DNA of 44,553 bases from positions 1 through 44,553 of the forward strand of contig VHDH01000019.1 of the NCBI GenBank assembly GCA_016871445.1, read 5' to 3'. Both the position numbers and the translations under genes were made by a program. Below the pieces are notes generated by a model. That model ran no database searches. It had not been told where the DNA came from and saw nothing but the letters and a program-made list of their open reading frames with translations. This DNA is from Verrucomicrobiota bacterium (GTDB lineage: Bacteria; Verrucomicrobiota; Verrucomicrobiia; Limisphaerales; SXTU01). This document shows positions 1 to 44,553 of the stretch, one piece after another. Numbering within the stretch: position 1 is the first letter of the stretch; every line of letters starts with the position of its first letter.

Positions 1-2
1 CG

Positions 3-296
3 GAAGCTGCGGCGGCCACTCAACCGCCAGCAACCGCAGCACCGCAGGCCCAGCGGAAGGCGTCCCCTCCTGCTCCCGACTCTTTGCCCACCGCGCCAGC
101 GGATGCCTCGTTGCGTTTGCCGGTGCAACAGGAACTCACCGGCGCGATCCATCTCTATCAGATGGATCATCAAAGGCTGCCGGCTGACTTCACTACGCTT
201 GTGCGGGAAAAGTATCTGCCCGCTCTGCCAAATCCACCGCCGGGCAAGCGCTTTGCCCTCGACCGCAATCGACTTCAGGTGGTCATCATGGACTAA
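3..296 (+). CDS. C-terminal fragment of a Pro/Ala-rich protein (partial)
   Basis: The reading frame is open from the left edge and stops at TAA 294-296, so the N-terminus lies outside the window. About 30 Ala/Pro/Gln-rich residues, probably a flexible linker, precede a compact region with the pattern LTGAIHLYQMDHQRLP ... LVREKYLPALPNPPPGKRF. Similar short modules (a helix, then a 'YxxxxGxLP' type turn, then 'LPxPPxGKxF') occur at the ends of verrucomicrobial secreted or pilin-like proteins. The function is not recognised. The window shows only about 97 residues. A TTG at 84 could start a smaller protein, but the open frame and continuous linker composition upstream argue for a longer gene. 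Confidence 0.55.
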   Translation, partial: EAAAATQPPATAAPQAQRKASPPAPDSLPTAPADASLRLPVQQELTGAIHLYQMDHQRLPADFTTLVREKYLPALPNPPPGKRFALDRNRLQVVIMD

Positions 297-313
297 CTGC
301 CGGCGCTGGCCGA

Positions 314-1099
314 CTACAGGCTCCGTTCGTAGGCCGTGTTGATCAAGTAGTCCTTCCCCAGCGCATCCGCCAGCGGGTCAATGTCCTCCGCGCTGAAGCC
401 CAAGTGTAGATGGCGGCGCCAGCCTTCGGCGAATTTGAACCGCTTCGAGAGTTTGCCGACGGCGCGGGACATTTCCTCCATCGAACGCAGGTAAGAGTTC
501 ATCCCTTGGCTTACGTCCAGCCAGCCTTGCTGGCTTCGGTGTGTGCCGAGCGCGGCGAGTTTGGTGCTGTGTACAGCGGTGGTGTTGACGAACGCGCCGG
601 GGATGATCCTTCGGCGCAACGGGTCACACAGGCCGTGTGGCATGGCATGGTAGATCGTCACGTCATGCGCGAAAGTGGGGCGCGGCGGGGTGGTGTGGAA
701 GTTCGGCATGCCGTGGGTGAAGGCCGCCGTCACCGTGAGCCGGCAGGTGTTCATGTGGTCTTCCATGTAATCCTGCGGCGAGTGCGTGAGAATGATGCCG
801 GGCTGGGCTTCACGAATAACCGCCGCGAGGCGGCGCAGAGTCTTTACCTCGTAGAGAATTTCCAAATCGTCGCACAGGGGTGAATGGAAGTGCGCCCCGA
901 GAATTTTAGCGGCTTCTTTGGCTTCGGCGAGGCGGGCACGACGGGTTTTCGCAGGGCTAAACTCGACGCTGCCACAGTTCCCGGTGGAGAGGTTTAGGTA
1001 GTGGGTTTGCCAGCCGCGTTGCTTAAGCCGTAGTAGGGTGCCGGCGGCGACGAATTCGATGTCGTCTGGGTGCGCAAAAATGGCGAAGGCGGATCGCAT
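314..1099 (-). CDS. PIG-L/LmbE family deacetylase
   Basis: This 261-residue protein belongs to the PIG-L/LmbE family of zinc-dependent N-acetylglucosaminyl deacetylases. The N-terminal strand is followed by the metal-binding motif AHPDDIE at residues 9-15. A second conserved block, THSPQDYMEDHMNT near residues 105-118, supplies the remaining metal-ligand histidine. Family members remove acetyl groups from GlcNAc-containing glycans, lipids or thiols; the actual substrate cannot be read here. There is no signal peptide, so it is probably cytoplasmic. It is transcribed away from cobA-hemD and has an ATG start. Many PVC genomes carry several paralogues used in carbohydrate metabolism. Confidence 0.85.
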   Translation of the reverse strand: MRSAFAIFAHPDDIEFVAAGTLLRLKQRGWQTHYLNLSTGNCGSVEFSPAKTRRARLAEAKEAAKILGAHFHSPLCDDLEILYEVKTLRRLAAVIREAQPGIILTHSPQDYMEDHMNTCRLTVTAAFTHGMPNFHTTPPRPTFAHDVTIYHAMPHGLCDPLRRRIIPGAFVNTTAVHSTKLAALGTHRSQQGWLDVSQGMNSYLRSMEEMSRAVGKLSKRFKFAEGWRRHLHLGFSAEDIDPLADALGKDYLINTAYERSL

Positions 1100-1110
1100 G
1101 GAGAGAGAAG

Positions 1111-1144
1111 GAACGGGAAGCCGCCGCCGCTGGCAATCCCGTTC
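1111..1144. promoter_or_regulatory. Hairpin in the divergent spacer before cobA-hemD
   Basis: The spacer contains perfect 8-base arms, GAACGGGA at 1111-1118 and TCCCGTTC at 1137-1144, with an inner GCC/GGC pairing, followed on the plus strand by TTTATC. It lies between the two divergent starts, so it would fall in the leader of one of them or act as a DNA operator. It could also resemble an intrinsic terminator on the plus strand, but no upstream plus-strand gene needs one except the partial gene ending at 296. Confidence 0.3.
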
Positions 1145-1204
1145 TTTATCAAAGGCGCTTTTGCCCTTTGAGCTTTGGCTACTCGCTTTTACAGTCCCGC
1201 GTAC

Positions 1205-2719
1205 ATGAAGCCCCAGGGCACAGTCTATTTGGTGGGCGCGGGACCGGGCGATGCGGGCCTGCTTACGCGGCGCGGCGCGGAGTTACTCGCGCGTGCGGAT
1301 GTGGTGGTCTACGACGCGTTAGTTAACGCCGATTTGCTCCGCCTTGCGCCCAAGTCCGCTGAATTCATCTATGGTGGCAAGCGCGCTGCTGCACACGCCA
1401 TCCCGCAGGACGAGCTAAACCAGTTGCTTGTTACCCGGGCCAAGTCGGGCCAGACAGTCGTCCGGTTAAAGGGCGGCGATCCCTACATTTTCGGGCGCGG
1501 CGGCGAAGAGGCCGAGGAACTCGCAGCGGCGAAGGTATCATTCGAGGTTGTGCCGGGCGTGTCGTCGTTTTATGCCGGGCCAAATTACGCCGGCATACCC
1601 GTCACGCATCGCGATCACTGCTCCAGCTTCACCGTGCTCACCGGGCATGAAGACCCGACCAAGGATGAGAGCAGCATTGATTGGGCGCAGCTCGCGAAAG
1701 GCAGCGGCACAAAAGTCGTGCTCATGGGCGTTGAGCGCATCCGGCGCATCGCCGAGCAGCTCATCGCGCACGGCATGGCGGGGGATACACCGGTCGCACT
1801 CGTGCGCTGGGGCACGACGGGCCGGCAACAAAGCATTGAAGGCACGCTCGCGAACATCGCGGACGTGGTGGAGAAGGCCAAGTTCACCGCCCCCGCCGTG
1901 ACGATCATCGGTGGCGTGGTGAAGCTGCGCGGGAAGCTTAATTGGTTTGAAAACCGGCCGCTCTTCGGCCAGCGCGTCGTCGTCACGCGCACCCGTGAAC
2001 AGGCCAGCGACCTCGCGCACCAGCTCGCGGAACTAGGCGCGGACGTCTTGGAAATTCCGACCATAAAGATCGCTGCGCCGTCAAAGCGCGAAGTGCTTGC
2101 CGAGGCGATGGGCGGGTTGGGCACTTACCAATGGCTTGTCTTCACCAGCCCAAACGGCGTCACGAGTTTCTTTGATTACTACTTTAAAGCCTTTGATGAC
2201 ATTCGGGGCCTGGGTTGCGTGCGTTTCGCGGCGGTGGGTCCTGCCACGGCGTCAAAGCTAAAGGAACTCCATCTCTCCGTGGATGCGATGCCCGATAAAT
2301 ATGTGGCCAAGGACATCGCCAAAGCCATCGCCGAGAAGGATGACTTGGAGAATCTCCGCGTGCTTTTGCTACGGGCCGAAGTGGCGAACCCCGAGTTGCC
2401 GAAACTGCTGGAAGACGCCGGGGCCATCGTGGACGACGTGGCGGTTTATCAGACCGTGCCTGAGACCGACGATGTGACGGGCGCAGCCGCGCGGCTCACG
2501 GACGACGGCGCGGATTGGCTGACCTTCGCGAGCAGTTCGGCGGTCGAGAATTTTCATGCACGTTTTAACCTGCCCGGGTTGCTGAAGAAATTCCCCGCAC
2601 TAAAAACCGCGAGCATCGGCCCTGAGACGACGAAGGCACTGACGGCGCTTGGCCTGAAGCCCACGGTGGAAGCCAAGCCCCACACGATTGATGGTCTGGT
2701 GAAGGCTATCGTGTTCTGA
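1205..2719 (+). CDS. cobA-hemD: Fused uroporphyrinogen-III C-methyltransferase / uroporphyrinogen-III synthase
   Basis: This bifunctional tetrapyrrole enzyme has about 504 residues. The first half (about 1-250) is an SAM-dependent uroporphyrinogen-III methyltransferase (SUMT). It shows VYLVGAGPGDAGLLT near the N-terminus, VRLKGGDPYIFGRGGEE, and VVPGVSSFYAGPNYAGIPVTHR. The second half (about 260-504) is a HemD fold starting at QRVVVTRTREQASDLA and ending with GPETTKALTALGL. HemD cyclises hydroxymethylbilane to uroporphyrinogen III, and CobA methylates it to precorrin-2 for siroheme or B12. I chose ATG 1205 because the conserved SUMT start follows immediately; a TTG at 1175 would add ten residues. 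The fusion is common in Gram-positive and PVC genomes. No other heme genes are adjacent. Confidence 0.92.
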   Translation: MKPQGTVYLVGAGPGDAGLLTRRGAELLARADVVVYDALVNADLLRLAPKSAEFIYGGKRAAAHAIPQDELNQLLVTRAKSGQTVVRLKGGDPYIFGRGGEEAEELAAAKVSFEVVPGVSSFYAGPNYAGIPVTHRDHCSSFTVLTGHEDPTKDESSIDWAQLAKGSGTKVVLMGVERIRRIAEQLIAHGMAGDTPVALVRWGTTGRQQSIEGTLANIADVVEKAKFTAPAVTIIGGVVKLRGKLNWFENRPLFGQRVVVTRTREQASDLAHQLAELGADVLEIPTIKIAAPSKREVLAEAMGGLGTYQWLVFTSPNGVTSFFDYYFKAFDDIRGLGCVRFAAVGPATASKLKELHLSVDAMPDKYVAKDIAKAIAEKDDLENLRVLLLRAEVANPELPKLLEDAGAIVDDVAVYQTVPETDDVTGAAARLTDDGADWLTFASSSAVENFHARFNLPGLLKKFPALKTASIGPETTKALTALGLKPTVEAKPHTIDGLVKAIVF

Positions 2720-3249
2720 GTAGAGGCGGTGCCAGCTCACCTGCTTCGAAGGCGTATGATCACCCTCCAGCATTCGGGCGATGACGGATGTAGATCGCCA
2801 GCTCTGTCAGGCTCTGCTTGGGTTGGTATGCGAATCTCCCTTACGTCCCTCGCATGGCGGAAGTTGGAACCGCGCCCCATTGGGACTGACGCCTTAAAAT
2901 CGTTTGGAGCACAGTAATCGTCACTACGCTCTGCTAGGCACCGTGAGCCGTGCGGACGCTCCCGGGATTCGCAGTTGGGGATAATTCACCGTTGACGGTC
3001 GGCGGGGATGGCTTACAAAGACGGCTCGCTTGCGGGCGAACCTAGACTTATCGCGGGCATAAACAAAACCGAAATGTGTGTTAACGGCGGTGGCGGGGCT
3101 TGCGGACAAGCGGGTGCTGAATTATTTAAAAGTGTGTTGGTGTTTTGTTCGACGCTCCGCCAAACCAAAAACTTTTGACCGTGATTATTTGTCCGGCAGT
3201 TGTGTGAAATAATTCACAAAGCTCCGGCCAATCCAAACAACCAGTCTTC
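2720..3249. other. Intergenic region upstream of the ACIII operon
   Basis: This is 530 bases without a convincing gene. Composition changes from GC-rich to AT-richer near the right end, where the TGTGA-N6-TCACA palindrome lies. A TTGACC at about 3176 could be a -35 element, but I see no good -10 at 17 bases. A GC-rich stretch around 2941-2965 (GTGAGCCGTGCGGACGCTCC) loosely resembles the ends of the repeat family described at 40525-40674, but the similarity is weak. Short open frames here have no recognisable family features. Confidence 0.5.
3203..3218. promoter_or_regulatory. CRP/FNR-family-like operator TGTGA-N6-TCACA
   Basis: The sequence TGTGAAATAATTCACA is a perfect 16-base palindrome matching the classical CRP consensus half-sites TGTGA and TCACA with a 6-base spacer. 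It ends 31 bases before the ATG of actA. This position fits a regulator overlapping or immediately downstream of the promoter of the respiratory operon. Which CRP/FNR family protein binds, and whether it activates or represses, cannot be seen. Confidence 0.5.
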
Positions 3250-3900
3250 ATGTCAGACATTTTTCCCAAGTGGACCAACAAACTGCCTGCGATGGTGATC
3301 GTCGGCGGGTTGGTCGTTGGTGGCGTGGTCACAGCGGGCATCACTTATTACATGACCCCCAAGTATGCGCGCGTCGGTTACAAGCCCGTGCAGCCGGTGG
3401 CCTTCAGTCATGCGATTCATGCTGACCAGCTCGGAATGGACTGCCGTTACTGTCACAACGGCGTGGAGAAATCTTGGTATTCCAACGTCCCCTCGGCCAG
3501 CACTTGCATGAACTGCCACAACCAGGTGCTCAAGGATGATCCCAAGCTCGCACTAGTTCGCGAGTCCGCCGCAACCGGGAAGACTATCCCTTGGGTGCAA
3601 ATCCACAAGACGCCCGACTACGTTTATTTCAACCACTCCGTCCATGTGAATCGTGGTGTTTCTTGCGTACATTGCCACGGCCAAGTCAACAAAATGGAAG
3701 AAGTACGTCACAGCAAGTCGCTGGGCATGGCTTTCTGCCTCGACTGCCATCGTAATCCGGCCGAAAAAATTCGTCCCAACGACCAAGTGTTTAACCTCGA
3801 CTGGCAGGCCCCTGAAGGCTTCGCCAAGAGCGGGGGTGCGAAGCTGGTCAAAGATTGGAACGTGCATCCCGGCGAGAGTTGCTCCGTCTGCCACCGATGA
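3250..3900 (+). CDS. actA: Alternative Complex III pentaheme cytochrome c subunit ActA
   Basis: This 216-residue multiheme protein is the first gene of the operon. A single N-terminal membrane segment (about 14-34) anchors it, and the rest is predicted periplasmic. Five CxxCH heme motifs are visible at residues 65-69, 86-90, 139-143, 163-167 and 211-215, the count expected for ActA. Additional histidines (FSHAIHAD, FNHSVHVN) are typical bis-His axial ligands. In ACIII, ActA receives electrons and passes them along the periplasmic side. Its TGA overlaps the ATG of actB (ATGA), so the two are translationally coupled. A perfect CRP-like palindrome lies just upstream. Confidence 0.93.
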   Translation: MSDIFPKWTNKLPAMVIVGGLVVGGVVTAGITYYMTPKYARVGYKPVQPVAFSHAIHADQLGMDCRYCHNGVEKSWYSNVPSASTCMNCHNQVLKDDPKLALVRESAATGKTIPWVQIHKTPDYVYFNHSVHVNRGVSCVHCHGQVNKMEEVRHSKSLGMAFCLDCHRNPAEKIRPNDQVFNLDWQAPEGFAKSGGAKLVKDWNVHPGESCSVCHR

Positions 3901-6900
3901 AATTTATCCCTCCCGTTTGTCCTGAGCCGGAAATCGGCCCACAATATTTTCGTAGCCCTGAAGCAATGGCGAATTCCGCCCAGCTTCAGGAATGGGCCGA
4001 GCGTGAATTTCCCGCTGGGGCCAGCGAATTGACCGCGGCTGAGTCACGCCGCGACTTCATGAAGCTAATGTCTGCCTCTTTCATGTTGGCGGGCTTTGGC
4101 CTCACTGGATGTCGCCGTCCCACAGAATACATTTACCCCTTTGGCAAGCAGCCCGAGGGTTATATTCACGGCCTTTCACAGCACTTTGCGACTGCAATGC
4201 CCACGCGCACCGGCGCGATTCCGCTCCTCGCCAAGTCCAGCGATGGTCGGCCCACAAAAGTCGAGCCAAACCCGCTGCATCCCGACCAGGCGGGCACAGA
4301 CCAGTTTGCGCAAGCTTCCGTGCTGGGCCTCTACGACCCTGACCGCGCGCAGCATTTCAAGCAGGGCGGAAAAATCGCCAAGCGGGTGGACGCTCTCGAC
4401 GCGCTCGCACAAATTTCCAAGAGTGCGGCAGCCAACGGCGGTCGTGGACTCGCAATCATCGCAGAAAGCAGCAGTTCGCCGACGCGCGCGCGTTTGCAGG
4501 CGGCCATCGCGGCGAAGTTTCCAAACGCGGTCTGGGCTACATATGACGCGGTAGATGCCAGTATTCACGCGCGGGTTGCGAGTCTCGTAACCGGCAGGCA
4601 GGTCGCGCCCTACTTCAAGTTCGATGCGGCCAAGCGCATCCTCTCGCTCGATTGCGATTTTCTTGGCAGCGAAGATGAAATGTATCGCTACACGCGCGAC
4701 TTTGCGAAGGGCCGGAAAATCATCAAGCCAGACACCGCGCAAGGTTTTGAACTCATCAGCCGCCTTTACACAGTCGAGTCGCTGATGACGCTCACGGGCG
4801 GCAACGCCGACCATCGTCTGCGTGTCGCGCCCAGTCAGGTTGCGTCGGTAGCGGCACAGCTCGCTGCGGAAGTGCTCAAGCAATCCGGCAACTCCGCCTC
4901 GCTCAACACCGCCGCGCTAGCGGGCGGAGCGAAGGTGGACGCGAAGTGGGTAATCGAATGCGCGAAGGACCTCGTGGCGCACAAAGGCGCGGCGCTCGTG
5001 GTCGCGGGCCAGCGCCAGCCGCTCGCCGTCCACGCGCTCGCGCACGCGATGAACGAAGTGCTAGGCGCGTTCGGTAAAACGATCCAGTTGCTGGCTGCTC
5101 CGGACCAGCCGGGGACGGGGCAACTATTTGCCACGCCCGGTGTGGAGACGGTCGTGGTTCTGTCCGCAAATCCGGCTTACACGAATTCTGATTACTGGCC
5201 TACCATCACCCGGTCGGCGAAAACCATCATCCGGCTTGGTTGTCACGAGGATGAGACGGCCAAGGATGCGACGTGGCACCTGCCCGCCGCGCACTATCTC
5301 GAATCTTGGGGCGATGCTCGCACCAGCGATGGCACAGTCGTTGCCATTCAGCCGCTTATCGCCCCGCTGTTTGGCGGGCTGACCGAGTGCGAAGTGCTCG
5401 CCCAATTGCTCGGCGATCCGACTGCGAATTCGTACACGCTCACCCGCGAGACATTCGCCGCGCTGACCGGCGGTGCGTTTGATGAGGAAAAGTGGAAGCA
5501 TTTTCTGCACGACGGGTTCCTATCCGGCTCGAAGGCGAAAGCCGTCTCTACCACGTTTGATTGGAATGCGGCCGCGTCGCTTATTGCCGCTTTGGCGGTT
5601 TCCCCCGCGCCGTCCAAGGACAAGCTCGAAGTCATTTTCCACCGCGACGCGAGCGTGGACGACGGGCGTTACACAAACAACGGCTGGCTGCAAGAGTTGC
5701 CCGACCCGATTACCAAGCTCGTTTGGGACAACGCTGTGCTCATTAGCCGCGAGACCGCTACGCAGCTTGGCTTGAAGAACGGCGATGTGATTTCGGTTTC
5801 CGCCAACGGCCGCACAGTCGATGGTGGCATCTGGATTCAGCCCGGCATGGCGGACTTCACGCTCGGTCTCGCGCTCGGCTACGGCCGCAAGTGGGGCCGC
5901 ATCGCGAGCTACGAGGACAAGAGCGTAGGCTTCAACGCCTACCCGCTGCGCTCCGCGAAGGGCGAGGGATTTGTCGGCGGTGCAACCGTCAAGGCCACCG
6001 GCCGCACGCACACTTTCATTTGCACGCAGGACCACTGGACGCTCCATGGCCGCCCGGTCGTGCGCGAGGCGAACTTGGACCAGTTCTTGAAACAGCCCGA
6101 TTTTGCGAAAGGCATGGATCTTGACGGCCACACTGAGTTCCTCGTCAAAAATCCCGATGGATCGATCAAGAACATATATCAGCATCCTTATAAGACCCAC
6201 CCCGAGTTGGCTAGCAAGTCGCACCAGTGGGGCATGGTCGTGGACCTAAACGCCTGCACCGGCTGCTCCGCCTGCGTCATCGCGTGCCAGAGCGAGAACA
6301 ACATTCCCATCGTGGGTAAGGATCAGGTAGCGAAGGGCCGCGAGATGCATTGGCTCCGCATCGACCGCTATTACGCGGCAGATCCGAAGAAGAAAACCCC
6401 GGGCGGGACGCTGGATGCTTTCAAGAGCAACGCCTTAGGCACACCGGGCAACCCAGACACGGTCAACCTGGTTGAGCGCGACGAATTGCAGGCGACGAAA
6501 AAGTGGATTGATGACCCACAGGTCGTGACTCAGCCGATGATGTGTCAGCATTGCGAAAACGCGCCCTGCGAGAGTGTCTGCCCGGTCAATGCTACGGCGC
6601 ATGATGACGAAGGCATCAACGTGATGGCCTACAACCGCTGCGTTGGCACGCGTTATTGCGCCAACAACTGCGCGTGGAAGGTACGTCGGTTCAATTTCTT
6701 CGATTACAACAAGCGCCCCATAGGCGGCGGCAAGTTGGCTCAGGACTGGTTTAAGATGGACGTCGGCCTTTACAAAGGTCCGCTCGGTCGCCGACCCGGC
6801 GACGAAGTTGACATCATCTCGATGGCTCGCAACCCCGACGTGACTGTTCGCATGCGCGGCGTAATGGAAAAGTGCACGTTCTGCCAGCAACGCATCGAGG

Positions 6901-7252
6901 GCGCCAAGATTTCTCAAAAAGTCAGGGCGGGCGCGAGTAACGACGTGGTCGTGAGGGATGGCGCAATTAAAACCGCCTGCCAGCAAGTATGCCCCGCCGA
7001 CGCAATTACCTTTGGCAACACGCTCGACCCTGAGAGCGCGGTGTCCAAGCTCAAAAAGCACGACCGCAACTACACAGTCCTTGGCTTCCTAGACAACAAG
7101 CCCCGCACGACCTACCTCGCGCGCATCCGCAATCTTAATCCCGCCATGCCCGACGCGAAGATCTGGACTATCGAGGAATATCGCCAAGCCTCGGATCCAC
7201 ACTTTATGGCAGAACCGGCGGCTGACGGTGCCAAGAAAGGGGCCAAGCACTA

Positions 7253-7253
<1 letters not shown>
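3897..7253 (+). CDS. actB: Alternative Complex III iron-sulfur subunit ActB (molybdopterin-enzyme-like fusion)
   Basis: ActB here has 1118 residues. It carries a twin-arginine motif (RRDFMK, residues 51-56) and a lipobox-like LTGC (Cys72), so it should be exported folded and possibly lipidated. Residues from about 75 to 770 form the degenerate molybdopterin-oxidoreductase-like domain, which in characterised ACIII carries no Mo cofactor. The C-terminal ferredoxin-like domain begins at Cys787 ([11 protein letters not shown]) and continues with [14 protein letters not shown] from Cys883, [11 protein letters not shown], and CTFCQQR with CQQVCPADA, enough for four FeS clusters. I chose the ATG at 3897 overlapping the actA stop; a TTG at 3855 lies inside actA and is unlikely. 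Confidence 0.93.
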
Positions 7254-8694
<1,441 letters not shown>

Positions 8695-8695
<1 letters not shown>

Positions 8696-9225
8696 TGAAC
8701 GCATACGGTCTCCTCGCCGTCTTCGACACTCCAGCCGACGCGATGCACGCGGCGGAAAAGGTGCGCGACGCCGGCTATTCCAAGTGGGATGTCCACACGC
8801 CGTTCCCCGTACACGGAATGGACGCGGCCATGGGCCTCTCCAACTCGAAGGTCGGCTGGTTCACTTTCCTCGGCGGCGTGACCGGCTACACGTCCGGCAT
8901 GATCATGATTTGGTGGATGAATGCTTACGACTATAAGATCATCATTGGTGGTAAACCAATGTTCAGCCCGTTCTTTAGCTTTCCCGTCAGCTATGAGTTG
9001 ACCATCTTGCTGGCGTCGTTTGGCTCGCTCATCGGCATGTTTCTCCTCAATCGCCTGCCGCGCCTGCATCATCCGCTTTTGAAGAACCGCAAGTTCTCCA
9101 CGGGTGCGTCGCACGACAAGTTCATCCTCGTTATCGAAACGGCCGACCCGAAGTTCAACGACCAAGAAACCCGCAAACTGCTTTCATCCGCTGGCAGTAA
9201 GCACATCGAACTGGTGGAGGACTGA
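8695..9225 (+). CDS. actD: Alternative Complex III subunit ActD (DUF3341)
   Basis: This 176-residue DUF3341 protein starts at the ATG that overlaps the actC stop. The N-terminal part (YGLLAVFDTPADAMHAAEKVRDAGYSKWDVHTPFPVHGMDAAMG) is the characteristic ActD cytoplasmic region. Two transmembrane helices follow at about 60-85 and 100-125, and a short C-terminal tail ends with VETADPKFND. In ACIII, ActD binds next to ActC and ActF on the cytoplasmic side. The frame stays open far upstream inside actC, which is a composition artefact and not an N-terminal extension. Confidence 0.92.
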
Positions 9226-9227
9226 CC

Positions 9228-9872
9228 ATGCGCTACTTCTTTGTCGCTTTGTTCGGCTTTCTGCTCTTAGCACTGACCGTTTTTGGCATTGCTGGCCGGC
9301 GAGGTACAGACTTTCGCAAGCCACCCTTGGAAATCTTCGATGACATGGTGCGACAAGCCAAACTGCGCCCGCAGGTGCCAAACAGTTTTTTCTCCGACGG
9401 CCGCAGCTCGCAGGCATATGTCGTCGGCACCGTCGCCCAGCGTATCGGTGATCAGCCTAATCAAGCTTGGCAAGGTACCGCGCAAAACACTGGCTTGGTG
9501 CCCGGCACCACAAATTATGTTGCAGCCATCCCGGTGCCTGTGACCGCTGCGCTTCTCGAACGGGGACGCGAGCGCTACAATATCTCTTGTGTACCCTGTC
9601 ACGGCCCGGTCGGTGACGGCAATGGCATCACCAAGAAGATTGGCGCGATGCCGGTCGTAGCAAGCCTGCTCGATAAAAACGCCGTCACTATCCCCGACGG
9701 CTTGGTGTTCCACATTATCGGTCAGGGTAAGGCTCCGAACATGCAGGGTTACGCCTCGACCATTCAAATCAATGACCGTTGGGCCATCGTTGCTTACGTC
9801 CGTGCGCTTCAGCGCGCGCGCTATGCAACCTTGGAAGAAGTTCCCGCCGCTGAACGCGCCATGATGAAGTAA
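9228..9872 (+). CDS. actE: Alternative Complex III monoheme cytochrome c subunit ActE
   Basis: This 214-residue protein has one N-terminal membrane helix (about 4-22) and a class I cytochrome c fold. The heme motif is CVPCH at residues 121-125, and a likely axial Met is Met172 in APNMQGYAS, followed by the C-terminal helix RWAIVAYVRALQ. ActE accepts electrons at the periplasmic face and hands them to the downstream acceptor. I see no lipobox cysteine at the end of the signal segment, so it is probably helix-anchored. It starts two bases after the actD stop. Confidence 0.92.
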   Translation: MRYFFVALFGFLLLALTVFGIAGRRGTDFRKPPLEIFDDMVRQAKLRPQVPNSFFSDGRSSQAYVVGTVAQRIGDQPNQAWQGTAQNTGLVPGTTNYVAAIPVPVTAALLERGRERYNISCVPCHGPVGDGNGITKKIGAMPVVASLLDKNAVTIPDGLVFHIIGQGKAPNMQGYASTIQINDRWAIVAYVRALQRARYATLEEVPAAERAMMK

Positions 9873-9876
9873 CGCC

Positions 9877-11166
9877 ATGACCCTCCACGCTTTTCAACTC
9901 TTGATTGGTTTGCGACGCGGTGTAAGTGCAGTCGTGATTGCCCTTTTCGCTGCCGTGCTGCTGGGCAATTCAGCCATCGCTGCTGAGCAAGCCAAAACGG
10001 CGGCTAAAACAGAACAAGCTGTTGACGCTCACCATGGTCACACGCACGGTCCCGCTGGGCATCCCACCGAGCTGAAAAAGTTTGGTTACGCTTACCTCAC
10101 GGCTTACATGTTCTGCCTGAGCCTCTGTTTGGGCGCGCTGTTCATCGTCATCCTCAACCATCTCTTCGACGCGCAGTGGATGGTTCCCATCCGGCGCTTT
10201 CTGGAGCACATTGCCTGCCAGCTGTTCCCCACGATGTTCATCCTTTGGCTGCCGATCGGCTTGCTCGCAAAGGAAATTTATCCTTGGTTTACGATTGATC
10301 CAGACCACGACCATGCGCTTCATGCGAAGGCAATTTTATTTAATCCCACAGCCTTTTATGTGGTATCGGGATTACTGTTTGTGGTTTGGGGCTTTATCGC
10401 CCACGGGTTGCGCCGCGCCTCACTTGCCCAAGATAAGGACGGGGCAGCTGTCCACACCCGCACGATGCGCAAGTACGCCGCCGTCGGCATCTTCGCCTTC
10501 GCCTTCAGCCTGACGGGCGCGGCCATCTACTGGATGAAGTCGCTCCAGCACCAGTTCTTTTCCACCATGTATGGCGTCGTGTACTTCGCCGGCAGCGTGT
10601 GGGTGACGGCAATCACAACTTACTGGCTGCTGCTCTACTTCAAGAATCGCGGCGACCTGAAGGACGTGGCGCGCGAAGTCACGTTCCACGACTGTGGCAA
10701 GCTCTTCTTTGCCTTCACCGTCTTCTACGCCTATATCCACTTCAGCCAATATTTCCTTATCTGGAACGCGGCCGTGCCGGAGGAGACCTTCTGGTATGTT
10801 ACGCGGGAGAAGGGCAGTTGGTGGTGGGTAGGGCAGATTACTATTTTTGGCCACTTCTGGTTCCCGTTCCTATTCCTCCTGCCCATTCATCGCAAAATTA
10901 ACTTCCAGATCATGAGCATGATGGCCGGTTGGGCGTGGTTCTGCCACTACCTCGACCTTCAGTTCAATATTGGCCCAGTGCTGCACCCTGACGGATTGCA
11001 TTTCGGCATTTATGATGTGTTATCGCTGGTCGGGATTCTATCCGTGCTCATCTTCATGTTCAGCCGTGCCTTCAATGCTCACCCGCCCTATCCGCAGCGT
11101 GACCCTCGGGTGGCGGAGACTTTTGGTGTCTATGTTGAACCCGTTTCTAGTAAGCCTGCCCATTAA
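9877..11166 (+). CDS. actF: Alternative Complex III membrane subunit ActF (NrfD/PsrC-like)
   Basis: This 429-residue NrfD/PsrC-like membrane protein is the second integral subunit of ACIII. A hydrophobic N-terminal segment (about 16-36) precedes a His-rich linker (HHGHTHG), then about ten transmembrane segments. Typical blocks include FHDCGKLFFAFTVFYAYIHFSQYFLIW and WWVGQITIFGHFWFPFLFLLPIHRK. It begins four bases after the actE stop. Codon usage inside the gene is mosaic: a block from about 10435 to 10795 is almost exclusively G/C-ending, while both flanks use many A/T-ending codons. Confidence 0.92.
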   Translation: MTLHAFQLLIGLRRGVSAVVIALFAAVLLGNSAIAAEQAKTAAKTEQAVDAHHGHTHGPAGHPTELKKFGYAYLTAYMFCLSLCLGALFIVILNHLFDAQWMVPIRRFLEHIACQLFPTMFILWLPIGLLAKEIYPWFTIDPDHDHALHAKAILFNPTAFYVVSGLLFVVWGFIAHGLRRASLAQDKDGAAVHTRTMRKYAAVGIFAFAFSLTGAAIYWMKSLQHQFFSTMYGVVYFAGSVWVTAITTYWLLLYFKNRGDLKDVAREVTFHDCGKLFFAFTVFYAYIHFSQYFLIWNAAVPEETFWYVTREKGSWWWVGQITIFGHFWFPFLFLLPIHRKINFQIMSMMAGWAWFCHYLDLQFNIGPVLHPDGLHFGIYDVLSLVGILSVLIFMFSRAFNAHPPYPQRDPRVAETFGVYVEPVSSKPAH

Positions 11167-11178
11167 CCCGCATCTACG

Positions 11179-11559
11179 ATGAGCCGCGAAGAATCTCAAG
11201 TCGCCCAGCACAATTCCTCTTTGCGCTCCAAGATCGCTTACTTTGTTGGCGCAATCGTGATCACCCTGCTTGGCCTTGGTATCAATACGATGCTCAAGAA
11301 CTATACCGAGACCGGGGCGCAAGCTGCGCGTGAGGCCCGCGCAAATGAGCGCACCAAGGCGCACGCTGAGCTGCGGCAAGTCGCCGCGCAAGAGTTGTCC
11401 TCCGCCGCGGTGCTTGATAAATCCAAGGGCATTTATCGCATCCCCGTCAATGCCGCTATGGAACTAACCATGAAGGAATACCAGCGAGACGCGGCCGCCG
11501 CTCGTGCAGGTTTTGTTAAGCGCGTCGAGGACTGGGCCAAGCCACCGAGCTTCGAGTGA
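11179..11559 (+). CDS. Small conserved membrane-anchored protein of the ACIII operon
   Basis: This 126-residue protein has one N-terminal membrane segment (residues 17-39) and a charged, probably helical periplasmic part (about 45-70). A short conserved motif, KGIYRIPVNAAMELTMKEYQRD, lies near residues 85-106. The motif type 'D+xKGIxRIPIDxAMEL' recurs in small proteins encoded beside ACIII and oxidase genes in several phyla, so it is likely an accessory of the respiratory complex; I know no biochemical function. It lies 12 bases after actF and 77 bases before the oxidase-like gene. Confidence 0.7.
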   Translation: MSREESQVAQHNSSLRSKIAYFVGAIVITLLGLGINTMLKNYTETGAQAAREARANERTKAHAELRQVAAQELSSAAVLDKSKGIYRIPVNAAMELTMKEYQRDAAAARAGFVKRVEDWAKPPSFE

Positions 11560-11575
11560 CCAGCAATCGAGGAGC

Positions 11576-11617
11576 ATGATTAAATCTACCGTTCGCTACC
11601 CTTGCTCCCGAATTTGA
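11576..11617 (+). CDS. Possible 13-residue leader ORF before the oxidase-like gene
   Basis: An ATG at 11576 follows a good Shine-Dalgarno sequence (GAGGAG) and opens a 13-codon frame (MIKSTVRYPCSRI) ending at TGA 11615-11617, 19 bases before the ATG of the CcoN-like gene. The large gene itself has no visible Shine-Dalgarno. The small frame could deliver ribosomes to the next start by re-initiation or be a chance occurrence; there is no family support. Confidence 0.25.
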   Translation: MIKSTVRYPCSRI

Positions 11618-11636
11618 CATTGCTCAGCCCGTCACG

Positions 11637-13085
11637 ATGACGATCACGCAATCTAGCAGCCAATCTGCCTACTCCTCCGCGCCCACTGCTGCGCAGGTTG
11701 AGTCGGCATGTCGGTTCCCAGTGTTATTTCTCGCCTTTAGCGGTGGGGCTTGGCTATTTGCTGGTCTAACATTGGCGGCACTTGCGAGCGTCCAGCTTTA
11801 TAACCCAACCTTTCTTGAGGGTTGCCCGTGGGTTACTTACGGTCGGCTCCGCCCTGCTGCAGTTAACGCTCTGACTTATGGTTTCGCGCTGCAATCCGCC
11901 TTTGCTCTTGCGCTTTGGTTTATTGCTCGCCTCGGTAGAGTTGAGTTGTCCTCCCCGCTTGGCCTAGCGGTGGCCGCAAAGTTCTGGAACGTCGGCGTCA
12001 CCGTTGGCGTGCTGGGGATCCTAGCGGGCGACGCCTCTGGGCATGATCTGTTGGAGTTTCCGCTCTACGCCTCATTGCCGTTGATCGCCAGTTACGTGTG
12101 TATCGCGGCGTGGGCACTTTTGGCCTTACATCGGCGCGCGGAGCGTGAAATGTATGTCTCCCTTTGGTTTGTAGGCGCAGGATTGCTTTGGTTCCCGTGG
12201 ATTTTCGCCACGGCACAAAGTCTGTTGTTAGGTTGGCAGGTCACTGGCGTTGTGCAGGCGGTCGTCGCTGGCTGGTTCGGCCAAAACTTGCTGCAAATCG
12301 TCCTAACCGGCTCCGCGCTGGCGGTGCTGTTCTACTTCGTACCCAAGATAGTGAACCGCCCGCTTGCCAATCCCGGCCTCACCCGTGCCGGCTTCTGGTT
12401 GTTATTGCTTATCGGCGGCTGGGGCGGCCTCGCACAACTCGCGTCGGTGCCTGCATGGATTCCTGCCGTCAGCGGTGCGGCCAACTTTCTCGTCCTTGTG
12501 CCTGTGGCATCGTTGCTCGTATCGCTCTGGCAGACAGTTGACGGCAAAGTTGTCGAGGCATGGAGGGCAAACGTCACTTTTCGCTTTCTGCTCGTTGCTG
12601 CTGGGCTCTTGTTGCTCAGCGTTTTGAGGACCGCTTTCTTAGGCGGCCAATCGACCCAATACACCTTTTTCGCCACGGCGCGCACGGATATCGTGCTACT
12701 CGGAGTCTTCGGACTTTCTGCCCTTGGGGCGTTGCTTCACATCGTACCGCGCCTCACCACTGGCGAAGATGAGTTGCCTTCCGTCGGCTTGACTGACCTA
12801 GTTTTCTGGACATCTTTATTAGGGGTAGTTGGCGTCGCTGCCGGCTATAGCCTCGCAGGCCTGGTTCAAGCTGATGTAAACATGAACGTTACTAGGGACT
12901 TTTTAAAGGATGGAATTGTCGCTTCCGCGGAGCGATGGATGGAATTGAATTTGTCGGCCTTCGGCTATCTCAAGCTTGTTACCGCCGGTTACGCGGCATT
13001 AACCGTCGCAGCGCTCGCCTTCCTCGCGAACTTCGGTCTTGCGGTCCGCCGCTGCTTCGTCGCCTGCTGTGGAGGTGCTCGGTGA
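11637..13085 (+). CDS. cbb3-type oxidase subunit I (CcoN) homologue lacking the heme and copper ligands
   Basis: This 482-residue, roughly 12-helix protein is recognisable as a CcoN homologue by anchors such as YGRLRPAAVNAL (68-79), GWFGQNLLQ (212-220), LFYFVPK (231-237), FWLLLLIGGWGGLAQL (253-268) and LGALLHIVPRL (363-373). Aligned by eye with canonical CcoN, the ligands change as follows: RLRPxH becomes Ala75, WxGHN becomes Gln216, the HH pair becomes Ala266-Gln267, and GHVHSG becomes Arg349 and Asp351. The helix-VII tyrosine is Gly260. Only three histidines remain (136, 165, 368), none at a ligand position. It should therefore bind neither heme b, b3 nor CuB in the normal way. Genes before and after it are ACIII subunits and cytochromes. 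Confidence 0.85.
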   Translation: MTITQSSSQSAYSSAPTAAQVESACRFPVLFLAFSGGAWLFAGLTLAALASVQLYNPTFLEGCPWVTYGRLRPAAVNALTYGFALQSAFALALWFIARLGRVELSSPLGLAVAAKFWNVGVTVGVLGILAGDASGHDLLEFPLYASLPLIASYVCIAAWALLALHRRAEREMYVSLWFVGAGLLWFPWIFATAQSLLLGWQVTGVVQAVVAGWFGQNLLQIVLTGSALAVLFYFVPKIVNRPLANPGLTRAGFWLLLLIGGWGGLAQLASVPAWIPAVSGAANFLVLVPVASLLVSLWQTVDGKVVEAWRANVTFRFLLVAAGLLLLSVLRTAFLGGQSTQYTFFATARTDIVLLGVFGLSALGALLHIVPRLTTGEDELPSVGLTDLVFWTSLLGVVGVAAGYSLAGLVQADVNMNVTRDFLKDGIVASAERWMELNLSAFGYLKLVTAGYAALTVAALAFLANFGLAVRRCFVACCGGAR

Positions 13086-14188
13086 GATACGGCCCTCTTC
13101 TCGGAGCAGGCGCATTGTTCTCGTTAGTCTGCTCATGGGCCGCGCTAATCATGGCCCCGCAACTCCAACTCGGTGCGTTGGCCCCGGGCCCGCTCCCTAA
13201 TTCCACCGAGGTTTACCCGCCGACCCGGCCTGGTCTCGCCGCGCAGGGCGCGGAAGTATATCGCTCGCTGGGCTGTGCCCAGTGCCATACGCGCGCGGTG
13301 CGCCAAACTCAGGCGCTATATGGCGCACGGCTGAACGAAGTGGGTAATTCGCCTAACACTCTTCTGCTCCCGGGCCTCGGCGGGTCGGACCCAAAGCCTG
13401 TTAACCTCGATCTCCTCCTCGCGCTTGCGACCATCCGGCCTGACCTTACCATCGCGCCACTGCCCCTGCCGCCAGCGCTGGTAGGCGATACCAACATCGT
13501 CGCCCGGCTGAAGCAGTTCGCGGACAATGTCGCGCTGCTCAAACGCAACGATACAAAGGTAGGCATCAACCGGCCCACCAGCGGTCCGTCGGTCAACGAC
13601 CTGGCTGGTAAGTTGCCCGCTGCAGTTTTTGAGCGGGTCAGTATCGAAGCCGGTGAACGCGCGGTGAAATACCTCTCCGACGCTGGCGCAAAAGCTGAAC
13701 TAACATTTTACAACCTTGGTCCGGACATTGAACGTGGCTGGGGCGCGCGCCGCACCGTGGCGCAGGATTACGTGAACGACTCGCCCGTGTTGCTGGGCAG
13801 CGTGCGCGTTGGGCCAGACCTCGCGAGCCTCGCCACGCGCGCGCCGGAGAAGTTTGCCGCGCCGTGGAAATTCGCCTCGACCAACACGGCGGCAGAGTTC
13901 GAACGTCATCTGTTGGTTCACCTTTATAATCCGCGCGTGTTGGCGAAAGATAGCACCTGTCCGTCGGCCGGCTACCTCTTCAATAAGCAAAAGCCAGAAA
14001 TCCGGGCCGCTGGAGAACCTCTGACGGTGCCCGGCACAGACGCACCTGTCTTCCCTAAACATGAAGCCCGTGCCCTCGTCGCCTACCTGCTGACTCAGCG
14101 CGTGGATACCGGTGTGGCTGAGGCCCCGGTACCCTCGGCTCCCAAGGCCGTGCCTGCCGCCGCGCCGAAAGCACCCATGAAACCATGA
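13082..14188 (+). CDS. CcoO-like membrane cytochrome c with enlarged middle region
   Basis: This 368-residue protein starts at GTG 13082. The start overlaps the previous stop (GTGA) and has a clear GGAGG six bases upstream. An N-terminal helix (about 6-27) anchors it. The heme motif CAQCH spans residues 65-69 after GAEVYRSLG, as in CcoO. About 150 residues are inserted before the CcoO-like block SPVLLGSVRVGPDLA and the motif STCPSAGYLF. In ordinary CcoO the last motif is SxMPxY and its Met is the axial heme ligand; here that position is Cys293. The C-terminus is Ala/Pro-rich. It is probably the partner of the CcoN-like protein and an electron carrier for ACIII. Confidence 0.82.
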   Translation: MRYGPLLGAGALFSLVCSWAALIMAPQLQLGALAPGPLPNSTEVYPPTRPGLAAQGAEVYRSLGCAQCHTRAVRQTQALYGARLNEVGNSPNTLLLPGLGGSDPKPVNLDLLLALATIRPDLTIAPLPLPPALVGDTNIVARLKQFADNVALLKRNDTKVGINRPTSGPSVNDLAGKLPAAVFERVSIEAGERAVKYLSDAGAKAELTFYNLGPDIERGWGARRTVAQDYVNDSPVLLGSVRVGPDLASLATRAPEKFAAPWKFASTNTAAEFERHLLVHLYNPRVLAKDSTCPSAGYLFNKQKPEIRAAGEPLTVPGTDAPVFPKHEARALVAYLLTQRVDTGVAEAPVPSAPKAVPAAAPKAPMKP

Positions 14189-14796
14189 GCCAGAACAAGC
14201 CCAAGCCCTCGCTGCAAAATAGAGATGCTGAGCCGACCGTCGCCGCTGGCGGCGGAGTTGCTTGGCCATTCGTCATGCTTGGGGTGGTGCTGTTCGGTTG
14301 TTTCCTCCATGTGGAAAACTCCGGTGGCGCTTTTCGGGCCGATGTATATCAGTCTGGGGTGAAGCTCCCGCCGCCAATGCCCAATGAGCCGGAGGAAGTG
14401 AAGCTCTACAAGACCGGGGCGCAGCTCTACGCCGCTTGTGCGGGTTGCCACCAGCCCAGCGGAATAGGTTCAGAGGCACTCAATTTTCCGCCATTGGCCG
14501 GCTCCGAGTGGGTCATGCGTGAAAAACCTGACCGCCTCGTTCGCATTATCTTGGACGCCGTAGAGGGCCCAATCAGTGTCAAGGGTAAGACTTATGATAA
14601 CGCCGCGATGCCGCCTTTCCGCGGCGCGTTGAACGAACGCCAGATTGCCGCCATCGCCACTTACATTCGGGGTAACAAAGATTGGGGTAACAGTGCGTCC
14701 TACGTCACGCCTGCGCAGGTAAAGGCCATTACGGATGCCACGGCGAAGAACGCTGGCACCAAGTGGCGCGCGACCTTGCTGGAAGCTGTGCCTTGA
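14185..14796 (+). CDS. Membrane-anchored monoheme cytochrome c
   Basis: This 203-residue class I cytochrome c overlaps the preceding stop by four bases (ATGA). One membrane helix lies at about residues 27-43, followed by a cytochrome domain with CAGCH at 85-89 and a likely axial Met142 in AAMPPF. The heme domain resembles the c-type domains that accompany terminal oxidases (CcoP-like or CoxB-fused domains), but only one heme is present and no CcoP tandem arrangement is seen. As the last gene of the operon it could carry electrons from ACIII to an oxidase encoded elsewhere. Confidence 0.85.
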   Translation: MSQNKPKPSLQNRDAEPTVAAGGGVAWPFVMLGVVLFGCFLHVENSGGAFRADVYQSGVKLPPPMPNEPEEVKLYKTGAQLYAACAGCHQPSGIGSEALNFPPLAGSEWVMREKPDRLVRIILDAVEGPISVKGKTYDNAAMPPFRGALNERQIAAIATYIRGNKDWGNSASYVTPAQVKAITDATAKNAGTKWRATLLEAVP

Positions 14797-14886
14797 GGCA
14801 CGGTCCCCAGCACAGTTGTTCTTCTTTCCCTCCTCAACTGAGCCACGCAGATTCAGCCAACCTGCTTGCTACGTGCCCCCGAGGCT

Positions 14887-15597
14887 TCACTGTTTAAATT
14901 CCAGAATAATGCCGTTGGTGCCCGTCCGGTTGAAGCTGTCCGTGTGCCCGTCCATGTAGCCGGCGATGGCGCGTCCGTCGGGAAAGCGCGTGCCGTGACG
15001 GTAACCAACGTGGTTCGTGGATAGGTTCTCGATCGGCGGGTGATTGCGGCGGTAGGAAAGGTCTCCCACGAGATAAGTGCTGACGGGCTGGTTTACCTGT
15101 GCGCGACGAGCCGTGGTGACGAAATCTCCGGCAGTGACTGGCGCGCCATTAACAAAGTTCAGCGACGTGTGCTGGTTCATGCCGTAGCTGATGCGCCATG
15201 GGTTACCGGTTCCAGGGTATTCGGGGCTGGTGGCGTTGAACCATTCCTTTTGCCGGTCTGGGCAGCGCGAGAGTGAGTTGGTCCAGCTCGTCCCCTGCTG
15301 TGCGGAGTTGAACGCCTGCCCGCGAAAGTAGGGCGAGAGCAAAAAATCAAAGCTGTTATTCATTGTGTGCAACCGGCTCCATGCGTAGGGCAGCTTGTCA
15401 TCCTGATCATCGCAGTAGAGGTGAGTGACCATCGCCCACTGCTTGGTGCTGTTCGTGCAGAAGGTCTGGTTGGCCTTCGCCTTGGCCTTGCTCAAGGCGG
15501 GCAGCAGCATCCCCGCGAGGATCGCGATGATAGCGATGACGACGAGCAACTCAATGAGGGTAAAGGCGTCGCCACCAGGACGTGAACTAGGTTTCAT
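14887..15597 (-). CDS. Type II secretion/prepilin-like protein with N-terminal methylation motif
   Basis: This 236-residue pseudopilin-like protein is of the type abundant in Verrucomicrobia and Planctomycetes. Residues 9-33 carry the cleavage/methylation signal (AFTLIELLVVIAIIAILAGM) followed by LLPALSKAKAKAN. A C-terminal H-X9-DG type motif is present in YRHGTRFPDGRAIAGYMDGH, close to the end. Such proteins are processed by prepilin peptidase and assembled at or exported through the inner membrane; the role is mostly unknown and families are heavily amplified. It converges with the cytochrome operon, leaving a 90-base gap without an obvious T-tailed terminator. Confidence 0.85.
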   Translation of the reverse strand: MKPSSRPGGDAFTLIELLVVIAIIAILAGMLLPALSKAKAKANQTFCTNSTKQWAMVTHLYCDDQDDKLPYAWSRLHTMNNSFDFLLSPYFRGQAFNSAQQGTSWTNSLSRCPDRQKEWFNATSPEYPGTGNPWRISYGMNQHTSLNFVNGAPVTAGDFVTTARRAQVNQPVSTYLVGDLSYRRNHPPIENLSTNHVGYRHGTRFPDGRAIAGYMDGHTDSFNRTGTNGIILEFKQ

Positions 15598-15637
15598 CCG
15601 TCTTAAGCTAAATCTCTCGATACTTGGGTCAACCTAA

Positions 15638-16501
15638 TTATTCGGGTCGCGGCATTGGCGGTGGTTCGGAGCAAAGCGGCGGCATGCTAAGTCGGGGCGG
15701 CCTGTTGCGCCGAAAGTAGATGCCGTTGCACGGAGCGATGTAGCTCGCGGCCATCACGATGAGTACTTTTAGGCCCAGCAGTCCAAGGACGGGCACCGCT
15801 AGGGAGAGCACCAGCAACGGCACCCCCGAACTGCGTTCGTTGAAGGCAAAGCTTAAGCAGAAGCCGCACCAAAGCAGCACGGCCGGGGTGCCAAACAGAC
15901 ATGCCACCAGTCCGAGCACGCCCTTCCAGACCGGGTTTACCGGCAGGCTGGCCAGCACAAGGCTGGCCTGGCTGATCAGGACTACCGTGCAATAAAGCAG
16001 GCCCGTGACCATAATCACTGTTGGTGCGTCTACGCCACGCAGCAGCGGGGTGATCGCTAGGAAAGGCGCGCCCGCCGCGAAAAACACCGCTGCTAGCGTG
16101 AGGTTGGATAAGAATTTGCCCTCGATGATCTCCTCTGCACTCATGGGCGTGTAATAAAGCAGATCGATCCCCTCTTTCCCGTGGCGTTCACCCAGCATTA
16201 ACCCACCGCCCCACATGGAAATGCAGACTCCTGTCAAAAAAGTCAGCGTTCCCACCAGCGTTGCGAAGAATTTCGCGCCAAACCCGCTTCGGCCCGCATC
16301 CATCGTGAGTAGCATCCAAGCTGCGAGCCCGAACATCGCCGCCAACGCCGTCAAAAACATACCAACCACCATCTGCCCCCGCACTGCTTGGCGCATCTCT
16401 TTCAGGAAGACGGGGTTCAGTTCACCAGCTGCGGCGCGCCGGAGCCGCTCACGCAATGGCGTCGAGCGGTGGACTTGGGGATTAACCTTAGCGGATGGCA
16501 T
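15638..16501 (-). CDS. ABC-2-like membrane protein
   Basis: This 287-residue polytopic protein has six or seven hydrophobic segments. The opening pattern LNPVFLKEMRQAVRGQMVV resembles ABC-2 type permeases ('NPxxxxELRxxxRG'), and LGERHGKEGIDLLYYTPMSAEEIIEGKF matches the following cytoplasmic loop of this group. The usual partner ATPase is not adjacent. It lies 40 bases upstream of the prepilin-like gene on the same strand and may share its transcript. The substrate is unknown. The Pro-rich C-terminal tail is probably disordered. Confidence 0.6.
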   Translation of the reverse strand: MPSAKVNPQVHRSTPLRERLRRAAAGELNPVFLKEMRQAVRGQMVVGMFLTALAAMFGLAAWMLLTMDAGRSGFGAKFFATLVGTLTFLTGVCISMWGGGLMLGERHGKEGIDLLYYTPMSAEEIIEGKFLSNLTLAAVFFAAGAPFLAITPLLRGVDAPTVIMVTGLLYCTVVLISQASLVLASLPVNPVWKGVLGLVACLFGTPAVLLWCGFCLSFAFNERSSGVPLLVLSLAVPVLGLLGLKVLIVMAASYIAPCNGIYFRRNRPPRLSMPPLCSEPPPMPRPE

Positions 16502-16588
16502 GGGGTAAAACGGTTCTCAGCACGTGGTGCGTGAGGCTCTTGATGCTCGCTAAACAGGTTTCCCACTTACCGCTCACTAGTCCTCTTG

Positions 16589-17281
16589 CTAAGGCGCATC
16601 GCCTGGCCCCAACTCTCGAAGCCGCACATTTTTCCACTGCACTTGAAATGGCCCGGTGCCGGCCTTGATGCCGTGAACTTGGAGGCCGATGAAGCCCGTC
16701 TTGTCTGTGGCGTCACGAAAGTCCGCGCACGGCACACCGTTGACCCACGAGCGGATGCGATCGCCTTGAGCGGCAATGCGGTAGTGGTTCCATTGGCCGT
16801 CTTTGAAGGCTGTCAGTGCGGGTGGGCGATTAGTCAGGTTGTCGTGCCATTTTGTGAAGCGTCCTTCGTCCCAAAAGTTTCCGCTCGTGCCCTTGGCTTG
16901 AAACGTTACCTCGCACTGATAACCGAAGACTTCGCCAGCCTTGCGCACGCGCTTGGGCTGTGACGGTTGCGGCGTGTCTTTTTCGTAGGTGTGGCTCCGG
17001 ATTTGAAAACCGCTGTTTAGCTCCTTGTCGCACAGCACTTCCGCCTCAAAGACGAAGTCCGCGTAATCCCGCTTGGTGCAAAGGAACGTATTCGGGCTGC
17101 CTTCGACTGTGGAGCCGACAATGATGCCATCCTTCACCTCGTATTTGGCAGTGCCGCCCTTGACCACCCAGCCTTCGAGAGATTGGCCGTTGAACAGAGA
17201 AATCCACTTCGCGCCGTCAGCGGCTAACAATGCGGTAGCGGCAAGAAAGATGGGCACAAAGAGGCCTGACTTGGCTTTCAT
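16589..17281 (-). CDS. DUF1080 (3-keto-disaccharide hydrolase-like) secreted protein
   Basis: This protein of about 230 residues has a signal peptide (MKAKSGLFVPIFLAATALLAADG) and a concanavalin-like DUF1080 domain. Signature blocks are WISLFNGQSLEGWVVKGG near the N-terminus, then FVFEAEVLCDKELNSGFQIRS, the GEVFGYQCEV block, WNHYRIAAQGDRIRSWVNG and GFIGLQVHGIKAGTGPFQVQWKNVRLREL at the end. DUF1080 proteins in PVC bacteria are glycan- or 3-ketoglycoside-active, periplasmic or secreted. I chose ATG 17281 because it directly precedes the signal peptide; a TTG 36 bases upstream would add a charged extension. A second DUF1080 protein is at 42255. Confidence 0.85.
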   Translation of the reverse strand: MKAKSGLFVPIFLAATALLAADGAKWISLFNGQSLEGWVVKGGTAKYEVKDGIIVGSTVEGSPNTFLCTKRDYADFVFEAEVLCDKELNSGFQIRSHTYEKDTPQPSQPKRVRKAGEVFGYQCEVTFQAKGTSGNFWDEGRFTKWHDNLTNRPPALTAFKDGQWNHYRIAAQGDRIRSWVNGVPCADFRDATDKTGFIGLQVHGIKAGTGPFQVQWKNVRLRELGPGDAP

Positions 17282-17414
17282 GATTCTCAGTCTGCGCTTG
17301 TAACGTGCGTTTTCCAATCTGAAAGCAGCATCCAGCGAACTCGCTTGCTCGATCGTGGCGCGGGCTCGGCGCGAGCCATGGGGCGCTTTGGGTTGGTGGG
17401 GTGTTTGGGCCCTC

Positions 17415-18683
17415 CTAGGCGAGGTAGGGAATGGTCAGCGGCCCCTGTGGTAACACGGCGACGCGCGCCGCAGAGCCAAGCGCAGTGAGCCGAGTGGCCA
17501 CTTCTAAGCCGATATCGCGGCAGGGTTTCAGGTGGGCGGCAGAGAGCACCTCGTCTGGGAGCTTGCTGTAGACCAACACCTCAGCCTTGCGCTGGATGAG
17601 GGCCTGAATCTGCGCTTGCCATTGCTCGGGCCGAACAAAGCCGGGGGTGGCGAGCAGCAAAAGAATTTCTTCCGAGCTGCGCGCGCTACGGAGGAGCTTG
17701 TCCAACGGGCTGTTCGCCGGCACACCTTCGCTGCATTCGCAGGCGAGAAGAATCAGGCCGCCGGGCCGCACAATGCGTGCGGCTGCGCTCATGCCCTTCA
17801 CACCTTGGTAGAGATTCATGTCCAGCGGGTAGCCGCTGTTCGTGGTCACAACGATATCGAACGGGTCTTTGACCCGCTGCATTGCGGACTTGCGGACGTA
17901 TTCGTAGCCGGTCTTGTGCGCCGCCTGCATGTCACCAGCGAAGACGTTGGTGATCTGCTTGGTGTCATTGAGTGTGACGTTGAGCAGGAAACTCGGACCG
18001 ACGCGCAGTGCGATGTCGCGTAATTCCTCCCAGAGCGGGTTGCCGTCCGTGATCCCGAAGGCAGCGCGCGAATCGCCGATGTGGTGTGCCCCGTGGTTGC
18101 TCATCACTGTGGCCAGACCCGCGACGCCGGGCGCGATGCCCTTTGGCCCACCGCTGAAGCCTGCGAAGAAGTGAGGCTCAATGAAACCAGTGATGATCCG
18201 CACGTCGGCGTGCGCGCAATGGCGGTTAATGAGCGCGGGGGCTCCCGTGCGCGTCGTGCCAAACTGGACCATGTCTGCTTCCTGTTCGCACTCGTGGTTG
18301 ATGACGCGGTAGTTCGCCACTACCTCGGGCGTGAGCATCTTCTCCAGCTCGGCTTTTGTGTTAGGACGATGCGTGCCAGTCTGGTTGAGTAGCGTGATTT
18401 GGTCGCGGGCAACGCCGTGCCGAGCGAGGTATTCCAACACCCAGGGGATGATGCGGTGGTTTGGCGTAGCGCGGGTGATGTCTGTAAAGTTGATGCACAC
18501 CTTTGCGCCCGGCGTGAGCCATTCACGAAGCGGTCTCGCGCCGATGGGGTGATCCAGCGCGGCAAGCAGGCTGGACTTCTCGTCGGCCAAACCGGGGTTA
18601 TTCGCTGGCTCGATGACCGTGGTGCGAGCCGCGGGAAATTCGACTGGCAAGTGGCCTTGGCCGTAGGCGAGGTTGACTTTCAT
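17415..18683 (-). CDS. larA: LarA-type nickel-dependent lactate racemase family protein
   Basis: This 422-residue protein belongs to the LarA/DUF2088 family. Key residues are recognisable: His105 in TGTHR, His171 and Lys181 in EPHFFAGFSGGPKGIAPGVAG, and the histidines of SNHGAHHIGD (197-201). In LarA the lysine is covalently linked to the pincer nickel cofactor and the histidines act in hydride transfer. The family racemises lactate and related 2-hydroxy acids, so the exact substrate is not certain. The cofactor genes larB, larC and larE are not in the window. The start is ATG; the protein is cytoplasmic with no signal. Confidence 0.8.
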   Translation of the reverse strand: MKVNLAYGQGHLPVEFPAARTTVIEPANNPGLADEKSSLLAALDHPIGARPLREWLTPGAKVCINFTDITRATPNHRIIPWVLEYLARHGVARDQITLLNQTGTHRPNTKAELEKMLTPEVVANYRVINHECEQEADMVQFGTTRTGAPALINRHCAHADVRIITGFIEPHFFAGFSGGPKGIAPGVAGLATVMSNHGAHHIGDSRAAFGITDGNPLWEELRDIALRVGPSFLLNVTLNDTKQITNVFAGDMQAAHKTGYEYVRKSAMQRVKDPFDIVVTTNSGYPLDMNLYQGVKGMSAAARIVRPGGLILLACECSEGVPANSPLDKLLRSARSSEEILLLLATPGFVRPEQWQAQIQALIQRKAEVLVYSKLPDEVLSAAHLKPCRDIGLEVATRLTALGSAARVAVLPQGPLTIPYLA

Positions 18684-18752
18684 CTTATCAGGTAGGGGAA
18701 GGTAAGCGCCGATGGGCGGTGACGCAAAGTGTTTCCCCGCGCTGCTTGGCGC

Positions 18753-20177
18753 TCATCCTAACCGCGCGCGCACGGCCATGAAGTAAATCACCAGCAGCAG
18801 CGCGAGCAGGTGCAGGATCCAATGCACACTGCGGCCTCGGCCGGTAAGTAGCTTGATGACGGAGTAGCTGATAAAGCCCAGCGCGAGACCGTCCGCAATG
18901 GAGTAGGCTAGCGGAATGCCTAGCAGCGTGAGGAACGCGGGGACCGATTCGGTGGGGTCATTCCAGTCTATCTTGTTGACGTTGCGCAACATCATCGCAC
19001 CGACGAGCACCAATGCGGGCGCGGTCAAGGGCGCGTAGCCGCCCACCATCGCAATGACAGGGCTGAAGAATAACGCGAGGAGAAAAAGCGCCGCTGTCGT
19101 GAGGCTGGTCAGGCCGGTGCGGCCGCCGGCTTCAACGCCGGTCGCGCTCTCGATGTAGCTTGTCACCGTGCTCGTGCCGAGGCACGCACCCGCAGTTGTG
19201 CCCAGCGCGTCAGCCACGAAGGCTTCCTTTGCGCGCGGGAGCTGGTTGTCCTTAATGAAGCCGGCCTGCTCGCCGACGCCCACGAGTGTACCCACGGTGT
19301 CAAAGAGCACCATGAACAAGAACACGATGACGAATGGCAACATCGCCAGTGAGCATGCACCGCGTAGGTCCATTTGCAGGAACGTCGGCGCGAGCGAGGG
19401 CGGGGCGGCGACGATGCGGTCCGCGAGGGCGAAGTGTTTTACCAAAGCGGACTCGGCTATGTCCTTTGATGCTGCGAGGCTCTCCGGCAGGTGCGGCAGG
19501 GCCAGCTTGAAGACGACGGCCAGCAGCGTTGCGCCGGCGATGCCCAGAAGAATCGCCCCGCGCACCTTCCGCGCGTGCAGGCTCACGGCAAAGAAAAGTC
19601 CAGCGAAGAAAATGAGCAGGTCCGGCGAGCCAAAGTGATGGTTAAGCGTCACGCCGGTCGCGGGGCTTTTGACGATGAGGCCGGCGTTTTGCAGGCCGAT
19701 GAACGCGATGAAGAGCCCGATGCCCACGGCGATGCCGTTCTTGAGGCTCGGACTGAGCGCGTTGAGCACCGTCTCACGCACGCGGAAGAGCGACAGCGTG
19801 AGAAACAGAACTCCGGAAATGAACACGACACCGAGCGCGACCTGCCACCCGTTCGCGAAACCCGCCGCTGTCGCCGCCGGAATCGCGCCAAAGACGAAGA
19901 AGAAGTTTTCGCCCATGCCCGGCGCCTGCGCGATGGGATAACGAGCGTAAAGGGCCATGATGGCGCTGGCCAGCGCGGCGGCGAGGCAGGTGGCCGTGGT
20001 CACCGCGCCGAAGTCCATGCCGGTCGGCATCCCAAACATCGCGCCTGACAGCACCGCCGGCTGCACGAAGATGATATAGGCCATCGTGAGGAACGTCGTC
20101 AGACCGGCGACGAGTTCGGTGCGGACGGAAGAGCCGTGCTCGGCGAGGCGGAAGTGCCGTTCAAGGAAGTCGTGCAT
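18753..20177 (-). CDS. NCS2/AzgA-family purine (guanine/hypoxanthine) permease
   Basis: This 474-residue transporter has about 12-14 membrane segments. The N-terminus MHDFLERHFRLAEHGSSVRTELVAGLTTFLTMAYIIFVQP is typical of AzgA-type nucleobase permeases. The loop APGMGENFFFVF has Glu where many AzgA proteins have Leu. Further marks are ATSxIESATGVEAGGRTGLTSL (the family SVTSYIESATGV block) and TESVPAFLTLLGIPLAYSIADGLALGF. I chose the internal ATG at 20177; the open frame upstream adds an implausible Ala/Arg-rich stretch. It should import guanine, hypoxanthine or adenine by proton symport. hpt, a salvage enzyme, lies 3 kb away. Confidence 0.86.
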   Translation of the reverse strand: MHDFLERHFRLAEHGSSVRTELVAGLTTFLTMAYIIFVQPAVLSGAMFGMPTGMDFGAVTTATCLAAALASAIMALYARYPIAQAPGMGENFFFVFGAIPAATAAGFANGWQVALGVVFISGVLFLTLSLFRVRETVLNALSPSLKNGIAVGIGLFIAFIGLQNAGLIVKSPATGVTLNHHFGSPDLLIFFAGLFFAVSLHARKVRGAILLGIAGATLLAVVFKLALPHLPESLAASKDIAESALVKHFALADRIVAAPPSLAPTFLQMDLRGACSLAMLPFVIVFLFMVLFDTVGTLVGVGEQAGFIKDNQLPRAKEAFVADALGTTAGACLGTSTVTSYIESATGVEAGGRTGLTSLTTAALFLLALFFSPVIAMVGGYAPLTAPALVLVGAMMLRNVNKIDWNDPTESVPAFLTLLGIPLAYSIADGLALGFISYSVIKLLTGRGRSVHWILHLLALLLVIYFMAVRARLG

Positions 20178-20302
20178 CGCGACACAGCGAGTCTTGGCTT
20201 CGCGCGGAGGACCGGCAAGGCCAATGTCCGCGCGGGCGGCGGCGGCTCGCGCCACGGTTGACGCGCGCCAGCCCGCGTCGGCAGAGTCGACGCACTCAAA
20301 CC

Positions 20303-20770
20303 ATGCAAGCACCAGTCAACTCCGGCATCCGCTACGCGCACACCAACCTCATCGCCAACGATTGGAAGCGGTTAGCCGACTTTTATACTCAGGTTTTCGC
20401 CTGCGAACCGGTCAGCGCCGAGCGGGATCACCACGGGCCACATATTGACGCACTGACGGCGATGCCCGGCGAGCGGATTCGCGGCCGGCACCTGCGGCTG
20501 CCGGGCCACGGGGAGAACGGGCCAACAATCGAGATTTTCACCTACGCCCGCAACGAGCCGCCGCCGCCGACCGCGCTCAATCGCCCTGGCTTCGCGCACC
20601 TCGCCTTCGAGGTGCCCGACGTGCAGGCGAAGCGCGCGGAAATTCTTGGCTGGGGCGGCAAAGATGTGGGCCAGCTTGTGACGATTGATATCAAGGGAGC
20701 AGGCCGGCTCACGCTCATCTATATGACCGACCCAGAGGGCAACATTATCGAGTTGCAGAAGTGGCACTGA
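20303..20770 (+). CDS. Glyoxalase/bleomycin-resistance (VOC) fold protein
   Basis: This 155-residue protein has the vicinal-oxygen-chelate fold. Two beta-alpha-beta-beta-beta modules are visible, starting at GIRYAHTNLIANDWKRLADFYTQVFAC (His13 candidate metal ligand) and at FAHLAFEVPDVQAKRAEIL (second His). The family ending LIYMTDPEGNIIELQKW contributes the C-terminal glutamate ligand. The reaction cannot be inferred; members include lactoylglutathione lyase, methylmalonyl-CoA epimerase and dioxygenases. ATG 20303 was preferred to an upstream alternative. It is divergent from the purine permease. Confidence 0.75.
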   Translation: MQAPVNSGIRYAHTNLIANDWKRLADFYTQVFACEPVSAERDHHGPHIDALTAMPGERIRGRHLRLPGHGENGPTIEIFTYARNEPPPPTALNRPGFAHLAFEVPDVQAKRAEILGWGGKDVGQLVTIDIKGAGRLTLIYMTDPEGNIIELQKWH

Positions 20771-20777
20771 CGCCGTA

Positions 20778-20850
20778 GGGGCACCTCCTGTCCCCCGGCG
20801 TGGGTGCTGGCGGATCATTCAGCCTTGGATCAGGGGACAGGAGCGTCCCC
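20778..20850. repeat. Imperfect inverted repeat between convergent genes
   Basis: The arms are GGGGCACCTCCTGTCCCC at 20778-20795 and GGGGACAGGAGCGTCCCC at 20833-20850. They pair at 16 of 18 positions around a 37-base centre. The repeat sits in the short gap between two convergent genes and has no T-run, so it is more like an interspersed palindromic (REP-like) element than an ordinary intrinsic terminator. The outer sequence GGGGAxGCTCCTG also occurs at the edge of the element at 40525. Confidence 0.5.
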
Positions 20851-20861
20851 CGCACTCGCGC

Positions 20862-22187
20862 TCACTGCATCGGTAGCATCAATTCGACACGCTCGGAGCC
20901 GCGCAGGACAGTGGCCTTGAGCTTCTGGCCCGGCTTGGTGGATTGGAGGAGTTGGCCAATGAGTTCGCCTTCGGAGAGCCGCACGGATTTGCCATCGAGT
21001 TCCACCAGTACGTCTTCCTTGCGGAAGCCAGCGTTCTTGGCGGTGGCGTGCTTACCGAATTGGCCCAAGCCCTTCACGAACAGGCCGAGCTTATCTTTCG
21101 CCAGCCCGCGCGTGAGGCGTTCCTCGTCGGACAGATCGGTCAAAATCATTCCCCCGAAGACCATCGCCCGCATCGGCCAAGTGCCGACCCGGCGGGAAAT
21201 GTCGGCTTTTGTTCGCCAACCGGCAGGCAACTGGAGCGTCAGCGCCACCTGTGACTTGCCACGTTTGACGGCGGCGGGCAGCGGGCCGTTGTCAGGTGCG
21301 CGGTGTAATGCCCACGCGAAGTCGGCGATGGAGATGAGTAACTGGCCGCCGAGCGTGTTGAACTCATCGCCCGCCTGTACGCCCGCCTTGGCCGCAATAC
21401 TGCCGGGCTTAACGGACTCCACACGCGCCACATGGTCCGGCGCTAATATCACGCCAACGGTCTCAGGCACCGGCATCGGGTAGATTAGGTCGCTGGGCAG
21501 TGGTCGGCCGGCGTCGCGGTGGTAAGCACGGTAGGCGTCGCCGATCTGGTGGCAGTGGACGCAACTGCCGACCACCTTGCCCTCCCAGTCAAGGTCACGC
21601 TTGTATTTGCCTGCGAGGCCGGGGATTTCAATGGGCGTGGCGAACGGCACCCGGCCGCCCTGTTTGGGCAGCAGCGTAGCCTTGTTTACGGGGTACGCGG
21701 TGTGGACGGCGAGCGCGGCCTCAAGCGAGCGTTGGTAACCGACGGTGGTTTTTTCCTGCGGATTCTTTTGGTGCGTCCACGAGCCGTAGCGTCCGTAGAG
21801 CGTGCCATCGGCATTAAAGAAAAGCGTGGAGAACGAGAGGTCGTAGTCGAACTGAAACTTCGCCAACTCGATAGCGTTGGCGTTGATGAGGCGCACGCAC
21901 ACGAACTGGTCAAGCAGCGGCATCAACGCCGGTGAGGTGAGCACGCTGGCGTCAAGTCCCATGCAGGAGAAGCAAGGCACGCAGCGTAAGACGATGAGCA
22001 AAGGCTTGCCGGTACGTTTCGCCTCGACGAATCCTTTTTGCCAGTCGTTATAAATCCACCGTCCGTCATTTTGCATCTCGGCTTTGTCCTTACGAACTGC
22101 TCCCTCGCGGTCCTTGACGGCGTCGGCGAGGGCGTTGGCAGGCGAAGCGATTAACAGCAGAGGCGCAAGTAAAAGGAAGGATTTCAC
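20862..22187 (-). CDS. Secreted thioredoxin-like / monoheme / tandem PDZ fusion protein
   Basis: This 441-residue protein has a signal peptide (about 1-21), so it should act in the periplasm. Residues about 45-165 look like a thioredoxin-like fold with CVPCFSC (Cys69, 72, 75). A CVHCH heme motif at 209-213 follows, then two PDZ domains: about 245-330 (ARVESVKPGSIAAKAGVQAGDEF) and about 345-435 (HATAKNAGFRKEDVLVELDGKSV). I do not see protease catalytic motifs. The combination suggests a redox- or heme-dependent scaffold. The start codon is GTG, inside a 9-base inverted repeat. It is transcribed alone on the minus strand. Confidence 0.78.
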   Translation of the reverse strand: MKSFLLLAPLLLIASPANALADAVKDREGAVRKDKAEMQNDGRWIYNDWQKGFVEAKRTGKPLLIVLRCVPCFSCMGLDASVLTSPALMPLLDQFVCVRLINANAIELAKFQFDYDLSFSTLFFNADGTLYGRYGSWTHQKNPQEKTTVGYQRSLEAALAVHTAYPVNKATLLPKQGGRVPFATPIEIPGLAGKYKRDLDWEGKVVGSCVHCHQIGDAYRAYHRDAGRPLPSDLIYPMPVPETVGVILAPDHVARVESVKPGSIAAKAGVQAGDEFNTLGGQLLISIADFAWALHRAPDNGPLPAAVKRGKSQVALTLQLPAGWRTKADISRRVGTWPMRAMVFGGMILTDLSDEERLTRGLAKDKLGLFVKGLGQFGKHATAKNAGFRKEDVLVELDGKSVRLSEGELIGQLLQSTKPGQKLKATVLRGSERVELMLPMQ

Positions 22188-22223
22188 GGGTGGAGTTTAT
22201 TTCTAGACGTATCAACCCGTGAA
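22183..22223. promoter_or_regulatory. Inverted repeat enclosing the GTG start of the Trx/PDZ gene
   Basis: TTCACGGGT at 22183-22191 and ACCCGTGAA at 22215-22223 are perfect 9-base arms separated by 23 bases. On the minus strand the gene-proximal arm contains the GTG start codon (22185-22187). It could therefore be a hairpin in the mRNA that hides the start codon, or a dimeric operator covering the promoter. No regulator gene is adjacent. Confidence 0.35.
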
Positions 22224-22383
22224 AAATTTCGGTAAAACCTGATTAGAATGCGGCTAGGTCGCAGCTGGATGAGCTTCTTTCTCCGGTGAATTGAAGCCAG
22301 AGCAAGTTTCTCAACCCGCGGGCACATAAAGGTGGCAGAAAGTCATTTCCCGCAGCCTGATTAAGAAATTGGGTGCAGCGGAG

Positions 22384-22773
22384 CTACGCGAGTGGTCGTT
22401 TCCAGATCGGCACCATGCGCTTCATCTCGTCGATAAGCCATTGGCAGGCGGCGAAAGCTTCACTCCGGTGCGGCGCGATGACCTCGACCCACAGCGACGA
22501 TTCGTTGACCTTCACCACGCCGAGGCGGTGGACAAGCCGGATGGACTCCACTGGCCAGCGGCGCTCGATCTCATCGAACAACTTGTGAAATTGATGCTCG
22601 GCCATGGGGCGGAAGCACTCATATTCGATGGCGGAAATGGGCTGAGCATCCTCGCTGCCACGCACCACGCCACTGAAATACACCGCCGCGCCCATACTGC
22701 TACCCATGCGTCGCACGGCGACGCAGGCAGGCTCGTCAATTGGGTCGGGGGAGAGGATGAGAGAGCGGTGCAA
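22384..22773 (-). CDS. moaE: Molybdopterin synthase catalytic subunit MoaE
   Basis: This 129-residue MoaE homologue is the large subunit of molybdopterin synthase, which converts cyclic pyranopterin monophosphate to molybdopterin. Visible family blocks are GAAVYFSGVVRGSE near 28-41, ALEYEC-like AIEYECFRPMAEHQF, VVKVNESSLWVEVIAPHRSEAFAAC, and MKRMVPIWKRP at 117-127, which contains the catalytic lysines (Lys118 and Lys125 by comparison with E. coli). It ends right after that motif and is shorter than the E. coli protein. The apparent start is TTG. It follows moaD by 50 bases. Confidence 0.88.
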   Translation of the reverse strand: MHRSLILSPDPIDEPACVAVRRMGSSMGAAVYFSGVVRGSEDAQPISAIEYECFRPMAEHQFHKLFDEIERRWPVESIRLVHRLGVVKVNESSLWVEVIAPHRSEAFAACQWLIDEMKRMVPIWKRPLA

Positions 22774-22823
22774 GGAGTAGTGATTTACGGGTTGGTAATT
22801 ACAGCATGGTATTCAGTGTTTAG

Positions 22824-23105
22824 TCATCCACCCTGCACCGGCGGGAACAAACTGACTTCGTCCCCATCCTGCAGGAGGTAGGCTCGGCCTTGATACTCGA
22901 CGCCAACGGCAACAAGCGTGGACTTGTCCAAGGCAGCGAGCTTTGGGAACCGGGTGTGCAGCCGGCCGATCAAGTCGCCGAGAGTCGCGCCCTTTGGCAG
23001 CTCTTCGTTGGTCTGCGTACAGCCGGTCAGCTCTTTGAAGTATGACCAGAATTGGACACGAACAGTCACGGTGGGCACCAGATGTGTTATGCGTGAAACA
23101 TCCAA
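22824..23105 (-). CDS. moaD: Molybdopterin synthase sulfur-carrier subunit MoaD
   Basis: This small ubiquitin-like sulfur carrier has 81-93 residues and ends in the required Gly-Gly (FPPVQGG), where the thiocarboxylate forms. The core VTVRVQFWSYFKELTGC and LGDLIGRLHTRFP match MoaD. Given coordinates use a TTG at 23105; GTG codons at 23078 or 23069 would give the more usual length of about 81 residues, and I cannot decide between them. It lies 36 bases after hpt and 50 bases before moaE, so moaD and moaE are almost certainly cotranscribed. Confidence 0.85.
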   Translation of the reverse strand: MDVSRITHLVPTVTVRVQFWSYFKELTGCTQTNEELPKGATLGDLIGRLHTRFPKLAALDKSTLVAVGVEYQGRAYLLQDGDEVSLFPPVQGG

Positions 23106-23141
23106 GCCGCCTGTTGTAAGTCAGACATAACTTGTTGCGTT

Positions 23142-23726
23142 TTATGCCTGATACATCTCAGGTTTCAGTACACCCACAAAAGGCAGGTTGCGATACCGTT
23201 CTGCGTAGTCGAGGCCGTAGCCGACGACGAAGAGATCGGGAATCACGAAGCCAAAGTAATCAGCCTCGACTCGCTCGACGCGGCGGGCGGGCTTGTTGAG
23301 TAGCACGCAGGTCCTGATTTGTCGGGGCTGGAGCTGCTGGAGCTTTGTGATGACAGCCTTGAGGGTCTTGCCGGTGTCAAGTATGTCGTCCACCAGCAGC
23401 ACGTCGCGGTCGCGCACTTCGAGGCGCAGTTCCTTGGTGAAGACCAGCTCGCGGGAAACAGTGCCGATTCCATAACTGGAGACGCCCATGAAGTCGAGAC
23501 GTAGCGGCAGGTTTAGGCTGCGGATGAGATCGGCAAGGAACATCACCGTCCCGTTGAGCAGCGAGACAACCACGAGGTCGCGTCCACGGAAGTCACGCTC
23601 GATTTGCCGGGCTAACTCGCGCACGCGGCGATGGATCTGCGTGCGGCTGATGAGGACGCACTCCAGCTCCTTGCGCAGCCGGGGCGGCGCGCGTCGGACG
23701 AGCGAGAGGGGCGAGGGCTTTTTCAC
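23142..23726 (-). CDS. hpt: Hypoxanthine phosphoribosyltransferase
   Basis: This 194-residue type I phosphoribosyltransferase salvages hypoxanthine or guanine with PRPP. The PRPP-binding loop VLLVDDILDTGKTL is at about residues 109-122. Other family blocks are VVVSLLNGTVMFLADLIR, MGVSSYG, and FVVGYGLDYAERYRNLPFVGVLKPE at the end. The apparent start is GTG at 23726, and the N-terminal 20 basic residues exceed the family norm, so the true start may be further in. It sits between the YfhO-like gene (55-base gap) and moaD (36-base gap) on the same strand, consistent with a shared transcript. Confidence 0.9.
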   Translation of the reverse strand: MKKPSPLSLVRRAPPRLRKELECVLISRTQIHRRVRELARQIERDFRGRDLVVVSLLNGTVMFLADLIRSLNLPLRLDFMGVSSYGIGTVSRELVFTKELRLEVRDRDVLLVDDILDTGKTLKAVITKLQQLQPRQIRTCVLLNKPARRVERVEADYFGFVIPDLFVVGYGLDYAERYRNLPFVGVLKPEMYQA

Positions 23727-23781
23727 GTCGCGGTCGAGTGAAGCAGAAGCCGGCGCGGATGGAAAAGAGAGAATCGCGCCG

Positions 23782-26478
23782 TCACTTCGTCGGCGGCGGA
23801 GCGGTGGACTTCGCCACGGGCGACGCTTCGTCGGCCTGGCGGGTGAACAGCACGACTCCGAGCAAGAACAACGCGATGACGATGGCCACCGTGGTAATGT
23901 ATAGACCGGTGATGGATGGCTCGTAGCGAAATTCGATCTCGTGCTTGCCAGCGGGCACCTGTACCCCGCGCATGAGGTAGTTGCAGCGCAGCAATGTCGC
24001 GGGCTGGCCGTCTACGGTGACGCGCCAGTTGGGCGAATGTTTGTCGTTAAGCAGCAGCACGGACGGCGCGGTGGCGGTGGCTTCGAGGCGCAGGCGCTTG
24101 GGCGAGTAATTGGTAAATTTCACCTCGCCGGTGTTGGTGCCCTGCGCGGCAGCAGCCGGAGCGAGCGGCGCGGATATGATGACGGTCTCGTGCGGGTTGA
24201 AGGCGGTATTAGTCAGCAGGCTTAGGGCTTCAGAGTCGTTGGTAGTCGCCAGCCAGCTAGTGAAAAGCTTGGTACGCGGCAGGGCACCAGTGAACTCGAT
24301 GAGCGCCAACTGGCCGGGCCCGTTAGTTATGACCGTGACCTCATCCATGCGGGTCGGCGTGGTGACACCGGGTTTGGACACGATGTCAAACGGCGTGTGA
24401 ATGCGGAAGCGGCGGCGGCCGGAGTCGAGCTGCGCGGCGATGCCGTTAAGGAAATTCGAGTCGTTCAGCCCGAAGATGAAACGCGTATTGGTGAGCTCCC
24501 ACAGGCGGGTAAGCGTGCCACTGTTGCCCATGAGCGCGGCGCGGTAGGCTTGATTTTCGGTGGTCTGACGTGGTTCCTGAATGATGTCGAGCGTCTGAAT
24601 ATTGTTATAAGGGAACAGGTGTTGCGTCCACTCCAGCCCGTAAAGCTGCTGAAAGACGCTGAACTGTTGGCCAAGTTGGAACGGCACCGCCTGCACGCGG
24701 CCCGCATGCGGGGCCTGCTTGAGAAATTCAATGATGGGGTTGCTGGCGTATTTGTCCCGATAGTTCCAATACACAACCCACGGCGCATTGGCGCGCGCGA
24801 GGTCCACGGCTATCAGCATCCCCATCGTCACGCCCGCCCAGCGAACGCGTCCTGACCAGTAACCGCTGAAAGCCACCACTAGCACGGCGACTGACAGCGT
24901 GAGAAAAAGCACGAATAGACCGACTTCGCCGATGCTGAAGGATGCGATGGCTTTCGCCATATCCTCGGAAAACGCGACTTCACGCAAGTGCTTCTCCAGT
25001 TCGTTGCGTGCCGAACTGTACAGTAGCAGCCCGACAAATCCCACCGCTGTCAGCAAGCCCATGCCGATTGTCCATCGGCGCTCAAATCCGGTTACGGTCG
25101 CCCACCAGTCCTTGACCTGATCTGCGAGCGGTTTGCTCGAAGCAGCAGCAGGACGAATGAACTGCCTGGCCAGCGCTTGCAGTCCGTAGCCGCACAAGAT
25201 GATCAGTGCGAGGTGAAACGGATGCATGAACTTCACCGGGTTGCGAATGGTCGAAGCGTATGGCAGTGAGTAAAACAGCTTGTAGAAAGGTGCGTATTTG
25301 CCGAAGGCCAAGAGCAGCGACCCCAGCGCGGTGACTGTCCAGAACCACACCAGTTTTCGTTCGGTGTCGTTGAATGCACCCTGGTTTCGGAGGGCCTGCG
25401 CGATAGACCAAGCGGCAAGCAGCACCACGAGCACGCCGGCGTATTCGCCCGAGCCGGAGTAGCGATGCACGCTGGGATTGGAAAGCATGGCGCGGGCTTG
25501 CGCGTCCCCCCTTGCGGCGGCCTCCTGCAACTGAGTCATCATCGGATTCTGGCCCACGGTGCCCCAATAAGCGTCACCGTCTTGTGTGTTCATGCGGTAG
25601 CCGTAGAGGCCCGGGATAAGCACGCGCAGGGTCTCGATTTTCGGCAAGCTCCACGTCGTTGCCTCAGCGTAGCGGCGTTCGCGGGTATCCTTGTCTTGCG
25701 TCATGCCCACGACGCCCTTGATCTGAGTGTTGAGAAGATTGATGAGGGTGTAGGCGGCGATGAAAATAGCGCAGCCTGCAATCAGCGTTAAGCGTCCGAG
25801 GCCTCGAATCGCCCATTGTCTGCCGGGTTGCGAGTTTTGTGTCCACGCGTGGAACAGCGCGAAGCCGGCGATGATGAGGCTGAAGATTGCTCCAGTGTCA
25901 AAGCCCTCCATGACCGCCAGCCCGGTGGCGAACCCGGCCAGCAGCGTCAGTGGTAGAGATCCTCGACGCGCCGCCGCTAGTAGTGCCGCTAACGCGAGAA
26001 ACACTGCCGCTGTGCCCATTACCCACATTGAAAGGCCCCACGCGGCGACTGAAAAGCGGTCGCCGTTGAGCGCAGCAGCGATTCCGCTGACCGTGCAGAC
26101 CCACGGCGTGAAGCCGCATTGCCGGAAGAACAGCCACGCCGCGCAACCGAGTAAAAGCAACGAAAGCGGCACTATTACTTTGGCCAAGCCCACTGGACCG
26201 AGCAAGCCGGTAAGCAAGTTTGACACGTTCGGCGCGGAAGCCACGCCCTCGTTCCCCACCCAGTTTAAGTCCGCCCACACACCCAGCATCGCCTCTGGCA
26301 TCCGGCCGGCCGCAGCGGAGTTCGCCCCCAGCGGCCCATCGTTGGCGAAGACGATGTATTCAGGGAGAAAACTCTTCGCGAATAGCATGGCCAGAATTGC
26401 GGCCAGAGAAGCGAGCAGCGCGAGGAAAGCGTTGCGGCCGTGGGGCAAGGACGTCGGGGCGACGGGAGGTTGGGCCAT
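23782..26478 (-). CDS. Large YfhO-like polytopic membrane protein
   Basis: This protein of about 898 residues has at least twelve hydrophobic segments over the first 600 residues and one more near the C-terminus. Between them lies a large extracytoplasmic domain. Its last part contains NWRVTVDGQPATLLRCNYLMRGVQVPAGKHEIEFRYEPS, the C-terminal beta-rich signature of YfhO family proteins, followed by a final helix. YfhO-type proteins have a GT-C glycosyltransferase-like topology and are linked to cell-surface glycan modification in firmicutes; the function here is inferred only. I chose ATG 26478; the open frame adds nine residues upstream. It heads the run leading to hpt-moaD-moaE. Confidence 0.75.
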   Translation of the reverse strand: MAQPPVAPTSLPHGRNAFLALLASLAAILAMLFAKSFLPEYIVFANDGPLGANSAAAGRMPEAMLGVWADLNWVGNEGVASAPNVSNLLTGLLGPVGLAKVIVPLSLLLLGCAAWLFFRQCGFTPWVCTVSGIAAALNGDRFSVAAWGLSMWVMGTAAVFLALAALLAAARRGSLPLTLLAGFATGLAVMEGFDTGAIFSLIIAGFALFHAWTQNSQPGRQWAIRGLGRLTLIAGCAIFIAAYTLINLLNTQIKGVVGMTQDKDTRERRYAEATTWSLPKIETLRVLIPGLYGYRMNTQDGDAYWGTVGQNPMMTQLQEAAARGDAQARAMLSNPSVHRYSGSGEYAGVLVVLLAAWSIAQALRNQGAFNDTERKLVWFWTVTALGSLLLAFGKYAPFYKLFYSLPYASTIRNPVKFMHPFHLALIILCGYGLQALARQFIRPAAASSKPLADQVKDWWATVTGFERRWTIGMGLLTAVGFVGLLLYSSARNELEKHLREVAFSEDMAKAIASFSIGEVGLFVLFLTLSVAVLVVAFSGYWSGRVRWAGVTMGMLIAVDLARANAPWVVYWNYRDKYASNPIIEFLKQAPHAGRVQAVPFQLGQQFSVFQQLYGLEWTQHLFPYNNIQTLDIIQEPRQTTENQAYRAALMGNSGTLTRLWELTNTRFIFGLNDSNFLNGIAAQLDSGRRRFRIHTPFDIVSKPGVTTPTRMDEVTVITNGPGQLALIEFTGALPRTKLFTSWLATTNDSEALSLLTNTAFNPHETVIISAPLAPAAAAQGTNTGEVKFTNYSPKRLRLEATATAPSVLLLNDKHSPNWRVTVDGQPATLLRCNYLMRGVQVPAGKHEIEFRYEPSITGLYITTVAIVIALFLLGVVLFTRQADEASPVAKSTAPPPTK

Positions 26479-26624
26479 AGCAAATCCGGCGAATCGGGCC
26501 GGCACCGATGCGCGACGGTAGCGAAACCGACCTTGCTTCCAAGCGGAAACTCGTCTCAGTCAAGTTCGACTGACTGAAGCAAAGCGTTTGGCGCCCGAAT
26601 CCCCGGGCAAAATCTGCCACAGAA

Positions 26625-27254
26625 CTACTTTTTGGCTGCACCATTGGTCGGTGCGCCCGGCGTGGCGGTGGCTTGGGCATTAGGCGCGGGTCGAGCTCCT
26701 GCCTTTGGCGGGTCCGGGTTTTTGAAGAACGCCATAATGGCGAGACCCGCACCGATTAACGCCAAAATTACCCCAGCTTGCGAAAAGCCTCGGTTCCCTG
26801 CCAGAAGCGTCAGCGAGCAGAGCACCACGGCGACTTGGAGCGCGATCTCCGCGCGGTCGAATGCGTCATTCTTCTTTCCAGCTAATGAGGCTTCGGCCTT
26901 GGTGACCTCGGCCTCTTTAAGGATGTCCTCGTTTTCCTTTTTGTATTCTGCGTTTTTTTCTAGTAGTTTTTTCTTAAGCTTCAACATGGACTCGCGCTGG
27001 GCGTCAGTTGGGCTGCCCAGCAAGTCTAATTCAATTTGGGCGATCACTTGGTCGTTCATGGCACTGCGAATGCGCTTGGCCTGGTACCAAGCGAAGCCGT
27101 TAGAGGCTTTTACCTCATTGATGATCATGTCGTTGGCGGCGTTCTTCCCAAAGGAGGAGACGATAGCCATCACGACGGCGATGATGGCGATCTTGATACC
27201 AACTCGCTTATCCTCCTTGTTGTCGGCATCTTTCGGAATATCAACCTCAGACAT
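26625..27254 (-). CDS. DUF4337 family membrane protein
   Basis: This 209-residue protein starts at ATG 27254 (MSEVDIPKDADNKEDKRVGIKIA). There is one N-terminal helix (about 17-35). A charged region follows with the DUF4337 pattern KASNGFAWYQAKRIRSAMNDQ and a long Lys/Glu-rich coiled-coil-like helix (about 75-120). Two helices at about 132-150 and 155-172 come next, and a Pro/Ala-rich tail ends the protein. DUF4337 has no known biochemical role. It is separate from neighbouring genes by over 100 bases on both sides. Confidence 0.72.
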   Translation of the reverse strand: MSEVDIPKDADNKEDKRVGIKIAIIAVVMAIVSSFGKNAANDMIINEVKASNGFAWYQAKRIRSAMNDQVIAQIELDLLGSPTDAQRESMLKLKKKLLEKNAEYKKENEDILKEAEVTKAEASLAGKKNDAFDRAEIALQVAVVLCSLTLLAGNRGFSQAGVILALIGAGLAIMAFFKNPDPPKAGARPAPNAQATATPGAPTNGAAKK

Positions 27255-27379
27255 AATTTTGGTTTGGTGATTTAACTTGGGATTGGGGTCAGAAAAATCT
27301 ATTCGGCTACCAACGTCTGTAAGGACTGTCAAAGTAACTGCAGGTGGAGCCAACTAGGCCGGCATGAGAGATGGTTTGC

Positions 27380-28273
27380 TCAAAGCAGCCCCTGATACGC
27401 GAGCCAGAGTGAGCGGTAATACTTCATAAGTCTCACGGGATCTTTGCTGTCGGGAATCTCGGCGAGGCAATAGCCTTGGAATTTGATTTCATTGAGGCGC
27501 GTAAGTAAGCGTCGGAAGGGATAGTCTTCCAGATGCAGATCCCGCATGTGGACGGTGAAAATCTTTCCCTTCACAAGGTCGAAGTTGTGGTCGAAGCCTG
27601 CGCCGTCTAGATCGGTGGGATTGGAATTCCAGCAAACGCCGACCATTCGGTGGCTGGCAATGTCAATGAGGGTCTTCATGTGCGGCAGGAGCTGGGTGCC
27701 CGCGCCATGGACCTCAACGCGGATTTGCTGGCCGTAGCCGCTGGCGAACTGGCCTAGTTCTTGGAGGGACTTACCAATTTGCTCGAGCGTTTTCTCGACT
27801 GGGACCTCCTTGGGGAGCCCGTTAGGTCGCACTTTTACGCCGCTCGCACCCACGTCGTGAGCTAGGACAATATATTCCTTTGTGGCCTCGATGTCTCGGC
27901 GCAACTTCGTCTGGTCGGGGGTGTGGTAATCGAACGCGCTGCCAAGGCTCATTAGCTCGACCTTCGAATTCTCGAAGCGCTTGCGTACCTCGTCGCGTTG
28001 GGCCTTAGTGAGATCGACTTCGACCTTGTGGGCGTGTGTGGTGCGCAGCTCGACGCCCTCGAATTTAGCCTCAGTGCAGTTTTTGATGATCGTGGGAATG
28101 TCCCAGTCCTTGGCGAGGTTGTAGGTAACGGTACCAAGTTTCATACCGGACGGTTTCGAGAACGTCATGCCGGACGTGAGCCCGGAGGATTTATCGGCGG
28201 CGTGGGCCGGCGCGCTGAGCGCGGCCGAACCGAGCGCGGCCGAGGTGAGGAATTGGCGGCGGTTGGGGTTCAT
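27380..28273 (-). CDS. Tat-exported sugar-phosphate isomerase/epimerase-like TIM-barrel protein
   Basis: This 297-residue protein has a twin-arginine signal (NRRQFLTSAALGSAALSAPAHA, residues 4-25) and an AP endonuclease 2/xylose-isomerase-like barrel. Barrel strands are seen in MKLGTVTYNLAKDW, EGVELRTTHAHKVEVD, ASGVKVRPNG, IRVEVHGAGTQ, VGVCWNSNPTD, IFTVHMRDLH and GYCLAEIPDSKD. Histidine and acidic residues at strand ends are compatible with a divalent metal site. Similar secreted proteins are amplified in PVC bacteria and act on sugars. The substrate is unknown. It is divergent from the sensor kinase gene. Confidence 0.8.
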   Translation of the reverse strand: MNPNRRQFLTSAALGSAALSAPAHAADKSSGLTSGMTFSKPSGMKLGTVTYNLAKDWDIPTIIKNCTEAKFEGVELRTTHAHKVEVDLTKAQRDEVRKRFENSKVELMSLGSAFDYHTPDQTKLRRDIEATKEYIVLAHDVGASGVKVRPNGLPKEVPVEKTLEQIGKSLQELGQFASGYGQQIRVEVHGAGTQLLPHMKTLIDIASHRMVGVCWNSNPTDLDGAGFDHNFDLVKGKIFTVHMRDLHLEDYPFRRLLTRLNEIKFQGYCLAEIPDSKDPVRLMKYYRSLWLAYQGLL

Positions 28274-28470
28274 GAGATAGGTCGAGTTACTGCCGTTGAA
28301 ATAACAAATTAGCCAACGTAGTCACGCCGATTTCTACAAGGGAAGCGCCGGTGTTGGATTTACCTGCTTTTGCAGATGCCCGACGCACCGCCTAAATCAG
28401 AAGTGCCGCCCAAGTCGGCGCTTGCCAAGCCGCCTGCCTGCCGGGATTTTACCCGTGTGGTTTGCCACTC

Positions 28471-31400
28471 ATGAACGATGCGGAAGCCAAACGACTCGAG
28501 GCGCTCCGGCGTTATCACATCCTCGACACCCCGCCAGAGCAGGCCTTCGACGATCTTGTGCAGCTTGCGGCGCAGTTATGCCACACGCCCATCGCGGCGG
28601 TTTGCCTGCTAGATGCGGACCGCGTGTGGGCCAAGGCTCGCACGGGTGTCACCGCAGGTGAGACGCCGCGGGAAAACTCCTTCGTCGCGTACACCGCTCA
28701 GCAGGCGGGCACCTTTGTGGTGCGCGATACGTTGGCGGACGAACGGTTCCGTGAGCATCCGCTCGTGAAGGATTCGTCTCCGGTGCGCTTTTACGCGGGG
28801 CAGCCGTTAGTCACGCCGGAGGGGCAGTGTGTCGGCGCGCTCTGCGTGATGGATCGTGTGACCCGCGGGCTGACGGGGCAGCAGGCGTTAGCTTTGCAGC
28901 GGCTTTCAAGACAAGTGCTCACACAGCTTGAAGTTCGTCGGCATGTCGCCGACTTAGAGAGTGCCATCAAGAAGCACCAAGAGACCGAGGACGCGCTGCG
29001 ATTTACTGAGGCAATGTTCCGCGGCATTTACGAGAACGCCACGGATGGCATCTTTCAGACCACGCCCGATGGTAAGTTCCTTTCCGCCAATCCAATGCTG
29101 GCGAGGATTTACGGCTTTGCCACGCCGGAGGAACTGGTCACAGCATTAAGCGACGTGTCCCGTCAGCTTTACGTGGACCCAGCGAGGCGCGAGGAGTTCG
29201 TGCGACTAATGCACGAGCGGGAGATAATTCAGAACTTTGAGTCGCAGGTCTTCAATGCGCGGGGCGATGTCATATGGATCGCCGAAAATGCCCGTGCTGT
29301 TCGCGACGCCGCCGGTAACCTCCGTTACTACGAGGGCACTGTCGAAGACATCACCGAGCGCAAGCGCGCTGAGCTTGCTGTGCAGGAGGCGGAGCGCCGC
29401 TTTCGGTCTGTCTGGGAGAAGTCCGTAGATGGTATGAGGCTCACGGACAAGGACGGTGTATTGCGCGCGGTCAACCCCGCTTACTGCCGCATCGTGGGCA
29501 TGAGCGAGGCGGAGCTGATCGGGCAGTGTTATACCGCCAGTTACCAAGATTGCGAGGAGGTGCGGCAACTACACCAGCTTTACAAGGAGAGCTACCAGCG
29601 GCGGAACATTCCCGAGCACATAGATCGGAAAATCCTCTTTCGCAATGGCCGCTGCGCGATTTTGGAATTGTCCAACTCGCTCGTTGAAATCGAGGGGCAA
29701 GATCCGCTCATCCTGAGCATCCTGCACGATGTAACGGAAAACCGTCGCGCCGAAGAAATGTTGCGTAACTCGGAGGGCCGCTTCCGCTCCATTTGGGAAA
29801 AGTCCGTGGACGGCATGCGACTAATCGACAAAGACGGTATCACGCGCGCCGTGAACCCCGCCTTCTGTCGGCTTGTGGGCCTGACCGAGCCGGAGCTGCT
29901 GGGCCGGCCCTACACGGACCATTACGACCAAGGGGAGGACGCACAGGCGCGGCTGGATCGCTTCCGTAAGGAGCACACCGCGCGCAGCATCCCTGAGCAC
30001 ATGGAGCGACGCATCACGTTACGTGATGGGCGCACAGTGGATGTCGAGTTATCCGTCTCATTTGTCGAGGTTGCTGGCGAGGATCCGCTGGTGCTGACCG
30101 TTTTTCATGACCTCAGCGATCGCAAGCAGGCCGAGGCCGCACTGCGTGAATCCGAGTTCCTCTACCATTCATTGGTGGACAACTTGCCGCAAAATATGTT
30201 TCGCAAAGATGTGGCTGGGCGCGTGACCTTTGTAAACCAGCGTTATTGTCAGGAGATGGGCAAGTCGCGTGAGGAACTCACTGGCAAGACCGACTTCGAC
30301 CTTTTCCCAGCGCACCTCGCGGAGAAATACCATCGCGATGACCAGCGCATCATTCAGTCACGCAAACCATTTGAGGCTGTCGAGGCTCACTTCACCCCCG
30401 AGCGTGGTAAGACCTACGTACAGGTTGTCAAAACGCCGCTCTTTGATCGCGACGGAAAGGCCTTGGGCATTCAGGGTATTTTTTGGGATGTGACTGAGCG
30501 CAAGCGCATGGAGGAACAACTCGCCTTTGAGCGCGACCTCCTTCGTGCGCTACTCGACAACGTCCCTGACCGCATTTACTTCAAAGACACCGAATCAAAG
30601 TTCCTCCAGTGCAGCATGGCGATGGCCAAGCGCCTCGGTTTGAAGAACCCCGAGGAGGTCGTGGGCAAGCGAGATTTCGACTTCCACCCATCAGAGCTGG
30701 CCCGCGAGTTCTTCGCCGACGAGCAAAAAATCCTCTCCACCGGCACGCCCATCATCAACAAGGTCGAGCGGCAGTTTGGCGCGGATGGAGGGGAGATTTG
30801 GGCCTCAGTCACGAAGGTGCCGCTGCGCAACCGCGCGGGCTTCATTACCGGCATTATCGGCATCTCCCGCGACATCACCGAAATCAAACGCGCTGAGCGC
30901 GACCTCCAGCAGGCCCGCGACGCCGCCCTCGAGTCCACGCGGCTCAAGTCGCAGTTCCTCGCGGCTATGAGCCACGAAATTCGTACGCCCATGAACGGCG
31001 TTGTCGGCATGATTGAGCTGCTGTTGGACACCGATCTTTCGCCTCAACAGCGCGAGTTTGCTGAAACGGTTCACTCCAGTGCGTATGCGCTGTTGCACAT
31101 CATCAATGACATCCTCGATTTCTCCAAGATTGAGGCCGGCAAGCTTACCTTGGAGGTGACCGACTTTGACCTGCGCGAAGTCGTCGAGCGCAGCGCTGAG
31201 TTGCTCGCGTATCGCGCTCAGGCAAAGAACCTCGAAATCGTGTCTTGGATGGCCTCGGACATCCTGCCACACCTGCGAGGCGACTTGGTGCGCATTCAAC
31301 AAATCCTTGTCAATCTCATCGGTAACGCAGTCAAGTTCACCGAGCGTGGCGAGGTCGTGTTGCGGGTCCTTAAAGAGTCTGAGACCGACACGCGCGTAAC

Positions 31401-32916
31401 CTTGAAGTTTGCTGTTGAGGACACCGGCATTGGGATTGCAGCCGAGGCTCAGGCAAAGATTTTTCAAGCGTTTACGCAGGCCGACGGTTCGACCACGCGC
31501 AAATACGGAGGCACTGGCCTTGGCCTGTCTATCTCGCGTCAACTCGCAGAGCTAATGGGCGGCAAATTGGAGTTGCAAAGCGTGCTGGGCATGGGCTCTA
31601 CCTTCTGGTTCACCGTCTCCCTAGAGAAGCAGCCAGGGCGTCCATCGCACGAAGTTAGCTCACGTTTAGTGGGCGTGCGGCTGTTGGTCGTCACGGAAAA
31701 CACTCACCTGCGTCAAGCCCTCGCCAGCATGACGAACCTTCTTGGCATGAATTGCGCAGGTGTAAGTACAAGCGACGAGGCCCTACACGCGCTGCGCGAT
31801 GCTGTGGCAAACACGACTCCGTTCGACGTCGCAATTCTCGACATTAAGCTCGCCGGTGCGGACGGGCTCACGCTGGCGCAGAACATCAAGGCGGAGGCCG
31901 CCATCGGAGACACAAAGCTAATCCTCCTAACGCCGCTAGGCCAACGCCTCGAGGTGGAAATCATGAGGTTGGCTGGCCTCTCTGGCAGCTTACTCAAACC
32001 CGTCCGACTTTCACGCCTCGAGGATTGTTTACTGCGTGTGCTCACGCAAAACGACCGTGCATTGGCACTGCCAAGCCCTTCGGAGACAGCTTTCCTTCAT
32101 CGCGGTAAGGTGCCACCGGGCGAGACGCGTCCATTACACATCTTGTTGGTCGAAGATAATTCGGTGAATCAGCGCGTCGCTCTGCTTCAGCTCAAAAAAC
32201 TAGGTTACGAGCCGGATACCGCGCTCAACGGCGAGCAGGCGGTTACTGCCGTTCAGTCTCGGCCCTATGATGTAGTGCTTATGGACTGTCACATGCCCGT
32301 AATGGACGGTTACACCGCCACGAAGCTCATTCGTGAGTGGGAGCAGCGGAGCAACCGCCCGCGACTGCGCATCCTCGCGATGACCGCTGACGCTGGGCGC
32401 GGCGATGCGGAGCATTGCTTCGCCGCCGGCATGGACGATTTTATTACCAAGCCCGTGCATCTTCCGGAGTTGAGCGCCGCGTTGGAGCGCGTTAACGTCA
32501 TTTCCACTGCTGTTGGAAGCGATTCTCCGCTGAAAGAGGATTCGGCGACAACGGCCTTGGCTGACGAGACCACCCTCGATTTTTCCGTCCTTGCCACTCT
32601 TCGCGATCTAAGCGAGCCGGGTCAGCCCGACCCGGTGGTCGAGTTAATTGATCTTTTCATGGAGGACGCGCCCGATCGATTGCATGCCATGCAAACTTCG
32701 CTCGACTGCCGCGACCAAGAGGCGCTTAAGGTTGCCGCACACTCTCTCAAGGGCAGCGCAAAAAATCTTGGGGCCAAACCGCTGGCGAAGATATGCGCTG
32801 AGTTGGAAGGGCAAACTGTCGCCGCCGACTGGGACAATGCCCTGCTAACCATCAAAGCCATTGGCCAAGAGTTTGAAAAACTTCGCGCCTTACTGGCGGC
32901 GGAGAAGCAGCGGTAA
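28471..32916 (+). CDS. Hybrid sensor histidine kinase (GAF, five PAS, HisKA, HATPase, two REC, Hpt)
   Basis: This 1481-residue soluble hybrid kinase has no membrane segment. The order is a GAF domain (about 20-155), PAS domains near 176-295, 307-425, 434-550, 561-680 and 688-800, HisKA with phosphoacceptor His835 (MSHEIRTP), HATPase at about 935-1050 (DTGIGIA, GGTGLGLSI), REC1 (1068-1190, Asp1124), REC2 (1221-1345, Asp1272, LVEDN, TKPV) and an Hpt domain with His1424 (AAHSLKGSAKNLGA). REC1 has lost the acidic pair (VVTEN), while REC2 is complete, so phosphate should flow His835 to Asp1272 to His1424. PAS2 and PAS3 are near-duplicates. No response regulator is adjacent. I took ATG 28471 rather than TTG 28462. 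Confidence 0.9.
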   Translation: MNDAEAKRLEALRRYHILDTPPEQAFDDLVQLAAQLCHTPIAAVCLLDADRVWAKARTGVTAGETPRENSFVAYTAQQAGTFVVRDTLADERFREHPLVKDSSPVRFYAGQPLVTPEGQCVGALCVMDRVTRGLTGQQALALQRLSRQVLTQLEVRRHVADLESAIKKHQETEDALRFTEAMFRGIYENATDGIFQTTPDGKFLSANPMLARIYGFATPEELVTALSDVSRQLYVDPARREEFVRLMHEREIIQNFESQVFNARGDVIWIAENARAVRDAAGNLRYYEGTVEDITERKRAELAVQEAERRFRSVWEKSVDGMRLTDKDGVLRAVNPAYCRIVGMSEAELIGQCYTASYQDCEEVRQLHQLYKESYQRRNIPEHIDRKILFRNGRCAILELSNSLVEIEGQDPLILSILHDVTENRRAEEMLRNSEGRFRSIWEKSVDGMRLIDKDGITRAVNPAFCRLVGLTEPELLGRPYTDHYDQGEDAQARLDRFRKEHTARSIPEHMERRITLRDGRTVDVELSVSFVEVAGEDPLVLTVFHDLSDRKQAEAALRESEFLYHSLVDNLPQNMFRKDVAGRVTFVNQRYCQEMGKSREELTGKTDFDLFPAHLAEKYHRDDQRIIQSRKPFEAVEAHFTPERGKTYVQVVKTPLFDRDGKALGIQGIFWDVTERKRMEEQLAFERDLLRALLDNVPDRIYFKDTESKFLQCSMAMAKRLGLKNPEEVVGKRDFDFHPSELAREFFADEQKILSTGTPIINKVERQFGADGGEIWASVTKVPLRNRAGFITGIIGISRDITEIKRAERDLQQARDAALESTRLKSQFLAAMSHEIRTPMNGVVGMIELLLDTDLSPQQREFAETVHSSAYALLHIINDILDFSKIEAGKLTLEVTDFDLREVVERSAELLAYRAQAKNLEIVSWMASDILPHLRGDLVRIQQILVNLIGNAVKFTERGEVVLRVLKESETDTRVTLKFAVEDTGIGIAAEAQAKIFQAFTQADGSTTRKYGGTGLGLSISRQLAELMGGKLELQSVLGMGSTFWFTVSLEKQPGRPSHEVSSRLVGVRLLVVTENTHLRQALASMTNLLGMNCAGVSTSDEALHALRDAVANTTPFDVAILDIKLAGADGLTLAQNIKAEAAIGDTKLILLTPLGQRLEVEIMRLAGLSGSLLKPVRLSRLEDCLLRVLTQNDRALALPSPSETAFLHRGKVPPGETRPLHILLVEDNSVNQRVALLQLKKLGYEPDTALNGEQAVTAVQSRPYDVVLMDCHMPVMDGYTATKLIREWEQRSNRPRLRILAMTADAGRGDAEHCFAAGMDDFITKPVHLPELSAALERVNVISTAVGSDSPLKEDSATTALADETTLDFSVLATLRDLSEPGQPDPVVELIDLFMEDAPDRLHAMQTSLDCRDQEALKVAAHSLKGSAKNLGAKPLAKICAELEGQTVAADWDNALLTIKAIGQEFEKLRALLAAEKQR

Positions 32917-32980
32917 GGGATTTGTCCCGGGACGGCACTCCGCCGTTGAACGGTTTATTCCTTAATGTTAGTGTCCCTTT

Positions 32981-34474
32981 TTGACTCTCTCCAGCTTGCA
33001 CCCTCTCCTTTACGAAATAAACACCCGCTGTTGGCTGCGCGAACTTTCCGTGCGGGCTGGGCGAACCATCCAACTCGGCGACGTGCCGGAGGAGGAGTTC
33101 ATCGCCTGGAAACGGAACGGTTTCACGCACGTCTGGCTCATGGGCACTTGGGCCACTTGCGCTCGTGCTCGTGAGGCCGCGCTAAATGACTCAGCGCTTG
33201 TTGACCAATTCCGCCGCGTGCTGCCCGACTGGACGCCCAGCGACGTGGCTGGCTCACCCTACGCGGTCGCCGACTATCGCGTGCCGGAGTCGCTCGGCGG
33301 CGAGGAGGGCCTGCGGCAGTTTCGCGTGCGCCTTCACGCGCACGAGCTGAAGCTTATTCTCGACTTCGTTCCAAATCACACCGGATTGGGACATCCGTGG
33401 GTAAAAACAAAACCAGAGCTGTTCGTGCAGGGACAACCCGGCGCGCATGAAACATTCGTCACGGAAACCAACGCCGGCAAGGCTTGGATCGCTCACGGTA
33501 AGGATCCGTTCTTTCCATGCTGGAACGACACCGCGCAACTCGACTACCGGCGCTCTGACACGCAGGCCATGATGCAGGAAGTTCTTAAAAGTGTCGCTGC
33601 CCGCTGTGATGGAGTTCGTTGCGACATGGCAATGCTCATGCTTCGCGAAGTCTTCGAGAAGACGTGGGCGGCGTTTCCAAGCACGGCCCCGCAGGCTCCG
33701 GGTGAGTTCTGGACTGATGCCATCGCCACCGTGAAGCGCGAGTTCCCCGGCTTTCTTTTCTTGGCCGAGGTGTATTGGGACCTGGAGCGGAGTCTTCAGC
33801 GGCTCGGCTTTGATTACACCTACGACAAGTGGCTTTACGATCATCTCGCCTACGACAACTACGCCGAGACGCAAAGCCACCTGCTCAACTTAGAGCCGGA
33901 CTTCCTTTGCCGTAGTGCCCACTTCCTTGAGAACCACGATGAGCAGCGCGCCGCCACACGGTTTACTTTCGAGGAGCACAAGGTCGCGGCCGTGTTAACC
34001 TTTGGCCTGCCGGGGATGCGTTTTCTGCACGAGGGCCAGCTCGAGGGTGCACGCGTGCGCCTGCCTGTGCATCTCGCGCGTAGGCCTGTCGAGCCAAACG
34101 ACGCGCAAATTAGCTCCTTCTACACGCATCTATTGGCCGCGCTGAAAGCCACTGCTGTCGGCCAAGGCGAATTTGAAATTCTGCGCCCGCGCTCTGCGTG
34201 GTTCGACAACCCGACTGACCAGTGCTTTGTAGTCGTGCAATGGCAGGCCGCGCCTGACTGCTTCGATCTCGTGGTCGTCAACCTCGCTTCGCAGCCCAGC
34301 CAGTGTTACGTCACGCCCACCGTCGTGGGCCTGGCGCGGCGCGAGTGGAAGATGAATGACCTGTTGGGCGAGGAAAAATACTGTCGCAACGGCAGTGAGA
34401 TGGCCGCACGTGGCCTTTACCTCGCGCTACCCCCGCGCGGCGCACAACTATTCCATTTCACGCCCGCGAAGTAG
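32981..34474 (+). CDS. GH13 alpha-amylase family glycosidase
   Basis: This glycoside hydrolase of about 497 residues has all four GH13 regions: DFVPNH, GVRCDMAM with nucleophile Asp215, LAEVYWD with acid/base Glu263, and FLENHDEQR with Asp320. There is no signal peptide, so it probably acts on internal alpha-glucans or disaccharides. The frame opens only at 32972 after a stop, and the start must be TTG: 32981 or, more in line with relatives starting at HPLLYEINTRCWL, 32996. Its 3' end overlaps the convergent argF by 17 bases. The exact GH13 subfamily is not assigned. Confidence 0.85.
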   Translation: MTLSSLHPLLYEINTRCWLRELSVRAGRTIQLGDVPEEEFIAWKRNGFTHVWLMGTWATCARAREAALNDSALVDQFRRVLPDWTPSDVAGSPYAVADYRVPESLGGEEGLRQFRVRLHAHELKLILDFVPNHTGLGHPWVKTKPELFVQGQPGAHETFVTETNAGKAWIAHGKDPFFPCWNDTAQLDYRRSDTQAMMQEVLKSVAARCDGVRCDMAMLMLREVFEKTWAAFPSTAPQAPGEFWTDAIATVKREFPGFLFLAEVYWDLERSLQRLGFDYTYDKWLYDHLAYDNYAETQSHLLNLEPDFLCRSAHFLENHDEQRAATRFTFEEHKVAAVLTFGLPGMRFLHEGQLEGARVRLPVHLARRPVEPNDAQISSFYTHLLAALKATAVGQGEFEILRPRSAWFDNPTDQCFVVVQWQAAPDCFDLVVVNLASQPSQCYVTPTVVGLARREWKMNDLLGEEKYCRNGSEMAARGLYLALPPRGAQLFHFTPAK

Positions 34475-35447
34475 GCGCGCTTTGCTGCATCAGCCAAGCA
34501 ATAATGGCTTTCTGCGTGTGCAGTCGGTTCTCTGCCTCGTCGAAGATGGTCGGCGCGTTGGCTTCAAAGGTCGTTTCGTCAATCTCCTTACCGCGATATG
34601 CTGGCAGGCAGTGCATCACCAACGCGTCCGGCGCGGCGAGCTTCACTAGCGCCGCGTTGATTTGGTAGCCGGCCAGCGCGTGGATGCGTTCGGCCGCCTC
34701 AGCCTCCTTACCCATCGAGATCCACACGTCCGTATAGAGCAGGTGTGCGCCTTTGGCGGCGGCTTGAAGGTCGGCGGTGAGGACAATCTTCCCACCCTTG
34801 CCGGCAATGCTGCCGGTGATGACTTCACCTGTGGGTGTTGGTTGCGCGTGGACGTGCGTAAAGCCCGCGCGTTCGAGCAGCGACATCGGCGGTTGAAACG
34901 CTTTCGGCGCGGCGATGCGCAACTCGAAGCCCAGCTTGGCCGCTGCGAACACCCAGCTGGCCGGCACGTTGCATGCGCCGTCGCCCACGAAGGTGACTAC
35001 TTTGCCTTGGATCGGCCCTCGCCGCTCCTGGAACGTGAAGATGTCCGTGAGGATCTGGCAGGGATGCTCCTCGTCTGTCAGCGCATTAATGGTCGGAATC
35101 CCTGCGTAACGGGCGAATTCCACCACATCTGCCTGTGCAAACGTGCGAAAGACCACGCCGTGAACCATTCGGCCCAGCACCCGCGCCGTGTCCTTGATTG
35201 GCTCGCCGCGTCCGAGTTGTATGTCCGTCGAGTTAAGGAATATCACGTTGGCGCCCAGCTCCCGCAGGCCGACTTCGAAAGACACGCGCGTGCGCGTCGA
35301 CGACTTGGCGAAGATGAGCGCCCACGTCTGCCCAACCAGCGGTAGGCAGGCGTGCCGGCCGCGTGCGTGCTTCATTTCAGCGGACGCCACGAGGATCGCT
35401 TCCATGTCCGCCCGGGACAATTGCTCAAGGCTTAAAAGGTGTTTCAT
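34458..35447 (-). CDS. argF: Ornithine carbamoyltransferase
   Basis: This 329-residue enzyme condenses carbamoyl phosphate and ornithine to citrulline in arginine synthesis. Motifs are SSTRTR at 49-54 (carbamoyl phosphate binding), HPCQ at 128-131, the DVWISMG loop at 240-246 (ornithine side) and HCLP at 279-282. The SMG loop and the HCLP motif favour ornithine over acetylornithine or aspartate. I chose ATG 35447, which directly precedes MKHLLSLEQLSRADMEAIL; the open frame upstream adds 22 residues. No other arg genes are in the window. It ends inside the last 17 bases of the GH13 gene on the opposite strand. Confidence 0.93.
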   Translation of the reverse strand: MKHLLSLEQLSRADMEAILVASAEMKHARGRHACLPLVGQTWALIFAKSSTRTRVSFEVGLRELGANVIFLNSTDIQLGRGEPIKDTARVLGRMVHGVVFRTFAQADVVEFARYAGIPTINALTDEEHPCQILTDIFTFQERRGPIQGKVVTFVGDGACNVPASWVFAAAKLGFELRIAAPKAFQPPMSLLERAGFTHVHAQPTPTGEVITGSIAGKGGKIVLTADLQAAAKGAHLLYTDVWISMGKEAEAAERIHALAGYQINAALVKLAAPDALVMHCLPAYRGKEIDETTFEANAPTIFDEAENRLHTQKAIIAWLMQQSAPTSRA

Positions 35448-35539
35448 GGTCAAGCCAAAGGGCGGAGTGTAGGCACGGAAGCGCGAAGTGCAAAAACTTT
35501 CTCCGGACATCACGCTCGCTTGGCGACCGAAATAACCTT

Positions 35540-35567
35540 TTGCATCCCAGCAATCCGATGCTATAAA
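35540..35567 (+). promoter_or_regulatory. Putative extended -10 promoter for the small basic protein gene
   Basis: TGCTATAAA at 35559-35567 is a good extended -10 element. A TTGCAT at 35540-35545, 16 bases upstream, could be the -35. The expected start point lies about 30 bases before the ATG at 35606. No Shine-Dalgarno is evident in front of that ATG. Confidence 0.4.
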
Positions 35568-35605
35568 AGCAATTCGTTCGGACGGACCGGACGACTCATT
35601 TACCT

Positions 35606-35761
35606 ATGTCGCAACATCGCAGTCTCCGCGCCTCAAGCACCCTTGGGGCCAAGCGTAACGTCCTCAAGCGTTACGAGCGCGTCCAAGTCCTTAAAAACGC
35701 TGGTCAGTGGAAGGAAGGTGACCGTGTCACCGGCCTCCGCAAGACTAAACCCCCGGTTTAG
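35606..35761 (+). CDS. Chlamydia/Verrucomicrobia small basic protein
   Basis: This 51-residue, strongly basic protein (MSQHRSLRASSTLGAKRNVL, then KRYERVQVLK and WKEGDRVTGLRKTKP) matches the small basic protein family that is restricted to Chlamydiae and Verrucomicrobia and is thought to associate with rRNA or ribosomes. Its presence strongly supports the phylum assignment. An extended -10 promoter lies upstream and an intrinsic terminator follows 34 bases after the stop. The next gene encodes an rRNA pseudouridine synthase, in keeping with a ribosome-related role. Confidence 0.88.
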   Translation: MSQHRSLRASSTLGAKRNVLKRYERVQVLKNAGQWKEGDRVTGLRKTKPPV

Positions 35762-35795
35762 GCCGCGCTGCCAGAGTTGACTCATTGGATAGACA

Positions 35796-35826
35796 GCCGT
35801 CCGCCGCGAGGTGCGACGGCCTTTTT
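35796..35826 (+). terminator. Rho-independent terminator after the small basic protein gene
   Basis: The stem arms GCCGTC at 35796-35801 and GACGGC at 35815-35820 pair perfectly, with two further inner pairs across one bulge. They are followed by CTTTTT (35821-35826). It ends five bases before the GTG start of the pseudouridine synthase, so that gene needs read-through or another promoter. Confidence 0.7.
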
Positions 35827-35830
35827 GCTG

Positions 35831-36565
35831 GTGCAAGTCCGCCTTCAAAAGTTTCTTGCCGAGGCTGGTGTGGCGTCCCGCCGCGCAGGCGAAAGGTTGA
35901 TTGTCAACGGCTTGGTTGAGGTCAACGGTCGCGTCGTCCAGCAACTCGGTGCAAGGGTTGACCCGCTCCACGACGAGGTAAAGGTCGAGGGTCGGCCGGT
36001 CAAGGCTCGCCGAAAAATTCACGTGGCCCTGCATAAACCGCGCGGTTTTCTCTCCACGCGGAGCGATGAGTTGGAGCGGCGCATCATCACTGATTTGCTG
36101 CCGAGGGAGTGGTCTCACCTCCATCCCGTCGGTCGGCTAGACCGCGACAGCGAGGGGCTGATTTTCCTGACCAATGACGGCGATTTCACCCTGCGTCTCA
36201 CCCACCCGCGTTTTGGCGTCCGCAAGAAATACCGCGCCATCGTCGAGGGCCGGGTGGAGCCAGTGATGCTTCGACGCTTCACCGAGGGCGTCGAGCACGA
36301 GGGTGAACGACTACGGGCCGAGCGCGCTCACCTCGTGGACGCGAACAACTCCCACAGCATCGTCGAACTGGAATTGGCTGAGGGCAAGAATCGTGAAGTG
36401 CGTCGGTTGTTTGAATCGCAAGGCTTGCTGGTGGAGCGACTCCAGCGCACACAAATCGGCCCCATCCGGCTGGGCGAGCTTCCCGAAGGCCGCTGGCGCG
36501 CGCTGACGGCTGCCGAAGTTAAGGCCTTACTGAGCACATCCGCACCGTCTGGCAAAGCCGAGTAG
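35831..36565 (+). CDS. RsuA/RluB family rRNA pseudouridine synthase
   Basis: This protein of about 244 residues has an N-terminal S4 RNA-binding domain (VRLQKFLAEAGVASRRAGERLIVNGLVEVNG) and a pseudouridine synthase domain with catalytic Asp104 in VGRLDRDSEGLIFLTNDG. The block KPRGFLSTRSD and the ending GKNREVRRLFESQGLLVERLQRTQIGPIRLGELPEGRWRALT are typical of RluB/RsuA enzymes, which modify 23S or 16S rRNA; I cannot tell which. I chose GTG 35831. The frame is open further up (TTG 35777), but that extension would be translated from the terminator hairpin. Confidence 0.88.
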   Translation: MQVRLQKFLAEAGVASRRAGERLIVNGLVEVNGRVVQQLGARVDPLHDEVKVEGRPVKARRKIHVALHKPRGFLSTRSDELERRIITDLLPREWSHLHPVGRLDRDSEGLIFLTNDGDFTLRLTHPRFGVRKKYRAIVEGRVEPVMLRRFTEGVEHEGERLRAERAHLVDANNSHSIVELELAEGKNREVRRLFESQGLLVERLQRTQIGPIRLGELPEGRWRALTAAEVKALLSTSAPSGKAE

Positions 36566-36687
36566 GCGCAACGCCGCCAAATTGTTCGAGGCGAGTTGGA
36601 AATTTTACCCCAAGCCAACGGACTCCGTTGCTCTCCTCGATACGAGCAAGTACCTTGTTCTGGATTTAGCAGAGGCGCCCACACTCG

Positions 36688-38376
36688 ATGCCCGTCACCG
36701 ACCACATTCGCAGCAAGCTCTCGCAAGTGCCTCACCGGCCCGGAGTGTACCTGCACAAAGACCGCTTCGGCACAGTCATCTACGTTGGCAAGGCGCGCGA
36801 TCTTCGCCGCCGTGTTGCGCAGTATTTCCAAAACTCCCGACGTATGGGTTGGGATTTAAAATTCAACGCACTCGTCGAGGCCATCCACGACTTTGACTGT
36901 CACGTCGTCAAGTCCGACGCTGAGGCAGTGCTGCTCGAGGGCAAGCTCATCAAGGAGTTTCACCCGCGGTTCAACGTTTCCTTCCGCGACGACAAACGTT
37001 TTCTACTGCTCAAGGTTAACCTCAGCGATCCCATTCCGCGTTTCACTCTTACGCGCCTGAGGCTGGACGACAACGCGCGTTACTTCGGGCCTTTCGCTAA
37101 TGGCGGCGCGGTGCGGCGCACGCTGAATTTGGTCCGGCACAAATTTAATTTGCGAGGTTGCCGCCCGCTCACGCCGGTAGCTGGCGACTATAAGCATTGC
37201 CTGTACGGCCACCTAAAAGTCTGCACTGCGCCTTGTATAGGTAACGTTTCGCACGAGCAATACCTCATGCAGGTGACTGCGGCCTGCGACTTTCTGGACG
37301 GCCAGTGCGATGAGATGGCGAGCGACCTCGAAGCACAAATGAGAAAGGCTGCTGCCGCACAGGATTTCGAGCAAGCCGCGCAGCTCCGTGACCTATTGAA
37401 GGACTTGCAGCGCACGACGGAAAAGACTGAGAAATTTGAGCGCGTTCCCTACAAGCTTCCAGTGGCTATCAACCCTGAATCCGACTTGCGTGAACTGGCG
37501 CGCGTGCTTGGCTTGAAGCAGCCACCCAAACGCATCGAGGGTTTCGACATTTCGAACATCAGCGGCACGTTCGCCGTGGCCTCACTGGTAAGCTTCTGGC
37601 AGGGTCGCCCCGACCGTGTGAATTACCGTCGCTTCAAGATCAAGACTGTCACCGGCCAAGATGACTTCGCTTGCATGGCGGAGACCATCCAACGGCGTTA
37701 TTCCCGGCTGAAGAAAGAAGTGGCCAAGGAAATTGCGAAGGGAGAATTACTTAGGCCGATTATTTCACCCGATGCACCTTTGCCAGATTTGCAAGCCCTC
37801 GACGCTGGTGAAGAAGCTCCCGAATCCCGCCCTACCAACGCCTTTGATGCTATATTCCACGACGCCGCGGTGCGTGACGAGCTCACCGCGCCGTGGGTGC
37901 CCAAGACGCCCTCCGCTACGCGCCTGCCGGATTTGATTCTTATTGATGGCGGGCGTGGTCAACTTAACGCCGCGTGTGCGGAACTGGCGAAGCTCGGCTT
38001 AAATCAAATTCCCATCATTGGTCTCGCCAAGGAGTTTGAGGAGATCTACCGCCCCAGTCAGGCTACGCCCCTGCGCCTCGGCTTAGACCATCCGGCGGTT
38101 AAGTTGCTCCAGCGCGTGCGTGACGAATCCCATCGCGTGGCCAATAGCTATAGCGCCCAGCTGCGACTTCGGAAAATTTCCGAGAGTTTGCTCGACGAGT
38201 TTCCCGGTATAGGTGATGCGCGGAAGCAAGCTTTACTCAAAAGGTTCGGCTCAATCCACCGCTTACGGCTTGCGACCGTCGAGCAGATCGCTGAGGTCCC
38301 AGGCTTCGGCGGCAAAAGTGCGCAAGAACTTAAAGACTTTCTCACCTCGCGCACGGAACGCCCGGCGACGTCTTAA
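36688..38376 (+). CDS. uvrC: Excinuclease ABC subunit C
   Basis: This 562-residue UvrC of nucleotide excision repair makes the two incisions around a lesion recognised by UvrAB. Its domains are a GIY-YIG nuclease at about 15-95 (GVYLHKD, VIYVGKARDLRRRV), a Cys-rich stretch (CLYGHLKVCTAPCIG), a UVR motif at about 200-235, an RNase H-like nuclease with Asp287 (EGFDISNISGT) and Asp420 (LILIDGGRGQL), and C-terminal helix-hairpin-helix repeats at about 500-555. The 122-base gap upstream holds no clear promoter that I can see. It converges with the PVC heme protein, leaving ten bases between stops. Confidence 0.95.
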   Translation: MPVTDHIRSKLSQVPHRPGVYLHKDRFGTVIYVGKARDLRRRVAQYFQNSRRMGWDLKFNALVEAIHDFDCHVVKSDAEAVLLEGKLIKEFHPRFNVSFRDDKRFLLLKVNLSDPIPRFTLTRLRLDDNARYFGPFANGGAVRRTLNLVRHKFNLRGCRPLTPVAGDYKHCLYGHLKVCTAPCIGNVSHEQYLMQVTAACDFLDGQCDEMASDLEAQMRKAAAAQDFEQAAQLRDLLKDLQRTTEKTEKFERVPYKLPVAINPESDLRELARVLGLKQPPKRIEGFDISNISGTFAVASLVSFWQGRPDRVNYRRFKIKTVTGQDDFACMAETIQRRYSRLKKEVAKEIAKGELLRPIISPDAPLPDLQALDAGEEAPESRPTNAFDAIFHDAAVRDELTAPWVPKTPSATRLPDLILIDGGRGQLNAACAELAKLGLNQIPIIGLAKEFEEIYRPSQATPLRLGLDHPAVKLLQRVRDESHRVANSYSAQLRLRKISESLLDEFPGIGDARKQALLKRFGSIHRLRLATVEQIAEVPGFGGKSAQELKDFLTSRTERPATS

Positions 38377-38386
38377 CGCTAGGGGC

Positions 38387-41300
38387 TCACCGCGCTGCCG
38401 TGATGTTTTCAGACTTCATCTCAATCGCACTCCAATAACCGAATTCCCAGCTCCACCCATTCGCGGCGTTTTCCAGGCGCAGCGTAACTTTCTGGCCGGC
38501 GAGCGGGGTGAGATCCACGGTCACGGGTTGCCAGGCGTTGGAGCTTTTGCGGGCGATGACCTGCTTCTGCAGCGGCTTGCCGTTCGCAAGGACGCGGAGT
38601 TCCCAGTCGCCCTTCTCGTGTGAAGCGACGCTGAACTTCAGCGTGGTCCTCTGGCCGGTGGGAATGGTCAACTCTCGTTCGAGGGCGGCGGGTTTCTCGC
38701 GGTCGAAGGGATGCGTGAGCAGCACGTTGTGCTTCCCGGCGTAGTCGTGGAGTTTGGCAGGCGTGCCCTCGAAATCCGGGGCGATTACGCGCCATTCCGG
38801 GTGCCATAGCGCGACGGATTCCAAATCGAGGCCGGCTTTCTTGCCGGGCGATTTCGCAGCGTCACCCCCGTGCCCGGCGTCGTTCTTCCAACTGAACGGG
38901 GCCTTGTCGCCGGGCGGATTCAGGAGGTAGGCGATGAGGCTGCGGAAGTCCGCGTCGGGCATCTGTTCCAAGCCCTCCGGCATCACGCTCAACTCGCTAA
39001 CCCTCAGTTTCGCGATGTCGCTCTTCGCCACCACGTCCTCCTTGGGGCCGGCGCTTAGAAGGCGCACGCGCACGTCGGTGTTCTCGACCATGCGGCCGCT
39101 CACGCTGCGGTCGTCCTTGGTCGTCACCTCCACCATTTCGTAGCCCGCCCCGATGATTTGGTTCGGGTCAATGATGTTCGCCAGCAACGCGTCGAGGCTG
39201 CTGCGGCCCACGCCCGTCAGGTCGGGGCCGATGTCCGCGCCCTCGCCGTGGAGCTTGTGGCAGGTGAAACAAACCTTCTTCGCGATCTCGTGGCCGGCCT
39301 TCAAGTCCGGCTGGCCGGGCGTCTTCAAAATCATGTCCTTCTTCGCGGCGATGAGCTTGAGCTTGTCGGCATTGGCGTCGCGCACACGTCCGAAGATGGC
39401 GGTGGCGCGCTTGGCGAGCATCCCGAAGTCCGCCTCGCTACGCGTGAGCGTGCGGATGGTGGCGGCGGGGATGTCGGAAGCAGAAATGCGCTTCTGCTCT
39501 ATTTCGCTGAGGAGTTGCGAGGCCCAGTTGTTGCGGGAGGCCAAGGTCTCCGCTGCGGCGCGCCGGGCGGCGGGGCTGAAATTCTTCCACTGGGCGAACA
39601 GCGCCTCTGAAGAAGCACCGCCAAGCTGGCCGAGGCCGGCGACAGCTTCGAGCACAAGCGGCTCGGGGTTGCCGGGGGTGATGGCCTTGAGCAACGCGTC
39701 GCGGGCTGCGTCGTTCTTGAGTTGGCGGGCGGTTTGCGCGGCCTTGAGGCGCTCTTCGAGCGGGGCCTTCGCATCGTTCACGAGCGCGAGGTTGGACTGC
39801 ATTGCGCCGGCGTCGCCCCACAGCGCACCCAGTTGGCGGGCGAAGCGCGCGACGTCCTCGCGCGGGCTGGTGAGGAGCAGCTTGAGGACTGCCTCGGTGG
39901 GCTTGGCGGGCTTTAGCGCCTTGCCATTTTGGCCGTCCACAAGGCCGTTAAGCGCGAAGGCAAGCAATGGTTCGTTCGTGGGCAGGGTGCCGAGGAACTC
40001 TAGCGCAGAGTCGAGCTGCGTGGGGCTTTGCAGGTCGCACACGCGGCGCATCGTCTTGTAAGCCAGCGTGCCGGTCATCGCGGCGGAGCGGATGGAGTTT
40101 TGCTTGAGCAGGTTGAAGGCGAACTTAGGGTCGCGCGCGACGAGTGGCTCGGCAGCCATCCAGACGAGGTGGTTTAGCGTAAGGTCGTTTGCTGTCGGGG
40201 AGGCGACGATGACGGCGGCGAGTATTTCGGCGATGGCCTGCTCGTTGGCAGGGCTTTGGGTCGGCGTGTTGACGGTGAGCGATCCAGAGGTGAGTTGGCG
40301 GCATGCGGTGGCGACGGCAGTGCGAACGATTGCTTCGGAGTCGTTGGCAAGTTTGCGAAGCACCGCAAGGTCGCCCGCGTTGCCGAGTTGGCGTTCGCCA
40401 ACGAGCCGCGCCGCCCACGCACGGATGGTGGGTTCCTTGTCGGCGGCGGCTTTGGGGAGTTGGTCATCTGCGAGATAGCCGGAGCTGTGCAGCGTCCAGA
40501 GCGAGGCGAGGCGGCCTTCGAGGTGGGGAGCTCCTGCCTCCGGCGGGCGGTTCTCGGCGTCACGCCGAGAACTCGTCTCTACTGATTTTTTCTGCGCGTT
40601 GGCGGAGGAGCTAGAGGGACGAGAATCCGGCGTGACGCCGGATTCGGCACGCGGGACGCGTGCGCTCCCCTGGGGAAACGCCTGCCGTTGCAGCAGGCCC
40701 ATCACCTTGTCGTCGCGACGGTCGTTGAGGACTCGCTGCGCCATCTTGCGCTGCCAGACATTCGGATGCGCGAGGCGCTCGACGAGTTGCGCGGACGTGA
40801 GTTTGCTGAAATCCATGTTCACTTGGGGGCGCGACGAGACGGGTTTGCCTTTCTCGTTGCCGGTCCAGACCACTCGCCAGATGCGGCCGTGCTCGCGGTC
40901 CACCCCCTCGGGGTCGGCGCGGGCGTTTTGGTAGCAGGGATATTTGTCATACCAGTCCATCACCCACAGCGCGCCGTCGGGGCCGACTTGCTGGCTCACG
41001 GGCATGAACCAACCATCGTTGGCGCGGACCAAGTCCTGCTTTGCAGAGCTTATGAATGTGCTGCCATGGGGCGTGAGCACGTCCTGATGCACCGCGTTGT
41101 CGTGGAGGTTGCCGCAGAAGATGGTGCCGTAATGCTCCGCTGGCCATTGGTCGCCGAGATAGACCTGAATGCCCGCGTAGGCCGCCATCTTGTGGCGATG
41201 GTCCACGATGCTCGGCAGGAGTTGGTAGGCGTAGGGGAATTGCGGCTGGCCACCCTGCCTTTCGTAGATGCCGCCGGGAGCCATGTGGAACATGTGGTCA

Positions 41301-42142
41301 ATCACGCACGCGCTCAGGAAGGCGTTGCCCGCACGGTCGAAGTCCACGCCCCACGGATTGCTCGTGCCATCGGCGAAGACCTCGAATTTTTTAGTTTGGA
41401 AGTTGTAGCGCGCGACGGCGGCGTCCATGCGCACGGCGGGTTCCCCGGGGCGGTCGGGGCTGGTCACGTTCGCGCGCGTGAAGACGCCGTGGGTCATGTA
41501 GAGCTGGCCGTCGGGGCCCCAGGTAAAGCCGTTGAGGAGCTCGTGGCGGTCCTCGAGGCCGAAGCCGGTCAGCAGGACGGTTTGCTTGTTTGCCTTCTGA
41601 AACGCGCTGATGCCCGCGCCGACGGGAGCGTTCGTGTCTTGCAAGAGGAGCAGGTGCGGCGCTTGTCCAAGGAGCACGCCGCCGTGGCCGAGCAGAATGC
41701 CCGTCGCGAGCGAGAAGCCGTCGGCGAAGACTGTGACCTTATCCGCCCGGCCGTCGGCGTCGGTGTCCTCGAGAATCTTGATACGATCGCGGCCGCGTTC
41801 ACCGGACTTTGCGCCGAGCGGATACTCGTAAAGCTCCACCACCCATAGCCGCCCGCGTTCATCCCACGTCATGGCTACGGGATTCACGACCTCTGGTTCG
41901 CTGGCGAAGAGGCGGATTTCAAAACCCGGCGGCAGGGTGAACTTTTTCTGCGCTTCTTCCGGCGAGAGCGCCGGCGTGGTGGCGGGGGCATGCTGGCCGG
42001 TCATTTGTTTGCCCGGCGGGGCGTTTTTGTAGGTGGGGAAGCCAAGGTTTTTTTGCGGCACCTTGTAATCAGCAGCGGAAAGCGCGGCAGTGAAGACCAG
42101 CGAAGTCGCGACAGCCAGCGCGGCGGAACGAAGCGGAGTCAT
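38387..42142 (-). CDS. PVC-type membrane-bound dehydrogenase: beta-propeller, HEAT-like and heme c domains
   Basis: This 1251-residue exported protein has a signal peptide (MTPLRSAALAVATSLVFTAALSAADY). After FTLPPGFEIRLFASEPEVVNPVAMTWDERGRLWVVEL comes the PVC-specific propeller domain (to about residue 420). A helical repeat region follows, then a cytochrome c domain with CFTCH at residues 958-962 in VCFTCHKLHGEGADIGPDLTGVG. A C-terminal beta-sandwich-like module ends the protein. Such proteins are thought to oxidise sugars or related compounds in the periplasm and pass electrons to the respiratory chain. About 48 residues (GSARVPRAES to RPPEAGAP) are encoded by an in-frame palindromic repeat. 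I chose ATG 42142, just before the signal peptide. Confidence 0.87.
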   Translation of the reverse strand: MTPLRSAALAVATSLVFTAALSAADYKVPQKNLGFPTYKNAPPGKQMTGQHAPATTPALSPEEAQKKFTLPPGFEIRLFASEPEVVNPVAMTWDERGRLWVVELYEYPLGAKSGERGRDRIKILEDTDADGRADKVTVFADGFSLATGILLGHGGVLLGQAPHLLLLQDTNAPVGAGISAFQKANKQTVLLTGFGLEDRHELLNGFTWGPDGQLYMTHGVFTRANVTSPDRPGEPAVRMDAAVARYNFQTKKFEVFADGTSNPWGVDFDRAGNAFLSACVIDHMFHMAPGGIYERQGGQPQFPYAYQLLPSIVDHRHKMAAYAGIQVYLGDQWPAEHYGTIFCGNLHDNAVHQDVLTPHGSTFISSAKQDLVRANDGWFMPVSQQVGPDGALWVMDWYDKYPCYQNARADPEGVDREHGRIWRVVWTGNEKGKPVSSRPQVNMDFSKLTSAQLVERLAHPNVWQRKMAQRVLNDRRDDKVMGLLQRQAFPQGSARVPRAESGVTPDSRPSSSSANAQKKSVETSSRRDAENRPPEAGAPHLEGRLASLWTLHSSGYLADDQLPKAAADKEPTIRAWAARLVGERQLGNAGDLAVLRKLANDSEAIVRTAVATACRQLTSGSLTVNTPTQSPANEQAIAEILAAVIVASPTANDLTLNHLVWMAAEPLVARDPKFAFNLLKQNSIRSAAMTGTLAYKTMRRVCDLQSPTQLDSALEFLGTLPTNEPLLAFALNGLVDGQNGKALKPAKPTEAVLKLLLTSPREDVARFARQLGALWGDAGAMQSNLALVNDAKAPLEERLKAAQTARQLKNDAARDALLKAITPGNPEPLVLEAVAGLGQLGGASSEALFAQWKNFSPAARRAAAETLASRNNWASQLLSEIEQKRISASDIPAATIRTLTRSEADFGMLAKRATAIFGRVRDANADKLKLIAAKKDMILKTPGQPDLKAGHEIAKKVCFTCHKLHGEGADIGPDLTGVGRSSLDALLANIIDPNQIIGAGYEMVEVTTKDDRSVSGRMVENTDVRVRLLSAGPKEDVVAKSDIAKLRVSELSVMPEGLEQMPDADFRSLIAYLLNPPGDKAPFSWKNDAGHGGDAAKSPGKKAGLDLESVALWHPEWRVIAPDFEGTPAKLHDYAGKHNVLLTHPFDREKPAALERELTIPTGQRTTLKFSVASHEKGDWELRVLANGKPLQKQVIARKSSNAWQPVTVDLTPLAGQKVTLRLENAANGWSWEFGYWSAIEMKSENITAAR
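40525..40674. repeat. Palindromic interspersed repeat inserted in frame in the PVC heme protein gene
   Basis: This element of about 150 bases contains two perfect hairpins with 11-base arms and one-base centres: 40550-40572 (arm GTTCTCGGCGT) and 40623-40645 (arm GAATCCGGCGT). It also has a 7-base-arm repeat, GCACGCG, at 40647-40663. Both large hairpins share the core CGGCGT-N-ACGCCG, and CTCGTCTCT near the first is mirrored by AGAGGGACGAG before the second. The outer edges start GGGGAGC on both strands. On the minus strand it is read without a stop and adds about 48 Ser/Arg/Pro-rich residues to the protein. Confidence 0.7.
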
Positions 42143-42254
42143 AGTGGGCACACGGTAGGAAACCGGCGGCGCGGCGAAAAGCCCCAAACGGCAAGAACGC
42201 CGCGCTAGCGGTAGAATTGGCCTTTCGGGCGGCCAATCAGTTCGCTGACGGAAG

Positions 42255-42995
42255 CTACTTCAACTCCTTGATGTAGAGGTTGCGGAACTGCATGAGGCTG
42301 GAGGCAGAGTTGAGTTCTCCGGTCTTCGGGTTGCGGCCGCCGTGGTGTTGGAGGGCGAGTTTACCTTTCTCCGGCACGCCGGGGAGTTGGGCGTTCTCGA
42401 TGACGGTCTTGCCATTAAGCACGACCGTGAGGCGGTCACCTTTCATCGTAATCTCGAAGGTATTCCATTCGCCCACGGGTTTGTCGGCATTGAGCTTGGG
42501 CGTCACCCCGGCGCGGACGGCGGCGGGCATGGTCTTGTCCATGCGGTAGCCATAGACCTCACCGGAGCCGACGGGCCAGCACCAGATGTTGATCTGCGAT
42601 TTGCCTGCGCCGCGCAGGTAGATGCCCGAGTCGGCGTTGGGGCGCGGGGTGAGGATTTCCTTACCGTCGGGGCCGAGGCGATGCGAGCCATCAGGCAGCA
42701 CGTCAGGCATCGGATAAAGACCCGTGGTGCGCTTGATGCGCCAGTCCATGCGTAGGGTGAAGTCCCCGTATTCCTTCGCGGTCCACAGGTTCTTATCGCC
42801 CTTCGCCTCGCTCTCGGCGTCGTAGTCAATGACGCCATCGAGGACTTTCCAATGACCGTTGTCGCCCTCGGGCAGCGTCCAGCCAGCGAAGTCCTTACCG
42901 TTGAATAGGACGGTGAACCCAGCGGGCGCGGCGGCTTGGGCGGCTATGCTGAGGATCAGGGCAACGGCGAATGAGGCAGCGGTAATGGCTTTCAT
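42255..42995 (-). CDS. DUF1080 (3-keto-disaccharide hydrolase-like) secreted protein
   Basis: This 246-residue protein has a signal peptide (MKAITAASFAVALILSIAAQAAAPAG) and a DUF1080 fold. Marks are FTVLFNGKDFAGWTLPEGDNGHWKVLDGVIDYDAESEAKGDKNLWT, then FTLRMDWRIKR, ADSGIYLRGAGKSQINIWCWPVGSGEVYGYR, WNTFEITMKGDRLTVVLNG and the ending MQFRNLYIKEL. It is longer in the middle than the DUF1080 protein at 16589 and only distantly similar to it. Placed between the PVC heme dehydrogenase and the DUF1501 gene, it fits a periplasmic glycan-use set. ATG 42995 was chosen as the start of the signal peptide. Confidence 0.87.
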   Translation of the reverse strand: MKAITAASFAVALILSIAAQAAAPAGFTVLFNGKDFAGWTLPEGDNGHWKVLDGVIDYDAESEAKGDKNLWTAKEYGDFTLRMDWRIKRTTGLYPMPDVLPDGSHRLGPDGKEILTPRPNADSGIYLRGAGKSQINIWCWPVGSGEVYGYRMDKTMPAAVRAGVTPKLNADKPVGEWNTFEITMKGDRLTVVLNGKTVIENAQLPGVPEKGKLALQHHGGRNPKTGELNSASSLMQFRNLYIKELK

Positions 42996-43114
42996 AGCGT
43001 CAGGATGACTGCAAGCGCGATGGTGTGGAATCGAAAAATTGGGTCGGTGGAGTGGTGAATTTGTCACCGGGCGAGCTTGTCGGAAGAAGCGTAGGCCGCT
43101 AATTTACCGACGTT

Positions 43115-44553
43115 ATGAACGCTTTGCCGCTCGACCCTCAAAATACACGTCGCGATTTTCTCCAAAAACTCGCCGCCGCAACTGCGACTACGATGACCAT
43201 GGGCGCTCCGCGCCTGCTGGCAAATGAGAACGTCGTTCACCCCAAGGCCACAGCGGATGCGTGCATTTTGATATGGATGGGTGGCGGCATGGCCGCGCCA
43301 GACACGTTCGATCCGAAGCGCTACCAGCCGTTCGAGAAGGGCGTGCCGGTGAAGAACATCCTCAGCACCTTCCCGGCGATTCCCACGGCGGTGGACGGCG
43401 TGAAAATTTGCCAAGGGCTGGAGCAAATCGCTTCAGTGATGGATCGCGCCACGCTCATCCGCAGCGCCACTCAACCGGACCTCGGGCACATTCTCCATTC
43501 GCGGCATCAGTATCACTGGCACACCGGCTACGTGCCTCCGCAGACCGTCGCGGCTCCGCATCTCGGCGCCTGGATGTCCAAGGTGCTCGGCCCACGCAAT
43601 CCAGTGATGCCCGCCTTCATTAATGTGGGTCAGCGACTCGAAGGCGTTGGTGAGCAGGAGGAGTTGAAGGCTTTCACCACCGCCGGTTTCTTCGGCAACG
43701 AATTTGGACCGATGAACCTGCCGTATCCCGACGATGCCGCGCAGTCCGTGCGTCCGCCCAAGGGCATGGAGCCGGGCCGCTTCGACAACCGCTACAGCTT
43801 CTACCGCAAGCTGGTGGACAAGAACCCGCACCGCGAGTTCATGAGTGACTTCCAGCAGGAGTCCATGCTGCGTTCGCTGGACAATGCGCATCGCCTGCTC
43901 AGCTCGAAAGAGCGGGCCGCCTTCGACCTTGCGCTTGAGCCCAAGGAAAGTTACGCGAAATACAACACCGGCCGCTTTGGCCAAGGTTGCTTGCTCGCCC
44001 GCCGCCTTGTTGAAAACGGTGCTCGGTTCGTCGAGGTCACGACCGAATACGTGCCCTTCCTCCACTGGGACACTCATAAGGATGGCCACGAAACCGTCGC
44101 GGGCATGCACAAGATTATGGATGCCCCCATCGCGCAGCTCATCCGGGACTTGGAGCAGCGCGGTTTGCTCAACCGCACGCTCGTCGTCATCGCCAGCGAG
44201 TTTAGCCGCGACGCCATGATCGAGGGCATCCCCGGCTCGAACGCGAAAGACCAGGCCACCGCGCCCAGCGAGACGTTGCAGGAGATGAAGCACTACGGCC
44301 TACACCGGCATTTCACCGGCGGCACGAGCGTGGTGCTGTTCGGCGGCGGCGTGAAGAAGGGCTTCGTCTATGGCCAGACGGCGGACGAGCGCCCGCTGAT
44401 CGCCATCAAGAATCCCGTCTCCGTGATGGACCTGCACGCGACGATCTTCACCGCGATGGGCATCAGCCCGAAGACCGCCTACGACATCGAGGGCCGGCCC
44501 TTCTACGCCACCGAGGACGGGAAGGGCAGGGCGGTGCGGGAAATTTTCGCGTA
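43115..44553 (+). CDS. DUF1501 Tat-exported protein (reaches window edge)
   Basis: About 479 residues are visible. The N-terminus carries a twin-arginine signal (NTRRDFLQKLAAATATTM). The sulfatase/alkaline-phosphatase-like DUF1501 fold follows: ILIWMGGGMAAPDTFDPK, RSATQPDLGHILHSRHQYHWHTGY, RRLVENGARFVEVTTEY, HWDTHKDGHE and LVVIASEFSRDAMIEG, with metal-type Asp/His residues. The window ends two bases into the codon after REIFA; those bases are 'ta', and since DUF1501 proteins usually end near the ATEDGKGRAVREIFA motif, the next codon is probably a stop. DUF1501 genes generally pair with DUF1549/DUF1553 cytochrome genes; none is in view. Confidence 0.88.
   Translation, partial: MNALPLDPQNTRRDFLQKLAAATATTMTMGAPRLLANENVVHPKATADACILIWMGGGMAAPDTFDPKRYQPFEKGVPVKNILSTFPAIPTAVDGVKICQGLEQIASVMDRATLIRSATQPDLGHILHSRHQYHWHTGYVPPQTVAAPHLGAWMSKVLGPRNPVMPAFINVGQRLEGVGEQEELKAFTTAGFFGNEFGPMNLPYPDDAAQSVRPPKGMEPGRFDNRYSFYRKLVDKNPHREFMSDFQQESMLRSLDNAHRLLSSKERAAFDLALEPKESYAKYNTGRFGQGCLLARRLVENGARFVEVTTEYVPFLHWDTHKDGHETVAGMHKIMDAPIAQLIRDLEQRGLLNRTLVVIASEFSRDAMIEGIPGSNAKDQATAPSETLQEMKHYGLHRHFTGGTSVVLFGGGVKKGFVYGQTADERPLIAIKNPVSVMDLHATIFTAMGISPKTAYDIEGRPFYATEDGKGRAVREIFA

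Follow-up and report, generated by a model that had tools for sequence, protein, structure and literature searches.

The window, a 44,553-nucleotide stretch of a Verrucomicrobiota contig (VHDH01000019.1), encodes a CcoN-like protein that is predicted to be incapable of binding heme b, heme b3, or CuB through any known set of ligands. We regard it with moderate confidence as a pseudo-oxidase subunit that is free of cofactors and belongs to an ACIII-CcoNOP complex, where it would anchor CcoO and CcoP, with the electrons going to a separate oxidase. Its reading frame (ATG start, 482 aa) is intact and contains exactly three histidines (H136, H165, and H368), of which H165 alone is conserved in most of the window's genus. 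The protein matched COX1 (Pfam) at 4.8e-27 and TIGR00780 (ccoN) at 5e-30, with 105 bits against an equivalog cut-off of 583 bits; because the intact ACIII-linked CcoN of genome G127 also fell short (224 bits), this cut-off alone is no marker of the dead form. The best PDB sequence matches were CcoN chains of cbb3 oxidases; overall identity to CcoN is low, at 22–25%. Mapping by phmmer, MAFFT, and hhalign (with a 48-row family profile) was concordant in all three methods and, with the Pseudomonas stutzeri numbering checked, placed A75, Q216, G260, A266, Q267, R349, and D351 at H60, H207, Y251, H257, H258, H345, and H347, respectively. Orthologues from the same genus (66–77% identical) also lack these ligand residues, indicating that the absences are not due to chance.

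An AlphaFold2 model built from the 48-row alignment (pLDDT 92.5, pTM 0.92) found its best Foldseek matches in CcoN structures (TM 0.84/0.87) and superposed on P. stutzeri CcoN by VIA-align with a Z of 48.1 (1.9 Å, 441 residues). Both structural programs yield aligned ranges instead of residue pairs, so the residue mapping depends on the three sequence alignments. The modeled fold is thus that of CcoN, even though the metal sites are predicted to be gone; by fold and homology the protein belongs with the C-type heme-copper oxygen reductases, and it lacks their heme b and b3 histidines, CuB histidines, and Tyr251. These data bear out the sequence-only reading, which had described a CcoN homologue with all six ligand histidines and the helix-VII tyrosine substituted, counted three histidines in an intact frame overlapping its neighbour, and excluded normal O2 reduction; the structural alignment and fold prediction it had proposed recovered the CcoN fold, and the sequence alignments put no histidine at any ligand site.

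In the window, the genes are ordered ActA, ActB, ActC, ActD, ActE, ActF, a 126-residue membrane protein (orf126), CcoN, CcoO, and CcoP (Table 1), which is the gene order of the ACIII-linked CcoNOP of Verrucomicrobiia. Five heme c motifs were read in ActA and one each in ActE, CcoO, and CcoP. The start of the ActB-like frame was set at the ATG at 3897, and the CcoN and CcoO frames share four bases (GTG at 13082, TGA at 13083–13085). The uncharacterised orf126 product, which contains the stretch GIYRIPVNAAMEL and is conserved between ActF and CcoN, had no family match in Pfam/TIGR-type profile searches. Directly downstream of the operon, a type IV prepilin-like protein is encoded on the opposite strand (14887–15597, −).

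Table 1. Features of the ACIII-CcoNOP operon in the window, with the basis for each assignment.
Feature	Position	Strand	Basis
ActA-like pentaheme cytochrome c	3250..3900	+	Five CxxCH; homologues at the same place also with five CxxCH
ActB-like fused MopB-type/iron-sulfur subunit	3897..7253	+	TIGR04519, QrcB/QrcC, and DsrO-like matches
ActC-like NrfD membrane subunit	7253..8695	+	PF03916, 2e-20
ActD-like subunit	8695..9225	+	Position and conservation
ActE-like monoheme cytochrome c	9228..9872	+	PF13442, 2e-9
ActF-like membrane subunit	9877..11166	+	No Pfam match; position, slot kept in most loci
Small membrane protein, 126 aa (orf126)	11179..11559	+	Between ActF and CcoN in most loci
Predicted CcoN-like pseudo-oxidase subunit without heme/copper ligands	11637..13085	+	Alignments, AlphaFold2 model
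Ala75, low-spin heme b ligand site (His60)	11859..11861	+	Three alignments
Gln216, CuB ligand site (His207)	12282..12284	+	Three alignments
Gly260, helix-VII Tyr251 site	12414..12416	+	Three alignments
Ala266-Gln267, CuB ligand sites (His257-His258)	12432..12437	+	Three alignments
Arg349, heme b3 ligand site (His345)	12681..12683	+	Three alignments
Asp351, low-spin heme b ligand site (His347)	12687..12689	+	Three alignments
Cys-rich C-terminal tail of CcoN, CFVACC	13053..13070	+	CC pair near the C-terminus in 28/84 ligand-deficient and 0/28 intact rows
CcoO-like monoheme cytochrome c subunit	13082..14188	+	PF02433, 7e-8; GTG start overlaps CcoN stop
CcoO heme c motif, CAQCH	13274..13288	+	Motif read; kept in aligned relatives
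Cys at predicted distal heme ligand position of CcoO	13958..13960	+	Met in all 51 intact-type rows
CcoP-like monoheme cytochrome c subunit	14185..14796	+	PF00034, 7e-13
CcoP heme c motif, CAGCH	14437..14451	+	Motif read; kept in aligned relatives

An orthologue of the CcoN-like protein was present in 36 of the 39 relatives searched, and class-wide and named-genome searches yielded about 130 loci. The order ActABCDEF-(orf126)-CcoN-CcoO-CcoP was identical in intact and ligand-less loci across Verrucomicrobiia. Most loci come from metagenome assemblies, but several of the deciding genomes (G081, G111, G191, G127, and G305) are single contigs. When 112 non-redundant ACIII-linked CcoN rows were scored at seven sites (six His plus Tyr), all seven residues were retained in 28 rows and no complete site in 77, with one row unscorable. 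The remaining rows were intermediates: the ligands of heme b and heme b3 kept with those of CuB and the Tyr lost (2/112; L111 and L128), only the low-spin heme ligands His60 and His347 kept (2/112; L140 and L149, both of family f35), or only the heme b3 His kept (2/112). The first two, from Opitutaceae (L111:6186-8030 and L128:4572-6146), have His60, His207, His345, and His347 and lack the Tyr plus at least one of the two remaining CuB histidines, and judging from these residues their CcoN is possibly a heme-b wire without CuB. The search for homologues with the same ligand losses beside actABCDEF, also proposed at the outset, thus uncovered a class-wide family that includes intact members. 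One genome (G047) has an ActB match and no CcoN match, which shows that ACIII as such does not depend on CcoN. The CcoN of L056, L058, L069, and L080 grouped with Pedosphaera-like Verrucomicrobiota, and the corresponding records, titled Akkermansia muciniphila or Klebsiella pneumoniae, are probably mislabelled.

Stand-alone CcoN(O) served to root a maximum-likelihood tree in which the ACIII-linked rows, window included, grouped together apart from the stand-alone proteins (100/100), and the ligand-deficient rows were scattered instead of forming one group. The "lost" state corresponded to four changes on this tree, with the CuB-less pair and the low-spin-only pair as separate changes, and two ligand-less groups (L106/L139 and L090/L110/L125/L137/L151/L171) were nested in ligand-complete lineages. 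Constraining all deficient rows together was rejected by the AU test (p 9.4e-5), none of the bootstrap trees (0%) united the "lost" rows, and a single ancestral loss was ruled out by the AU test and the tree. Deficient rows have long branches and diverge more deeply than intact members, and two trees disagree on the placement of the L090-containing group, making the exact number of losses uncertain; the starred branches require at least three changes to the "lost" state. The phylogeny indicates that the ligands have been lost more than once in ACIII-linked CcoN.

The gene itself is under purifying selection. Pairwise dN/dS comparisons among eight genomes from the window's genus gave a median for CcoN (0.153) similar to that of ActF (0.156), against 0.103 for ActC and 0.132 for ActB. 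A decaying pseudogene, which had been doubted from the sequence alone, was ruled out by this ratio together with the retention of the operon across the class. The repeated loss of ligands from a gene under strong selection makes a structural piece of a respiratory complex probable, and the structural role linked to ACIII that had been suggested earlier is the one that fits best, given that fold, operon, and selection are all kept; its docking component is suggested by gene order, which points to a physical association of CcoNOP with ACIII, as would be consistent with the supercomplex of ACIII and an oxidase that is already known (PMC8361435).

The partner subunits keep their heme c motifs. The CxxCH motifs of CcoO and CcoP were present in every aligned row, and the predicted ligand Met of CcoP was found in 99% of the ligand-deficient loci. 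The predicted distal Met of CcoO occurred in 51/51 intact-type rows and 69/84 deficient rows; throughout the window's genus, as well as in L037 and L108, this position is Cys. By general heme chemistry, a Met-to-Cys ligand change could lower the potential of that heme, so a simple forward relay is less certain in the window's genus. We infer an electron path and an anchoring role for CcoN as follows. Ancestrally, ACIII and cbb3 most likely formed a supercomplex with its own O2-reducing activity. Another oxidase would then have taken over and the O2 site of CcoN would have decayed, perhaps stepwise, with CuB and the Tyr lost while the hemes were kept, then the low-spin heme alone retained, and finally none; these proposed stages are seen in different lineages. 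The body of CcoN may have been retained for its part in keeping the cytochromes CcoO and CcoP attached to ACIII. In the present complex, ACIII-CcoNOP would still assemble, with the dead CcoN anchoring CcoO and CcoP in the membrane and offering them a docking platform; ACIII would oxidise menaquinol and pass electrons via ActA and ActE to CcoO and CcoP, from which they would exit to a separate oxidase (probably the A-type enzyme of contig C68 in the window genome), bypassing any heme b or CuB center.

The window genome (G000) has one A-type oxidase, on the separate contig C68, where CoxC and a heme O synthase-like gene of the UbiA family also lie. The same genome also contains a weak COX1 match (L003; G000:C26:15777-16301; 22.8 bits) with three internal stops. 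Another heme-copper oxidase was present in all 24 genomes verified as ligand-deficient, and two genomes with an intact ACIII-linked CcoN (G040 and G185, 98–99% complete) had no further PF00115 gene. This distribution matches the expectation if intact copies work as oxidases and deficient ones do not; since most genomes with intact CcoN also have additional oxidases, it serves as supporting evidence only. CcoG, considered as a marker of a living cbb3 oxidase, proved uninformative: it occurs with stand-alone CcoNO and is absent even where an intact ACIII-linked copy is the sole heme-copper oxidase. A tentative alternative, less probable than a separate oxidase, is that the dead CcoN bridges ACIII and an A-type (aa3) oxidase within one supercomplex in which CcoO and CcoP wire electrons to CuA. 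In Methylacidiphilaceae, G105, and G320, the gene immediately after ligand-less CcoNOP is an A-type CoxA, mostly accompanied by CoxC, and CoxA also adjoins an intact CcoNOP in G297; moreover, a supercomplex of ACIII and cytochrome oxidase is known from Flavobacterium johnsoniae (PMC8361435). However, the A-type oxidase of the window genome is on another contig, and most ligand-less loci had no CoxA within the flanking sequence covered.

In four pmoA-positive genomes of the methane-oxidising Methylacidiphilum type, all of one genus (G081, G093, G111, and G191; 2.2–2.5 Mb), CoxA and CoxC directly follow the ligand-less CcoNOP. Their ACIII-linked CcoN has S, E, S, S, H, F, and V at the seven sites and contained five to six histidines in the two full sequences read, and the ccoN model detected no other C-type oxidase in these genomes (best scores <30 bits). 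From these residues, CcoN at this locus is predicted to be unable to hold heme b, heme b3, or CuB in the manner of known oxidases. The ACIII genes and CcoN of G111 are separated by a nos gene set that includes a NosZ-like protein of 660 aa, an arrangement that has been reported, with adjoining "aa3-type and cbb3-type" genes, for Methylacidiphilum caldifontis IT6 (PMC11102522). At locus L173:8400-15084, in a pmoA-positive genome, the genes between ACIII and CcoN-CcoO-CcoP-CoxA are NosZ, NosD, NosF, and NosY-like. The Kam1 genome paper placed a cbb3 oxidase with ACIII and linked this enzyme to a high affinity for oxygen (PMC6688271); three types of oxidase are again given for Methylacidiphilum in later papers (PMC8498564, PMC10205796). 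The published cbb3 and high-affinity claim would be affected by the lack of metal-holding residues in the ACIII-adjacent CcoN of the four pmoA-positive genomes, and counting ccoN-like genes as high-affinity oxidases will produce an overcount in Verrucomicrobiota. It is conceivable, although we hold it with low confidence, that on several independent occasions the heme-copper oxidase core became a structural, metal-free subunit of a quinol-oxidising complex, including in Methylacidiphilum as the ACIII-aa3 bridge of a three-part supercomplex, with CuB-first and low-spin-only intermediates surviving.

Residues conserved in intact and deficient groups alike include G69, R70, W94, R98, E140, W177, P187, W188, W213, P236, P272, W274, and P371, and those invariant in intact members and free in deficient ones include, besides the ligands, R72, Y232, S249, Y325, H341, and G353. 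Polar residues near the active site of intact relatives are replaced in the window protein (Tyr251 by G260, Y325 by L325, T326 by L326, and S329 by V329), and those charged residues that the ligand-less group still conserves are confined to loops and the ends of helices. A proton-channel-like role, which had also been proposed, is not supported by these data, as no conserved buried charge was found. It is improbable that the emptied CcoN has instead acquired a new role, catalytic or sensory, by binding another cofactor or small molecule (a quinone, a lipid, or, at the Cys-rich tail, a metal). The small residues at lost sites (H60 to A, Y251 to G), a feature of the His60 and Tyr251 sites in most rows, could leave cavities for another ligand, and a CC pair in the final 45 aa was restricted to ligand-deficient members (28/84, against 0/28 intact rows). 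However, two thirds of the clade have no such tail, and no buried site carries a potential metal ligand that is invariant clade-wide; at the best His columns, 55 and 389, the window protein has Tyr and Val.

Very unlikely is an evolutionary relic of little function that hitch-hikes in an essential operon: the deep divergence and long branches of the deficient rows would agree with it, but the dN/dS of about 0.15, frames open in nearly all copies, and retention in nearly all relatives speak against it. A misleading alignment, with ligands elsewhere and CcoN a working oxidase, can be practically dismissed despite the low overall identity to CcoN, as three histidines cannot supply the six required, the three methods agree, and the motifs flanking each site are retained, which ruled out misalignment at the sequence level.

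Our literature search for ligand-less oxidase subunits, which reached few subscription journals, found no report, and we know of no described heme-copper oxidase homologue that is without every redox center and yet conserved as a respiratory-chain gene. With orthologues that are intact, partly degraded, and fully degraded sharing one operon context, this family opens the conversion of a catalytic membrane enzyme into a scaffold to study. ActB of ACIII has a molybdopterin-oxidoreductase fold without molybdopterin, and it resembles the window CcoN in keeping a redox-enzyme fold without the cofactor in what is probably the same complex, although it belongs to another protein family. With the cbb3 CcoNOP of P. 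stutzeri (3mk7), the window proteins share the CcoN fold (Z 48), the N-O-P gene order, and the heme c motifs of CcoO and CcoP, whereas the window CcoN lacks the heme b, b3, and CuB ligands and the helix-VII Tyr, CcoP carries a single heme motif where two are usual, and the genes lie inside an ACIII operon. A C-type oxidase next to ACIII is how the ACIII-linked CcoNOP of Verrucomicrobiia, Opitutales among them, has been described (Refojo et al. 2010, as cited in PMC8498564); it has the same operon with orthologous genes and falls in the same clade. Many of its members keep all seven ligand residues, whereas the window's clade has lost them. The ACIII-adjacent "cbb3-type oxidase" of Methylacidiphilum (PMC6688271, PMC8498564, PMC11102522) is an orthologous locus that is ligand-deficient too (S E S S H F V), but it differs from the window in occupying a separate branch of the tree, in being followed by CoxA and CoxC, and in being treated as an oxidase in the literature.
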